From Cohnella rhizosphaerae (GTDB lineage: Bacteria > Bacillota > Bacilli > Paenibacillales > Paenibacillaceae): 64,000 nt of DNA. Position 1 is the stretch's first letter. Each line of letters opens with the position of its first letter. The notes under the pieces are model-generated. The model was not told the DNA's origin. It was given only the letters and a program-made list of their open reading frames with translations, and did no database searches. Shown here piece after piece: positions 1 to 64,000 of this stretch. The stretch lies in the NCBI RefSeq assembly GCF_029525575.1, contig NZ_JAPDIA010000001.1, forward strand, positions 186,001 to 250,000, written 5' to 3'. The translations under genes were made by a program, and so were the position numbers.

Positions 1-587
1 CCCGACAGGACCAGTCCGTCCGTTCCCCACGAACGGATGCCGTCCATATTCCGTCGCTGCTGCCGATTCCAGCGGACGCGAAAGTTCAAGGAAGCGGGCT
101 TGTCGGCCGCAAGCCGAAGCGCGATGACTTGATCCGGGCAACTGGCGAACGCTTCGCGGGAATAGCGAATGCCTGCCTGCGCGTAGCAGATGCCGGCAAG
201 ACCGCTGCCCAGATCCAGCTCCCGTTCGTATTGCTCGAAATGACCGTCGGCCGCCGCGTTCTGAAGCTCCAGATCGCCCAGCGGCAAGTAGTGCCGCTGG
301 GACTCGGGGACGCCCGTCAGCGCCATCAAGGCTAAATCCTCGGCTTCCCGGAGCTTGCCGGCGAGGATCAGCTCGCGGATCCGCGGCAGATTGGCCAGCG
401 CGTCGGGATTGTTGCGGTCCCGCGGACCGCCGTACCACAGCGAGTCTTCGTTCAATTGCAAGAACTCGCCGCTCGTGCCGCCGAAGATCATGGCGCCGAG
501 CCGCCCGTTGCCGATCGGCAGCGCTTCGTTCCAGTCCTTGGCCGGCTGCCTGTACCACAGCTTATCGTTAGTCGCGTTCACGGTCAC
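1..587 (-). CDS. GH95 family alpha-L-fucosidase, N-terminal part (cut by window edge)
   Basis: Glycoside hydrolase family 95, removing terminal alpha-1,2-linked L-fucose (some members L-galactose). Only the first 195 codons are present; the gene runs off the left edge. The start is a GTG at 585-587 preceded by GGGGGA six bases upstream. The N-terminus reads LWYRQPAKDWNEALPIGNG, then RLGAMIFGG, LNEDSLWYGGPRDRNN and RHYLPLGDLEL, the standard opening of GH95 (super-beta-sandwich domain). The (alpha/alpha)6 catalytic barrel lies outside the window. No signal peptide is visible, so action in the cytoplasm is inferred. It starts 16 bases after the response regulator stop, so it should be the last visible gene of that operon and its probable target. 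Confidence 0.85.
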   Translation of the reverse strand, partial: MTVNATNDKLWYRQPAKDWNEALPIGNGRLGAMIFGGTSGEFLQLNEDSLWYGGPRDRNNPDALANLPRIRELILAGKLREAEDLALMALTGVPESQRHYLPLGDLELQNAAADGHFEQYERELDLGSGLAGICYAQAGIRYSREAFASCPDQVIALRLAADKPASLNFRVRWNRQQRRNMDGIRSWGTDGLVLS

Positions 588-602
588 GATATTCCCCCTT
601 CG

Positions 603-2222
603 TTACGTTCGAACCGCGTCCCGGAATTCCTGCGGCGTGACGCCGGTCGCTTTCTTGAAGAAACGGGTGAACGACTGGGAGGCTTCGTAGCCGACCCGCA
701 CCCCGATCTCCAACACCTTCAGGTCGTCGCCCTTCAGCAGCGTCTTCGCCCGCTCGATGCGCGCGGCTTCGATATACTCGGACATATTGACGCCGCAGGC
801 CTGCTTGAACAGCCGCGACAGATAGGACGGATTGAAGTGGATATATCCGGCGAGCCGGACGAGGGACAGATCCTCGTCGAGATGCTCCTCGATGTACGCG
901 CGGACCTTCAGGATCGCTTCGGCGGCCCGGTTGCGCTCGCCGGTGCTTCTTAGCTCGAACAGCGACCCGGCCGTCGCCCGAAGAAAGGCGAACGCGTCCT
1001 TCCAGGACGCGAATTCGTCGCGGCGCATCAGCGCAGGAAAGCGCACGACCTGGTTTTCCAGCTCCCATCTGTTGATGTAGGACAATAGAATGAGAGAAAT
1101 CGTATAGTACAGCTCCAGCAAATAAGGAGACCCGTTGTCCGGCTCAGTATCGGTCAGCTCGTCGAAAAGCTGGAGGAACTCGTCTCGTCTGCCCGCTTCC
1201 AGATGCGCGGATAGCGCATCCGACTTGTCCCGCGGCGAACGCTCTTTGACGCAGCACGAAACTTCGAGGCTGAGCGTCCGCACCATCTGCTCGCCGTCTC
1301 CGGCCCGGGTCTGCCTTTGCCGCCGCAACTTGTCGTAGGTCGCGGACAGCTTCGGCCAATTGGAAGGGCGGTCCGCCAGCGTGACGGCGACGGACAGGTT
1401 CAGGCTGCTCAGACATGCCTGCTGGATCAGCTCGAACTGCCCGACCAAATAGGTCGGGAAGGATGCGTCATCCGCCTCGTCTTCGCCCGCTTCCGCCCGA
1501 TCCGCGGACGTCTGAATCAGCCAGACGACGTCTCCGAAGCGGTCGATCATGCCAAGGCACAGCACATGGCCGTCCAGCAAGCGCTCGGCCAGCAGCGTGA
1601 CGGCCATGGCCGATTCATGCCGATTCGCATAAGAAGACAAGGCTGCCGAGATGCCGGAGAGATCCCCCTGCGCCACGTAGACCGGCCTGTCCGCGTCGAG
1701 CGGTATGTTCAGCTTGCCGAAGTCCTCCGCCAGATTGGCCGCTTCATTCGCGCCGTGCAGCAGATGCCTGAAGTATTCGCCGCGCGCCAGCACCTCGAGC
1801 GTGTTCAGCTTCTCCTGCGCCCGGTGGATAAGGTCGTTCACGCGCAGGCTGTCGTTCAGCTCCGCGACGGCTTGTCCGACCGCATGAATGACTTTGGGAT
1901 ACCCTTCGCTCTTGAGCAAATATTGGACGCCGGGCGTCTGAATCGCCTGGTATACGGCATCGAAGTCGCTATAGCCAGTAAGGAAGATCAATCGGCAATG
2001 CGGCCAATGCCGCTTGATGGCGGACATGAGCTGCATGCCGTCGATGCCCGGCATCCGGATATCGGACAAGACGATGTCCACCCGCGTCCGATGCAGCCAA
2101 TCGAGCGCCTCCCTGCCGGAGTAAGCCTTGCACAGATCGAGATCGAGACCGCAGCGGGACAACGTCTCGTACAGGCCGTCGGTGATCATCTCTTCGTCAT
2201 CCACAATCAGCAACCGGTACAT
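603..2222 (-). CDS. YesN-type response regulator, receiver plus AraC DNA-binding domain
   Basis: 539 residues. N-terminal receiver domain (about 1-125) with acidic pair in LLIVDDEE, phospho-acceptor Asp in VLSDIRMPGIDG, switch motif LTGYSDFD and a Lys at YLLKSEG (the usual KP is KS here). A long middle region of about 280 residues without a recognised fold is normal for YesN proteins. The C-terminal 100 residues are an AraC double helix-turn-helix (FNPSYLSRLFKQACGVN, VGYEASQSFTRFFKKATGVTPQEF). Its start overlaps the end of the histidine kinase gene by 26 bases, so the two are translationally coupled. It probably activates the solute-binding protein and GH95 genes around it (inference). Confidence 0.9.
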   Translation of the reverse strand: MYRLLIVDDEEMITDGLYETLSRCGLDLDLCKAYSGREALDWLHRTRVDIVLSDIRMPGIDGMQLMSAIKRHWPHCRLIFLTGYSDFDAVYQAIQTPGVQYLLKSEGYPKVIHAVGQAVAELNDSLRVNDLIHRAQEKLNTLEVLARGEYFRHLLHGANEAANLAEDFGKLNIPLDADRPVYVAQGDLSGISAALSSYANRHESAMAVTLLAERLLDGHVLCLGMIDRFGDVVWLIQTSADRAEAGEDEADDASFPTYLVGQFELIQQACLSSLNLSVAVTLADRPSNWPKLSATYDKLRRQRQTRAGDGEQMVRTLSLEVSCCVKERSPRDKSDALSAHLEAGRRDEFLQLFDELTDTEPDNGSPYLLELYYTISLILLSYINRWELENQVVRFPALMRRDEFASWKDAFAFLRATAGSLFELRSTGERNRAAEAILKVRAYIEEHLDEDLSLVRLAGYIHFNPSYLSRLFKQACGVNMSEYIEAARIERAKTLLKGDDLKVLEIGVRVGYEASQSFTRFFKKATGVTPQEFRDAVRT

Positions 2223-3978
2223 TCGCCTGTCCCTCCCACGGAAAGTATAGCGTCACTTGCAATCCGCCCAGCCCGCTTCGCGCGACCCGAACGCCGCCTC
2301 GCTCGCCGAACGTGATCGCGAGGCGCCGATGAATATTGACCATCCCCGTCGTCTCGGCCGTATCGTCCCGATTCGCCAGCGTTCTCGCGAGCTCGAGCAG
2401 CTTCTCTTCGGACAGCTCGCTGCCGTTGTCCTCGACGACGATCCGGCATTCGCCGTCTCCGCTCTCGAAGCGAACGACGATTTTTCCGTTCTCCTCCTTG
2501 CGCTCCAGACTGTGCTCGAACGCGTTCTCGATGATCGGCTGCACGATCAGACGCGGCACCTTCGTCTCCGCGAGCGCCTCCGGCAGCTCTTCGAACCGCG
2601 CGCGGATTCGCCTGGAGAAGCGAAGGAGCTGGATATCCGTATAAGTGCGCGCGTGGTGGATCTCCTGCGCGAGCGAGATCTCGTCGGAGGCGCTGCGCGT
2701 CACGAAGCGAAAGTATTCGCCGAGCTGGATGGTGAATTGCTCGACCCGCTCCATGTCTCCCGTTCGGGCCATCGTGCTCAGGATAAACAGGCTGTTGAAC
2801 AAAAAATGAGGATTGATCTGCGACTGCAGCTGCTTCAGCTCCGAGCGCTGCGCCATCAGCTTCTGCCGGTATGCCTGGTCGATCAGGGACCGGAGGTTGG
2901 CGACCATCTGATTGAACCGGTTGTACAGGTAGCCGAACTCGTCCTTCGACGTATGCAAAATGACCTGCTCAAGATCGCCGTTCTCGACGCGGCGGAAGCT
3001 CTTCACCAGCCGCAGCAGCGGCTTGTGGATGAACTTGTAGGTCGACATCGCATAGATGGCGACGATCACGAGCGCCGCCGCGGCGAACAGCCACGCCCAT
3101 CTGTAAAACTTGTCGAGCGGCTTGCGGATGACCTGTGAAGGGATGAAACGGTAGATGGCCGTGTCCAGCTTGTCGGAGCCTGCGTAAATCGTGTAATACG
3201 ATTGTCCGCCGAACGCCCGCGCTTCGCCGTATTCGTCTCCGCCCTTCCGCTGCCGAACGTATGCGGACGCTTCGTCCAGAAACGAGGCGACGGAACCGCT
3301 CGCCAGCCGGATGCCGCCGTTCGCCGTTACGAGCAGCGCGCCGCTGCCGGGATACGTATTGAACTGGGCCAACGCCTCTGTCAGCTTCTGCTGGTCCAGC
3401 TCGATCTCGACGACGAACAGCGGCTGTCCCTTCCGGTTGGCGCTCGGCTTGGCCGCGCTGAGATACAGCCCGTTTTTCCACTCGTTGATTCGCGTGTTCC
3501 GGCTGCCGTAAACGGCGAGCACGGTATCGTAAAGCGTTTGGTCCAGCGGGCTTACGCCGTCGACGGACGAGATGGTCCGCTTGATCGGCTGTATATATAC
3601 GCTGACCTCTTTGATATATTTGCTGCTGTTCTGGATCAGATAGAGCCGGTTGCGCAGCGAATTGATCTTGTCGGTCTTCTCGATGACGCCCATCCGGTTC
3701 CAGAGCAGCGTCAGCTTGTTCAGATCCTCGTCCTCCAGCAAGCCGAACTGCAGCAGCTTGATCCGCTCGATCTCGTTCTCGAGGTCGGTCAGATAAAAGG
3801 CGGTCTGGGAGGCCGCCGTCTTGGAGATATCCTCGCTCGCCGTGTGGATCGACCATTGGTACAGATAGATGCCGAGAATGAGCAAGGGCGTCAAAATAAG
3901 GAGAAACGTAAAGATCAAGCGAAGAAACAAGGTGTTGCGAATCGAAAACATCGGCGTCTTGAACACGGCGGCCTTCAC
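2197..3978 (-). CDS. YesM-type sensor histidine kinase
   Basis: 593 residues. Transmembrane helix at about 12-35, extracellular sensor to about 285, second helix at about 288-310 (WLFAAAALVIVAIYAMS), HAMP, then the His_kinase domain with the phospho-accepting His in QSQINPHFLFNSLF, and a HATPase_c domain with N box IIENAFEHS. The G1 box reads DNGSELS instead of the usual DNGxGx, so the second glycine is missing. A GTG start at 3978 lies four bases after the stop of the solute-binding protein gene; an internal ATG (MFSIRN) is an alternative start. It should phosphorylate the response regulator encoded directly downstream. Confidence 0.88.
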   Translation of the reverse strand: MKAAVFKTPMFSIRNTLFLRLIFTFLLILTPLLILGIYLYQWSIHTASEDISKTAASQTAFYLTDLENEIERIKLLQFGLLEDEDLNKLTLLWNRMGVIEKTDKINSLRNRLYLIQNSSKYIKEVSVYIQPIKRTISSVDGVSPLDQTLYDTVLAVYGSRNTRINEWKNGLYLSAAKPSANRKGQPLFVVEIELDQQKLTEALAQFNTYPGSGALLVTANGGIRLASGSVASFLDEASAYVRQRKGGDEYGEARAFGGQSYYTIYAGSDKLDTAIYRFIPSQVIRKPLDKFYRWAWLFAAAALVIVAIYAMSTYKFIHKPLLRLVKSFRRVENGDLEQVILHTSKDEFGYLYNRFNQMVANLRSLIDQAYRQKLMAQRSELKQLQSQINPHFLFNSLFILSTMARTGDMERVEQFTIQLGEYFRFVTRSASDEISLAQEIHHARTYTDIQLLRFSRRIRARFEELPEALAETKVPRLIVQPIIENAFEHSLERKEENGKIVVRFESGDGECRIVVEDNGSELSEEKLLELARTLANRDDTAETTGMVNIHRRLAITFGERGGVRVARSGLGGLQVTLYFPWEGQANVPVADCG

Positions 3979-3981
3979 CCC

Positions 3982-5786
3982 CTACTCGGTCGAATCGCTC
4001 CGAACCTTTCCCTTTACGCTCTCGTAATAGGCATTGACCTCGCTCGTCATTTGCTCGCCGCCAAGCTTGTTCCAATCCTGTACGAACTTGTCGAACTCCC
4101 CCGATCGGCGCGCCGAGGATAATGCGGACGAACACTTCGTTTTGCATTTTGTCCAGCGTCGTCTGCCGCTCCACCATCGTGGCGGTCGGCGGGCCTTCGA
4201 ATTTATCGAATAAAAATTGCTTGTTTTTATCGTATTGATCGACGACCCCCCTCCGCGCCTTCCGGGCCGTAGATCCGTTCCCAGCCCCAAAGCGCGAAGC
4301 CGGCCTTGGAGCCGCTCGCATAAGCGTCCAGCTTCTGCTGAACGGCGAGCGCTTCGCCCGTCAGCTTCGGCTTGTCCCCGGTGCGGCGTACTTCGTCCAG
4401 CGTGCGGAACAACTCCAGGTTTTTTTTCGTCGGCGCCGGCTGGACCAGGGAAAGCTGCCATACGCTCTCCGCGTCCGGCGGCGCATAATAGTAGTCGTTC
4501 TCCTGGGTTTTGCCCCAGTTTTTCTCGATATGCATGTTGAACAGCTTGATGACGGCCTCGGGATGCTCGGCGCCCTTGCGGACGGCAAAAAACTTCGTCG
4601 TGCTGAATTTGAGCGGCACCCTCGCCGGATCGCCGGATGCCGACACGATCGGAAACGCGCGCCACTGCGCGTTCGGATCGGCGTTTTTATTCAATTGGAG
4701 CGGCCAGATCGAATTCCACTGCTGTCCGTACTCCATCCCGATTTTTCCGTTTGCGACGACCTCAGACACCTTGGTGCCTTCCTTCACGCCGAACTCTTCA
4801 TCCAGCTCGCCGTTTTTGTACATCCCCTGCAGGGCGAGCAGCGCCTGCTTCATCTCCGGCTGAACGCTGCCGTATACCAGCTTGCCGGTCGCGTCCTCCT
4901 GCCAGATGTTCGGATACGCGCCATAGCCGGCCGCGAAGCCCTCCAGCCCCATCGACCCGCCCCACAGGTCCTTGGTGACGGCGAGACCGTAAGTATCTCT
5001 TTGACCGTTGCCGTCCGGATCCCGTTCTGTAAACGCTTTAGATATGGCCAGCACGTCGTCCATCGTTTTGGGCGGCAGCAGGCCCAACCGGTCTAACCAG
5101 TCCGTCCGGATCCAGACGAACTGCGCCTGTTCGATCGACGAGCCCGTCTGCGGAATGGCCATCAATCTGCCGCCGAACGTCGCCGCGTCGAACGGACCGT
5201 CGCCTTCCTCGGACAAGATCTTCTTGAGTTCGGGCGAAGCGTAGCGCGCGTACAGGTCGGTCATGTCCTCGATCTCGTCCGTGTCCGCAAGCTGCTTCAG
5301 TTGGGTGGCGTTGACCGGAATAATGTCGGGCAGGTCGCCGGAAGCCAGCATGACGTTCATTTTTTGCACATAAGGATCCGACGTTTCGTTCCCTTTGACC
5401 ACCCAGTTGTACTTGATCCTGATGCCGAGCCGGTCGGCGTAAAGGCGGCTCCAGCGATTATCCTCGAATTTCTCGTCCTTCAGCACGCCGAGCACGTTGT
5501 TCTCCACGATATCGCTCAGATTGCGTACAGTCGTGATCTCGATCGGCGGATCGTAGCCGCCGAGCGGTCCGGCGGCCGGTTCCGCCGGCGTCCCGCCGGA
5601 CGGGCGATGGACGGCGGGGCTGCCGGGCGCGCTTGCGCTGCCGCCGCCGCCTTCGTTGCCGCCGCCTTCGTTGCCGCCGCCTGCGTCGCATGCTACCAGC
5701 GCCGTCAGAAGCAGTATGACCGAGCCCAAAGCCGACGGGTAGCGCGCTTTGCTTATGTTCACAGCCATCCTCCTCTTTTTCGGCAT
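3982..5786 (-). CDS. LplA-like extracellular solute-binding lipoprotein (two +1 frame errors)
   Basis: Sugar-binding lipoprotein of a carbohydrate ABC importer, about 600 residues. Signal peptide with lipobox LTALVAC, then a Gly-rich linker (GGGNEGGGNEGG). The frame breaks twice: the G6 run (4246-4251) and the G5 run (4098-4102, coding strand) each carry one base too many. Removing them joins GWERIYGPEGAEG to VVDQYDKNKQFLFDKFEG and then GAPIG to EFDKFVQDWNKLGGEQ, the typical LplA C-terminus; total length then divides by three. The start is uncertain: ATG 5786 lacks a clear ribosome site, while ATG 5768 has AGGAGG with no spacer. It sits between the esterase and the kinase/regulator pair, with no permease of its own, so it either shares the LplB/LplC pair upstream or feeds the kinase. 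Confidence 0.85.
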
Positions 5787-5810
5787 AGCGATCGCAATGT
5801 TTATGCTCTC

Positions 5811-5840
5811 ATTATAGGCGGGCACGCATGACCCGGACAA
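5811..5840 (-). promoter_or_regulatory. Sigma-A type promoter for the solute-binding protein/kinase/regulator/GH95 genes
   Basis: On the minus strand a perfect -10 box TATAAT (5811-5816) lies 18 bases from a weak -35 TTGTCC (5835-5840). It is about 25 bases upstream of the first plausible start codon. It would allow these genes to be transcribed separately from the esterase upstream. Confidence 0.5.
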
Positions 5841-5922
5841 TGTGTATCTTGAACCAGTCCGACGCGAGCGCAAAGGACGCCGGACTTGGGCCCCCTGTCC
5901 CCGTAGTCAACTTTTGACGCGC

Positions 5923-7474
5923 CTATTCGATCTGGCTTTTCCTGAGAGCGACCGGATTGTTCTTGTAATATTGCTTGACGAGAAAGGCCATGAGCTCCCC
6001 TGGCGCTTCACGGGCGAATTCGGCGCGATGCGCGAAGCGCATGCCGAAAGGCGCCTCAGGCGTGTAAGCCTCCCACCTCGGCAGCTCCTCGCCGATCGAA
6101 TCCAGCCCGTTCGGATCGCCGCCGCGAATGAAGTTCGCCCAGTAATCGCACATCTGCCGCGCCAGATCGTAGTGCTTGCCGACGAACGGACGCCAGCACT
6201 TGGCGAGCGTCTCGAAAAAAAACCACAGATCGACCGAGTGAAACGTGCCGGGGTTATCCCATCCCGGGATGTCCGCGTCGAAATTGTAATAGTAGAGCGG
6301 AAGGTTCGCGCCCGTATCGGCATTGGCCTGCCCGGCGATCCGGATCGCGTATTCGATGCCGCTCGCCGAAGCTTTTTTTAACGGCCTCCTCCAGGCTGCC
6401 CGAATGCGCATCGCACAGCGAGAGGTACGTCCGCGCATCTTCGCCGAACAGCGCTTCTGCCAGGCGCTCGATTTCGTCCAGCGTACCGGCCTCCGGCGCG
6501 CTTATAAATTCGGAGGAGGTGTGGCCGAACAGTACCGGCACCGGCCGGCGCTCGTTACGAAGGAACGCTTCGAACGCATCTCCGACATTGAACCTGCCGT
6601 CGGTCACGGTGCCCCAGAAGCGCCCCGAAGCCACGTATTTGTCGCGCACGAACGCCGCATCGAGCTTGCGGGATTCGGCAAGCGTGGACACGCCGAGCGC
6701 TTCGAAAAAGCGAACGCCGTCCGCCTCGGCCTCCGCGAATTCGCGAAGGAATCGGGGCGCGCCGCTGCCCGGATAAAGCGTCGTGAATACCCCGCTCTGC
6801 ACGATCGCCCGCTGAAACAAGCCCTCGTTTTGCGGCGACGCGAGCTGGTTCATGACGCTGCCGCCGCCCGCCGACTGGCCGCCGATCGTCAGGTTGTCCG
6901 GATCGCCGCCGAACGCCGCGATATTGCGTTTGACCCATCGCGTCGCCTCCTGCTGATCCAGATGTCCGAAGTTCGCCGACGCTTCCGGCGCTTCGGCGGT
7001 AATTTCGGGATGGCACAGAAAGCCAAACGCGTTCAGCCGATAGGCGATCGTGACGACCACGATGCCTCTGCGCGCGATTCGCTCGCCGTCGAACTCCATC
7101 TCGGCCGTATGGCCGACCTGCAGGCCGCCGCCGAAGTACCAGACGAATACCGGGAGCTTCTCGTCGGCTCGTCTGGCAGGCGTCCATACGTTCAGATACA
7201 GGCAGTCCTCGTCCATCGCGATGTCGGGCTCGACCGCCCATTCCCGGGTATAAATGTTGTTGTCGTCGAGCTCCTGCCGAACCTGCATCGGGACCGGCGC
7301 GAACGCATACGCCTCGCGCACGCCTTCCCAATCCGGGGCCGGCTGCGGCGCGCGCCAGCGATTGTCTCCGACAGGCGGCGCGGCGAACGGAATGCCCTTG
7401 AAGCTCGTGATCCGCGGATCCGCTGCCGGCAGTCCCCGCAGCGACCCGTTTTCCACCTTCGCGACTCTTAACAT
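5923..7474 (-). CDS. Type B carboxylesterase (one +1 frame error)
   Basis: Alpha/beta-hydrolase of the para-nitrobenzyl esterase/carboxylesterase type B family, 516 residues after correction. Nucleophile elbow GGQSAGGGS (Ser about 201), oxyanion region VWYFGGGLQVG, family signature EDCLYLNVWTP, Glu in the HTSSEF region and the C-terminal His in WDNPGTFHSVDLWF. The frame breaks in an A7 run (6373-6379): with six A, LEEAVKK continues as ASASGIEYAIRIAGQAN. No signal peptide is seen, so it is probably cytoplasmic. It follows the LplB/LplC/solute-binding protein genes and may de-esterify (for example de-acetylate) imported oligosaccharides; that substrate is an inference from context. Confidence 0.88.
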
Positions 7475-7512
7475 CTCTGAGCTCCCTCCCGTTTCCCGAA
7501 GTCAACAAAATA

Positions 7513-7548
7513 CGGAGGAGGATATCTTTCGATATCCTTCCCCCTCCG
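7513..7548 (-). terminator. Stem-loop after the solute-binding protein gene
   Basis: On the minus strand GGATATC, GAAA loop, GATATCC extended by GGAGG/CCTCC pairing, followed by GTATTTTG. It lies just after the solute-binding protein stop (7570) and before the esterase. It may be a partial terminator or an mRNA-stabilising hairpin that favours binding-protein expression. Confidence 0.6.
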
Positions 7549-7569
7549 AATTTTGCTGCGAATCGATTT

Positions 7570-9366
7570 TTACTTGCTGGCGGTCGCTTCGGCGCGCATT
7601 TTGACGATCTTCTGCGCCTTGACCGTATCCGCTGCCAAGACGTCCTTCCAGCCGAGGCCTTCGACGTCCTTCTGCATCTTCGTCCACAGCTGGTCGAACT
7701 CGGCCTGGTTTTTCGCGAATACCATCTTCCAGGACGTGTTCTTCACGTAGTCGGAGATCTGGCTGCGCTTGTTTTTGACGTCCGAGGAATCGGTTCCGAG
7801 ACTCGTATTGATATTCGGCACGATATCGATCATTTTGTTTTTCAAATAGTAGTCCGTCGCGTTTTCGGCATTGTACGTCTTTTGCCAGTCCGTCGTCAGC
7901 ACGGTCTTGTTCGCATCGATCGTCGCGCTCCAATAGTTGCTGTTATAGAACTCCTTGGTGTCCGGATCGTACGTGAAGTCGCTCATGATCATCGTATTGA
8001 GCTTGCTTTGTCCGTCCTGATATCCGCCGCCGCCATATTCGTCCGGAACCGGCGTATTTTTCTGGAAGGCGGTCTGGCCGACTTCGGTCAGCTGGAACTT
8101 GCCGTCGGCCGTCTTTTCGTAGTTGAAGCCTTCGAAGCCGTTCACATAATAGCGCAGGCCTTCCGGAGAGACGAGCCAATCCATGAATTCCATGATGCGG
8201 TCCGCGTATTTCGTTTTCGCGCCGATCGCGAACGCTCTTCCGTTGCCGTAGTAGGCGTCGCTGTTTTGAATGAGATGGGTGTCGGCGATCGGAACCGCTA
8301 CGTTGCCGTCCCCGTTTTTGCCGCGCTCGATCGAATTGTAGAAGCCGCGCTGCCAGGAGTACCACAGAAGCAGCACCTGCTTGTTGGTCAGCTTCTCGGC
8401 CACCTTGTTCCAATCTTGCGTTGGCGAATCGGGATCGACAAGCCCCATCTGATTGGCTTTAAAATAAAATTGGAGGATTTTCTTATACATGCTGTTGTCG
8501 TCGATGATCGGCACGATCTCGCCCTTCGCGTTCAACTGGATCGTCGTTGTGCTGTCCGGCTTCTCGTAGCCGTACCAGTTGCTGACCCAACGCACGTTCT
8601 CCATAGCGCCGGTGCCGCCGTCCCAATCCTTCCACAGGGTGATCGGCACGATCGGCTTGCCGTCCGGCGTCTTCGGATACTTCTCCTGCATCTGCTTAAG
8701 CACGTTCAGCAGGTCGTCCAGGTTGTTCAGCTTCGGCGCGCCGACGCCCTTGTAGTAATCCCAAGGCATGATCGGGCTGGAGTAAGGAATCTCTTCGGAG
8801 AACGTCGTCGGCGACGTGTCCGCCTCGAACGTCGGCAGGCCGTAGATCTTGCCTTCCGGATTGACCTTGTCGAAGCCCGCATTGAACGGTTTGAAATGCT
8901 TGTCGACGTATTGGGACAAGTACTTCGTGTTCTTGATCTTGTCCGTCATATCCATGACGAGACCGGCCGGGATCAGCTCTTCCAGCTGGCTGTTGTCGAC
9001 GATGACCAGATCGCCGAGATCGCCCGCCGCCGTGCGGGTCTTGTACAGCTGGTCGCCTGCAACCTGCGGGGCAAGAATATTGAGCGTAATGTTGAATTTG
9101 TCCTTGACGAGCTTGCCGTACCACCCGGTCTGTTCGCCCTGGTAGTTGGCCGCGTTGTCGAATACGGTGATGGTGATCGGCTTGCTGTGATCGATCGCCC
9201 CGGCGGACTGGGATGCGCCCGCACTTGCGCCGGAGCCGGACGGTTCGCCGGACGCCGCGTTATTTTTGGAGCCGTCGCTGCAAGCGGTCAGCGCCGCGGA
9301 CGCCAGGAACAACCCTGCCAACGATACGGCCAACGATTTCTTGGCCCATTTTCTGCTGTCGCTCAT
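7570..9366 (-). CDS. LplA-like extracellular solute-binding lipoprotein
   Basis: 598 residues and intact. Signal peptide (KKSLAVSLAGLFLASAALTAC) with lipobox LTAC, Ser/Gly/Ala-rich linker, then a bacterial solute-binding fold with typical LplA-type motifs such as TPDGKPIVPITLWKDW and FMDWLVSPEGLRYYVNG. Ribosome site GGGGGG lies six bases before the ATG. It lies 46 bases after the LplC-type permease, giving the arrangement permease-permease-binding protein. No ATPase gene is present; CUT1 importers of this class commonly share a distant MsmX/UgpC-type ATPase. Ligand unknown; oligosaccharide is inferred from neighbours. Confidence 0.9.
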   Translation of the reverse strand: MSDSRKWAKKSLAVSLAGLFLASAALTACSDGSKNNAASGEPSGSGASAGASQSAGAIDHSKPITITVFDNAANYQGEQTGWYGKLVKDKFNITLNILAPQVAGDQLYKTRTAAGDLGDLVIVDNSQLEELIPAGLVMDMTDKIKNTKYLSQYVDKHFKPFNAGFDKVNPEGKIYGLPTFEADTSPTTFSEEIPYSSPIMPWDYYKGVGAPKLNNLDDLLNVLKQMQEKYPKTPDGKPIVPITLWKDWDGGTGAMENVRWVSNWYGYEKPDSTTTIQLNAKGEIVPIIDDNSMYKKILQFYFKANQMGLVDPDSPTQDWNKVAEKLTNKQVLLLWYSWQRGFYNSIERGKNGDGNVAVPIADTHLIQNSDAYYGNGRAFAIGAKTKYADRIMEFMDWLVSPEGLRYYVNGFEGFNYEKTADGKFQLTEVGQTAFQKNTPVPDEYGGGGYQDGQSKLNTMIMSDFTYDPDTKEFYNSNYWSATIDANKTVLTTDWQKTYNAENATDYYLKNKMIDIVPNINTSLGTDSSDVKNKRSQISDYVKNTSWKMVFAKNQAEFDQLWTKMQKDVEGLGWKDVLAADTVKAQKIVKMRAEATASK

Positions 9367-9412
9367 TTGAAACCCCCCATTTGATCAAATTATTATAATG
9401 GCGCAAGCGAGG

Positions 9413-10378
9413 TCAGCCCTTTACCGCGCCGATCATAATCCCTTTTACGAAAAACCTTTGGAATATCGGGTATATCAGCAGGATCGGCGCCACGACGATA
9501 ATGGTGACCGTCATCCGGATGGACGTCGTCGTCTGCTTCGTCGAGAGACTGGACATCGCCGTCGAGCCCGCGTTTTGCAGGTTGACCATCGTCGACAAGG
9601 AGCTTGCCTGGTTGATGTAGTTGTACAAAATGAACTGCAGGCTGTAGAGATTGCTGTCGGTCACGAGGAGCAGCGTATCCTGGAAGGAATTCCATTGATC
9701 CACCGCCGCAAAGATGGCGACCGTCGCCAGAATGGGCTTGCAGATCGGCAGCATGATGCGGAAGAAGATGGTCATCGTCCCGGCGCCGTCGATGCTCGCC
9801 GCCTGCTGCAGTTCCTTGGGCGTCGACTCCACGAACGTTTTGACCAGTATGATGAAAAAGGGAGCGACGACCGTCGGCAAAATATAGGCCAAAAAGTTGT
9901 TGGTCAGATGCAGCGACCTCATCGTCAAGTACCAGGGAATGATCCCGGCGCTGAAGAACATCGTGATCACCGTGAAGCGGTACCAAAACTTCCGCGCCCA
10001 CATGTCCTCCTGCGAGAACATGAAGCCCAGGAAGGCGGAGGCGCCTACCGTCAAGCTCGTGCCGATGACCGTTCTGCCCAGCGAGACGAGCGCCGCATGG
10101 CCCAGTCCCGGTATCTTGAACACATCGATGTAATTTTGGAAGTGAATATGCTTCGGGAAAAAGACGACGTCGCCTCTCGCGCTGATATCGTTCGCGCTGA
10201 TCGTGTTGATGATGATCGAGTAAAAGGGATAGACGCAGATCAGCGCGAACAGGGAGAACAGCGTATAGATGACGACGGAGATGAACTTGTCCGTCGCGCT
10301 GAGCTTGTAGCGCGTCTTCTGATCCACCCGGCTTTGACGGACCGGCTCAAGTGCCGGCTCTGCCGCATGCTCGCTCAT
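9413..10378 (-). CDS. LplC/YtcP-type carbohydrate ABC transporter permease
   Basis: About 321 residues, starting at MSEHAAEPALEPVRQ. Six membrane segments are visible (for example FISVVIYTLFSLFALICVY and FWYRFTVITMFFSAGIIP), plus the EAA-type cytoplasmic loop ELQQAASIDGAGTMTIFFRI. The C-terminus FFVKGIMIGAVKG is characteristic of the MalG-side permease. In the raw sequence its frame is continuous with the LplB-type gene upstream, giving an apparent 656-codon fusion. A one-base excess in the G5 run 10389-10393 (coding strand) explains this; without it the two genes overlap by ATGA. Confidence 0.85.
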   Translation of the reverse strand: MSEHAAEPALEPVRQSRVDQKTRYKLSATDKFISVVIYTLFSLFALICVYPFYSIIINTISANDISARGDVVFFPKHIHFQNYIDVFKIPGLGHAALVSLGRTVIGTSLTVGASAFLGFMFSQEDMWARKFWYRFTVITMFFSAGIIPWYLTMRSLHLTNNFLAYILPTVVAPFFIILVKTFVESTPKELQQAASIDGAGTMTIFFRIMLPICKPILATVAIFAAVDQWNSFQDTLLLVTDSNLYSLQFILYNYINQASSLSTMVNLQNAGSTAMSSLSTKQTTTSIRMTVTIIVVAPILLIYPIFQRFFVKGIMIGAVKG

Positions 10379-11290
10379 ACGATGCTCTCCCCCTCTTAGC
10401 ATTTTGGACAGACCGTTCACCGAGAAGAGCAGCACGACGCTGATCAGGCTCTTCAGCATGCTGATCGCGACGGACACGGAGTAGCTGCCCCCGCCCATGG
10501 CCAGGTTGTAGACGTACAGGTCGAGCACCTGAATGCTGTCTTTGTTGAATGCGTTCTGGAAGACGAAGTACTGCTCCAGCCCGTTGTTCAGGAAGCTCGC
10601 GATCTGCAGCATCAGCAGCACGAAGTACGTCGGCAGCATGCTCGGCAGGACGACGTGGCGGATCACCTGCATGCGGGTCGCGCCGTCGACATGGGCCGCC
10701 TCGTACAGGGAATCGTCGATCCCCATGATCGCGGCGATGTACAGAATGGCGGACCAACCTAGCGCTTTCCAGGTTGTCCACATCCACATCGTGATCCATA
10801 CGTGTTCGGAGCTCTGGAGGAACAGGATCGGCGCATCGGTCAGGCCGAGCTGCCGCAGCATGCCGTTAATGACCCCTTCGCTGGAAAACATGGAGAAGGC
10901 GAGCGAGTACACGAGCACCCAGCTGATGAAGTTCGGGAGCGTCGTGACCGTCTGGATGAACTTCCGGAAGCGGACGGCCTTGATCTCGGTGAGGAAGATG
11001 GCGAACACCATCGGCAGCCAGGAGAACAGCAGCGTCAGGCCGCTCATGCCGAACGTGTTCTTGATGACCTGCAGCAGCTGATCGACCTTCACCTCGTTTT
11101 CGACCAGCGATCTGAACCATTGCAGTCCGACGAACGGCGACTTGGACAACGGAATCGGCGGCGTGTAGTCGAAGAAGGCATATACCCACCCGTACAGCGG
11201 GTAGTAGGCGAAGATGAACAGCAGAATCATGAAAGGAGAGATGTAGAGAAATTTCCTGAACGATGTGCTTCTCTTGTTGTAAGTCAGCAT
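10375..11290 (-). CDS. LplB-type carbohydrate ABC transporter permease (stop masked by +1 error)
   Basis: About 305 residues starting MLTYNKRSTSFRKFLYISP, with six membrane helices and the EAA loop SLYEAAHVDGATRMQVIRHVVLPSM typical of LplB permeases. The raw frame reads through into the LplC-type gene. Deleting one G from the G5 run (10389-10393) makes it end in LRGESIV with a TGA overlapping the next ATG, the normal coupling of these pairs. The ATG at 11290 and a GTG at 11296 are both possible starts; AGGAGAG five bases before the GTG favours that codon slightly. The upstream in-frame extension MKAQSRPCR... has no ribosome site and is rejected. Confidence 0.85.
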
Positions 11291-11337
11291 GCGCACGCCG
11301 CCTCTCCTCTTCGATGGGTGTGGGCTTTCGCTTTCAT
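11284..11337 (-). CDS. Possible 17-residue leader peptide upstream of the LplB-type gene
   Basis: A short ORF (MKAKAHTHRRGEAACAC) starts at an ATG with a near-perfect ribosome site (AAGGAG, six bases away). It ends with a TGA that overlaps the LplB start region (ATGCTGA). Its frame differs from LplB and no single-base correction joins them. It could couple translation to LplB or be chance; no homologue is known to me. Confidence 0.3.
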   Translation of the reverse strand: MKAKAHTHRRGEAACAC

Positions 11338-11389
11338 ATCGATCTCCTTCCTTCGTGCGGCACGGCCTTGATTGCGCTTTCATGTTTAC

Positions 11390-11395
11390 ATTATA
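11390..11395 (-). promoter_or_regulatory. -10 element of the LplB/LplC operon promoter
   Basis: Perfect TATAAT on the minus strand (11390-11395), about 50 bases upstream of the leader ORF and 100 bases upstream of LplB. No good -35 is seen 16-18 bases away, suggesting an activator-dependent promoter. A weak cre-like sequence TGTAAGCGCTATAT lies at 11460-11473. Confidence 0.4.
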
Positions 11396-11487
11396 GGCAC
11401 CCCTCGCTGGCTCGAACTACGTGCATCTTTTTTACTTGCTTAACGATCGTTTACTCGTTTGTAAGCGCTATATATTCCATGTGGAAA

Positions 11488-12569
11488 GAACCGCACATTT
11501 TTGTGCGGTTCCGGTGACGCTGGCGCGGCGCGGGCGCGGCGAGGTTACGGCGAGGGCATGATGAAGGCGCGAGCAGCCGCGGCCGGGGGCGATTTGAGCG
11601 AGAACCGCACATTTTTTGTGCGGTTCCGACGGCGCAGGCGAGGCGTGGGCATGATGAAGGCGCGAGTAGTCGCGGCCGGGGGCGATACGTGCGAGAACCG
11701 CACATTTTTTTGTGCGGTTCCGGTGTCGCGGGCGCGGCGTGGGCATGATGAAGGCGCGAGTAGTCGCGGCCGGGGGCTATTCGGGCGAGAACCGCACATT
11801 TTTTTGTGCGGTTCCGGTGTCGCGGGCGTGACGCGGGCGCGGCGAGGGCACGATTGAGGCGCGAGTGGCCGCGGCCGGGGGCGATACGTGCGAGAACCGC
11901 ACATTTTTTGTGCGGTTCCGGTGTCGCGGGCGCGGCGTGTGCGCGGCGAAGGCACGGCGAGGTTACGGCGAGGGCACGATGAAGGCGCGAGCGGCCGCGG
12001 CCGGGGGCGATACGTGCGAGAACCGCACATTTTTTGTGCGGTTCCGGTGTCGCAGGCGTGGTGTGTGTGCGGCGAGGGCACGATTAAGGCGCGAGGTGGC
12101 CGCGGCCGGGGGCGATTTGGGCGAGAACCGCACATTTTTTGTGCGGTTCCGGTGTCGCGGGCGTGACGCGAGCGCTGCGAGGGCACGATTAAGGCGCGAG
12201 CGGCCGCGGCCGGGGGGCGATTCGGGCGAGAACCGCACATTTTTTGTGCGGTTCCGGTATCGCGGGCGTGACGCGGGCGCGGCGTGGGCATGATGAAGGC
12301 GCGAGTAGTCGCGGCCGGGGGGCGATTTGGGCGAGAACCGCACATTTTTTGTGCGGTTCCGGTGTCGCGGGCGTGACGCGAGCGCGGCGAGGGCACGATT
12401 ACGGCGCGAGTGGCCGCGGCCGGGGGCGATACGTGCGAGAACCGCACATTTTTTTGTGCGGTTCCGGCGGCGCGGGCGTGACGCGGGCGCGGCGAGGGCA
12501 CGATTAAGGCGCGAGTGGCCGCGGCCGGGGGCGATACGTGCGAGAACCGCACATTTTTTTGTGCGGTTC
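11488..12569. repeat. Tandem array of 11 identical hairpins with spacers of 11-base modules
   Basis: Eleven copies of the inverted repeat GAACCGCACA / TGTGCGGTTC (10-base perfect stem, loop of 4-6 T) begin at 11488, 11602, 11695, 11789, 11894, 12020, 12125, 12230, 12335, 12439 and 12544. Start-to-start distances are 114, 93, 94, 105, 126, 105, 105, 105, 104 and 105. The GC-rich spacers are built from degenerate 11-base modules (for example GCGCGGCGAAG, GCACGGCGAGG, TTACGGCGAGG, GCACGATGAAG). Each spacer ends in a conserved CGCGGCCGGGGGCGAT block before the next hairpin. The array fills the gap between the GH31 terminator and the LplB promoter. There is no T tract after the stems on either strand, so they are not ordinary terminators. 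Confidence 0.95.
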
Positions 12570-12627
12570 CGGTGGCGCGGGCACGGTTGCGGGGCGGTGA
12601 GGATGTGAGGGCGACGCGTAGAAAAGC

Positions 12628-12655
12628 GAAAAACGACCCCGCAAGGTCGTTTTTC
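12628..12655 (-). terminator. Rho-independent terminator of the GH31 operon
   Basis: Perfect 11-base stem GAAAAACGACC / GGTCGTTTTTC with a six-base loop, starting just after the GH31 stop codon (12660). The A-rich and T-rich arms make it usable on both strands. Confidence 0.8.
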
Positions 12656-12659
12656 ATGT

Positions 12660-15099
12660 TTAAAAAATCGCTTCCGCCCGACTTCCCGTATAGCGGAGCG
12701 TTCGAACGGCAGGCGCAGGCGGGAGATCGGGCTCCAAGGCCGGCTCGAAGAGCTGAACGACGATCTCGCGGACGGCCAGCATCCCGGGATAAGCGCCTCT
12801 TCTCTCCCCGATCGTCAACGTCCTGCTCCCCTCGTCCCATTGCAGCGGCGTAATCGCAAATACACCCTTTTCGTAATCGTAGCTGTCCCCTTCGTCTTCA
12901 TACAGCTCGAACGATCCGCTCCGGCCCGCGTATACGCGAACGTACAGCCTGCCGCCGAATGTGTCGTCCTCGGCATGCTGAATCTCGTCGCCCATCGGCA
13001 CGATCGAGCCTGCGCGGACGTACAGCGGAATTCGGGCGATCGGCGCCGCCGCCTCGATCAACGCTCCGCCCTCGTAGGACGTACCGTCCCAGAAATCGTA
13101 CCACAGGCTCCCGCTCGGCAAGTACACGGACCGGGTCTCGCTTCGATCCTCCAGCGGCCGCGATCCACTGTCGTAGTACATCGGCTCGGTGACGGGGTTC
13201 ACCAGCAGCGCCGGACCGAACATGTATTGATCGCCGATGTCGTACACGCGGGCATCGTGCCTGAAATCGAACGGCAGCGCGCGCATCAGCGTATAATCGT
13301 CCCGGTAGACGCGGAAGGCCAGCGAATAGATATAAGGAAGCAAGCGGTAACGAAGAGACAAAAACGTAGCCAGCGCCTCGTAGAACGGCTCGCCCGGTTC
13401 CCCGAACCGCCAGATCTCGCGGGGCGTGTCCGTGCCGTGGGAGCGGAACATCGGCAGAAACGTGCCGTACTGGAACCAGCGCACGTACAATTCGCGGTAG
13501 CCCAGATCGTCCACGCCCTCGTCGTAATCCCCGCTCCAAAACCACTGGTCGGGCTTGTCGCGGACGAAAAAGCCGCCGATATCGAGCGTCCAGTAGGGCG
13601 AGCCCGTCGCGCAGAAGTTAAGCCCGTCGGGAATTTGCTTGCGCAGGGTGTCCCAGTTCGCCGAGATGTCGCCCGACCAGGTGATCGTCCCGTAACGGTG
13701 CTGTCCGGCATAAGCGGACCGGGTCAGATTGACGACGCGCTTGCGCTCGTTCGTTCGGCGCTGACCCTCGTAGATGCCGCGGGAATGCAGCAGCGAGTAG
13801 GCGTTGATGAACTGCGGATCGATATAAAGCTTGGCCTCGTCGGTATTGATGCGCAAGCGCTCCTCAGGCTCAGGTCTGACGGCCCCCTTCCAGTCCGCTT
13901 CGAAGGGCTCGGTGCAGTCGCACCACCACGCATCGATGCCGTGGACGAACAGGCCTTCGTTCGCTTGCTTCCAATAAAGCGCACGGGCTTTATCCTGAAA
14001 GGCGTCGTACGTCGCCCGGTTTGCGAGCAGCCCGCCTTGCTCGGTCATCTCCCGATGATTGTCGCTGTCCGGATTCATGATGGGCCAGATCGACACCATC
14101 AGCCGTGCGTTCATGCCGTGAAGCGCCTCCATCATTTTCCCCGGATCGGGGAACCGCTCCGGATCGAGCGTCTTCTGTCCCCACAGCTCGCCGGTCCACG
14201 ACTTCCAATCCAGCACGATGCAGTCGAGAGGCAGGCCCCGCGCGCGATACTCGCGCACCGTCTCGATCAACTCCGCCGAAGATGTGTAGCGCTCCTTCGA
14301 CTGCACGTAGCCGTAAGCCCACTTCGGCAGCATCGGCGCCTTGCCCGTCAAATAACGGATGCCGCGAACGACCTCGTCCAGCTCCGGACCAGCTACAAAG
14401 TAGTAGTCCATCTCCGCGTCCGCCTCGGTGGACAGATAGGAGCCGAACGCATCGTCGTGAAACATCATGAAGGCGTAGCTGTCCGCCACGATGCCGTAGC
14501 CGCGCGTCGATACGAGCACGGGAACGACGGCTTTCATATTTTGCTGGTACAAATACTGATGCTGGCCGCGCAGGTTGTACATGCCCTCTTCATGCGAGCC
14601 CAATCCGTACAACGCTTCGTCGTCCGCCCAATCGAACGCGAGCTTCGTGCGATAGGCCTGTCGGTCTACCTCTGTTCGCACCTGCGACGCGCGGATCCGC
14701 AGACCGTCCGCCCCCCTGACCGGTCTCCAGCCTGGCGTCTTCGTCGAAGACGGCTCTGACGACGTCGACCGGCACGAGCGACTTGCCGCCGCGCGCCGGC
14801 TCCTGCGCCAGCAAAGTCCCTGCCGCGTCGCGGTAGACGAAGGCGCCGGTCCGCTTGTCGATCTGGATCGCAAGGCTTGAGGTCGAGAAATAAAGCCGAC
14901 GCTCGTCCTCCTCGACCGTGTAAGGCACGGCGCCGTCCGCCTCGCGAACGATCATAAAGCTCCGTCCGGCGCCGAACGTCGGCTCCAGCGTATATTGAAC
15001 CCGGATCGTGCCGCTTGCGTAAGGCGTGAGCTTCATCCTGCCGTTCGACGTCTCGAGCACGAGTCCGTCGGGCCGCGCCTCATAACGCCGAATATTCAT
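12660..15099 (-). CDS. GH31 alpha-glycosidase (alpha-glucosidase/alpha-xylosidase; one +1 frame error)
   Basis: Glycoside hydrolase family 31, 812 residues after removing one base from the G6 run 14711-14716 (coding strand), which joins DARLETGQ to GADGLRIRASQ. N-terminal beta-sandwich, then the (beta/alpha)8 barrel with the catalytic nucleophile Asp in HGIDAWWCDCTEP (about residue 394) and acid/base Asp in YGTITWSGDISANW. Also GLPLDCIVLDWKSW and FRSHGTDTPREIWRFG, both typical of the family. C-terminal beta domains follow. No signal peptide, so cytoplasmic. It is the last gene of a solute-binding protein-MalF-MalG-GH31 operon and should cleave terminal alpha-glucosyl or alpha-xylosyl units of the imported sugar. 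The exact specificity cannot be read from sequence alone. Confidence 0.9.
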
Positions 15100-15143
15100 C
15101 GTATCCCCCCGTTATCCGCTCTTTTTTTTACCGCCGCGCGCTA

Positions 15144-15965
15144 TTAGCCCTTGACCGCCCCGGAAGTCATCCCCGCGATAATAAACCGCTGGCCCAGCAA
15201 ATAAACGATCAACACCGGCAATATCGTTAAAATAATGTCCGCGCTCACCAGATTCCAGGACTGCTGGAACTGCCCGAAGAAGTTGTACACCGCCAGCGTC
15301 ATCGGCCACTTCTGAGCGCTGTTCAAATAATAGAGCGGCAGCAGAAATTCGTTCCAGGTGTTAAGGAAAGCCAAAATAAACACGGTAACAGCGGCCGGCC
15401 GCAGCACCGGAAATATAACCTTGAAAAACAGCCGCACCGGCCCGCAGCCGTCGATGACGCCCGCCTCGTCGAGCTCCTTCGGCACGCCGCCGACGAAGCC
15501 GAACAAAATAAAAATGCTGAACGGAATCTGCGTAACCATGTACAAAACGACGATGCCGGCCCGCGTATTCATTAAATGCGTCCACTTCATGACATCGATC
15601 AGGGTGAAGTAGTTAAGCGGCAGCGCGATGCCCAGGATGATAAAGAAATAAAGCACGCGGTTCAGGCGGGAACGGTTCCGCGAAAGCGCGAAGGCCGCCA
15701 TCGCCGAAAAGAGGATGCAAAATATCGCGGCAAACCCCGAATAGGCGAAGCTGTTCAAAAACGAACGGCCCAGCTTGCCTTTCTCGACGACCGTCGCAAA
15801 ATTGTCGAAGCGCAACGAACGGGGAAGCGCAAAGCTCATCGAGCTGGCTTCGGCTCCCGTCTTGAAAGCATTGATGACGATGAGCAGAATCGGAATGAGC
15901 GCGATCAGGCTGACCGCGCCGATCGCGACGTTGGCAACCGCGGCCTGCAGCCTTTTACTTTTCAT
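15144..15965 (-). CDS. MalG-type carbohydrate ABC transporter permease
   Basis: 273 residues and intact. Six transmembrane helices starting with AVANVAIGAVSLIALIPILL. EAA loop ELDEAGVIDGCGPVRLFFKV, followed by FLNTWNEFLLPLYYL, the usual CUT1 signature. C-terminus IAGMTSGAVKG. It begins immediately after the MalF stop and precedes GH31 by 44 bases, so it is operonic. Forms the heterodimeric membrane channel with the preceding permease. Confidence 0.92.
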   Translation of the reverse strand: MKSKRLQAAVANVAIGAVSLIALIPILLIVINAFKTGAEASSMSFALPRSLRFDNFATVVEKGKLGRSFLNSFAYSGFAAIFCILFSAMAAFALSRNRSRLNRVLYFFIILGIALPLNYFTLIDVMKWTHLMNTRAGIVVLYMVTQIPFSIFILFGFVGGVPKELDEAGVIDGCGPVRLFFKVIFPVLRPAAVTVFILAFLNTWNEFLLPLYYLNSAQKWPMTLAVYNFFGQFQQSWNLVSADIILTILPVLIVYLLGQRFIIAGMTSGAVKG

Positions 15966-15966
15966 A

Positions 15967-16838
15967 TCAGCCTTGTTCCTCTCTGGACATAAGCTTGACG
16001 GCGAAAAATCCCATGAGGGTCATAATGACGAACAGAACGGTGATCAAGGCCGTGCCGACGCCATAGCTCCCGAGAGAAAACTGGCTGAACACCTGCGTAT
16101 ACACCACATCGGTCGCATAGCCCGGTCCGCCGTTCGTGAGGACGTACACCGTATCGAATATTTTCAGACCGTACAGCAGGTTGAGCACCGTCGTGACGGT
16201 CAGCGAAGGCATCAAGAGCGGTAGCGTGATATACCGAAGCTTCTTCCAGAAGCCGGCGCCGTCGATATCCGCCGCCTCGTAATAAGAGGAAGAGATCGCC
16301 TGCAGGCCGGCCAGCAAGATGACCATGATATAACCCGCGCCTTTCCAGACGTCGACCGCGATGACCGATTTGAAAGCCCACCTGACGTCCGACAACCAGT
16401 GCTGCGTCCATGACGATAGACCGATCGCCCTCAGCGCTTCGTTGATCAGGCCGTGCTGGGGCTCGTAGATCGACTTGAAAATGATGCCCACCACCAGCAT
16501 CGGGATGACCGAAGGCATAAAAAAGAACGACGCGGTGAAAGCTTTTCAGCCGAATGCCCCGGTTGACCATCAGCGCAAGCAGCAAACCGATGATCGTCTT
16601 GAGCACGATCGTGGCGACCGTAAAGACCGCCGTATTGCGGATGCCGTGCATATAATTCTCGTCGGACGAGAAGATCGTCCTGTAATTGTCGAGGCCGATG
16701 AAGCGAATCGCCTTGGCGTAGCTGTTCCAGTCCGTAAACGATAAATAGATGCCCATCAGGCTCGGAACGACGGCAAACGCGACGTAAAAGACCAAGGCGA
16801 TCGCAATGAAATAAAAAAGGATACATTCGTTTGCTCAT
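15967..16838 (-). CDS. MalF-type carbohydrate ABC transporter permease (two +1 frame errors)
   Basis: 289 residues after correction. Two T6 runs on the coding strand (16813-16818 and 16519-16524) each contain one extra base. With five T each, the protein reads MSKRMYPFYFIAIALVFYVAF and later FHRVVLFMPSVIPMLVVG. Six transmembrane helices and the EAA loop YYEAADIDGAGFWKKLRYITLP mark the MalF side of a CUT1 importer. Corrected length is divisible by three. GGGG lies eight bases before the ATG. Located between the solute-binding protein and MalG genes. Confidence 0.88.
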
Positions 16839-16866
16839 TTGTCATACCCCGTTCGTGGACGGCCGG

Positions 16867-16902
16867 GACGGGGGCGCCGCCGCGTGACTGCGCGCCCCCG
16901 TC
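16867..16902 (-). promoter_or_regulatory. Intercistronic stem-loop between solute-binding protein and MalF genes
   Basis: Eleven-base perfect arms GACGGGGGCGC / GCGCCCCCGTC around a 14-base loop, directly after the solute-binding protein stop and before MalF. No T tract follows. Stable hairpins at this position usually protect the upstream binding-protein message or attenuate the permease genes; this role is inferred. Confidence 0.55.
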
Positions 16903-16917
16903 GAACGTGCCGACTTC

Positions 16918-18285
16918 TTACTTCCAGTTCGAATCGCCGGCCGTCTTCGCTTGCTGGTCTCTGCGCTTGTCGATGTTTTTGAGAATATCCTTCGGCGTCA
17001 TTTGCTTGTTCATCATGGCCGCCATATCTTTGCCGATGTCCATCCACTGCGGATTCACGTAATTGATCGCGGTCTGGTACACGGTACCGGACGTTTGACC
17101 GTAGGCGTCGAAGAAGGCGCGCTGTTCGTCGTTGAACTTGGCTTTGACATCCTTGAAGTTCAACGTCGTGAACTTCGGCTCGTTGTCGAGCAGGTACTGC
17201 AGATTGTCCGGCTCCGTCAGGAAGCTAAAGTACTGCTTCGCTTCTTCGATATGCTTGGAGCTGCTGGAGATGAATTTGCTCGGTGCGGCCGGATTGACGT
17301 TCAGGCTTTGATTGTCCATGAGCGGAATCGGGAAAAATCCGTAATCGGAAGCTTTGCTGCCCGGCACGGCCTTCTCGATCTGAGCCGGAAGCCCGATATT
17401 GTACAGCGTCATGGCGTATTTGCCGTCGGCCATGTTTTTCTCCGTGTCGGCGTACGTATTGGAGAAGGCGTATTCGCCGAAGTATCCCTTCTGCACCAGT
17501 TCGCTGAACTGGGAGAGCGACTGCTCGAGCACGGCGGCGTTCTCGAACTTCTCTTGATTGGCGATCAGCTTGTCGGCAAGTCCCGCGTCGAGCTGCTCGT
17601 ACCGCACGCCGATCTCGGGGAACCAGAGCACATGATGCCAGCCGTCGGAGACGGGCTCGTAGATCGGCGTCACGCCGGACGCTTTGATCGCCTCGCAGGC
17701 TTTAAGGAACTCTTCGTAGCTCTTGGGCTCGCTCAGTCCAAGCTTGGCGAACAGCGGCTTGTTGTACACCATGATCCAGCTCGCGCTTGGGTCCCAGATC
17801 GTAAGGGCGTATACTTTGGATTTCCAGGACGTCTGTTCGACGAAAAGCGGATCTTCCCTTTGCACCCATTCCTCGCCAGACAGATCCACCGCGTTGTTCT
17901 CCACGTCGTACAGCGGGCCGAGATCGAACTTGCCGCTCTGTCCGCCGAAAATATCGGGCGCCTCGCCCGACGCCAGCTTTGCCTTCAGTACGTTGCTGTA
18001 CTGATCCGAGGGCACGATCTGATAGTCGATATGAATGCCGGTCTGTTCCTCGAATTTCTCGGCAAGCTTCATCTCCGCGTCCTTGATCCAATCCTGGCTC
18101 GCCAGGTACGACAAGGTGATGTTTTTTTTCGCCGGCGCGGAGCTCGCGGTCTCGCTCGCCTGGCTCGGCGCGCTCGTCGGCGACCCCGACGCTTGCGGCG
18201 ACGAATCGCTTCCGGAATTGCCGCAGCCGCTCAGCAGTCCTCCGGCCAGACCTGTCAGCAGAACAAGGCTAAGTGCTTTTTTCAT
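16918..18285 (-). CDS. CUT1 extracellular solute-binding lipoprotein
   Basis: 455 residues from the ATG at 18285, chosen because AAGGGGAG lies seven bases upstream; the 12-codon in-frame extension (MRLHSIEKRGVG) has no such site. Signal peptide KKALSLVLLTGLAGGLLSGC with lipobox LSGC, Ser/Pro linker, then a MalE-like fold (EKFEEQTGIHIDYQIVPSDQY and FLTEPDNLQYLLDN). First gene of the solute-binding protein-MalF-MalG-GH31 operon and divergent from a YesM/YesN pair that is the obvious candidate regulator. Ligand not determinable; an alpha-linked gluco- or xylo-oligosaccharide is suggested by GH31. Confidence 0.9.
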   Translation of the reverse strand: MKKALSLVLLTGLAGGLLSGCGNSGSDSSPQASGSPTSAPSQASETASSAPAKKNITLSYLASQDWIKDAEMKLAEKFEEQTGIHIDYQIVPSDQYSNVLKAKLASGEAPDIFGGQSGKFDLGPLYDVENNAVDLSGEEWVQREDPLFVEQTSWKSKVYALTIWDPSASWIMVYNKPLFAKLGLSEPKSYEEFLKACEAIKASGVTPIYEPVSDGWHHVLWFPEIGVRYEQLDAGLADKLIANQEKFENAAVLEQSLSQFSELVQKGYFGEYAFSNTYADTEKNMADGKYAMTLYNIGLPAQIEKAVPGSKASDYGFFPIPLMDNQSLNVNPAAPSKFISSSSKHIEEAKQYFSFLTEPDNLQYLLDNEPKFTTLNFKDVKAKFNDEQRAFFDAYGQTSGTVYQTAINYVNPQWMDIGKDMAAMMNKQMTPKDILKNIDKRRDQQAKTAGDSNWK

Positions 18286-18310
18286 GCCTACTCCCCTTTT
18301 TTCAATTGAG

Positions 18311-18324
18311 TGTAAACGCATTCA
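18311..18324 (+). promoter_or_regulatory. Candidate cre site (CcpA)
   Basis: TGTAAACGCATTCA matches 13 of 14 positions of the consensus TGWNANCGNTNWCA. It lies between the -10 box and the ribosome site of the solute-binding protein gene, where CcpA binding would block transcription (carbon catabolite repression). Confidence 0.4.
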
Positions 18325-18339
18325 ATCGTTCGCTCCCTC

Positions 18340-18359
18340 ATTATAAGTGAAGCGCTCAC
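18340..18359 (-). promoter_or_regulatory. Promoter -10 with adjoining palindrome, solute-binding protein/GH31 operon
   Basis: Perfect TATAAT (18340-18345, minus strand) directly abutting a near-palindrome GTGAAGCGCTCAC (18347-18359) in the spacer/-35 area. The palindrome could be an operator. No good -35 is seen, consistent with activation by a regulator. Confidence 0.4.
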
Positions 18360-18473
18360 ATCCCCTCCATGCAGAAGTTTGTGCGTTTCTTTGCACATTT
18401 TTTCCGAGGGTTGACAACCTGTTCCGCTCGGATGCAGAATGGTAAAAATGAATGCGACGGGAGCGGGATATTC

Positions 18474-20322
18474 ATGAAGCTGATTCGCCGGCCTCGCTCG
18501 ATCCGTTCGATTTTGTTCCTTACCTATTCGTCGATCATCGTCATCGGCATCGCGATCTTATTCGCGCTCTTCTACGCCTGGTCCTCCAACCTGCTGAAGC
18601 AAAAAGCGTTCAATACGCTGACGGAAATGTCTTCGACGCTTCAGACGCAGCTCGATCTGGAGATCCAGAAGCTCGACTCCGTATCCGTGAGCATCCTATA
18701 CTCCAATCTCATTACCGACCGCATCTCGGCCTACGAGACGCCTAAAGGCGGGGCGCCGGATCCGCTCTCGTCCGAGCAAAGCGGCAGCCGGTACAACAAG
18801 ACGGATACCTCCCTTTACGATATACTGGTCGCCCTAGTCGGCCCTTCTTATCCGGTGCAGCAGGTTTATCTGCACTTGTTCTCCGGCATCTCGATCGGCG
18901 TCGGCCTGGACAACAGCCAAAAAAAAGACGGACGTGGCGAATCAGCCCTGGTTCGCGGCCGTGGAGAGCGACACGAAGGCGAAGGTGCTGACCCTTTCCC
19001 AGACGGGCAGCAGCAGCCTCGGCTTAAAAAACAACGTTTTTGTTTCCCTGCTTCGCCACTTCTCGGACAAATACAACGCGCCGAAGGGCATCGTCGAGGT
19101 CAGGCAAAGCTACGGCAAAGTATTCGGCGGCGTCATCCGCCAGGCCAAGGACAACCCCTCGCTGGAACAGATCCTCATCTATACGAACGACGGAGAGATC
19201 GTCTATCCTTACGAGCACGCCGAACAGGACAAGCAGATCGTCCGCAAGCTCCTGAACCGGCCGGCAGACCCGTCGGATGCCGAACGGCCCGCCTACCTGA
19301 CCAACCCGCTGACCGGCGATACGGACCTGCTCACCATCAAGCATTCCGACCTGACGAACTGGAATATTGCCGTCATGATTTCCAACAAAACGCTGCTCTC
19401 TCCACTGAACAAGTTTACCAGGCTTGCGATCCTGGCGACGCTCGTCATTATGATCTTCCTGATCGCCCTGTCGTACGCCGCCTCCAAGCGAATCACCCGG
19501 CCCCTTAGCGCGCTGAACAAGACGATCAAGTCGATCAGCCTCGAGTCGCTTGTCGCCGGCACCGCGGCGGAGCTCAACAGCGGGCTGAACGAATGGGACC
19601 GCCTGAACGCTTCGTTCGTCAAAATGAACGGCAGGCTCAAGGAATCGTTCGACCAGCTGCTCTTGTCCCGGACGCACGAGATGCAAGCGAAAATGACAGC
19701 GCTTCAGTCCCAGATGAATCCGCATTTCCTGTATAATTCGCTGGCGACCATCAGCGCCATGGCTTACGAGCAAATGAACGAGCAGATCATCGCCATGTGC
19801 GACAACTTATCGGACATGATGAGGTACATCTCGGCCGACGAGTCCGCGCTGGTCGATATGGAGACGGAGATCGGCTACACCGAAATGTACCTGAACTGCA
19901 TGAAGCTTCGTTACGGCGACCTGCTCGCTTGCGCGACCGATCTGCCCGCTTCGATCCGGTCGGTGCGAGTGCCCAGGATCATGATCCAGCCGCTCGTGGA
20001 AAACGCCATCAAATACGGAACGAAGTCCAGTCCGCCGTGGGAAATCTCGATACGCGGCACCGTCGCGGACCGTCGCTGGCTTATTGAAGTCACGGACAAC
20101 GGCCCCGGCTTCGGCGAGGAGGAGCTGTCGCGATTTTATGCGCAGGTGGAGGAGATGGAGCGAAGCCAGGTATTGCCCGCGCTGAAGCTGCAGGGCATGG
20201 GACTGCTCAATATTTTTATTCGGCTCAAGCTGCAATACGGGAGCCAGATGCTCTTCGATATTCGCAATTTGCCTGAACGCGGGACGACCGTCACGATCGG
20301 CGGCCCCCTAAACGCAAGATAA
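18474..20322 (+). CDS. YesM-type sensor histidine kinase (one +1 frame error)
   Basis: 615 residues after removing one A from the A8 run 18919-18926, which joins GVGLDNSQKK to TDVANQPWFAAVES. Transmembrane helix about 10-32 (SILFLTYSSIIVIGIAILF), extracellular Cache-like sensor, second helix (ILATLVIMIFLIALSYAA), HAMP, His_kinase with phospho-His in LQSQMNPHFLYNSLAT, HATPase_c with VENAIKYG and DNGPGFGEEE. The start at 18474 (MKLIRRPRS) was chosen for its GGGAG-containing leader and because the helix follows at once. Divergent from the solute-binding protein/GH31 operon and followed 14 bases later by its response regulator. Confidence 0.88.
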
Positions 20323-20336
20323 AGGTGGAGGAAACG

Positions 20337-21095
20337 TTGAACCCGATCCATGTCATCGTAGCGGAAGACGAGCCGTTGCTGCTGCGCACGCTCGCCAGCC
20401 AAATTCAAAGGACAGACGCCTTGTTCCAGGTCGTGCACGCCGCCGGAGACGGCGAGAGCGTGCTTCGCTTTATGGAGGGCGTTCAAGTCCCCGATATTTT
20501 GTTCACGGATATCCACATGCCCGTGCTGGACGGCATCGGCCTCATCCGGGCCGTCGAACGGGACTATCCCGCGGTCAAAAAAATCGTCATCAGCGGCTAC
20601 AGCGAATTCGAATACGCCCATCAAGCTTTAAAAATGAACGTGATCGATTACTTGCTCAAGCCGCTTAAGATTCGGGAGCTGGAGAGCCTGCTCTCGCGGT
20701 TAAAAACGACCATCGACAGCGAAAGAGCGGCCTTGAAATCGCCCAGCGTGCTCGCCGGACGCCAGTATTCCGCGGAAGAGATCGTGAGGACGGTAGCGGA
20801 CTTCATTAAAAACAACTATTCGCAGGAGCTCAGCCTGGAGGAGATCGCCCGGCAGTTCAACGTAAACGCGTCCCACCTGAGCAAAATCTTCCTGAAGTAC
20901 AGCGGCGAGGCCCCCTCGAAATACATCATGTCCTTGCGGATCAACGAAGCCAAACAGCTGCTGTCGCTGAAGAAGGGGCTTTCCGTCAAAGAAATCGGCG
21001 AAGCGGTCGGTTATCCGGACCCTTATTATTTCAGTCGTATTTTTAAGCAATCGACCGGCATGACGCCGACCGAATACAGGAGCAGGCTGCCTTAA
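20337..21095 (+). CDS. YesN-type response regulator, short form
   Basis: 252 residues, compact: receiver (acidic pair in VIVAEDEP, phospho-Asp in LFTDIHMPVLDG, Lys in LLKPLK) joined by a short linker to an AraC domain (FNVNASHLSKIFLKYSGEA, VGYPDPYYFSRIFKQSTGMTPTEY). Start choice: TTG at 20337 has GGTGGAGG five bases upstream; the GTG at 20325 overlaps that site and is less likely. The long middle domain of the other YesN proteins here is absent. Probably activates the divergent transport/GH31 operon. Confidence 0.88.
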   Translation: MNPIHVIVAEDEPLLLRTLASQIQRTDALFQVVHAAGDGESVLRFMEGVQVPDILFTDIHMPVLDGIGLIRAVERDYPAVKKIVISGYSEFEYAHQALKMNVIDYLLKPLKIRELESLLSRLKTTIDSERAALKSPSVLAGRQYSAEEIVRTVADFIKNNYSQELSLEEIARQFNVNASHLSKIFLKYSGEAPSKYIMSLRINEAKQLLSLKKGLSVKEIGEAVGYPDPYYFSRIFKQSTGMTPTEYRSRLP

Positions 21096-21284
21096 GCGAT
21101 ACATTCTTATGCAACGGCCATCGGCCACCTCCTCAGCCCGCCTTATGCCGCACGATTTCTCCAAGGCCTCGAATAACGTACAAGGCGACTCGCATATAAG
21201 AGGATGAGAAAAAAAAGACCGGCCGCGTCGGCGTGCAGCGCGTGCTTGTTTCCGATCGGCGGTCTTTGGGCGGGAGCGTGCACG

Positions 21285-24200
21285 ATGGGCTTTATCAACC
21301 GTTTCTTTCTGAATGCCAACGGGGCTTTGACCTTCACGGGGAATACGCTCGGACTCAGCCGGTCCGAACGGGTCGGCGTGCCGGGCACCGTGGACAGTAT
21401 CGGCGCTTTTACAACGACGAATACGGCCAGTCAGTTCGGTTCGTATCCGCCTGGCACGACGGATCTCTTTCAGAACAACTCCGCCTCGGCATTGCTCAAT
21501 CTGCCCGCCGGCAGCACGGTGCTGTATGCCGAACTGATCTGGGGCGGCATGTACTTGAACAACGGCGTCGATCTAAGCGCGTTCATCAACAAGCCGGTCA
21601 CCTTCACGACGCCAAAGGGAACGAGCGCCGTCAAGCCGGATCCCCGGACGGCATTTAACGTGCTATTGGCCGTAAGCAACAATTTTCCTGACGGGTACGC
21701 TTATACCCGTTCTGCCGATGTGACGGACCTGGTCGCGGCGGGCGGCGCCGGCACGTACACGACGGGAGGCGTGACGGGGACGCTGATCATCCCCGATCCG
21801 ACCTCCAATCATGCCGGCTGGACGCTGGCCGTCGCTTACCGGAATCCCGCGCTTCCGCTGCGGAATTTATCGCTGCGGGTCGGCGCCGTCGTCATCCAGG
21901 CATCCTCCGGGCCGGTCAGCACGGTCGTTACCGGATTCGCCACACCGGTGATGGGGACGATCAACGGACGGATTCTGCTCAGCGCGCAGGAAGGCGACGC
22001 GAACAAGACCGGCGACCAGGCCTTGTTCGGCCCCACGGCCGCCTCGCTTGCCGTGCTTTCCGGACCGAACAATTTCGCGACCAACTTTTTTGCCTCCCAG
22101 ATCAACAACGATGCCGGAGCCCTCGATACGACGGGAACGTTCGGAACGCGCAATCAAATAAACGGCACGCCGGGCGCCAATATCGTCGGCGGTAGGCAAG
22201 GCTACGACATTACGAACGTCAGCGCGGCCAGTACGCTCGTTCGCAATCAAACCTCGGCCGTTCTTCGGCTGAAAACCTCTGGAGACGGCTATCTGGTCAA
22301 TGCCAACGGCATCCAGATCGACATCGATCAGCCGGTGCTGACGATCGCCAAGCGCGTCGACCAGACGGACGCCACCGTCGGAGATACGCTAACCTATACG
22401 CTGAAGGTCGCCAATACGGGGGGAGGTCACCGCGCTTGGCGCCGTCATCTCCGACACTCTTCCGGACGGCACCCGGTTTATTGCCGGCAGCGTCGTCCTG
22501 AACGGAACGCCCCAGCCGTTCGAGGATCCCTACCTCGGCATCTCGGTGGGCAATATCGAGCCCGGCGGCGCCGTGACGCTCTCTTATCAGGTTCGCGTCA
22601 CGACGCTGCCCGACCCGGCGTTATTGACGGATCAAGGCAGCGTAGCTTTTTCGTACCGTACTACGGCCGACAGTCCGCTCTTGTCGACCTTTGTCCCGTC
22701 GAATCTGGTGAAGGTACCCGTCTTTCAACCGATACTCGAATTGGCCAAATCCGCCGACCAGTCGCAGGTAAGCGTCGGAGATACGATCACGTACACGCTG
22801 CTGCTGTCCAACGCGGGCAACATCGCGGCGCAGGCGGCGATTACCGACCCGACCCCGCCCGGCACCGCCTATGTCCCGGGCAGCGTGACGGTGAACGGGA
22901 CGCCGCAGCCGTCCCAGAGTCCGATCGCCGGCATTAACGTCGGTGCGGTGGCGCCGGACGGAAGCGTTCGCGTGACGTTCCAGGTGACCGTAACCGCCAA
23001 TCCGCCGGGCGGACTCATTCGCAATCAGTCCTTGGTCGACTTCACGTTCCGGACACCGGGCGGGCAGTCCGGAACGGGGAAGGTCGTCTCCGATCCGGTC
23101 GAGATCCCGGTATCGTCGCCGCTCGTGAACGTCTTCAAATCGGCATTGCCGCAGGCTGCGCTCGTTGGAGAGACGATCACTTATACGGTCGTCGCGCAAA
23201 ACACGGGTGGTTCGCCAGCAATAGCCGCCACGCTGAGCGACCCCCTTCCAAGCGGATCGACCTTCGTGCCGGGCAGCGTCGTCGTGAATGGGACGCCGCA
23301 GCCCGCCGTCAATCCGTCCGCGGGCATCGCGCTTGGCACGATCCCTGCGGGGGGGAACGCTACGGTCACGTTCCAGGCGACGACGACCGCTTTGCCGGAG
23401 CCCCCTATCCTGAACAATCAGGCCATCGTTAAGTTCAATTCGGGCGGCTTCGAAGCCACAAGCGCTTCCGACGTCGTATCGGTGCCCGTCGTGCAGCCGC
23501 AGCTCGTCGTAGGCAAAAGCGGGGATCCGCAGTTCGTCGACGTCGGCGACACGATTAATTACAACGTATTCGTCTTTAACCCGAACGCATTTCCAGTCGA
23601 TGTCGTCGTGTCCGATCCGCTCAGTCCGTTCGTTACCTTCAAGCCGGGAAGCGTCACGATCGACGGCATTCCCGCCCAGGCCGCGAGCCCGCTCGCGGGA
23701 ATCGCCGTCGGCACGCTCCCGCCCTTCGGCACGTCCATTATCGCGTTCGCCGTCGTTCTGACTTCCGTACCGCCGGATCAACTGGTACGGAACACCTCAA
23801 ACGCCACCTTCACGTTTACGCTGCCGGACGGACGCCGGATTACGGAGACGGCCGTCTCCAACGAGGTCGTCATTCAAGACCCGCTCACCAATATCGAGGT
23901 CATTAAAAATCCGAGCGCCACGGTCGCAACCCTGGGCGACGTCATTACCTACACCGTTCAGATCGTCAATCGCGGCATCGTTCCGCTCGAAGATGTCCGG
24001 TTTACAGATTCCGTGACGTTCGGGACGACATTCGTACCGGGAAGCTTTCGGCTGAACGGGGGCATCCTTCCCGGCGCCGTGCCTACGGAAGGCGTGGCGC
24101 TCGGAACGCTGGCGGTCGGCGAGGCTGCGGTCGTCACGTTCGACGAGCTGGTCGCTTCCGAACCGCCGTCGACCGTCGTTCAGGATCGATCGCAGGTGAC

Positions 24201-25065
24201 GTATACGTTCACGAATACGACGTTCGCCGGATTCTCGAACCCGGTTGCCGTACAGGTCGTGCAGCCGAGAGTCACGGCCTTCAAGCAGGCGGTCCAGTCG
24301 CTCGTGACGGTGGGCGACGTCATCCACTATACGATCGAAGTGACCAATAACGGGGATCTGAACGTCGATGCCTTTGTGGTGGAAGACCTGCTGCCGCAGG
24401 GGACGGTGTTCGCGCAAAACAGCGTGCTGCTCGACAGTCAGCCGCTGCCGGGCGACACGCCGCAGACAGGCGTGCGGATCGGCACCGTCGGTCCCGGCCA
24501 GACGATGAGCTTCGTCTTCCACGTCCGGGTCGTGAGCATCCCGCCCGGCGGGCAGATCGTCAATCGGGCGCTTATCCGGTACGATTATTCGCTGCCGGAC
24601 GGCAGGCTGTTCAGCGGTACGGCCGAGACGAACGAAGTCGTCGTGCAGGCGATCGCCGCTCCGGCGCCAAGGCTGCATAAAAGCGCCTCGCAGCGGGAGG
24701 TTGAAGTGGGAAGCCGGGTGGCGTTCTCCGTCGAAGTGTCCAATCCCACGCCGCTGGACTTTCGCAATCTCGTTCTGACCGATCGCGCGCCGCTCGGCCT
24801 GCAGTGGGTGCCGGGGACCGTGTCCGTCGGGGGGGAATCGCGGACTGCCGCAAGTCCGGATACGGGCATACCGCTCGGGTCGCTGTCTCCGGGGCAATCC
24901 GTCCTTGTCAAGTTCCAGGCGCTGGCGGCGTTCGATCCGCCCGATTCATCCGCGGAGAACGAGGCGGAGCTGCGCTTCGATTTTGCGTTCCCGAACGGCC
25001 GGACCGGAACCGGGACCGCGCGCTCCAACCGGGTCATCGTCGCCATCGTCGAACAAGAGGAATAG
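21285..25065 (+). CDS. Large protein with seven DUF11 repeats (one +1 frame error)
   Basis: 1259 residues after deleting one G from the G6 run 22418-22423, which joins LKVANTG to EVTALGAVISDTLPDG. N-terminal domain of about 350 residues (MGFINRFFLNANGALTF, GNTLGLSRSERVGVPG, STVLYAELIWGGMYLNNG), followed by seven DUF11-type beta-sandwich repeats of about 120-130 residues. Each carries VGDTITYTL-like, DPLPSGSTFVPGSVVVNG-like and GTIPAGGNATVTFQ-like motifs; the last ends at VAIVEQEE. Start chosen at MGFINRF (GGGAG eight bases upstream); an in-frame ATG at 21204 gives a poor, Cys-containing leader. No convincing Sec signal, LPXTG or other anchor is seen, so location is uncertain; surface or spore-coat display is a guess. 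Function unknown. Confidence 0.85.
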
Positions 25066-25071
25066 GCGCAC

Positions 25072-25108
25072 AAAAAGCCCTCCCGTCGGCCAATCGCGGG
25101 AGGGCTTT
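25072..25108. terminator. Bidirectional terminator between DUF11 and GH109-like genes
   Basis: AAAGCCCTCCCG / CGGGAGGGCTTT, a perfect 12-base stem with A and T tracts on either side, placed between the convergent stops at 25065 and 25116. Confidence 0.85.
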
Positions 25109-25115
25109 GCCGCTC

Positions 25116-26334
25116 TCAGGTATCGAACGTCGAAGCCAGCATCGATTCGGAGCGCTCGATCCATTTGCCGTTCGTAAAATCGGGAAAAGCGACCGGCGCG
25201 CCGCCGGCGTGAACCGATTGCTCGGACAGCGCCGTGACAGCCATCCAGGTGGCCATATCGTAGACGTCGATCGGCGGACTCGTCCGCGACTTCACGGAAT
25301 CCAGGAAATCGCGCAGCACCAAATAATCCATCCCGCCGTGGCCGCCCTTGACGCCGTCCTTCAAAAAAGCGCCGCCACACCGGATGCTCGTACCGTTCCA
25401 GGTACGAATCGAACGGCTCCCATTCATGCGCGGGACTCGCGCCGTCGATATAGATCGCGTTGCCGTCTTCCATCCAGACGCCCTTCGTGCCCTGCACCTG
25501 TCCGGCTCTGGAATAGGGCCTCGGCAGCGAAGTATCGTGCGTCAGCAGGATCGTCTCCCCATGGGCGCACTTCATCATCGTCGTGACGATGTCGCCGAGC
25601 TCGATCGGCGAACGCGCCGCTCGGTGCTCCGGCCCAAGATTTTCGCTCGCCCAGGCGTTGATGCCTCTCGCCTTGGAGGCGATCGAGGCGACGCTGACGA
25701 TTCGGTTGCCGCGGTTGATATTGAGACAGGCCGCAGGCAAGCCAAGCCCGTGCGTCGGGTACAGATCGCCGTTGCGGTTCAAATAGTTATGAATGCGGTA
25801 ATGCCGATTTTCGATCCCCGTCGCCACTTCCTCGCGCAGATCGTGCAGGTAGCCTCCCCGGCAGTGGATCAATTCGCCGAACAAGCCTTGCCTGACCATG
25901 TTCAGAACGGCCATTTCGCTGCGCCCGTAGCAGCAATTTTCCAGCAGCATGCACGGCACGCCGGTCGCTTCGGACGTCCGCACCAGCTCCCAGCATTCCT
26001 CGATCGACGCCGCGCCTCCGACTTCGGACCCGACGTACTTCCCCGCTCTCATCGCGGCGATGGCGATCTCCGCGTGACTCGTCCAGGAGGACGCCACGAT
26101 GACCGCTTCGATGTCTTCCCGCGCCAGCAGCTCTTTATAATTTTGATACAGCGCAGGTACCGGGTGCGAAGCGCTCTGCGCATCCGCCGCCGCTTGACGC
26201 AGCCGATCTTCGTACAGATCGCTTACCGCGGCCACCTCGACGCCGTCCATTTCCCGAAGCAGGGCGAACAGGCTTTTCCCCCGTTGGCCCAAACCGATGA
26301 CGCCGATCCGGACGTTCGCGGACGATGCTTGCAT
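25116..26334 (-). CDS. Gfo/Idh/MocA-fold enzyme resembling GH109 (one +1 frame error)
   Basis: 405 residues after removing one base of the T6 run 25363-25368 (coding strand), which joins HPVWRRFL to KDGVKGGHGGMDYLVL. N-terminal Rossmann fold with dinucleotide motif GVIGLGQRG (about 12-20). The C-terminal half carries GHGGMDY, DVYDMATWMAVTALSEQSV and PVAFPDFTNGKW, which match GH109 NAD-dependent glycosidases (founding activity alpha-N-acetylgalactosaminidase). GH109 acts by a transient redox mechanism and keeps NAD bound. A plain sugar dehydrogenase of the same superfamily is the alternative. No secretion signal. Divergent from an AraC regulator across an operator-like region. Confidence 0.8.
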
Positions 26335-26357
26335 GCTTCCATCTCTCCCCCGACAAA

Positions 26358-26449
26358 TTGTGAATTCCTGTTCAACACGATTATGCTATCATGAGCATAA
26401 TCGGTTGTATTTGTCGTTCGTCGCGCTTAAGTTGTGAATTTCCGTTTCA
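26358..26449. promoter_or_regulatory. Operator-like region: two direct repeats flanking a palindrome
   Basis: Direct repeats TTGTGAATTCCTGTTCA (26358-26374) and TTGTGAATTTCCGTTTCA (26432-26449) begin 74 bases apart. Between them is a perfect inverted repeat CGATTATGCT - 6 bases - AGCATAATCG (26378-26403). Direct repeats a whole number of helical turns apart fit AraC-family binding. The palindrome contains CATAAT, a possible -10, on both strands. Probably controls both the GH109-like gene and the AraC gene. Confidence 0.6.
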
Positions 26450-26465
26450 TGAAGAGGTGAGAAAG

Positions 26466-27382
26466 ATGCCGACGGCATTTAAGCAGCCCCGCACTCGGCC
26501 TTTGGACGTCCGCGAATTCGCGCCAAGCGTTCACTATGCCGAATTTCAACGCATTCCGCCCGCCGGCGGCTCTTTGCGCCGCCTGTACGACAGCGAGCTG
26601 ATGTACGTCTACTCGGGCAGCATCCGGGTGCATTTCGAGGACGAAGCTTCCCCCCCTCGCGTTGTTCGCGGGGGGATCTGCTCGTACTGCCTCCGGCCGT
26701 CGCGCACCGGATCGAGCTGACGGGCACGCCGGACACCCGTCTGCTCGGTCTTCACTTCGATCTGTACGACGAGGTGGAGATCGCGTTCGAGCACCAGCTG
26801 GTCATCAAGGAAGGGGAAAACGAGGAGGAGCGGATCGGCTACTGGCCGGTTGCCGCAAACGGGAGCATCCTCTTCGCGCGTCGTTACCGTTCGGTGCCAT
26901 TGGAGCTCGTCGCTTGGCTGGAGCAAGCCGCCGAAGCCTACCACGCGAGCCGTCCCGCCGCTTCGCTCGCCTGCCGCGGCTATATGCAGCTGGTCCTGTC
27001 CGCGCTCGTCGGTCTCTCGCTCGAGGCGCAGCGCCGGACCGACACCGCCTATCAGAAGCGGCTGCTCGAATTGAGAGCGGATCTGCAGCAGAGCTTCCGG
27101 CTGCCGCATACGAATCGGACGCTGGCACAAAGGCTTAACGTCAGCGAGGACTATTTCATTCGCCTGTTCAAGCAGCTGTTCGGCGAGTCGCCGCAAAAAT
27201 ACGTGCAAAGGCTGCGCCATCAGGCGGCCAAGCGCTATCTGCTGGAAACGGACGAAAAAATCGAACGAATCGGGGCGCTCGTCGGTTACGACGACCTGCA
27301 TAATTTCAGCCATGCGTTCAAAAAGTGGCAGGGCGTATCCCCCCAGCAGTACCGGAAGCGGTTCAGGGGCGGGGTGTCTTAG
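26466..27382 (+). CDS. AraC-family transcriptional regulator (two +1 frame errors)
   Basis: 304 residues after removing one base from the C7 run 26650-26656 and one from the G6 run 26670-26675. This joins VHFEDEASP to LALFAGDLLVLPPAVAHRIEL. N-terminal cupin-like sugar-sensing domain (GDLLVLPP, HRIEL), C-terminal AraC helix-turn-helix pair (LNVSEDYFIRLFKQLFGESP; LVGYDDLHNFSHAFKKWQGVSPQQY). GAGGTGAG sits before the ATG at 26466. Divergent from the GH109-like gene, its likely target. Confidence 0.88.
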
Positions 27383-27417
27383 GGCGGCGATGCGGACTGA
27401 TCCCGGCGGCGCTCGCT

Positions 27418-29381
27418 TTACAGCCTTTTCCGGTACTCTTTCCACACCCGGCGCAAATGCGCATAGTCCTCCTCGTCGAACGCTTCGCTGGAGGCCGCGA
27501 TGCCCCCGATATAATAGGTGACCGGAATGCCAAGCAGCGGCTGAAGCTGCAGGTATTCCCGCCACCTTTTTTTTATCCGTCATCAGGTCGTTGTCGGGAT
27601 CGATCAACCAGGCCGGATTGCACATGCGGGCGATGTCCGCCCGGTTGCGCATGATGCTCGCGACATCGAGCGACTCCCCGTCCAGATCGTTGAGCCGGAG
27701 CACGTCCGCAATGTCCGCAAAATAAGGATTGGCCGTATGCGCGATCAGCATGGCGTCCGGCTTGACGTCCTTCATTGCCTGATAGACAGCCTCAATATAG
27801 GCGCGCAGCAATTCGACGCCCCACGAGCTGCCCGCCGTACGAATGAGCTTGTCGCGGCCGGAGCCGAGCCGGGGATAAACATGCGCGGGATTGTCTTCGC
27901 TGAGCAGCGCCAGGCTGGTCGACAAGTAATTGCGGTAGGTTCTTCGCTCGGAAGCGACATTTTGCGTAAAGTCGATCTTGAAGCCGTCGGCGTTCAGACC
28001 GTCCGGCGCATTGCCGATCATCCTGCGGACCTGCTCCGCCATAATGTCCAGGTATCGCGCCGATGTCGGATCGGCGGCTACGACGCGGCCGTCCAGCGTC
28101 ATGCAAGCCTCGTCGGGCAGCCCTTCGGCCAGCAAAGGGGGAATACCACAGCAGAACCCGGCGCCCGATTTCATGCTGCTCCTCGATGAATGCCCGCATA
28201 TCGTTCCATTTCAACGGGTCCGGTGCGGCCAGCGCGTCCTGCTTCGCCCATTTATAATCGATGACGATCGTGCCGGGGCGAATGCCCTGCTCGTCCATAA
28301 GCGCGATATAAGAGCGGTATTTGTCCTCGGTCGCGTAGGCGCCGACATTCAGGAAATGTCCGCTTTCCGTGCCGTCATGATCCATGCGGTAGTCGTAGCG
28401 CTGCTGCCCCCATCCGCAAAACATCGGCTCCCGCCACCAGGCGGGCTGCGGCCGAACGGCAGCGGGCGCTGTACCCTCTTCCGGCTTCAAGACACCGGCC
28501 AGCGCCCGCACGTATTCATCGACGGCTTCGTTCTCCCCGGCCGCCGGCTTGAATCCGAACCGAAGTTCAGGCGTTCGAAAGCCCGCTTTGCCGACCGTCG
28601 TATGTCCCTCATAATCCAGTCTGAACGAAAAATCTCCGCCGGGCGAGACAGCATAATCGAAACCAAGGAAGTTGAAAGCGCCGGGTGCGGCGACGATGCC
28701 GCAGCTTACCCAGCGATCGCTCTGCTGCAGGGCATAGCAAAAGGGCGGCGGACTCAGCCACTGCTGACAGTTCAGCGAATCCTGCTCATCCGGCATGCGG
28801 TGCACGATCCCGACCGCCCAGTCGAACCGGGGCGCGTAGTAGCGTTCGAAGCCCGGCCGTCCCCCTTGCCAGTCCGGCGTTGAGGCTTCGTTGCCCGAAT
28901 CCCCGGCAGCCTGCCAATCCGCGGCGAAGTAATAGACGTCGTCGATCCTTCTGCCCGCTCCGGTCACCGACACGCTGTAACGAACGGTATCGGCGTCGAA
29001 AGTAAAAATATACGTTTTTGTCGACCACGGCATGCCGCGACCAGCCGCAAACGCGAGCGTCAACCGGCTGCCGTCCCGCTGCTCGCGGACGAGCCTGAGC
29101 GTCCCGGCGTCCGCTCGATCCGGGTCGCCCAGCGCGTGTACGCGGGACTGGATCGGCAGACTCGCGATCGGTTGACTCGCGATCTTTTGACTCACAATCG
29201 GTTGACTCGCGATCGGCTCCAGCCCTCCGTTTCCGCCATCGGCCCGGCTGACCGCTTCTTCTTTTCTGCCGTACAGCCTCCACCGCTGCGCATCCAGATC
29301 GAACCGAGCCTCATAGTCTCTTGCCCGTACCGTCAGCTTGGCCCCGTCTTCCGCAAGGAGAACGACGTTTGCCTGTTCCAT
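27418..29381 (-). CDS. TIM-barrel glycoside hydrolase, clan GH-D-like, family uncertain (two +1 frame errors)
   Basis: 653 residues after correcting a G5 run (28137-28141; joins VLLWYSP to LLAEGLPDEAC) and a T8 run (27567-27574; joins NDLMTDKK to RWREYLQLQPLLG). The true end is the TAA at 27418-27420. N-terminal beta-sandwich, then a barrel with GTIVIDYKWAKQD, NADGFKIDFTQNV (the Lys-x-Asp-type strand that carries the nucleophile in GH27/GH36/GH31 enzymes) and MLIAHTANPYFADIADVLRLND. I could not assign it to a numbered family; alpha-galactosidase-like is the best guess. Start at 29381 has GGGAGGAGG six bases upstream. Last gene of a transport operon, cytoplasmic. Near its N-terminus (29161-29219) a 15-base tandem repeat encodes IASQP-like pentapeptides. 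Confidence 0.65.
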
Positions 29382-29398
29382 GCAGCGCCTCCTCCCGC

Positions 29399-30222
29399 TC
29401 AAGCCTTGATCGCGCCCGAGGTGAGACCTTGAACGAAAAACTTCATCGTGAAGCTGAACAGCACCATCAGCGGGACGGAGGCGAGCGACATCGCCGAGAA
29501 CACCTGACCGTACAAAATCTGCTGCTGATCCATGAACCGGTACAGGCCGACCGTCAGCGTCATCTTGTGCTGGTCGGGCAGAACGAGCAGCGGCCAGAAG
29601 AAGTCGTTCCACGTATTAAGCACGGTCACGAGCCCCATCGACAGAATGATCGGCAGCGCAAAAGGAATGACCAGGCTGACAAAGCAGCGGAACTCGTTTC
29701 CTCCGTCGATCTTGATGCTCTCGAACAGCTCCTTGGGGATGCCTTCGAAAAAAGTGCGCATCACGAATATCGTCACGAGCTGCCCGCCGGCGATATAGGG
29801 GGAGCACGGCCGCCCAGGGCGTGTTGATGAGTCCCAGGTTTTTAACCAGCACGAACTGCGGGATGATCGTAAGCACGCCTGGAATCATCAAAAACAGCAG
29901 CAGTGTAAAAAACAACGCATTTTTGCCGTAAAACCGAAAGCGCGCAAAGGCGTAGGCGGACAAGGACGACACGATCAGCACGCCGACCGCGCTGATGGCC
30001 GAGATGACGCCGGAATTGATCATGTAGGTTTTGATTTTGCCAAGCGCGCTGCCGTAGTATTGAAATTGCGGCTCGATCGGAAAGCCGAAGAAGTTGCTCT
30101 GCAGCTCCGCGTTCGTCTTGACGGAGGAGATGAGCATAAAGTACAGCGGATACAGCGTACAAAACGCAAAAAAATAGCAGCAGCGCAATATTGACGGATC
30201 GCGAACCGAATTTTGTTTTCAC
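29399..30222 (-). CDS. MalG-type carbohydrate ABC transporter permease (two +1 frame errors)
   Basis: 273 residues from a GTG start with GGGAGG six bases upstream. Errors: T7 run 30168-30174 (corrected reading IALLLFFAFCTLYPLY) and C5 run 29798-29802 (corrected reading AAVLPYIAGGQLVTIFVMR); each has one extra base. Six transmembrane helices, EAA loop ELFESIKIDGGNEFRCFVSLV, signature TVLNTWNDFFWPLLVL and C-terminus VQGLTSGAIKA. Between MalF and the TIM-barrel glycosidase gene in one operon. Confidence 0.87.
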
Positions 30223-30233
30223 GAGAAGCCTCC

Positions 30234-31125
30234 CTAGGTCCGCGCCTTCATAAAGCGCAGATTGAGTACGGTGAACAGCGCAATGATGAGGAAAAGGGTG
30301 ACGCCCGCAGCCGAACCGATACCGAGCTTGCCATAGTTGAAGGCATTGTTGAACAGAAAAAGCCCCGGCACGGTCGTATCATAGCCCGGACCGCCCTTGG
30401 TCAGAATGTACTGGTCGCCGTACTGCTGGATGCCGCCGATCAGGACAAGGATGGTCGTCAGCTTAAGCTGGGGGAGGATGAGCGGCAGATCGATGCGCCA
30501 GAACACCTTCCATCCGCTTGCCCCGTCCATCCGCGCCGACTCGCGAAACGATTCGTCGAGCGACTGAAAACCCGCCAGATAAATCAGGAAACCGATCCCG
30601 CTGATCCAGGGAAAGCCCTTCATGAGCAGCGAGCCGATCGCGGTCGTCTGGCTCTCGCCCAGCCACACCCGCTGCCAGCTCTCCAGCCCGAGCGCTCCCA
30701 GCAGCATGTTCAGCATGCCGTTCGTCGGCTCGTAAAAAAAACAGCCAAAACAGCGTGGACACCATGCCCGGAATGACCATCGGGATAATGAAGGCAACCT
30801 TGATGAACCCTGCGAACCGGCTCGCGCCGAGCAGGTAGATCAGGTAGCCGGCGAACACGGAGATCCCTTGAAGGATCAGGAGCTGCCATCCCAGGAAGAT
30901 CGCAAGCACCCGGAACGAGTCGATAAATACGTCGTTGGTGAAGATTTCTTTGTAATTGGCGAAGCCCGCGAAGGACGGATGGTAGTAGTTGCGCATGTTC
31001 CAATCCAGAAAGGAGATGCGGACCGCTTCGAAGGTCGGATACACCAAAAATACGCCGACAAATAAAAAGGTGGGCAACAGACAAAGATAGGCCGCCCTGG
31101 ATTCCAGAAATCGCTGCGGTTTCAT
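30234..31125 (-). CDS. MalF-type carbohydrate ABC transporter permease (one +1 frame error)
   Basis: 296 residues after removing one T from the T8 run 30734-30741 (coding strand), which joins VSTLFWLFF to YEPTNGMLNMLLG. Six transmembrane helices (AYLCLLPTFLFVGVFLVYPT first) and the EAA loop DESFRESARMDGASGWKVFW. Start at MKPQRFLES; upstream in-frame codons carry no clear ribosome site. Follows the solute-binding protein gene after a 141-base gap that holds a stem-loop. Confidence 0.87.
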
Positions 31126-31212
31126 TCGCTTCACTTCCGTTCGATAGTTAAATGGATAGATCAATAGATCGATAGCCGGCTGAATCGATCGTGCGTTCGA
31201 TCAGGATACGAT

Positions 31213-31244
31213 CGGGAGGATAGAGCGCATCCTCCATCCTCCCG
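31213..31244 (-). promoter_or_regulatory. Intercistronic stem-loop between solute-binding protein and MalF genes
   Basis: Perfect nine-base arms CGGGAGGAT / ATCCTCCCG with a 14-base loop, 22 bases after the solute-binding protein stop. No T tract follows. Same position and likely same role as the hairpin at 16867-16902. Confidence 0.55.
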
Positions 31245-31266
31245 TTTCGTCAAAGCGTGTATGCGA

Positions 31267-32755
31267 TTATTTCAAGTACGCCTCGACGCCCCACTCCGGA
31301 TTCGCCTTGATCGCCGCGTCCGCGTATTTCTGCAGCGTCTTGGTGATGTCGCCGATGAACTGATCGGCCGTCAGTTTAATGTCCAGGTACTGCTGCTGGG
31401 CCTTGAAGAAGGCGTCGGACTGCTCCGGTTCGAACTTGAAGGCGGTGAACGAAACTTGCTTGATCGTGCCGAACGTATCGATGATCGGCTGAACCTGCTC
31501 GGGCGCCTGTACGCCCTTGACGACGGGAATGAGGAACAGCTCGTCGGTCATCAGCTTCGCGCCTCCGTTCGGGTCCGTCCAGAAGCGAAGCCAATCGAGC
31601 GCGGCTTGCAGCTTGCCGTCCTTCTCCGCCTTGGCCGTAATCGCCACGTAGGCTTCTCCGCCCATTACATAGTTGTACCGTTCCTCCCCGCCAAGCTGCG
31701 AGTATGCCTTGTCCAAATAAGGGATCGGCGCGATGCCGTAGTCGACGGACAGCTTGTTCTGCAGATGCTGGTTCGGATACCAGCTGCCGTTCAGCGCCAT
31801 CGCCGATTTGCCGTCGTTGAACAGGCTCTCGAATTCCCAGCTGGCCGTATTGAAGCCTTCGTTGTAATACGGCGACAAGTCCTTGATCACTCTTGCGTAT
31901 TCCTTAAGCTCCGGCGAATCCTTCGTCACCATGCCGTTCTTGACCGCGAGCGCCCATTCGTCCGTGCCGACGTAGCCGTCCTTGTTAATGACGTCGAGCT
32001 GCTCGAGCTTCGGCTTCCACAGGTAGCCCCAGAGATCGGTGGCGAGCCAGCCCAGATTCCAGTCCATCGAATTCTGAATGCTGAAGCCCGTATAGCCGGC
32101 GTCTTTGGCCTTCTGCGCGACCGCGAGCAGCTCCGTGATCGTCTTCGGCGGCTCGGCGACGCCGATCTCGCTGAATATTTTTTTTGTTGTAGTACAGGTT
32201 GACGGTCGTCAGTTGAATCGGAATGCCGTACAGCTTCTCCGGCGGCGTCTTGTCCGTCGCGGATTCAAGCACCCCGTCGACGAACGAGCTGCGCCAGGGC
32301 GCATTCGTGAACCGGCTCGCTTCGTCCATATGCGGGAACAGGTTGACGATCCAGCCGTTTTTGAACCAGGCCGACTTGTCCGACGGCCCGCCCATGATAA
32401 TGTCCGCTTCGGTGCCCGCGACAAACTGCGCATCCAGGTATTTATCGAATTCGGCTGCGGGCACGTATTGAAGCTTGACCGTGTGGCCGGTTTTCTCCTT
32501 GAACGCCGCCGCCATCTTCTCATAGGCCGGCCAGGAGAACTCACCCTGGGAGTAGACCATCGTCAGCGTTTTGGGCTCGGCGTCTTGCGACGCGCTTCCT
32601 GTCTGGTCGGGCGAAGCCGACGCGCCGGACGCTTCGGCGCTCGACGGCGGCTGGCTGCCGCCGCTCGCCTCGTTGTTATTCGCCGCATTGGAGCAGCCCG
32701 CCATCGCGAGCGACAGGCTGATCGCGGACAGCATAAGGATGGATTTTCGGTTCAA
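31267..32755 (-). CDS. CUT1 extracellular solute-binding lipoprotein (one +1 frame error)
   Basis: 495 residues. Start is a TTG at 32753-32755, preceded by AAAGGGGAT; it gives a clean lipoprotein signal ending in SLAMAGC. One A too many in the A8 run 32178-32185 breaks the frame; correction joins NLYYNKK to IFSEIGVAEPPKTITELL. MalE-like fold, with FSWPAYEKMAAAFKEKTGH and YGIPIQLTTVNLYYNKK near the hinge and AALDWLRFWTDPNGG late in the protein. First gene of the solute-binding protein-MalF-MalG-glycosidase operon. Confidence 0.87.
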
Positions 32756-32795
32756 CTTGGGTATCCCCTTTTCGTATGTGGTGGTGTGCCTCTTA

Positions 32796-32824
32796 AATAT
32801 AGAGAGCGGGGAAAAGGCAAACAA
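32796..32824 (-). promoter_or_regulatory. Promoter of the solute-binding protein-MalF-MalG-glycosidase operon
   Basis: -10 TATATT (32796-32801) and -35 TTGTTT (32819-32824) on the minus strand, spaced 17 bases, about 40 bases upstream of the TTG start. Confidence 0.5.
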
Positions 32825-32955
32825 TGAGGCGGAATCTAGATTTCATTTGCGTTTTTTGGAGGTTGCGGCGGGCGAAAAAGAGACTGCCGGACATGCGAAA
32901 GAAGCCCGCAGCATGACGCTTTGCGGACTTCGATCGCTTCCTCTCGACCCTCCCC

Positions 32956-35178
32956 CTACGACTGCTGATCGGCGTCAGGCGCCGCGATCCTGCGCAGCTC
33001 GAACAGGCGCGCCTGATGGCGCTTCGGCAGTCCGACCCGCAGGACGCCGTCCGCCGCTTCGTAGCCGTACGGGACGGCCATGTCCGTCCCTGCCGGATAA
33101 AGCTGCCTGACGTCTGCTGCCCGGCCGATCCAGCCTTTGATGGGAAGCGCCGCCGTCGTCTCCTCGCCGCCGTCCAGCCGCCAGACCGCCAACAGGATCC
33201 GGTCGCCGTTCATGCTCGCGAGGCCGACGCTGTTCCAGCCGGCGGTGTCGGATATCGACCGAAAACCTAGCGGCCACACCGGATGCGAGTCGCGGATATG
33301 CGCCCGCTCGGCTTTATAAAGCGATACCGCTTCCTTAATCAGGGCTTGGTTGCGCGCGTCCGCCTTGTCCACCCGGCCCGACAAATACAGATTGCCGCAC
33401 AGCCCGCTCACCATGTTAAAAACCGTCTGCTCGCCGTCCGCCATCTCCCGCCGGTACGCTTCGTCGTCCAGCAGCGCCGGCCGGTCGCGATGCGAGGCCG
33501 GCAGCGGATAAGGATAGGCCCATACCCCGTTCTGCTCCGGCAGAACGGCCGCCAGCATGCCGCCCAGGACGGACGGATACTTTCGGTAATCCTCCTGGTC
33601 GCTCGAGCTGACCATGTGCACATGGGACAGCAAGCCACAATCGGCGCGCATGCCGCCCGACGCGCAGCCTTCGACGATCAGCTTGGGGTGCCGCGCCCGC
33701 ACCTCATCGAGGAACGCGTAGACCGCCCGGATGTGACGGATCAGTCCGTCTGCCGCCGAATCGCCCTGCGTATCGTCGCCGGAGCCGATGCAGCCGTTGT
33801 AGTCGTTTTTAATAAAGCCCACGCCCATCGCCGCCAGTCTGTCGATGACGTCGTGCATATACTTCCGCACGTCGGGGTGGGAGAAGTTCATAAACCAGCG
33901 TTCCCCGCCGCCGACTCTGCGGCCGTTGCGCCGCAGAAACCAATCGTCCGGCTTCGACGCCAGCGCCGCGTTTTCCCCGCACACCTCCAGCTCCAGCCAG
34001 ACGCCGGGGATCATCCCCGCGTCGCGGATCAGCCGCAGGATGCCCGGCAGTCCGCCGCTGCCGAAGCGCGTCCCGTCGGGCTGCCAGTCCCCGAGCGACG
34101 CGCCCCAATAAGCGCCCGGCGCGGCGAACCAGCCGGCATCGATGCAGAAGACCTCCATGCCGAGCGCCGCCGCCTCGCGGATCAGGGGCAGGAGCTTGCC
34201 GGTCGAAGGATCGGCCCACAGGCCGTTCATATAGTCGTTGAAGACGACGGGGAATTCCCCCTCCCATGCGGGCGCCGGCTTCAGGCGGGTGCGCCTGTAC
34301 GCCGTCAATTCGCGTACCGCCTCCTCGATGCCGCCCATGCAGCAGCCGATCGCAGCGGGCATCGTCGTGAAGCGCTCCTGCGGCCCCAACGTTTTGGTCC
34401 AGCCGCCGAAGCCTTCGCTGGCGGCGTCGACCTGCAGGTACAGGCTATCGCGGCCGATATAAGCGCCCTCATGCCGGTTGCCGAGCTCGATATGCCAGTT
34501 GGACGAGGTCTCGGCCTGCGCATACCAGACGGCGCCGGTGCGCGTATCCTCCACGACGACCATCGGCAGGAAGCGGCCGGTGCTCCAGCTGCCCCGCGAT
34601 TCCCAATGCGCGGCATGGGACATCGAATAAGGCGCCGTGCGGTAGAGGCCCAGCCGGTCCGTATCGTCGCAGCGCCACTGCCCTTCGCCGCTCCACGCCT
34701 GCCGCCAGTAATGCACCTTGATCCTGCCGGGCTCGGACCAGTCGCCCGCGCCGCCGAGACCGATGCCCTGCAACGCGAGCGAGGACAAATGCGTCAGCAC
34801 GACGGGCCGATCGCCGTCGTTGCTGACCGTCGTCGTCTGCCGGATGACCGCAGCGCCGGGTACGAATTCCATATCCGCCACGAAGCGCAGCTTCAGTCCT
34901 TCGTGCCGGTAGTGCAGGCGCAGTCCGCTGTCCGTCTCTTCCAATTCCGACACGATCAGCTGCTCCGCCAGCAGCGCGTGTCCCGTGGCGAGCCCCGGGT
35001 GAACGCCGTGGGGCAAGCCCGCCGCGGCAGCCTGCACGACGGCGGCCGCGGCGTACCTCCCTTCCGGTTCCCAGGCCAGGCTGATCGGCTGAAATACATC
35101 CTGCCTCAGCTTGCCTGCCCCTTCTTCCCGCAAAAATCCGATTCTCATCCGTTCATGCTTCCATTCCAGACGCTCCAT
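32956..35178 (-). CDS. GH36 alpha-galactosidase
   Basis: 740 residues and intact. N-terminal beta-sandwich, then (beta/alpha)8 barrel with NDYMNGLWADPS and EVFCIDAGWFAAPGAYW. Nucleophile Asp in GVGFIKNDYNGCIG (about residue 459), acid/base Asp in HMVSSSDQEDYRKYPS (about 527), and GCASGGMRAD, all hallmarks of GH36. C-terminal beta domain. No signal peptide, so it acts inside the cell on imported alpha-galactosides. AAGGAG overlaps the stop of the preceding SLH gene, so it is the last gene of that operon. Confidence 0.92.
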   Translation of the reverse strand: MERLEWKHERMRIGFLREEGAGKLRQDVFQPISLAWEPEGRYAAAAVVQAAAAGLPHGVHPGLATGHALLAEQLIVSELEETDSGLRLHYRHEGLKLRFVADMEFVPGAAVIRQTTTVSNDGDRPVVLTHLSSLALQGIGLGGAGDWSEPGRIKVHYWRQAWSGEGQWRCDDTDRLGLYRTAPYSMSHAAHWESRGSWSTGRFLPMVVVEDTRTGAVWYAQAETSSNWHIELGNRHEGAYIGRDSLYLQVDAASEGFGGWTKTLGPQERFTTMPAAIGCCMGGIEEAVRELTAYRRTRLKPAPAWEGEFPVVFNDYMNGLWADPSTGKLLPLIREAAALGMEVFCIDAGWFAAPGAYWGASLGDWQPDGTRFGSGGLPGILRLIRDAGMIPGVWLELEVCGENAALASKPDDWFLRRNGRRVGGGERWFMNFSHPDVRKYMHDVIDRLAAMGVGFIKNDYNGCIGSGDDTQGDSAADGLIRHIRAVYAFLDEVRARHPKLIVEGCASGGMRADCGLLSHVHMVSSSDQEDYRKYPSVLGGMLAAVLPEQNGVWAYPYPLPASHRDRPALLDDEAYRREMADGEQTVFNMVSGLCGNLYLSGRVDKADARNQALIKEAVSLYKAERAHIRDSHPVWPLGFRSISDTAGWNSVGLASMNGDRILLAVWRLDGGEETTAALPIKGWIGRAADVRQLYPAGTDMAVPYGYEAADGVLRVGLPKRHQARLFELRRIAAPDADQQS

Positions 35179-35190
35179 GCCCCGCGCTCC

Positions 35191-38100
35191 TTACTGTCCG
35201 GTCGCGTAGTCGATCACCTGAATCGAGTTCAAGAAACCCCACGTATACGCGACCGCGTGAATATCGATTTTTAAATAGACGGTCGTTTGTCCTTGCGCCA
35301 CGGTCGTCAGATCGAGCGTGCGGATCGTATCGTAATTGCCCGAAGCCGTCGTCGGCAGGCTGCCGACCAGCGCCATGTCGCTCGTGCTCGCGCCCGCATA
35401 GAAGCGGATGTCCGCGATCCGATTGTCGTCGATGTACAGCGTTCTTCCGCTGAATCGCAGCTCGAGCTTCTTAAAGCCGTCCGTGTCCGTGCTGTCCAGC
35501 TTGTAGATGACATAGCCGTCCTGCTTGCCGCCCGAGCCGTCGGGCGTGCCGGTCAGCCCCATATTCGGCAGACTCTCATGCAGCAGCTCGTTTTGCAGTT
35601 GAACCACCTCGTAGGCGCCGATGTCACCGGCAGACACCGGTCCTGCCGGCAGCGACTGGAAGTCCTCCTCGACGAGCGAGACCGGCTGGGCTACCGTAAC
35701 GTTAAAGGTGCGGGTCAGCGTCGTTGCCTCAAAAGCGACCTCGACCGTGATCGCCGCGGTGCCGTAAGCGGCGGCTGTCAGCGTCCCGTCGGCGGCGACG
35801 GATGCGACCGCGGCATTGCTGCTCGTATAGGTCGCGGCGTACAGCGAAGGATCGAGCGCATAATCCTGGTCGTTGTACGCGGCGACTCCGATCGCGAACG
35901 TATCCCCCCAGGCCCATCAGCCGGTCCCCGGTGGACAGTTCGACGCGATCGAGCGCCTGGGCGTAGACCGTCACGGCAACGCTGCCTGTGGCGACGACGA
36001 CGCCGTTGACCGACACGTACGCCTTGATCTCTCCCGTACCCGGCCGGATCGCCCGCACGCCGCCCGAAGTACGGGCGAAAACGCCGTTGTCGTCCCATAC
36101 GTAAGCGACTTTGGCTTCCTCCAGGTTGACGGCATCCCCGTTGTCGTAGGTCGCGCTCAGCGTCAGCGGCACGTCCTGCCCTTCGAACACGGCGCCGGCG
36201 CCGAGACTCAGCGCCGCCGCGTCAAGCTGACGCGGTCCCGTTTGCAGCTTCGTAAACTTCATGCCGTTCAGCGACGCCCAGGTGTCGGAAGTGTTCGTCG
36301 TCATCACGACCCGAACGTAAACGACGCTCGTATTCAGGCTGACGAGATCAAGCTTGACATCGCGCAACTGGTTGTAATTGTTGTTGTCCGCGTTGTCGGC
36401 AATCTCTCCGACCTTCTGCCAGCTGCCGCCTGCGCCTGTCGGACTGATCTCCCATTCGACCGTCGAGCCCAGGATCGCGCGTCCGCTGTACTGGATCGCC
36501 GCCAATGTGAACGGCTCGTCGCTCTCGAACTTCCATTCGACGATGCCGGGCTGGCTGATATCGCCCGGCCGCAGCACGCGGTCCTGAATATTCGAGTCCA
36601 GCCGCGTCTCGACGACGTTCTGCACCGCGTATGCCCGGTCGCGCCACGACTCGCTGCCGTCCTCGAAGTTCTCGTTCAGCAGCGAATCGTACGTTTCCGA
36701 GATATCCAGGAGCCGCTTTTCTCTGCCGGAGGCGACGTACGGACTGTAGCGAACCGTAACCTCGTCTCCGACCTGGAAGCCCCAGTCGTCGATCTTCGCC
36801 GTGAACAGGCTGACGCCCGTCGCCCTCGGGGATTTGAACTGGCTGTCCTGCCCGAGCTCGAAGCGGTACGCATGGTTTTGCGCATCGCGCAGCTCCATGT
36901 AGGCGTTGCGCAGCTCGCCGTTCACTTCAATCGGTTCGATCGCCGTAATCGCGCCGTATACCGTGCCGTAATAAGCCTTGATGCCGGTAATCTCATTGTC
37001 GCCGTTCAGCGTGAGTTGGAGCAGATCGCCGTATTCGAGCATCTCGGCCGGCACGGCCAGCAGATCCTGATCCGCGGCGCCTTCGGGTCCGCGCCGGATG
37101 GTCGCGCCGGCTGCGAGCTTCAGCTCGACCGCGCTCGCGTATTCGCCGATCTGCGGATCCTGGGACTGAATCGCGATCGATTCGCCCGACGCGGACGCGC
37201 CGTACATTTTCGCCTCGAACGCGGAGGGATAATGCTTGACCGCGTCTCCCTGCGCCGACAGCGCGAATGCCGCCTGGCCGCCGATCGCGGCGACCGCTCC
37301 GGCATCCCCGGCTTGCGCAGGCGCAAGCTCGTACTGTCCGCCGCCGAGCGCGACCGCTTTGTAGTAAGCGGCAGTCGCCCCGTTCAACGTGACGGCGACA
37401 TCGGTGTCCGCGTCCGCCTCCAGGCTGAATCGGACCGACGCGCCGACCTCGTACAGCGTCGCGCGGACGATCGTCTCCGCGCTGCCCGTGTCAAGCGACA
37501 GCGGATAGTTGCCCAGGCTGCCGAAGCCCTTGACCACGAACTTGGCCGGCAGCAGCTGCGACATGGCGGCCAGCAGCGACCTGTAAGCGTCGCCGTAGTA
37601 GCCTTTGTCGTACTGCGCCTTGATCGCCGCATAAGCCGCGGTCTGTCCCGCCTGCCCGGCGTACTTGCTCATCAGGCGCTCGATATCGGCGCGGTAAGTG
37701 ACCCAAAGGTTTCTTTCCCGAAGCTGCTTCAACGTATATTGAAAGCCGTTCAAGTGACCGCTCGTTTCGCCCAGTGCGACCGAGATTTTCACCCCGGACA
37801 GCGCCACCCAATTGTCCAGACTGGCTACGCTCGGCGTGTACAACCGAATCCGGACGTACGCGACATCGCTTGCCGGATCGAGTTGGCTGCGGGCTTCGAC
37901 ATGCGCCGTCGACCGGAAGCCGTATACGGTGCCTGCCGCCGACAGATCGTTCAGCGCGTTGCCTGCCCACACCTCGATCTTGCACCCGCCGCAGAGCTCG
38001 TGCAGATTGCGGCCCGTCAGGTCGACGAGCAGCCCGTTGGACAAAGGAACGCCCTGATTGTCCACCTTAAAGGTCAAGTATCCGCCGCCGGCGTCCGTCG

Positions 38101-40956
38101 TATCGGCGCTGACGACATAGCGCTCCTGCAGCAGGCTCCGCTTGACATGGCTGGCTTCGACGAGGGTGGCCGAGAGCGTCAGCGCCTGCTCGTCTTCTAA
38201 ATCGTAATCGATCTTCACCTTCCCGTAGGCGGGCGTCTCATGAAGCGCGTCCATCTCTCCGTCGACGGCGCGTACAAGGCTGTCGTCGCCGCCCCGGAAG
38301 TTGTAGATCGTCGCATGATCGGCGCCCGACGCGTACGCTTGCGGCAAAAATTCAAAGTTTTGCATCGCGCTTCGCTCCGCGTTGACGTCGGCGAATTTGC
38401 CCCGCGCCGCAATATAGCTGAGGTAGCGCTCGTCGATTTGATCGTCCCACTCGCCGCCGTAACGAATGTCGTTGACCATATGGGATTCCCACAACGCCTG
38501 ACGCTCCTCCAGCGCCGGATACTTGGCATACGGGAATATATGCGTGTACGCGTTCTCGATCAGCTGACTGTCGGGTTCGAGCACCTGGCCGTTGTCCACG
38601 ACGATCGCATTGTAGCCGTAGCCGTCCGCCATCGCCCCGGCCGTGTCCGAGATATAATCGTTCATGTTTTTGGCCAGCCATCGAAGCTCTGCGGCGGACA
38701 AGCCGTCGGCCGGATCGAGCGTCACGCCGTCCGCGGCCGCCGCGGCGATGACCTGAGGACCGAAATCCCCGGCCCCCTGCGGGGAAGGATTGAGGGCAAA
38801 GTACGGCCAGTACCAAGGCTCGTTTTCGGTGAATACGACGATCGGAGGCAGCGCTTCGCCTTCCGCCTTCATCTCTCCGGTCCGCTGCGACAGATACGAC
38901 GTTACGCTCCTGATCTTTTCCTCGCGGACTTCGTTGTAGTGGGCGTTGTTCATCGTCAGCCACGGCGTATTCCCGAAGACGTTGGGCGTCGTCAATTTCC
39001 AATGGCCTCGTCCGTCCGTGTCCAGCGGGTCGTACACGACCTGCTGGTACGGCAGATCCCGCCAGTAGCCGCCCAAGCCGTCGGGACCGGTCGGCGTGCC
39101 GTCCCACCAGGCGTCGACGCTCAGATGGATCGGAAGGCCCGAGTCGGCCGACAACCGGATCAGGTAGTCGAGCCGGCGCTTCATCTCCGCGCTGCTCCAG
39201 TGCATATAAAAGATATCGAAGACAACTGATATCCGGTACATGTCATAGTTGGCATAGGTCGCCTTGAGTCCGTTCAAAATCGCCAGATCGGCTGCATAAT
39301 CGTTCCAGCCGATGTTCGGCTTGAACAAACCGACGGTCATCGGCCGATAGATTTGCTCCTCCTCCAGCAAGTCGGCGAAGTCGCTGTAGGCCCATACTTT
39401 GGCGAAATGCACCCTGGTCTGCGTCTCGTTGCGCAGCGTCAGCGTCAGCGACGAGGCATTGCCTACGATCGCTGCGCTCAGCTCGATAAAGTAGTGATTC
39501 GGTCCCGCGGACGCCTCGCGGTACGTTCTGAGATAAATCTCCTGCCCGTTCGCAAGCACCGTATACGCGAAAGCCTCCGGATTGCGCCGGTGAATCTCCT
39601 CGATCTCCACGGTCGCCGGCGCGTTCGGCGTCAAGCCGTGAAGCGTGAAGGCGATCGTCGCGCCTTCGCCTTCCATGTACCGAACCGCGTAGGTGTCGTG
39701 AAGCTCGCCGACATCGGCGTCCAGCTCGGTCGTGCCGCCCGTCCCGGTCGCGACCAGACCGGCGAGTTCCTCTTCGTCCTCCCGTCCGAAAGCGAGCGCC
39801 GACACTTTAGAAGGAGCGGTCTCCTGCACGGGGGGGATCGTCGGGCTCGGTTCCGACCTGGCCTCCGCCGCCTGTGTCCGACGGTGAACCGGTCGTTCCG
39901 TCTGCCGCTGCCGGCGGCTTGCGGAATTCGACGCGCTGCGCTGCGTTGTCCAGTTGGCCGATGCTCGTCGCCTCATCCTGCGAGACGATGCTGCCGGCGG
40001 CGGACGGCAGCATGCGCAGCCGATCGATCTTTACGGCCGTCAGCGACAGCTTCGTCTTCGGCGACGCCAACTGAACGACGGCGAGCTGCGAGTCTCGGAT
40101 CGCGATGCCGCTGTCCGGACTCCCTTGCACCAGCACCCGGCCGCTTACCGTTACGTGGTCGAGCGACACTTCGCCCGTCCGGATTCCCGGAGCCAGGATC
40201 AGATCGCCCTCGACGACCAGGTTCTGCAGCCGGACCGGCGCGCGATTCACGACGACGTTGCCCTGCACCGTCGCATCGCTCAGTCCCTCGGCCCCGATCA
40301 TTCGACGCACGACGTTGTCGAGCACCTTGATCATCTCTGCTCTCGTCATGGCGGCCTTGGGCGCGAATTGGTCCATTCCCCGACCGTTCATATAGCCGCG
40401 GCCGAGCATGGATTCGACGGAAGCGCTTGCCCACGGGGCGATCCCGCCGGCGTCGGAGGAGCGCTTCGCTTCCGTTGGCCCCGGCTCTACGTCGAACGCC
40501 AAGGCGATGAGCTTGGCCGCCTCCTCGCGCGTGATCGGCCGGTCGGGCATGAACAGCCCGCTGCCCGTCCCGTTCACGATGCCCGCGGCGGATGCGCCCG
40601 CCAGCGCCTTGCGGTAATAGGCATTGTCCGGCACATCCTTGTAGGCTGCCTCCGATCCGCCCTCAAAGCCGAACACCCGGTCGAGCAGCACGATAAATTC
40701 GGCTCTCGTCAGCGGCCGGTCCGGTTTGAGACTGCCGTCCGGATAACCGCTCACGATGCCGTAATCCTGCCATCTGCGAAGCTCTTGCTCGGCCCAGTGT
40801 CCGGCTGCGTCCGGGTCCGGCTTGCGTCCCGATCGGCTGTGCCGATATTTCTGTCTCCTGCTGCTGCGCAAAGGACCGACCCGCCGTCCCCGTTCCGGCA
40901 AGCCCCGAAACCAGGATGACGACAATGCACAAAACGCTTATCCATTTTCTAACCAT
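35191..40956 (-). CDS. SLH-anchored surface protein with a glycosidase-like central domain (three +1 frame errors)
   Basis: 1920 residues after correction. Signal peptide (SVLCIVVILVSGLAGTGTA); three SLH motifs at about 47-215 (GIVSGYPDGSLKPDRPLTRAEF, FMPDRPITREEAAKLI); a stacked beta segment (VVEGDLILAPGIRTGEVSL) to about 310; linker; beta-sandwich about 380-530. Then a barrel-like region about 530-910 (VGLFKPNIGWNDYAADL, GLPIHLSVDAWWDG, VVFTENEPWYWPYF). The ENEP Glu resembles a GH-A clan acid/base. Several beta domains and a Big-like domain (VELSTGDRLMGLGDTFAIGV) follow. Errors: G7 39830-39836, C6 35904-35909, and one in 40815-40850 not tied to a run. Operonic with the kinase (17-base gap) and GH36. 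I do not recognise the catalytic family. Confidence 0.75.
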
Positions 40957-40973
40957 GCTGTTGCCTCCCCCGA

Positions 40974-43880
40974 TCATGATCCGATCATTGCCGCGCTTTT
41001 GTCTGCGCGTTTTGCGTTTGAACCTTGATCCGCCTCCGCGTCCGGGCCGGCAGCCGGGCCGGGAATCATCATCGTGACGGTCGTTCCTCTCATAAACTTG
41101 CTGTGGACGAGCAGGTCGGCAAGCTCGCCGTAATAGATTTTCAGCCGGCGGTATACATTGACAAGGCCGATGCCCCGCTGATCAAGTTCGTCTCTCTCCC
41201 GGCGCGCGTCCTCCGGAACGAGCCTGAGCTTGCTTCTGAGCGAATCCAATTCTGACGCCCTCATGCCCGTGCCGTTGTCGGCGATGGTGATGATCAGCAT
41301 GTCCGCTTCCAGCCGCGAGGCGATGCGAAGCTCGCCGCCCGAGGTAAACTCGGAAAGCCCGTGATTAATGGCGTTTTCAACGATCGGCTGCAGCATCAGC
41401 TTCAGCACCTTGAAGGCCAAGGTCGCCGGATCGATGTCCCACTTCACCGCAAACCGGTCCTTGAAGCGATTTTCCTGCACGGTGATGTAATACAAGGTGT
41501 ACTCGATCTCCGTTTCCAGGCGCACGCCTTGCTCCGGACCGGAACGGATCGAATAGCGGAACAGCTTGGCCAGCGAGCCGATCATCTTGTTGACCGCTTC
41601 GCCGTTGTTGCGCTGGGCCTCCATATTGATCGACTCCAGCGTGTTGTATAAAAAATGAGGATTGATCTGCTGCTGCAGCATGCTCATTTCCGCCTGCGTT
41701 TTCAGCGCGTTCAATTCCCGCTCCCGCAGCTTGCTGCGGTAGTCTTCCTCGACCAGCTGGTTGATTTTTTCGACCATCCGGTTATAATGCTGTGCCAGCA
41801 GGCCGACCTCGTCTCCGGTGCCGGCGCCGGGGGGCGGCCGGAAAATGGTGTTCGCCGGCCCGCTCCATCGCATTTTGCAAATGGCCCAGCGGCCGCACGA
41901 GCCAGTGCGACAGCGTCAGCGCAAGAAGCATGCACAGCAGCGCCACCGATGCGACGACCCACAGCAGCTCTCCGCTGCGGTCATGCCAGGCGTCGAACGC
42001 AAACTTCGCCGTCATCTGCCAGCCGAACGCCGGGATCGTCTTCGTCAGGGCAAGCGAGGCGCCGCGATCCGCGGGCGACGAAGCGCTCCCGCTCAGCAGA
42101 TCCCCTTCCTCGAAGCCCTGACTTTGGTACATCAGGTTCCCCTGTCCGTCCTCCATCCGAAACGCCGCGCCGCCCAGCCGCTCGATCGCCTGAAACGCAT
42201 CGGGCTTCAGTACGAGCTGCAGGTAGCCAAGGGTCGCCTCTCGCGCGTCCCGAACGCTCCGTTCGATCGGCTTGATCAGCTGTCCGGCGGGATGGTTGTA
42301 GATATCCGGCGTCACGGGAACCCAGGTGATCCCCCGGCCTTCCGCTCCCTCCGGCTGGGGCTCCAGGTAGAAGAGCGACAGATTGTTGGAAAATATCGTG
42401 GCGTATCTCGCGCTGCCGTTCATGTCGTACAAGATGAAATAGGAAAACTCCTCGGACTCGGGATAAATCGTGCCGGCGCCGCCGGTCGCCGCAGCTGAAG
42501 CCGCCTGCAAGCCGCCCCCCTGCATCGTCAGATAGGCGCTCAGCATGTTGTTGGCCGCCAGCGCATGCGCCGCTCCTTCGAACGCTTCCGCCTGTCTCGC
42601 CAGCGTCCAGCCCATCTGCTCGGTCAAGGCCTCGGCCGTCCGCGCCCACTCCTGCTTGGCAAAATGATTCTGGACCGCTGCGTACAAGCCGACCGTCACA
42701 AGCAGCGGCACCAGCACCGTCGCCAGAAAAAGCAGCGCCAGCTTCGTTCGGATCGAGGCTGCCGTCAGCAGTCTGTGGGCAGGCTTTGGGGACGCGCTTC
42801 CCGTATAAGCGCCCAAGGGCAGTGTGCCGCCCTGGCTGCGGATGAATCGGGTCAGCCTGTGGAGCGGGGAGAGGATACGGTTCGCCAGCATAATCGAGAG
42901 GGCGGCGCTGCCCGACAGCAGCAGGACGAGTACAGCGACGACCGTCGCAATCGTGCGGCCGAAGCCGTCGGGCCAGCCCGATTTCCCTTCCGTCCATACG
43001 AGCACGATCCCGTAGGGAGCCAGTTTTTTTTATGTATTGAACCTGCCCCTTTTCGCCGGATATACGGGTCCACGAGACTTGCGTGTCCCGTTGATCGGGG
43101 GAGTTCGCTAAAATCCAGCAGGTCCAACCGATCGCCCCAGGTGCCGACCCCTTGATCCGTGTAGATCGACAGCCGTCGGCCGTCGTCCCCTTCGTCGGCA
43201 AGAAACGTACGGGGAAAATCGTCGGCAAGCACGAGCAGGCCGAGCGTATAGTTATTAATGCCGTTGTTGATGATCCATTTCCCTTCCAGGCCGCGCACGA
43301 AATCGTCTGCGCGCTCGAGCTGTCGGTCGCTGATATAATCCCACTTGCGGCGCAATTGCCGCTGCAGCTCGCCGGCCTGAATATAGACGGGGAAGCCGAT
43401 CCCTTTGGCGGTCAGCGCTTCCAGGATGCCCGTTCCGTTCAAATCCTCGATCCAGGGCAGCTCCTCGGCGGCCGGCGATTGCCGATCGAACGCTCTGGCA
43501 TAGTTCAGCTGGTTCTGATCCTGACCAAGCAAGTACAGGCGCTGGACCAGCTCCGGCTTGATCGACAGCCGGCTGATTTTTTCGTTCAGCTCCCACAGCG
43601 CCTCCTGACCTTCCGCCGACGTCCCGAGTCCGAGGAAGTCCGCCGAATACGCCGTGTATTCCTCGGATTTTACGTGCGCGGAAAAGGTGTTCGCCTGCTT
43701 GAGCGCCGACATCGCGTTGTACTCCAACTGACTCAGCACGTGATTTTTTCTGTAATACTCCGCTTCCTTGCGAATCTGGTTCAAGTTGGCATAGCCGTAT
43801 ATGCCGAATAGAATTAGCGCGGAAAGGAGCAGCAGCAAAGAGCTTGCGACGATTCGCTTGCGATGCGTCATGTTGTTCAC
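40974..43880 (-). CDS. Sensor histidine kinase with two tandem membrane sensory modules (three +1 frame errors)
   Basis: 967 residues. Module 1: helix about 10-28, extracellular 30-300, helix about 306-328 and HAMP-like LANRILSPLHRLTRFIR. Module 2: helix about 378-400 (KLALLFLATVLVPLLVTVG), extracellular 400-638, helix about 638-662, HAMP. Then phospho-His in QQQINPHFLYNTLES (about 735) and HATPase (VENAINHG, DNGTGMRAS). Errors with one extra base: G5 43097-43101 (joins FSELP to DQRDTQVSW), T8 43024-43031 (joins QYIKK to LAPYGIVLVW), G6 41829-41834 (joins HFPAAP to GAGTGDEVG). The module junction lies in an uninterrupted stretch. GTG start overlaps the regulator stop. Confidence 0.82.
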
Positions 43881-45247
43881 GCGCGGCTCGCCTCTTCCTG
43901 CGCGAAGTTCGCCAGCACATGCTTGTTGCGGTATTCGAGCGGCGTGAGCTGACGGTATTTTTTGAATACGATCGAAAAGTGCTGGGCGTTGTGGTAGCCG
44001 ACCCGCTCGGCGATCTCGTAGATTTTGAACGCCGGGTCACGAAGCAGCAGTTCGGCTTCGGCCATGCGGCAGGACGTCAAATATTGCAAGTAGTTTTCCC
44101 CTGTCACCTCCTTAAACAGAAAGCTCAAATAGGCGCTGTTGACATGGAGATAACGGGCGATCTGCTTGAGCGAGATCGGTTCGCGGAAATGCTCCCGCAC
44201 GTATTTTCTGGCGCTCTCCACGATTCGCCTGCCGGTCTCCGAGTCGCCTGGCGCGTCGGCTTCATTTTCCTTTTCTTCCTCCGCCGCTTCCTTCGCCGCC
44301 TCGCTTCCCGACGCAGCCCCCCCATCTTCCGGTTCGTAAAAGACGATGTCCTCCTCTCCGTTCGCGCGGCGGAACGCGATATCCGCCTGTTCCCTCGACA
44401 GCGAAACGTCCGCGAGGCGCGACACCGGCTCGCCCAGCCCGATCGACATCGTCGTCTTGAACAGGCCGCCGAATCGGTACAGATGTCCCCTGACCGACGA
44501 GCTGCGCCGCGCCAGCTCCCGCGCGCCGCACATGCCGACGATGTAGCAGCAGCCGGTCTCCGACTCGACGAGATAGCTGCCGAGTCCTTCGCTCTGCCGA
44601 AGCTCGGACAAGGCATTCTCCAGCGCGAACAAGATGAGCTCCCAATCCTTGATGGAGTAGTCCTGTCTGCGTCTTGCGTCAAGTCCGACGACCGCTACCG
44701 TGTAAGCGGTTGCATCTTGAACGAGATAAGCCTGTCCGCACGCTTCCTCGATCTCCTCCTGCGAGAGGGGCATGCACAGCAGCTTGCTCAAAAACTGGAT
44801 GCGCCATAGCGCCGACGCCTGCTGCAGCCTGCGCTGCAAGAGCCGTTCATTGTCCGCCTCGCGGCGTTCGTCGTTCAACTGGGCGACGAGCGGCTTGAAC
44901 GCCTTGATCAGATCCTCTCTTGCCGAAGGTTTGAGCAAGTAATCCGACACGCCGTAGCGCAGCGAGGTCCGCACCAGATCGAAGTCGCTGTAGCCGGTCA
45001 GAATGACGATCTTCGTCAACGGGCTGCGGGTTTTGACCTTCTCGGCCAGCTCGAGCCCGTCCATCAGGGGCATGCGAATATCCGCGAGCAGCAGATCCGC
45101 CGGCTCCTCCTCGAAGCTTCGCAGCGCTTCCAGTCCATTTTCATAGGCACCAGCCAGCTCGATGCCCAGCGTCTCCCATTCGAAGCCGGACAGCCCTTCT
45201 CTGATGTTCGCCTCGTCGTCGACAATGATCAATCTGTGCTTTGTCAT
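43877..45247 (-). CDS. YesN-type response regulator, receiver plus AraC domain
   Basis: 456 residues. Receiver: acidic pair in LIIVDDEA, phospho-Asp in LLLADIRMPLMDG, TGYSDFD switch, Lys in LLKPSA. Middle region includes an acidic linker (EAAKEAAEEEKENEAD). C-terminal AraC domain: LHVNSAYLSFLFKEVTGENY and VGYHNAQHFSIVFKKYRQLTPLEYR. GGAGG precedes the ATG by six bases. Translationally coupled to the tandem-sensor kinase. Likely controls this operon (SLH protein, GH36). Confidence 0.9.
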   Translation of the reverse strand: MTKHRLIIVDDEANIREGLSGFEWETLGIELAGAYENGLEALRSFEEEPADLLLADIRMPLMDGLELAEKVKTRSPLTKIVILTGYSDFDLVRTSLRYGVSDYLLKPSAREDLIKAFKPLVAQLNDERREADNERLLQRRLQQASALWRIQFLSKLLCMPLSQEEIEEACGQAYLVQDATAYTVAVVGLDARRRQDYSIKDWELILFALENALSELRQSEGLGSYLVESETGCCYIVGMCGARELARRSSSVRGHLYRFGGLFKTTMSIGLGEPVSRLADVSLSREQADIAFRRANGEEDIVFYEPEDGGAASGSEAAKEAAEEEKENEADAPGDSETGRRIVESARKYVREHFREPISLKQIARYLHVNSAYLSFLFKEVTGENYLQYLTSCRMAEAELLLRDPAFKIYEIAERVGYHNAQHFSIVFKKYRQLTPLEYRNKHVLANFAQEEASRA

Positions 45248-45259
45248 TATGTCCTCCGA

Positions 45260-46855
45260 TCATAGGAGCGGCCGCCAGCCGCTCGTGTCGATGTCGTTCA
45301 GCTGGATCATGCGATCCGCAGCCTTGCCCTGAATCTCGTCGATCGCGGCGAAATACGTATCGTCGTCCAGCTTGCCGTTGACCCAGGCTGACGTATATTG
45401 ATTCCACTGATCGTAGCTCTCGGTATCCAGACCCGTCGGCCAGGCATAAATCGGCGTAATCGGGAACGGGCGGGAGATCCAGTCCCGCAGCAGTTCGGGA
45501 ACAGGTACGCCTTCGACGGCGCCGATCGAGGTTTGATCCTCTTGGATGAGCAACGATATATTTTCGGGAGAGGTGAGAAATTGAAGGAATCGGACGGCTG
45601 CCGCCTCCGTGCCGTGCCGCTCGACGGACGGCCGCAATATATTCAGCGTGACCGACGCCTCGGGCTGATAGGGACCGCTCGATGTATACTTCGGCGCCGA
45701 TACGTACGGGGACTCTTCCACCGACAGCGGGATCGGCGGGAGCATGCCGAATTCGAAGCTGCGTTCCTTGTTGCCCTCCTCCGTATTGAGGAGCCAGGTG
45801 CCGTCCTCGAACATGGCGACCTTCCCTTCCGCCCACGGCTTGGAAAAATCGGTATACTCCCAGTTCGGCGGCGATACCTCGAACAGCTTTTTAAAATTGA
45901 GGTAAAGCTCTCTTGCGTATGCGTGCCTGACGGGCGACAGCATGCCTTCCTTGATGCCGCGCATCAGTTCCTCGTTGGCGATATGGCCTTTGGCATCCCG
46001 CGTCAGTTGCTCCGCCACGTTTTTTTCAAAATAATAGGGCCCCAGATTAAAGATGAACGCCCAGCTGTAGATCTGATTTTGCGCCGTCCACGGATGCAGT
46101 CCGATATAGCCTTTGCCGTTCAACGCCTCGGCCGTTTCGATCAGATCGAGATACGACTCGGGGATCGGCAGCCCTTCCTTGGCAAAAATCGCTTTGTTAT
46201 AAAATATGGCCGTCGCCGGTCCGGAGTACAGACTGATCGGTATCCCCGTCGAGGTCCCGTCGACCGGCGACGTCACCAGATTGTTTTCCCACAAATAAGA
46301 CGGGAACTGGTCGCTCCACTTCCGGTTGTCCGGCACGTACGGATTGGGCTCCTGCAGGTAACGGTCCAAAGGCAGGTACCAATTTTCCTCGGTAAAAAAG
46401 TTCCAGCTCATCCCGATATCCGGCGCATCGCCGGAGGAGAAATGCGTCGTATAGTAGCTCGCAAGCTCCGCCTGATCCTTTTTGTTCATGCCGCGCACCC
46501 ATTCGATCGTCACGTTCGGATACAGCTTCATGAACTTGTCCGCGATGATCTGACCCGCCACCCGCTTCTCCGGGTTCGTCTTCGTCCGGGCGGCATCGGT
46601 CGTCGGCGTGAACATCCACAGGTCGACCTTGAGCGTGACGGGCCGTCCCTCCGACAGCATATCCTCCGGCCGGGCCGGATCGGCCGATGCCTGCGGGGTT
46701 ACGCTGGCACGATGCAAAGCGTCAAGCGCGTCGCTCTGCACGGACGGCGACTCCCCGCCTCCGGCATGCGGCTCCGAATGAAAGCATCCGGCCGCGAGGA
46801 GACACGGTATCAGGATCGGCATACAGAGAAAAACCGGCTTCCATCGCGATTTCAT
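45260..46855 (-). CDS. Orphan extracellular solute-binding lipoprotein
   Basis: 531 residues and intact. Signal peptide with lipobox LLAAGC, then a solute-binding fold (KFMKLYPNVTIEWVRGMNKK, GTSTGIPISLYSGPATAIFYNK, FLQFLTSPENISLLIQ). No permease gene lies in this operon; the next genes, 12 bases on, are the response regulator and the tandem-sensor kinase. It may deliver a ligand to the kinase or work with permeases encoded elsewhere. AAGGGGAA precedes the ATG. A TTGACA lies about 50 bases upstream but no -10 box is well placed after it. Confidence 0.87.
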   Translation of the reverse strand: MKSRWKPVFLCMPILIPCLLAAGCFHSEPHAGGGESPSVQSDALDALHRASVTPQASADPARPEDMLSEGRPVTLKVDLWMFTPTTDAARTKTNPEKRVAGQIIADKFMKLYPNVTIEWVRGMNKKDQAELASYYTTHFSSGDAPDIGMSWNFFTEENWYLPLDRYLQEPNPYVPDNRKWSDQFPSYLWENNLVTSPVDGTSTGIPISLYSGPATAIFYNKAIFAKEGLPIPESYLDLIETAEALNGKGYIGLHPWTAQNQIYSWAFIFNLGPYYFEKNVAEQLTRDAKGHIANEELMRGIKEGMLSPVRHAYARELYLNFKKLFEVSPPNWEYTDFSKPWAEGKVAMFEDGTWLLNTEEGNKERSFEFGMLPPIPLSVEESPYVSAPKYTSSGPYQPEASVTLNILRPSVERHGTEAAAVRFLQFLTSPENISLLIQEDQTSIGAVEGVPVPELLRDWISRPFPITPIYAWPTGLDTESYDQWNQYTSAWVNGKLDDDTYFAAIDEIQGKAADRMIQLNDIDTSGWRPLL

Positions 46856-47048
46856 GCTGCCCCAGTTCCCCTTTACGGCTCTCTTATTACAATCTTAATG
46901 TCAATGCCGCCTGCGAACAACAAGGTTTTGTTTAGGTTTGATTTGCGATTTTTGGATGTTTGAAGACCGGCGGCGCGGCGTTATGGCGTGAATCGCGGGA
47001 AGGGGGTTAGGCGGGGGAGGTCCAGGCATGCGAAAATAGCGCAGATCT

Positions 47049-48291
47049 GTACGCCTGTTGATTTACCAGTATCTAGGTCATGGTAGTGATAAATGGTGAG
47101 CCAAATAAACCACCCATTCGGGAGGCAAGGCAGCCAAGCTGATTAGTCGGTCAAACGCCGCAAAAGACAACCGTGCGCTGGGGTGAACCTGGCTATTTCC
47201 CTGCACATACACGTACTGAAGCAGCACGTATACGATCAATGCGGTATATAATTGTCCGTAAACGGCATTCGGTGTCCTTCCAAATAGTTTGGGCACATTC
47301 AAATGCTGTTTAATCCATCGAAAAAATACTTCGATTTGCCACCGTTGTCGGTAGATTTCTGCAATTTTCTCCGCCGAGAGACGGTGCAAGTTGGTCACGA
47401 GAACAACCGGGTTGCCTTGGGGATCCTTTAGCTTCACGACCCGAAATCGATGGCGGGTCAAGCGCGCCTTTGTTCCGAGTTGGCAGGTCAAATCTTGCTC
47501 AATCGTATGTTTGTAGGGACGTTTTCGTTCGCGATAAACCGGCTCTTGCAGTACCGTGTTGTATCTCACCCGGATGACAAAATACTGTCGTTGATCCTGC
47601 TCCATGTAGGTATCAAATTGCTTATGCTTTCCGTATGCACGATCCGAAACCAGAATGAAATTTGGGTCTGTTACCCTACTGCATAAGGTCGAATCATGCT
47701 GTTTTCCCGTCGATTCCGTTACACGATGGAGTTCGCCGGTCTCTGTCAACAAAGATACTTGCAGCTTAATGCCGCTCTTCTCTCCTTTGGCCGATGGCGC
47801 CCAAGGCAGTCGATTGTGACCGGCGGAAATGGTCGTGGAATCGACCGCCAGCGGCTCTTTCGGAAGCCGAAGACGCCGGCGCGTGGAGCGATTGCATTTA
47901 CGAATCAACAGATGAAGCAGTTGCTTAAAGACGCTGAACGGAACCTCTTTCGCTTTTTTTGGAGATCGTAGAGTGATCCGCTTGGCGCAGCCCACAGGCG
48001 ACCATCCGCTTTTCTCCGTCCCGATAGCCATCCCATTGCCCAAGCGCCGCTTCAGCAAGAAAAATAAAGAGCTCGTAGACTGTAAATTTCCTTGCTGTAT
48101 CGACATAATTGGCTTCCTGTAACAAAGGTTGAAGCTCCTCGTTAGGAATCAGGGATTGAAGAATGGGAGCAAACATTGTACGATGTTTCATAAGACCGTC
48201 TCACCTTCCGTAAGGTTTGTAGGGGTACAAACACTTTACAGGAATGAGCGGTCTTTTTTGCTACCATTTTTTTGATAATCAACAGGCGTAC
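47049..48291 (-). mobile_element. IS4-family insertion sequence, 1243 bp
   Basis: Perfect 15-base terminal inverted repeats GTACGCCTGTTGATT (47049) and AATCAACAGGCGTAC (to 48291), extendable to 17 if the adjoining CT/AG are counted. It encodes one DDE transposase. The flanks AGATCT (left) and AGATTT (right) look like a 6-base target duplication with one change. A small palindrome (TTTGTA-GGGG-TACAAA) lies in the promoter-side end. It is inserted in the centre of a palindromic repeat. Confidence 0.88.
47078..48191 (-). CDS. IS4-family DDE transposase (one +1 frame error)
   Basis: 370 residues after removing one base of the T7 run 47954-47960, which joins DHSTISKK to AKEVPFSVFKQLL. Catalytic residues: first Asp in LAVDSTTISA, second in LVSDRAYGKHKQF, Glu within the IS4 signature YRQRWQIEVFFRWIK, which fits Y(2)R(3)E(6)K exactly. 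N-terminal domain starts MKHRTMFAPILQSL. Ribosome site GGAAGGTGAG. If the frame error is artefactual, the element may be active. Confidence 0.88.
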
Positions 48292-48352
48292 AGATTTGCG
48301 CTATTCTCACTATCATGCCAAAGGTGCGTGGGCAAGTGCGGTCCGGTCATGC

Positions 48353-48380
48353 GAAAATAGCGCAGATCTGCGCTATTTTC
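48353..48380. repeat. 28-base perfect palindrome; a second copy is split by the insertion sequence
   Basis: GAAAATAGCGCAGA followed by its exact complement TCTGCGCTATTTTC. The left half of a second copy (CATGCGAAAATAGCGCAGATCT, from 47027) and a decayed right half (AGATTTGCGCTATTCTCAC, from 48292) flank the insertion sequence. Without the element the copies would lie about 72-78 bases apart. The intact copy lies 40 bases after the anti-sigma gene and may end its transcript. Confidence 0.85.
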
Positions 48381-48420
48381 CCGAGTCTTCGTTAAGAGGA
48401 ACTCATGTTAAGCACGCGCC

Positions 48421-49140
48421 TTACCGTTTGGCCGACTCGGCGATCTTCATCGCTTCGTCGGACGTGACGTGACCGACGATGCCGTACTGAATGCCGTCCT
48501 CCGTCCAGTACAGCTCGGTGAGTTCGGGCTGCGCGAATACGAAGCCGTCATTGCCGTTCACCTGCGTCGCCGTGAACAGATCCGCCGGGAAGACGGCGGT
48601 CATGCGGCTTGCCGTGAACGTGATCGTCTTGTCGCCCGTCGCCGTCGCGTAGGTGAAGGTCACGTCCCGAAGCGGTTCGCCGGCCATCCCCGCCCCTACG
48701 ATATCCTTGAGCGCAAAGCCCTCCGGCACGGCATCCGGCGCAAGCATATCCGCACCGAACGAAGCTTTGGCTTCTTCGGCGGTACTGAAGGGCGTCGAGA
48801 CAAGCTGGGACAGCTCGGAGCCGGCGGCGCCTGAATTCCCGGCATTTCCGGCATTCCCGACGTCGGTCGAAGGCGATGCGCCGACCGGGCTCTGCGCCGG
48901 CACCGGCGCGGATGCGCGCTCCAGCGTCGGCAGCCCCACCATCAGAAACACCGCCAAGGCCGCTGCCGCCGCGCCCGCGGCCCATACACTTTTAGAGACG
49001 CGTCTTCGTCCGACTTGGGCCGAGGCCGCCTGTTGCCGGATTTTCATTTTCAGCCGATCGGTCAATTCCAAGTCCTTAAAGAGCGCTTCATCGGCTTCCT
49101 TGGCCAGATGCAGACGCAATTCACGATCCATATCCGTCAT
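48421..49140 (-). CDS. Membrane-anchored anti-sigma factor-like protein
   Basis: 239 residues. Cytoplasmic N-terminal region (about 1-48), one transmembrane helix (VWAAGAAAAALAVFLMVGL, about 50-68), Ser/Asn/Gly-rich linker, and an extracellular domain resembling DUF4367-type sensors (VPEGFALKDIVGAGMAG, ELTELYWTEDGIQYGIVG). Overlaps the ECF sigma gene by 20 bases, the usual sigma/anti-sigma arrangement. It would hold the sigma factor inactive until an envelope signal. I do not see a clear zinc HxxxCxxC motif. Confidence 0.8.
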   Translation of the reverse strand: MTDMDRELRLHLAKEADEALFKDLELTDRLKMKIRQQAASAQVGRRRVSKSVWAAGAAAAALAVFLMVGLPTLERASAPVPAQSPVGASPSTDVGNAGNAGNSGAAGSELSQLVSTPFSTAEEAKASFGADMLAPDAVPEGFALKDIVGAGMAGEPLRDVTFTYATATGDKTITFTASRMTAVFPADLFTATQVNGNDGFVFAQPELTELYWTEDGIQYGIVGHVTSDEAMKIAESAKR

Positions 49141-49684
49141 GCTTCGTCTCCTCCTCGTTCATCGCCCGGGCCAGCGCCTCGCGCGCCCGATGCAGCCTGT
49201 TGCGTACCGTTCCTTCCGGAGAAGCCGTCGCTTCCGCAATCTCCCTGGTCGACAGCTCCAAATAGTAATACAGGTACAACGCTTCCTGGAAAGCTATCGG
49301 CAAGCGAAGCACATGCTGGAGCACCTCGCTCTTCTCCAGCCTGCGAAGCGCCTCGTCCTCTACGTTGAACGATGGACCGTGCTCCAATTTAACCGGGTCG
49401 GTCGGCTTTTCGTCGTACATCCGAACGCCCATCTTGTCCCGGCATACGTTGACGCCGATCGTCGTCAGCCACGTCTTCACGGCGCTGTCTCCGCGGAAGG
49501 ACGTCCAGTTCCGGTACGCCCGCAGGAATACCTCCTGGCTGATATCCTCCGCAAGGTGACGATCTTTTGTATAAAAATAAGCCGTACGCAAAACGACTGT
49601 TCCGAACGCTTCCATAAGCTGCTCCAGCGCCTGGGCGGGATCCTTCGAAAAACTTTCTTTGGAGCTTAAGCCGGCCGGCTTCAT
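49121..49684 (-). CDS. ECF-type RNA polymerase sigma factor
   Basis: 187 residues from ATG 49684, chosen for the strong GGAGGTGAT site nine bases upstream; the 25-codon in-frame extension has none. Region 2 (YFYTKDRHLAEDISQEVFLRAYRNW) and region 4 (LPIAFQEALYLYYYLELSTREIAEATASPEGTVRNRLHRARE) are complete. GAAAC followed 15-16 bases later by TAATAG upstream may be its promoter. Unconnected with sugar use as far as can be seen. Confidence 0.92.
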   Translation of the reverse strand: MKPAGLSSKESFSKDPAQALEQLMEAFGTVVLRTAYFYTKDRHLAEDISQEVFLRAYRNWTSFRGDSAVKTWLTTIGVNVCRDKMGVRMYDEKPTDPVKLEHGPSFNVEDEALRRLEKSEVLQHVLRLPIAFQEALYLYYYLELSTREIAEATASPEGTVRNRLHRAREALARAMNEEETKHDGYGS

Positions 49685-49757
49685 GCGATCATCACCTCCA
49701 CAACCTATTAGACGGCCTGAGCTGGCGTTTCGCTGCATCCGACGATTCGTTGGCTTC

Positions 49758-49794
49758 AAAAAAAAGAAGCGCCCCCCGAATGTTCAGGAGACGC
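49758..49794 (-). terminator. Terminator after the first GH78 gene
   Basis: On the minus strand GCGTCTCC, nine-base loop, GGGGGGCGC (two G-U pairs), then TTCTTTTTTTT. It separates the GH78 transcript from the ECF sigma gene. Confidence 0.7.
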
Positions 49795-49867
49795 GAAAAT
49801 CATAATTACGCTTCAGTGTCATGTTTTGCTAAGTCGGGCTGCATCGATGGAAACTTTCACGCCCAGG

Positions 49868-52529
49868 CTACTTAACCGTAAACCGATACGTACCCGAGCC
49901 AACAACAAACGCAAGTCCCTCCGCCGTCTCCGTCACGACCGATATTCCCTCCGCCGCGTCAATCGGCTGCTGCGACTCCATCGCGTTCGCCTTGCTCGCG
50001 CCCGGCAGCAGAACGTTCGCGGCGGCATTGGCAGGCACCTCGAACTCATAGTCGATTCCGCCATCCGGTCTGCGCCGCCAGGCCGATCGGATCTCGCCGT
50101 ACGGGGATTCGAGCGTCGCTTCGGCGAATTTCAGCGAACCGCCCGGCACCGGCCGTACCCGGATTCGCTTGTACCCGGGCGCCGAAGCTTCCGTGTCGAT
50201 GCCAGCCACCGATCCGAACAGCCAGTCTCCGATCGCGCCGTAGGCGTAATGGTTGTAAGAGTTCATATCGTCGCTCCAGAAGCTGCCGTCCGGCTTGATG
50301 CCGTCCCAATGCTCCCAGATCGTCGTCGCCCCTTTGACGACCGGGTACAGCCAGGACGGATATTCGCGTCGCTCCAGCAGCTTGTAAGCGAGATCCGCGT
50401 GGCCGAACCGGGTCAGCACATGACAAAGGTAAGGCGTGCCGACAAAGCCCGTCGTCAGCTGGGTGCCCGATTCTTCGATCAGCTTGGCGAGCCGGTCCGC
50501 CGCTTGCTGCCGCGTTCCCTCCTCCAGCAGATCGAACATCAGCGCCACCGCATAGGCGGTCTGCGTCGGCGAAGCGAGCCGCCCGGAAGGCGTGACGTAT
50601 TCCGCGCGGAAGGCGCGGGCAACGTTGTCGCGCAGCTCGGCGTACTTGACCGCGTCGTCCGCATACCCCAGAACGTCCGCCGACTTCGCCAGCAGGTCGG
50701 TTGAATGCGCGTAAAAGGCCGTGGCGATCAGTTCTGTGGGCGTCGCGCCGACATAGCTGTTCTCCTTCGCATCGAGCCCGAGCCAGTCGCCGAAGTGGAA
50801 GCCCGTGTCCCACAAAAATTCGCGCTCGCCCTGGGCGCGGATGTATTCGACCCAGCCCTTCATGCTGGCATACTGCTCCTGGAGCACGCGCGCGTCGCCG
50901 TAACGCTCGTACAGCACCCAAGGTACGATCGCGGCCGCATCGCCCCATGCCGACGAATTCGCGCCGGCGATCGAGACGTCCGGAACGACATGCGGCACGC
51001 CGCCGTCCGGCTGCTGGTCCGCGGCCAGATCCCGAAGCCACTTCGCGAAAAAGGACTGCACGTTGCGGTTATACGTAGACGCACGCACGAACGCCTGCGC
51101 GTCGCCGGTCCAGCCGAGCCGCTCGTCCCGCTGCGGGCAGTCCGTCGGCACGTCGACGAAGTTGCCGATCTGGCCCCAGACGATGTTGTCCGCCAGCTTG
51201 TTGATCATCGGATCGGAGCACCTGAACCGCCCGGCCGTCTGCAGATCGCTCGTCAGGACGCAGCCGACGAAGCGGCCCGGCACCTGCTCCGGCGGGATGC
51301 CTTCGATCTTGACGTAACGGAAGCCCTGGAACGAAAAGGTCGGCTCGAACGTCTCCTCGCCTTCGCCCGAGCATACATAGGCGACGGTCTGCTTGGCGGA
51401 GCGCAAATTGCCCGTGTAGAAGTTGCCGTGCTTGTCCAGTACCTCCGCATGGCGCAAGGTCACGACCGTTCCCGCCTCGGCCCTGACGGTGAACCGAACC
51501 CAGCCGACCATGTTCTGACCCATGTCGAGCAGGGTCTCGCCGCTCGGCGTCGTCCATACGGACACGGGCACGATCGTATACACGATCCGCACAGGCTCGC
51601 TCTCCTGCGCGACGAGCGCCGTCTTCGGATGCGCGTACAGCGAGACGTTTCCCCATTCCGAATCGTCGAATGCCGGCAGCGACCAATCTTTCCGCGACAG
51701 CCTCGCATCGTAATGCTCGCCGTCGTAAAGTTCGGACCAGCGAAGCGCGCCGTCGCTCCCCAGCCAGCTTCCGTCCGAGCCGACGACGGACTCGGCGCCG
51801 TCGGCATACCGCACATGCAGCCATACAAGCGCGGCTCTCGTATCGCCATATTTACTAGCCTGTTGCCAGCCCAGTCTGCCCCGGTACCAGCCGTTCCCGA
51901 GCATCAAGCCGAGCGCGTTGGCGCCTTCTGTCAGCAGCGCGGTTACGTCGTATGTCTGGTACTGCACCCGATGCCCGTAACTGGTCCATCCCGGATTCAG
52001 ATGCGTATCGTCGGCCGCCTCCCCGTTGACGAACAACCGGTACATGCCGAGCGCCGTCGCATATATGCGCGCGGAGGCAACCGGCCGATCCAGACGGAAG
52101 CTTTTGCGCAAATACGCAATCGGTTCATGTCCCTCTTCGTTCGCGGGCAGCGTATGGGAGATCCACTCGGCACCCGCCCACTCCTCGACGGACAAGAGCG
52201 CCGTCTCGAAATAAGCTGCCGCGCTCCATTCGGACTCCTGGCCCCGATTGCCCCATACCTTCACCCGGTAGAAGTACCGCGTTCGCGAACGCAGCGGCTC
52301 CCCCCTCGTAAGGCACGGCAACCGAACGTCCGCCGGCCATCCGTTCCGTATCCCAGGCGAGCCCGCCTTCGAACGAGGCATCCTCCGCGACCTGGATGCG
52401 GTACGCCTCCTGAACGACCCCGCGCCGCTCCGAGCGCAGCTTCCAGCCCAGCCGCGGCGCCTTGTCGCCGATGCCCATCGGGTTCGACCTGTTGTTGCAG
52501 GACAATCCGTATACTTCGATCTCCGCCAT
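49868..52529 (-). CDS. GH78 alpha-L-rhamnosidase (one +1 frame error)
   Basis: 886 residues after deleting one base from the G6 run 52300-52305 (coding strand), which joins VAVPYEG to EPLRSRTRYFYRVKVWG. Domain order: N-terminal fibronectin-like, beta-sandwich with WISHTLPANEEG and GMYRLFVNGEAADD, a concanavalin-like domain, then the (alpha/alpha)6 barrel with FVDVPTDCPQRDERLGWTGD, the general-acid motif of GH78. Later EYPSWLYPVVKGATTIWEHW and NHYAYGAIGDWLF are also typical. No signal peptide. Cleaves terminal alpha-L-rhamnose, as in rhamnogalacturonan fragments or flavonoid glycosides. Divergent from an AraC regulator. Confidence 0.93.
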
Positions 52530-52555
52530 TCGTTCATTCCCCCATACCGTCGGTG

Positions 52556-52600
52556 AATTGCCGATCCTGATTGCAGTTTAAAGCGCTCTCGTCGGCAATT
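52556..52600. promoter_or_regulatory. Inverted repeat between GH78 and AraC genes
   Basis: Perfect nine-base arms AATTGCCGA (52556-52564) and TCGGCAATT (52592-52600), separated by 27 bases, in the 135-base divergent region. A plausible operator for the adjacent AraC regulator. A TAAAAT (near 52629) could be the -10 of the AraC gene. Confidence 0.45.
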
Positions 52601-52664
52601 ACATAGGTGAATCGGACAATTTGGAGTGGTAAAATAGACATATGAACGGAAAGGGGAATAAGCC

Positions 52665-53594
52665 GTGAAGAAGTCCCAATATACGCTGAGAGGCAACGAT
52701 CTGTTCCGAGGCGGCCTTCGCGTCTACGTCAACCGCATCGAGGAAAATTTCGTCGACTCGGCGCTGCACGAGCACGACTTCATCGAACTGAACTACGTTG
52801 CCGAAGGGGCCGGGTACCAGTATATCGGCGAACAAGTCGTGCCCGCGGCACGCGGCGATCTCTTCGTCCTGCCCGTCGGCCGCTCGCATGTGTTCCGTCC
52901 CTATTCCGCGGATAAGCGAAGCAAGCTGGTCGTCTACAATGTCGTGTTCGCACCTTCCCTCCTCGCGGAGATCGCCATGACGGCGCCCGAGCTCATGCTC
53001 GACAACATCGTTGCGGCGCAGATCGAGGACACCAAGGAAGCAGGCATCGCAAGGGACAAGCGCCTTGTACTCGAGCCGCTGTTCGAGCGAATTCACGAGG
53101 AGCACGCCGCCCTTCGCCCCGGCGCCTCCGCGATGCTGACCGCGCTGCTGACGCAGATTCTGATCGAATGGACGCGGCTGCGCGAAAAGGCGGCCGGAGC
53201 CGGATCGCCCGCGGCCGCCGTCCTCGACTTCGGCGAAGCCGTCGCCTACGCTCGCGAGCAGGCGCTCGAGCCGCTGACGCAGCGCCATGCCGCCGAGCGG
53301 TTCGGCCTGAGCGAGCGGCACTTCCAGCGGCTGTTCGTCCGGCATACCGGACAGACCTTCCACGCGTTCGTCCAGCGCCAGCGCGTCCTGACCGCCTGCC
53401 AGCTGCTTCGCGATACGCGCCTGAAGCTCGACGCCGTCTCGGGCATGGTCGGCTACCGGGATACCCAGTCGTTCACGCGCGTGTTCAAGCGGATCGAGGG
53501 CGTAACGCCGGGACAGTATCGGAGGCGGATGGCGGGGGGAGCTTTGATCCGCAGTCAACTTGCTTCTATTTCCCGTAAACCTCAAAATCCCTGA
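52665..53594 (+). CDS. AraC-family transcriptional regulator
   Basis: 309 residues and intact, GTG start with AAGGGGAA upstream. N-terminal cupin sensing domain (LHEHDFIELNYVAEGAGYQY, GDLFVLPVGRSHVFRP), C-terminal AraC DNA-binding domain (FGLSERHFQRLFVRHTGQTF; VGYRDTQSFTRVFKRIEGVTPGQYRR). Divergent from the first GH78 gene. Its sensing domain is clearly related to that of the regulator at 56372-57233, so the two look like paralogues serving two rhamnosidases. Confidence 0.92.
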   Translation: MKKSQYTLRGNDLFRGGLRVYVNRIEENFVDSALHEHDFIELNYVAEGAGYQYIGEQVVPAARGDLFVLPVGRSHVFRPYSADKRSKLVVYNVVFAPSLLAEIAMTAPELMLDNIVAAQIEDTKEAGIARDKRLVLEPLFERIHEEHAALRPGASAMLTALLTQILIEWTRLREKAAGAGSPAAAVLDFGEAVAYAREQALEPLTQRHAAERFGLSERHFQRLFVRHTGQTFHAFVQRQRVLTACQLLRDTRLKLDAVSGMVGYRDTQSFTRVFKRIEGVTPGQYRRRMAGGALIRSQLASISRKPQNP

Positions 53595-53657
53595 TTCTCG
53601 CATAATTCGCTTGTCCGTTCTGCGCAACAAATGACAACCAGGTCTTCATGGTGCTGG

Positions 53658-53905
53658 ATGGGAAAAAAGTTACTCTACAGGCTTGCGAGACGGTCCAAAT
53701 GGTGCTACAGAGGAGAAAAGTTACTTTACAGGCTCGCGGGACGGTCAAAATGACGCTGTAGAGGAAAAAAGTTACTCTACAGCTTGCGAGACGGTCCAAA
53801 TGGTGCTGCAGAGGAGAAAAGTTACTCTACAGGCTCGCGAGACAGTCAAATGACGCTGTAGAGGAAAAAAGTTACTCTATAGGCTCGCGGGACGATCTGC
53901 AGGGT
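53658..53905. repeat. Tandem array of about five 50-51 base units containing hairpins
   Basis: GTTACTCTACAG (or near variants) recurs at 53669, 53720, 53771, 53821 and 53871, that is every 51, 51, 50 and 50 bases. Between units, CTGTAGAG / CTCTACAG form eight-base stems around the loop GAAAAAAGTTA. Two unit types alternate (GCTTGCGAGACGGTCCAAAT and GCTCGCGGGACGGTCAAAAT). It occupies the gap between the convergent AraC and second GH78 genes (53595-53963), which holds nothing else except the terminator next to it. Confidence 0.9.
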
Positions 53906-53909
53906 GCGC

Positions 53910-53938
53910 AAAAAAAGCCCTCGCAACGACGAGAGCTT
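53910..53938 (-). terminator. Terminator of the second GH78 gene
   Basis: On the minus strand AAGCTCTCG, six-base loop, CGAGGGCTT, then a T7 tract; one G-U pair in the stem. Lies 26 bases after the stop at 53964. Confidence 0.8.
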
Positions 53939-53963
53939 ATTGCTGGTTCGAATAAGGAACCAT

Positions 53964-56249
53964 TCATCTTATCGACCATTCGTTGTCGCCCGGCGACAGC
54001 TCGCGCTCGATCGTCCTGCCGTCGAGCCGAAGAGACAATCGGGCTTCCATCCCTTCCGGAATCCGGGCCCGCACGCGGACGGCGCCGTCTTTTTCCCGGT
54101 ACCACCCCGCCCGGATGACGCCCAGCGGCGTCCACGCGTCGGCTTCGGCGAACGTCAGGCCGTCCGGCAGATACGGGCGGATGACCGCCTTCGCGAAGCC
54201 CGGCGCTTCCGACCGGATGCCGACGACGAACTCTTGCAGCAGCCGGGCCGGATAACCGTTCCATGCATGGGAATGGCTCTCGATATCCTCCCAGCCCTCC
54301 CACATCGTTTGCGCTCCTTGGGCGAGCATGTATCCCCAGCCGGGATACTCCCGCCGATCGAGCAGCGCGAACGCTTCTGCCTCCCGTCCGTTCTCGAACA
54401 GCATGCGCAGCAGCGGCAGCGAGAGCACGGTGCGGCATTCCCACGGCTGGCGCGCCACGGATTCGATCGCCGCTTCGCGGTCTTCCGCCGGCACGAGGCC
54501 GGCCGCCAGCGCGATAGCCGTCACGCCCTGATGGGTCGCGGACGCGTCCGAGCTGTCCCGGAACCGCTTCGCCTTCGGGTCGTACAGTTGCCCGACGATC
54601 CGGCCGGACAGCTCGGCCGCCAGGTTCGCGTAGGCGCCCGACTCTTCTTTCCGTCCGAGCAAATCCGCCGAGCGGCTCACGATCCTGAGCGACAGCACGA
54701 GCTTGATCTGCTGCACGGTCAGATGCTCGCCCGCGTGTTCGACCGACGGATACGGCCAGTCGCTGATATGCCAGCCTTTGTCGAGCGGCACGAGCCCCGT
54801 CTTCGGGTCGCGGATGCCGACGAAGTAGTCGGCCATCCGGCGCGCCGTCTCATAATGCTTCTCCAGCGCTCCGATGCTGCCCGACGCTTCGTACAGCTTC
54901 CACATCAGCGTCGCATAATGCAAGTCCCATTCCGGAATCTGGATGCGGAAATCCTTGTTATCGTAGTTGATCGGCGCGACGAACGGAAACGTCCCGTCGG
55001 CCAGCTGCGCATCCGTAAAGTCGGAGAGCGTCTTGTCGACGATGTCGATCGCGTCGAAGTTGTACAGCAGCGTCTCCGCTTGCAGATCCGTGTCAGCCGT
55101 ATATTGAGCTTGCTCGCGGTGCGGACAATCGACGGTCTGCCCCAGCGTATTGTTTTTCTGCGTCCGGATGGCCGCGGCGTAAAGCGCGTTCAAATGTTCG
55201 TCCGAGCAAGAAAAACGCCCGACGTACGCCATATCGGTATGCGCCCAGCAGACGGTCACTTCGCCGGGAGCGATCTCGTGAGGGTACCCGGTCACCTCGA
55301 CGTACCGGAACGCCTTGAAGGAAAAATCCGGCTGCCACGTCTCCGTCTCTTCTCCGCGCATCGTATACTCGTCGTAATAATGGTCCGATTGCTCGTTGGT
55401 TACGTTATGCTTGACCCGGCCGTTCTCGTCGAGGTCCTCCGACATCCGGAGCCGGATCGTCGCGCCGGCGATACCCTTGAGCTTGAACTTCGGCCAGCCC
55501 GATACGATGCGCCCGGGATCGAACACTTGCGGCCGCTCCCCGTCGATATCGCTTCCCGCCCGCTGCGGCAGCTTCGCGCAGACGATCTCCTCCTCGATCG
55601 CGCCCTCCGGGATTCGCTGGACCGTCATGGGCCAATCATCGCGGCCGATCTTGGCGATCTTCGCCTTCAGCGTCTCGCCCTCGTAGCCGGAGAAGCGCCA
55701 CTTGGCGTCCAGCTTGCGCGCGTCGTATTTCTCGATGGCCGATACCCGGCGATTTTGCTGATAGGGCGTCCCCGTCTCGTGAGGCATCTCCTTCAGAACC
55801 CGCCACGTCGCGTCGGTCCGAACGACCTCTTCCGAACCGTCCGCGTACGCCAGATGGAGCTGCAGCCTGAATCCCGGCAATCCGTCATAGTAATTTTGCC
55901 CGCCCCCGCCGAGGTAATGGGCATCCGCCGTCAGGCAGTTCGCGCCGCTCGCGAGCAGCTCCGTAACGTCGTAGGCGAGATACGTTTTTCTTTTCTCCGG
56001 ATTCGTCGGCGCGGGAGAGACAAACCCTCCCAGTTTCTTTCCGTTCACGTAGACTTTGGCCGTATGGTGCGCCGAGTAAAACAGCTTGGCCGAAGCGAGC
56101 GCCTCGCGCACCTTAATTTCCTTGCGGAAATAAGCGAAATCGTTGATTTGGATGCGGCGCGATCGCCAAATCCAGTCCGACTGCCATGCGACCTCCAGAT
56201 CCGGTCGATGCTTGCTTGCCGTTCCCTGCTCTTTATCGCTTGCGCTCAC
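53964..56249 (-). CDS. GH78-like alpha-L-rhamnosidase
   Basis: 761 residues from GTG 56249, preferred because GGAGAGG lies 11 bases upstream; a TTG at 56291 is an alternative. N-terminal carbohydrate-binding beta domains (DWIWRSRRIQINDFAYFRKE, AKVYVNGKKLGGFVSP), beta-sandwich, then the (alpha/alpha)6 barrel with NNTLGQTVDCPHREQAQYTADTD, matching the GH78 general-acid region, and GYMLAQGAQTMWEGWEDIE, HAWNGYPARLLQEFVVG near the C-terminus. Shares only motif-level similarity with the first GH78, so it is a different subgroup, probably with different linkage or aglycone preference. Cytoplasmic. Divergent from an AraC regulator. Confidence 0.88.
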   Translation of the reverse strand: MSASDKEQGTASKHRPDLEVAWQSDWIWRSRRIQINDFAYFRKEIKVREALASAKLFYSAHHTAKVYVNGKKLGGFVSPAPTNPEKRKTYLAYDVTELLASGANCLTADAHYLGGGGQNYYDGLPGFRLQLHLAYADGSEEVVRTDATWRVLKEMPHETGTPYQQNRRVSAIEKYDARKLDAKWRFSGYEGETLKAKIAKIGRDDWPMTVQRIPEGAIEEEIVCAKLPQRAGSDIDGERPQVFDPGRIVSGWPKFKLKGIAGATIRLRMSEDLDENGRVKHNVTNEQSDHYYDEYTMRGEETETWQPDFSFKAFRYVEVTGYPHEIAPGEVTVCWAHTDMAYVGRFSCSDEHLNALYAAAIRTQKNNTLGQTVDCPHREQAQYTADTDLQAETLLYNFDAIDIVDKTLSDFTDAQLADGTFPFVAPINYDNKDFRIQIPEWDLHYATLMWKLYEASGSIGALEKHYETARRMADYFVGIRDPKTGLVPLDKGWHISDWPYPSVEHAGEHLTVQQIKLVLSLRIVSRSADLLGRKEESGAYANLAAELSGRIVGQLYDPKAKRFRDSSDASATHQGVTAIALAAGLVPAEDREAAIESVARQPWECRTVLSLPLLRMLFENGREAEAFALLDRREYPGWGYMLAQGAQTMWEGWEDIESHSHAWNGYPARLLQEFVVGIRSEAPGFAKAVIRPYLPDGLTFAEADAWTPLGVIRAGWYREKDGAVRVRARIPEGMEARLSLRLDGRTIERELSPGDNEWSIR

Positions 56250-56371
56250 GATGCCGCCATCCTCTCCGCTTCGTTTTTCATTAGCATACAAGAGGGAATC
56301 GGTTGCTTGTAGAGGGGGGGCATATGATATGAATAGGGCAATCGCATCCTGATAGAGAGGAGCCGCCGTTT

Positions 56372-57233
56372 GTGACCCCTACTCCGTTTGTGCTCGAAGG
56401 CAAAATATTTTGGCAGCCCGAATTTCCGATCGCGGTCACCCGGGAGCGCGAGCGGTTCACGCTGCCGATTCATATTCACGATTTCGTGGAAATTCAATTC
56501 GTCGCCGAGGGCAAAGGCTTCCATTATATCGGGGACGAACGGATTTACGTGGAAAAAGGCGACCTTTTCATCATTCCAATCGGCACCCGTCACGTCTATC
56601 GCCCCGCATCGGAGGCGCCGAAGGACGAACTGATCGTCTACAACTGCCTGTTCGATCCTTCGGTGCCGGGTATTCTCTCTTGCGCGTACCCGCTGCCTTC
56701 GACGGTGCTGCGGCTGTTGTCGGGCGACGACCGGCCGTACCGCCGTTTCAAGGATATTAATCAGGAAGGAAGAGCTTGCATAGAGGCGCTCTACCGGGAA
56801 TTCGGTTCGCGCCTGCCCGGCTACGAAGCCGTGCTCTACGCGCGCCTGACCGAGCTTCTCGTCTGCCTGCACCGACTGGAGACGGCAGGAAGCGCTGCCG
56901 TCGCGACAAGCTCCCGGTTGTCCGCCGCGCTCGACTTTCTCGAACGCAATATCGAACGACCGGTGACGCTGGCCGAGGTCGCCGCCCTTCTCCCGGTTAG
57001 CGCGAGCTACTTGCAGCGCATGCTGAAGCGCGCGACGGGACAATCGTTCACCGAGTACGTGCAAAACCTGCGCATCCGCAAAAGCTGCGACCTGCTGCGC
57101 CGAACGACGCTGCCCGTCAAGGAAGTGGCCGCGCGGTCGGGTTATCGCGATTTGAAATTTTTCCACGAGCTGTTCCGCAAAAAAAACGGGGAAAACGCCT
57201 CTCGCCTACCGGAACGAAGGAGACGACGCCTGA
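56372..57233 (+). CDS. AraC-family transcriptional regulator (one +1 frame error)
   Basis: 286 residues. An A8 run (57179-57186) has one A too many; with seven, FFHELFRKK continues as TGKTPLAYRNEGDDA and stops at TGA 57231-57233. Without correction the frame wrongly runs to 58051 through the next gene. Cupin domain (IHIHDFVEIQFVAEGKGFHY, GDLFIIPIGTRHVYRP), AraC domain (LPVSASYLQRMLKRATGQSF; SGYRDLKFFHELFRKKTG). GTG start after AGAGAGGAG. Divergent from the second GH78 gene. Confidence 0.9.
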
Positions 57234-57310
57234 TCCCAGGCTGCGTGATGCCGGACGCGAAGACGGCGACCTTTTCGGCCGCCGTCCGCGACTTAGCTCT
57301 TGAGCTTCGC

Positions 57311-60300
57311 TTAATCGTTTTTGATCAATTCCAGATCATCGAAGTATACGGCACCGCCGGCCGACCGTTTGTACAGCTCCAGCTTCACCTTCGTATTGCT
57401 GGCGCCGGTCGTGAAGGTGTAGGACTTCCGTTGATAATCGACCGAACTCACCGGAATCGTGCGCAGGTAGCTGCCGAATTCGCTGATGCTGAATTCGCCG
57501 CTCGCGCCGTCCGTCGCCTTGGCGTAGACGGAGATCGTATAGGTCGTATTCGGCTCGAGACCGTTAACGAACTGCTGGATGCCTCCGTACTGCGTCGTCA
57601 GCACCGCGGTATAATCGCCGCTGCGCGCCTGCTGTCCGTCGATCGCGGCATTGTTGAAATGCGCGTTCCAGCCGGTGAAGTCGCCGGTCTCGAAGCCCGG
57701 ATTGACGAGCAGATTGGACACCGGAGCAGAAGCCGGCACGATGTGGAAATAATCGAAGTTCGCGGTCAGCCCCGTTCCCGCGCAGACGATCAGGCCGATC
57801 TTCGGATCGTCCAAGGCGACCGTCCGGGCCGTGCCGACCTGGGTATACGCAAGGCCATCCGCCGAGTAATAGCCCGTGTAAGCGTCGCCGACTTTTTGAA
57901 TGCGCAAGTACGCCACCGGCGAGGCGATCGTATCCGCCGTCTCCTCATGGACGCGGCTGCCGCCTTGCTTGACGTCAAGCTGGAACTGGTTGCCGGCGCC
58001 GTACAGCCGGGTCATCCGGATGTACGTATCGTCGTTGACGTAAACGATTAATCCGCCCTGCGACCAGGTCGATGTCGGCTTGCCGTCCAGTTTCGTATCC
58101 AGGGTCCAATCGCCGTCAGGCGCGCCCGTCAGCAAAATGTTTTTCGCATCCGCCGTGCCGCCCGCGATATCGCCGTTCTCGGCGACGATCCGCAAATAGC
58201 CGGGCTGCGCGCCAAGCGACCACTTCGCCGGGTTTTCGCGGATCCACCGCCACTGGTCGTCTAGCGTGCCGGCGTTGAACTCGTCGTCCGAGCCGATCGG
58301 ATACGTGGTGCCAGGCCCCGAATTCCCGCCGGGCGACGCACTGAACTGAATCAGCTCCATATCGTCGAACAGCACGCTGCCGCTGCCGCCGGCCTTGTAC
58401 AGATAGATCGTGGCGCTCGTGTTGCTATTCCCCGTCGTGAAGGTCAGCTCTTTGCGCCCGTAGCTCGTCGCGCTTATGTGTACGTCTGCCGCTGAGGCGC
58501 CGCCGAAGTTTTTTACGCCGAACACCGCATCGCCCCCGCCCACGCTTTTGCCCCAAGCGAACAGCTTGTAGATCGTATTCGGCTGCAGTCCGCCGACCAC
58601 TTGCTCGGCGCCTGCGAAGTTGCCCGTCAACTTGGCCGCATAGGTCCCGGCGTGGGCCTCGCCGCCGCTCACGACCGAAGCCCCGTTGTAGGCAATCGGC
58701 CAATAGGCGAAGTCGCCCGTCTCGAAGTCGCCGTTCTTCAGCAGATTCGTCTCCGGCGGCGGCGAAGGCAGCTCCGGCAGATCGTCGGGGTCGAGTCCCG
58801 CCCCTGCGTACGCCCCGATATTCGGTGCCGTCGTGCCGGACACCGCGTTGCCGAAGAAGTCGCGCCCGCCATTGTTCGCCATCAAGGCGCCTGCGCCGAT
58901 CGCCGGGGACGTATCGAGCAGCTGGTAGCCAACGGCGCTCGCCAGTCCGTTGCCCGCCGAACCGGGCGAAGCCAGCATCGGGTCCGAGACGATCTTGTAC
59001 GGATCTGCCGGCTCGCCCGCCGGGTGATTGCCGTAGAAGACGTTGTGCTCGAACACGTTGTTCGTGCTGTTGCCGAAGCTGTACCCGCCCGATCCCAGGT
59101 TATAGATGATATTGTTGTAGAAGGACGTATTTTTGGCATAGCCGCCCCAATCCGAATGATTGATGACTTTGGCCTGAGAATACCGGGGGGAGATACACGG
59201 TATTGTTGTACACCTTCGTATTGTTCGGCGTACCGTTGAAGTTGAATACCGCGCCGCCGTCGTTCTGGCTGATATTGTAGCGAACGATCGTGCCGTTATT
59301 GTAGTTGGCGGCCGACGTGCCGTCGTTGCACACCAGCACCATGCCGCCGGCGTTGTTGTGGCTGTAGTTGTACTGGATAATCGTGCCTTCGCTGTTGTAA
59401 TCCGAATCGAACGCCTGGGCGTCGCCGCCCGCTCCGGTATTGTACACCTCGTTGTACTGAATGATCGCGTCCTTCGTTCCCCACGTCCAGAGCGCGACGT
59501 GATAGCCGGTAGCGCGAACGTGCGTATCGTGGACGACGTTGCGTTCGATGAGACCGTTGGTCGTGTTCAATATGAAGGCGCCGTCGGCCGCCACGTCGTA
59601 GATCAGATTGTTCGTCACCTTCAGATCCGAGGAGTAGGTCCGCTGCGCCCCGTTCAGGTAGACGCCGACGCTGTCCACCGCATAGATCTTGCAGTTGTTC
59701 ACCGTGACGTCCGTCACGTGATAGTCCCAGGCCGTTCCCCAGACGATAATGCCGCCGTTGTGCGCATAGTCGTTCGAGACGTCGCCTTTCACGTTGTGGA
59801 TGTCCAGATTCTCGAACAGGAAGTGGCGGTAGACCTTCGGATTGGAGAAGCCGCCGCTGGTGCCGTCCACGTGGATCCCCCTGCGTGCCCCTTTGGTGGC
59901 CGAATCGTTGGTGATCTCCAGATTGCGGACTTCCCACTGCTCCTGGTTGTAAAAGTAGACGGCCGCATCGACGCCTCCGCCGGCGATCAGCGGCTTGGCG
60001 CCTTCGCCGTACCTGTCGATTCGAATCGGATGGCCGTCCGTTCCCGAACCCTTCGGCGACAGCTTGCCGTTCCATACGCCGCCCGCCTTGAACAGGATCG
60101 CGTCGCCCGGCTCGAAAACGGCGGCGTTCACTTTGTCCAGCGACTGCCACGCCGCTGCCGGACTGGTGCCCGCATTCGTATCGTCGCCGCCCGCCGAATC
60201 GACATAGTAAACGCTTCCAATTTCATCCGCGACAGCGCTTCCCGTCCCGGGTACGCCCCATGCAACAACCAGCAGCAGCAGCGCCAGCAGGGCCGCGATC

Positions 60301-60332
60301 TTTCTGACAGACGTAAGCTTGCGTATCATCAT
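57311..60332 (-). CDS. Secreted right-handed beta-helix protein with carbohydrate-binding domains (one +1 frame error)
   Basis: 1006 residues after removing one base of the C6 run 59185-59190 (coding strand), which joins NTVYLPP to RYSQAKVINHSDWGGY. Signal peptide (IAALLALLLLVVAWGVPGTG). Parallel beta-helix domain about 40-450 (VYYVDSAGGDDTNAGTSPAA, repeated IIQYNEVYNTG/IIQYNYSHNNAG coils) as in pectate-lyase-like and polysaccharide-processing proteins. Then a CBM4/9-like module (NLLKNGDFETGDFAYWP), a concanavalin-like DUF1349-type domain (DEFNAGTLDDQWRWIREN) and a second CBM4/9-like module (NLLVNPGFETGDFTGWN). No cell-wall anchor is seen. Likely acts outside the cell on a polysaccharide; whether lyase, hydrolase or binding protein cannot be decided. 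Start at ATG 60332 after GAGGTG. Confidence 0.82.
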
Positions 60333-60433
60333 CAACACACCTCGTTTCGCAGAATGGATATCGCGCGAGCTGCCATAGAAGATTGTAGGAGATACTAGGC
60401 GATCATATGCGATCCCTTCGGCGCCGGACGCGA

Positions 60434-60452
60434 GTCCCGGTCATGCCGGGAC
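60434..60452 (-). terminator. Stem-loop after the solute-binding protein gene
   Basis: Perfect seven-base arms GTCCCGG / CCGGGAC with a five-base loop, 20 bases after the stop at 60472. No T tract, so a weak or processed terminator at best. Confidence 0.4.
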
Positions 60453-60471
60453 CCCGTCTCGCCAAAGGCGC

Positions 60472-62195
60472 TTATTTCGACTTCTGATACCACTCGTTCG
60501 CTTCCTTCGTTTCCTGCTCGCCGCCGATTTTGTCCCACTCCTTGACGAACGTATCGAAGGCGTCGAGCGGCTTCTGGCCATAGATAATGCCCAGGAACGT
60601 CTCGCCTTCCAGCTTGGCCAGAATCCCGCCTTTCGTTTGCATCGCTTTGGTCGGCGATCCCGTGAACGCATTGGCCATATAAGTGCCGGCGCTCCAGCCG
60701 TCGTCCACGAATTCGGCCGCCTTCAGCGTTTTCGGATTGGTCCGCAGCACCCGCTGCTCCTCCGCCGTGCTCGGCTCGGCGCCGCGGCTCATCTTGGCCA
60801 ACAGCTTCAGGTTGGTGAACGGATCCTTCGGCTCCATCAGCACATACTTGGCCGGACCGACCTTGCCGCCCGGGATGTCCGCATCGTCCACAGAGACGGT
60901 TCCGTCCGCCTTGACCGTATAGTCGTAGTTCTCGTACCAGCCGTTCTCGAATTCGCTGCCCTGCTTTCCTTTTTCGAATATGCGGTTCAGGTACAGGAAC
61001 AACGCGTCTGTATGCTCGAAGCCTTCCCTGACGATCAGCCCGCCGCGCAGAAACGTCGTGTCGCGGGCGGCAGCCTTGCCGTTCAGCGTCGGCAGCGGAT
61101 ACGGATTCATCGTCGCGCCTGGCACGTTTTTCTCCAGATCCGGGATCGGCCAGTTCGGCAGCCAGTAAGGCGCCACGACGATGCCGACGCGACCCTGTCC
61201 GATCAGCTCGGCCAGCTTGTTCTCGTCGTGCAAGCCCGCTTCTTTGGAAATATAGCCTTTATCGTACCAATCCCGTAGCCGGCCGAGTCCTTCCTTCATC
61301 TCCGGCAGCGTCGAGCCGTGCACGACCGATCCGTCCTTTTCCAACCACTGGTTGGGTATCGTGCCGAACGGTCCGAACACCCAGGTGCTCTCGCCGAGCC
61401 AGCCGTTAAAGATGCTGGGGCTCGAGCCGCCGGAGCCGAGGCTCACGCCCAGCGGGATGATATTGCCGGCGCCGCCCGGTTTTTTTGTCCAGCATGGCCT
61501 GCATGAGCGCCTCCAGCTCTTCGAAGGTCGTCGGCGCCTTCATGCCCAGCTTGTCGAGCCAATCCTGCCGGACCCACATGACGCCGTTGTCGTTCCCCGC
61601 GAAAGCGAAGTTGGGCAGCGCCATCTTTTTTGCCGTCGAAGGTCACCTGGCTCCACATCAGCGGATTGGAGCTGTAGATCTGCTTGATCGTGGCGGAGGC
61701 GTATTTCTCGTAGTCCGCCGTGATGTCCTTGTACCTGCCGGATTCGATCAGCTCGTTGAGCAAGGTCAGATCCTCGGACATCAGCACGTCCGGCAGCTTT
61801 TCGTTCGACGTCAGCATCAGCCGCATTTTCGTCGCGAATTGATCGCCCGGCACCTGCCACAAATACTTCAGATCGATGCCCAGCTTGTCGTGGGCCCACT
61901 TCGTGTGCACGTTGTTTTCGGCGGTTTCCCCGTTTTTGTACTTCATGGTGGAATCGGTCGCCTTCACCGTCGTGATCGTCACCGGCGGATCGAACTTGTA
62001 CGTCCCCTGTTGAATCTCCTGGGCGACGGTGTCCTCCGATGCCGGGGCGGACTGCGAAGGCGAGGACGAGGGCGAGGCTCCGCCGGTCTTCGTAGCGGCT
62101 GCGTCATTCCCGCTGCCGGTCTTGTCGGAACAGGCTGTCGCGATCGTCAGCAGCGCGGTCAGCGCAAGCGACAGCAAGGTCAATCTTTTGCTCAT
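60472..62195 (-). CDS. LplA-like extracellular solute-binding lipoprotein (two +1 frame errors)
   Basis: 573 residues after correcting a T6 run (61626-61631; joins VTFDGKK to MALPNFAFAGNDNG) and a T7 run (61480-61486; joins QAMLDKK to PGGAGNIIPLGVSLG). Signal peptide with lipobox TATAC, Ser/Pro linker, LplA-like fold (VMWVRQDWLDKLGMKAPTTF) and the usual C-terminus FVKEWDKIGGEQETKEANEW. No permease in sight; it lies 105 bases after a response regulator/kinase pair, like the other orphan binding proteins in this window. AGGAGG lies 12 bases before the ATG. Confidence 0.87.
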
Positions 62196-62245
62196 AGGCG
62201 TTCCGGATCCTCCTGTTCGGCTTAGTAAGTTGCAAGCCCATCATA

Positions 62246-62259
62246 TTACAGCGCTTACA
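62246..62259 (-). promoter_or_regulatory. Candidate cre site (CcpA) upstream of the solute-binding protein gene
   Basis: TGTAAGCGCTGTAA on the minus strand matches 13 of 14 positions of TGWNANCGNTNWCA and runs into a TAATAT that could be the -10 box. Suggests catabolite repression of the binding-protein gene. Confidence 0.4.
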
Positions 62260-62300
62260 ACCGAGTAAGAGACAATGTTTTAAGGTAGCCTGCGAAAATC

Positions 62301-63924
62301 TTAAGGTTCGGCCAGGTGCCGTTCCCTGTACTCTTGCGGCGTAATGCCGTAATGCGATTTAAAAAAGCTTGCTGAAATAAGGCGGATTCTGAAACCCCAG
62401 ACAGCTGGCCAGCTCGTAAATCTTGATCTCCGTCGTGCGCAGCAGATTGCCCGCTTTCTCCATCCGGAACCGCATGATATAGTCGCTCATATTTTCCCCC
62501 GTCTCCTGCTTGTACAGCGAAGATAGATAGACGGGATGAAGGCCGACATGATCGGCGATCGTCTGCAGGGACACATCCTCGGCGATGCGATCTTCGATAA
62601 ACCGGTGGATTTTGACGATCAGCTGATATTTGGCATCCTTGAATTCCCGTACGCTGCCGGCCTCCAGACGATCCAGCATCCTGAACGCCCATGCCGCCAC
62701 CTGACCGGACCGGCTCAGCTTAAGCGGATCCGTCGCCAGATCCGCTTCGCCGCCAGACACCTCAGCAAGCGTCTTGCCCTGCAGATGAGCGATATAAAGA
62801 AAAGCGTTCGTCAGCGCGCAGACGATCTCCAGCATATGCTCCTCGGTATCCAGCTCTCTGGCGTTCAGCTCCTCGAAGACGGCGGCCAGCTTGGCGCGCG
62901 CGTCCGCCCAACGTCCTGCCTCGAGCAGCTGCTGGAGGCCCGGAGGACTGTACAAGGCATGCAGCGAGCTGGATAGGGATCGCGCCTCGCCGGCACGAAA
63001 AACGACGCCCCGCTCGCTGCGCGGCACGGTGCGGAAGGCGCTCACGGACTGGCGATAGCGTTCGGCAATCTCCCCGGGGAATAGGCACGATCCGCCGATC
63101 AGGACGGACACCCGTCCTTTGAGATATTCCGCAATCTTAGCCTCCAGCTCGCGTGCCGCCGTCTCGATCGCGAGATCGTCTAGGACGCCGTCCGAACGGC
63201 CGCCTGCCCCAGGCTCTGCCTGCAGCAGCAGACACAGATAGCCATAGTCGTCCTTGCACGACCATACCCGGTAGCCCGCTTCCAGGATCTCGCCGGCGAT
63301 GTTGTGAACGGCATATTCGTACAAGAGGGCGTCGGTTCCGGCCCCGCCGAAGCCTTCGTCGAGCCTGACCAACAATAGCGCGCACGACTTGCCCGTCTCC
63401 AGCCGCATCCGATACTCGTCCATCCGCTCGGCCAATGCGGATTCGGGCATGGACGCCCCTGCCAGCAGATCGGTCAGCAGCTTCTCCCTCAGCAAGGGCA
63501 GATACGCGAACAGCGTCTGCCTGGCCCGTTCGAAGGAGACGATCTCCGCCCACTCCCGCTCGATGGCGGCTTTGACGCCGGCGACCTCGTTCATCAGCTC
63601 CTCGTCCTTGATCGGCTTGAGCAAGTAACGCTCGGTCCCGTACCGGATCGCTTCCCTCGCATACTCGAATTCGCCGTATCCCGACAGAAGGATGCACTTG
63701 GTCCGCGGATAGCGCTCCTGAATGTGCCTGCACAGCGCGAGCCCGTCCATGCCCGGCATCCGGATATCGGTCACGACGATATCGACTGCCGCCTGCTTCA
63801 GCAATTCCGCCGCTTCCAGCCCGGACGACGCCATCCGCACTTCTTCGATCCCGATCTTTTCCCAATCGTTGGCCGCCATGCTTTTGAGCAGCATCGGCTC
63901 GTCGTCGACCAGCATCAGCTTCAT
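62301..63924 (-). CDS. YesN-type response regulator (one +1 frame error near the end)
   Basis: 540 residues. The raw frame stops early at 62359 because the T6 run 62361-62366 (coding strand) has one extra base; corrected, PPYFSKLF continues KSHYGITPQEYRERHLAEP, restoring the conserved AraC tail. Receiver with LMLVDDEP, phospho-Asp in IVVTDIRMPGMDG, Lys in LLKPIK; long middle region; AraC domain (VGLHPVYLSSLYKQETGENM). ATG overlaps the TGA of the upstream kinase. Confidence 0.9.
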
Positions 63925-64000
63925 CCCGCGCGCTCCCCTTTCTCTTCGCTCTCCTCTTGTTCGCTTCGCCAGCGCAGCGTCACGCGCAGCCCGGACAGAC
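63921..64000 (-). CDS. Sensor histidine kinase, last 25 codons (cut by window edge)
   Basis: Only the C-terminus is present: LSGLRVTLRW, then a charged tail (RSEQEESEEKGERAG) and a TGA overlapping the response regulator ATG. GLRVTLRW is the usual end of a HATPase domain in YesM-type kinases, and gene order supports this. Confidence 0.7.
   Translation of the reverse strand, partial: LSGLRVTLRWRSEQEESEEKGERAG

Follow-up and report, generated by a model that had tools for sequence, protein, structure and literature searches.

The intergenic gap considered here carries one hairpin in eleven tandem copies, which raises the question of what kind of element this array is, and what sets the distance from one hairpin to the next. 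The array lies in a stretch of 64,000 nucleotides of the Cohnella rhizosphaerae genome, called the window throughout. It appears to be a hairpin-bearing, helix-phased variant of satellites, and it probably acts on double-stranded DNA.

The hairpin array and its setting

Each hairpin consists of GAACCGCACA, a loop of N4 to N6, and TGTGCGGTTC. The 10-bp stem is perfect in 11 of 11 copies, as a preliminary description of this DNA had stated, and all copies read in one orientation (Table 1). A search for the stem with up to three mismatches gave 30 forward and 36 reverse matches, some places being scored on both strands. The reversed control pattern gave 0, which excludes a chance origin of the hairpin.

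Table 1. Coordinates of the hairpin array and of the features flanking it in the window
Feature	Coordinates	Strand	Remarks
Hairpin array, 11 copies	11488..12569	.	Perfect 10-bp stem in every copy
Copy starts of the array	11488, 11602, 11695, 11789, 11894, 12020, 12125, 12230, 12335, 12439, 12544		
First hairpin	11488..11511	.	GAACCGCACA-TTTT-TGTGCGGTTC; site of the single intact hairpin in L241 (C. ginsengisoli) and L272 (GbtcB17)
First spacer	11512..11601	.	GC-rich (G-rich on + strand); unit 114 bp
Longest spacer	11919..12019	.	Unit 126 bp; 11-base modules gaaggcacggc / gaggttacggc / gagggcacgat, by eye
Last hairpin	12544..12569	.	
ABC-transporter permease ORF	9413..11383	-	Gene downstream of the array
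Bidirectional terminator-like hairpin	12627..12656	.	Between the GH31 gene (- strand) and the array
GH31 glycosidase, main ORF	12660..14873	-	Gene upstream of the array, which lies past its 3' end

The raw start-to-start spacings are 114, 93, 94, 105, 126, 105, 105, 105, 104 and 105. The T runs of the loops range from T5 to T7, and when the spacings are normalised by eye for these runs and for one extra G in three spacers, the unit lengths become 93, 104, 115 and 126. The proposed unit rule of 82+11n holds once this correction is made. Five of the eleven units (window 11689-11703 and four further units) also contain a short alternative hairpin, GTGCGAGAACCGCAC, with a T run directly after it; this hairpin and the main one are mutually exclusive.

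Gene calls throughout come from a script made for the purpose and are approximate. By these calls the array falls in an intergenic gap with a coding fraction of 0, which agrees with the lack of a coding role described earlier and rules out a coding repeat. A CRISPR is also ruled out, because the spacers are not unique: they visibly repeat, as had been noted, and mean identity is 0.79-0.95 within the five arrays measured in the C. rhizosphaerae genome. The array had further been placed between an operon terminator and an inducible promoter, with no terminator T tract of its own. The terminator is represented by the bidirectional terminator-like hairpin of Table 1. The promoter found no counterpart, as sigma-70-like sites, the one promoter type scanned, number 0 at 11200-12800. 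The lack of a T tract holds on the + strand, but on the - strand the sequence CTTTCC comes after the first hairpin. The GH31 gene is broken into two ORFs (window 12660-15099) and two permeases are apparently fused (9413-11383), both of which are likely run-length errors of the assembly.

Distribution, orthologous sites and single copies

The preliminary description proposed a search for the hairpin in this and related genomes, and the search was positive in both. The C. rhizosphaerae genome (8.5 Mb) contains nine hairpin arrays, each of 4 to 11 copies and together spread over four contigs, in addition to two near-matching single copies. The hairpin is present in 6 of 37 Cohnella genomes and in none of the 23 Paenibacillales genomes that belong to other families. 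The carriers include C. rhizosphaerae (G000), Cohnella ginsengisoli DSM 18997 (G012), Cohnella sp. GbtcB17 (G005), JJ-181 (G018), OV330 (G036) and G013. Among the 80 stretches listed in a scan of named genomes, at least three have more than one copy, and all three are from Cohnella. Pairwise comparison of the spacers shows relatedness between 25 of the 36 pairs of arrays (z at least 3, either orientation, mononucleotide shuffles), so the nine arrays are not independent of one another.

Once the arrays had been masked, eight of the nine had flanks that match hairpin-bearing stretches in one to four relatives; those of the ninth, L015, match none. A further stretch, L242, was left out because its likeness to L010 is limited to one gene. 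One intact hairpin copy occupies the site of the window array in each of C. ginsengisoli and GbtcB17. The first bases of the same spacer are kept in C. ginsengisoli, and in GbtcB17 the remnant of a second arm follows 49 bp further along. Since the relatives have one intact copy here, the window copy number of 11 rests on one assembly. At another site there are seven copies at 83 bp in C. rhizosphaerae and three at 83 bp in GbtcB17, while the spacings in OV330 are 83, 82 and then 53 bp. Arrays of 72-73 bp share a site in C. rhizosphaerae, OV330 and GbtcB17, and arrays of 93-94 bp share a site either in C. rhizosphaerae and GbtcB17 or in C. rhizosphaerae and OV330. This same-site comparison indicates that the sites are old, that copy number depends on the species, and that unit length agrees where two species have arrays.

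The single copies differ from the arrayed ones in the bases that follow the hairpin. The nine bases after it contain a mean of 4.43 T in 21 single copies, as against 2.35 in 69 inner array copies and 2.78 at 2000 random intergenic positions (p 2e-7 for single copies versus these control positions, and 3e-8 versus inner copies). Hairpin matches with more than two mismatches and no neighbour are excluded from these counts, and two of the 21 single copies have only 2 T of 9. On the - strand, the orthologous single copies at the window site are followed by CTTTGCTTT / CTTTCCTTT. With their GC-rich stem and a T-rich tail on one strand, the single copies mostly resemble intrinsic terminators. The inner array copies lack this tail, and with a T content below that of the control they do not qualify as intrinsic terminators. 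The growth of the arrays seems to have gone with loss of the T-rich tail.

Spacing and helical phase

Across six genomes, 89 spacings of the main hairpin were collected. They fall at 72-73 (7 cases), 82-84 (18), 91-96 (53) and 104-105 bp (6), with one each at 114 and 126 bp and outliers of 39, 53 and 58 bp. The clusters thus lie at ~72, 83, 93 and 104 bp, and the two longest values are confined to the window. Units of 57/58 bp (L011), 91 bp (L010) and 91-92 bp (an OV330 array) are off phase. A second hairpin word, AATAGCGC in five relatives and ATAGCGC in the C. rhizosphaerae genome, yields 101 spacings at 27 of its 45 places, 89 of them single units. These measure 72-73 bp in 77 cases, 81-83 bp in seven, all from one JJ-181 array of eight copies, and 63 bp in one, from a JJ-181 place where the next gap is 186 bp; the remaining values are 69, 70, 71 and 53 bp. 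Here the spacings of 53 and 69 bp are off phase, and a gap of 134 bp falls on no rung of the ladder. For the TGCACA/GTGCAC words 25 of 27 spacings are 61-63 bp and the other two are 124 and 125 bp. L269 and two unpaired GTGCAC places of the C. rhizosphaerae genome were left out of the counts.

Other satellites were collected with TRF and the script-made gene caller from 1.26 Mb of C. rhizosphaerae and from samples of G013, G006, G001 and G049, after arrays with fewer than 2.5 copies or at least 30% coding overlap had been dropped. These samples of five genomes contain 86 non-coding arrays. Of these, 56 have units of 40-135 bp and form 36 families, and 29 have units of 15-36 bp, which are outside the phase tests. 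The unit is 50-52 bp in 28 of the 36 families, and the remaining families are at 62, 63, 72, 73 and 105 bp, with exceptions at 46 (G013), 78 (C. rhizosphaerae) and 81 bp (G049). In arrays called coding the period is divisible by three in 65 of 67, although eight 51-bp arrays and a few near 306 bp that were called coding may be mis-called satellites. Loci surveyed in relatives contain further arrays of 51, 52, 62 and 72 bp, as well as one of 43 bp that is 28% coding, one of 39 bp that is 15% coding, and units of 31 and 26 bp.

Palindromes are clear (at most one of 60 shuffles as good) in 15 of 57 arrays with units of at least 40 bp, compared to 3 of 108 control segments, and hairpins are therefore unnecessary for the 51/52 class. 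All seven Cohnella arrays sampled with units of 62-73 bp have perfect stems of 8-11 bp, as does the window array; the 78-bp array of C. rhizosphaerae has no such stem. A palindromic array of G049, which belongs to another family, has the 81-bp unit. The window itself carries a second satellite between convergent genes (53648-53894), with 51-bp units of the form CTGTAGAG...CTCTACAG; it is one of eight arrays of its family in the sampled part of the C. rhizosphaerae genome. A single palindrome, ATAGCGCAGATCTGCGCTAT, is found at window 48357-48376, and the same word makes 72-bp arrays elsewhere in the genome and the genus.

The unit lengths of the hairpin words cluster close to whole helical turns, from 5 to 12 of them at ~10.45 bp each. 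The period obtained by fitting matches B-DNA and the offset is ~1 base, so that unit length itself is close to whole turns. The first and unselected test, on seven family values outside 50-52 bp and the main word, a number too small to reach significance, gave p 0.48 with the period T free and 0.54 with T at 10.5, and adding four classes of the main word lowered these to 0.07 and 0.03. The test by word and length became strong only after further hairpin words had been mapped. Nine such classes (51, 52, 62, 72, 83, 72, 83, 93 and 104) give R 0.980 at T 10.5 and p 1e-5 against a null of uniform lengths from 45 to 110; with one length per word (five values) p is 0.002, and with a tenth class, made of one 63-bp spacing and the 186-bp gap, it is 5e-6. 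The exceptions at 46 and 78 bp, Cohnella units of at least 40 bp with no strong palindrome, reduce the nine-class result to R 0.624 and p 0.03 and the ten-class result to p 0.013. G049 (63 and 81 bp) was left out of the class tests, and restoring the 81 in one run gave p 0.02. Because the classes were chosen after the data had been seen, the p values of these class tests serve as a guide only. For the main hairpin alone, eleven site values give R 0.94 and p 5e-5, the sites not being independent. Similar rungs recur in different hairpin words, which supports the helical-face phasing proposed for the window array, but there are exceptions and the testing was done after the fact. One family that runs against the whole-turn rule is the 46-bp satellite of G013 (C1:1342570 and C1:1370434), which lacks a clear palindrome.

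Origin and possible function

It is likely that the window array is a satellite whose unit is constrained in phase. The fuller reading, in which such a satellite derives from a terminator and serves as a DNA-level element at gene ends, is the best explanation at hand and is put forward tentatively. In this reading, a hairpin resembling an intrinsic terminator and placed at a gene's 3' end would have grown into a non-coding satellite array. The helical phase of double-stranded DNA would act as the constraint, so that palindromes or cruciforms would face the same side. The arrays would then most likely serve, at gene ends, as elements that offer several docking sites or affect topology, similar to BIME-2, with gyrase or a nucleoid protein as candidate partner.

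The placement of satellites relative to genes was compared in the C. rhizosphaerae genome with a background of 692 gaps of at least 60 bp, array gaps included and arrays that share a gap counted separately. Gaps between convergent genes hold 14 of 42 arrays and make up 111 of the 692 gaps (p 0.009). Gaps between divergent genes hold one of 42 arrays, compared to 134 of 692 gaps (p 0.003), and arrays between tandem genes are closer to the upstream 3' end in 19 of 27 cases (p 0.05). Among the nine hairpin arrays none of nine is divergent and three are convergent. The arrays have no common orientation to the neighbouring genes: of six tandem sites, three have a positive and three a negative GC skew in the direction of the genes, and both orientations occur in the CTGTAGAG family. 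The preliminary description had suggested insulation of supercoils, a bound protein or a structured RNA as roles. The mixed orientation favours the first two, which are DNA-level roles or mechanisms, over a structured RNA. A DNA-level function at gene ends, considered by itself, is possible.

BIME-2 arrays of E. coli are strong, transcription-independent gyrase sites, as described in the accessible part of PMC6379681. The window array is like BIME-2/REP in being an intergenic array of palindromes and possibly a gyrase docking site, and it may resemble the gyrase-bound arrays in function by analogy. It differs in that RAYT is absent in five of six carriers, the copies have one orientation, the stem is perfect, and the spacers are long and alike. 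One end of a REP bears a GTAG or CGTC tag. A likeness by description also exists to the STAR elements of staphylococci, which are interspersed intergenic direct repeats (PMC3532100, accessible part).

The foremost alternative is that the phase is made by a duplication mechanism and has no function. Units would be duplicated or lost by way of small DNA loops or circles, which would close well only at whole turns, and the arrays would be selfish or neutral satellites spread by recombination over the hairpin. The relatedness of spacers at different old sites resembles a dispersal of units between hairpins, and constant length is also found in families without clear palindromes. In four of seven orthologous pairs (L009/L257, L009/L267, L010/L265 and L014/L266) spacers are closer within both arrays than between the species, but the other three (L011/L258, L012/L262 and L251/L261) show no within-array excess of identity. 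The scarcity of arrays between divergent genes does not decide the matter, as it fits plain purifying selection at promoters. This alternative is considered unlikely, although it is the strongest of the rivals to a phase-constrained element acting on DNA.

A second alternative derives the ladder from changes in the copy number of a sub-repeat of 10 to 11 bases, with helical phase as a by-product. The preliminary description had seen 11-base modules in the spacers. Self-similarity at lag 11, measured in the window array on another spacer than the longest one (11919..12019), has z 3.1, and L013 has z 2.5; the modules are thus present in these two, but the other seven hairpin arrays range from -1.6 to 1.4 and carry no signal at lag 10 or 11. 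Pooling the nine arrays gives z 1.8 at lag 11 and -2.2 at lag 10. The consensus units of 40 other C. rhizosphaerae arrays give z 5.0 at lag 10 and 2.2 at lag 11 (mononucleotide shuffles, related arrays counted separately). Given these signals, slippage of a sub-repeat could make part of the ladder, and the steps of the main hairpin family are closer to 11 than to 10.5. However, different words fall on shared rungs and have almost identical offsets, and a 10-base periodicity within units can equally signal helical phase. As an account of the whole ladder, sub-repeat change is improbable.

Still somewhat less probable is that the arrays are tandem back-up terminators or a repetitive structured RNA. 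The terminator-like single orthologous copies and the location of arrays at gene 3' ends are consistent with this, and one stretch of 271 nt has a better fold than its 200 shuffles (z -4.55). The 52-nt satellites of B. coagulans are transcribed, according to the accessible part of PMC8625621. However, the inner hairpins have no T-rich tail, orientation to transcription is mixed, and an RNA needs no spacing by helical turns. In window 8000-16000 no covariance model of Rfam 15 gives a match at E up to 1, so a described Rfam RNA is rejected for the window array. At the gathering score one match, a c-di-GMP-I-GGC riboswitch (L171:3393-3473), is present in 140 kb with other arrays.

An expansion produced by the assembly is very improbable: broken ORFs and variable homopolymer runs do occur, as in long-read-only assemblies, but separately assembled genomes have arrays of equal unit length at the same sites (83 bp in three, 72-73 in three, 93-94 in pairs), by which a pure artefact is rejected. 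The least probable reading is a mobile palindrome of the REP/RAYT kind or a DNA-uptake sequence: the array is an extragenic palindrome in tandem and the Haemophilus uptake word includes GTGCGGT, but the Y1 transposase PF01797 is absent from five of six carriers (G000, G005, G012, G018 and G036, with one in G013), and the half-site shows no enrichment as an unpaired word, with 2 occurrences versus an expected 1.2 in the 1.26 Mb examined of the 8.5-Mb genome.

The preferred reading, a satellite with a phase-constrained unit, invites comparison with the constant-length 52-nt non-coding satellites of Bacillus and Paenibacillus/Firmicutes (PMC8161180, Subirana and Messeguer 2021), which are also treated in PMC6749651. 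According to the accessible parts of PMC8161180, the only lengths besides coding repeats are 20-21 and 52 nt. The shorter one is equated there with two helical turns, and the longer has 'no obvious explanation', a polymerising nucleoid protein or small RNAs being proposed for it. Those parts hold no remark on helical turns for 52 nt, and the J. Bacteriol. 2020 paper could contain one. As far as these sources describe it, the 52-nt class shares several traits with the Cohnella satellites: they are non-coding and many per genome, with several families per species, unit length appears constant across unrelated sequences, short words often occur with their reverse in one repeat, and conservation between strains is partial. 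By the same accounts the Cohnella satellites differ in that units also occur at 62, 72, 83, 93 and 104 bp, and in the perfect 8-11 bp stems of the sampled 62-73 bp arrays and the window array. The window array is a non-coding tandem repeat, but its units of 93-126 bp are outside 51-53 nt. Since it departs in length and shares the other traits, it is a longer-unit, hairpin-bearing variant and not a member of the 52-nt class. As to a single length in unrelated families of one genome, rungs are common to different words, but there are exceptions and the unselected test was non-significant.

More speculatively, the non-coding satellites of Firmicutes may be quantised in whole helix turns whatever their sequence, from 5 to 12 in Cohnella, with the '52-nt' class as the five-turn rung. 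Length would then be set by a process at the DNA level, either a one-face scaffold at gene 3' ends or circles of one unit closing at whole turns. Phase, not length, may be the quantity conserved in bacterial satellites of constant length, and a ladder near whole turns makes the question of that constant length concretely and cheaply testable. If true, this would indicate either that a group of soil bacteria has a new kind of element, acting at the DNA level at gene ends, or that duplication passes through a helical gate.

Arrays with longer units are also found in the C. rhizosphaerae genome. L185 (C8:746869-748045) has units of 237 bp with internal matches that repeat at distances of 51 and 186 bp, and an array at C5:54469-55431 has units of 312 bp. 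A third, at C5:314823-315844 and partly called coding, has units of 305 bp, or ~6x 51 bp.
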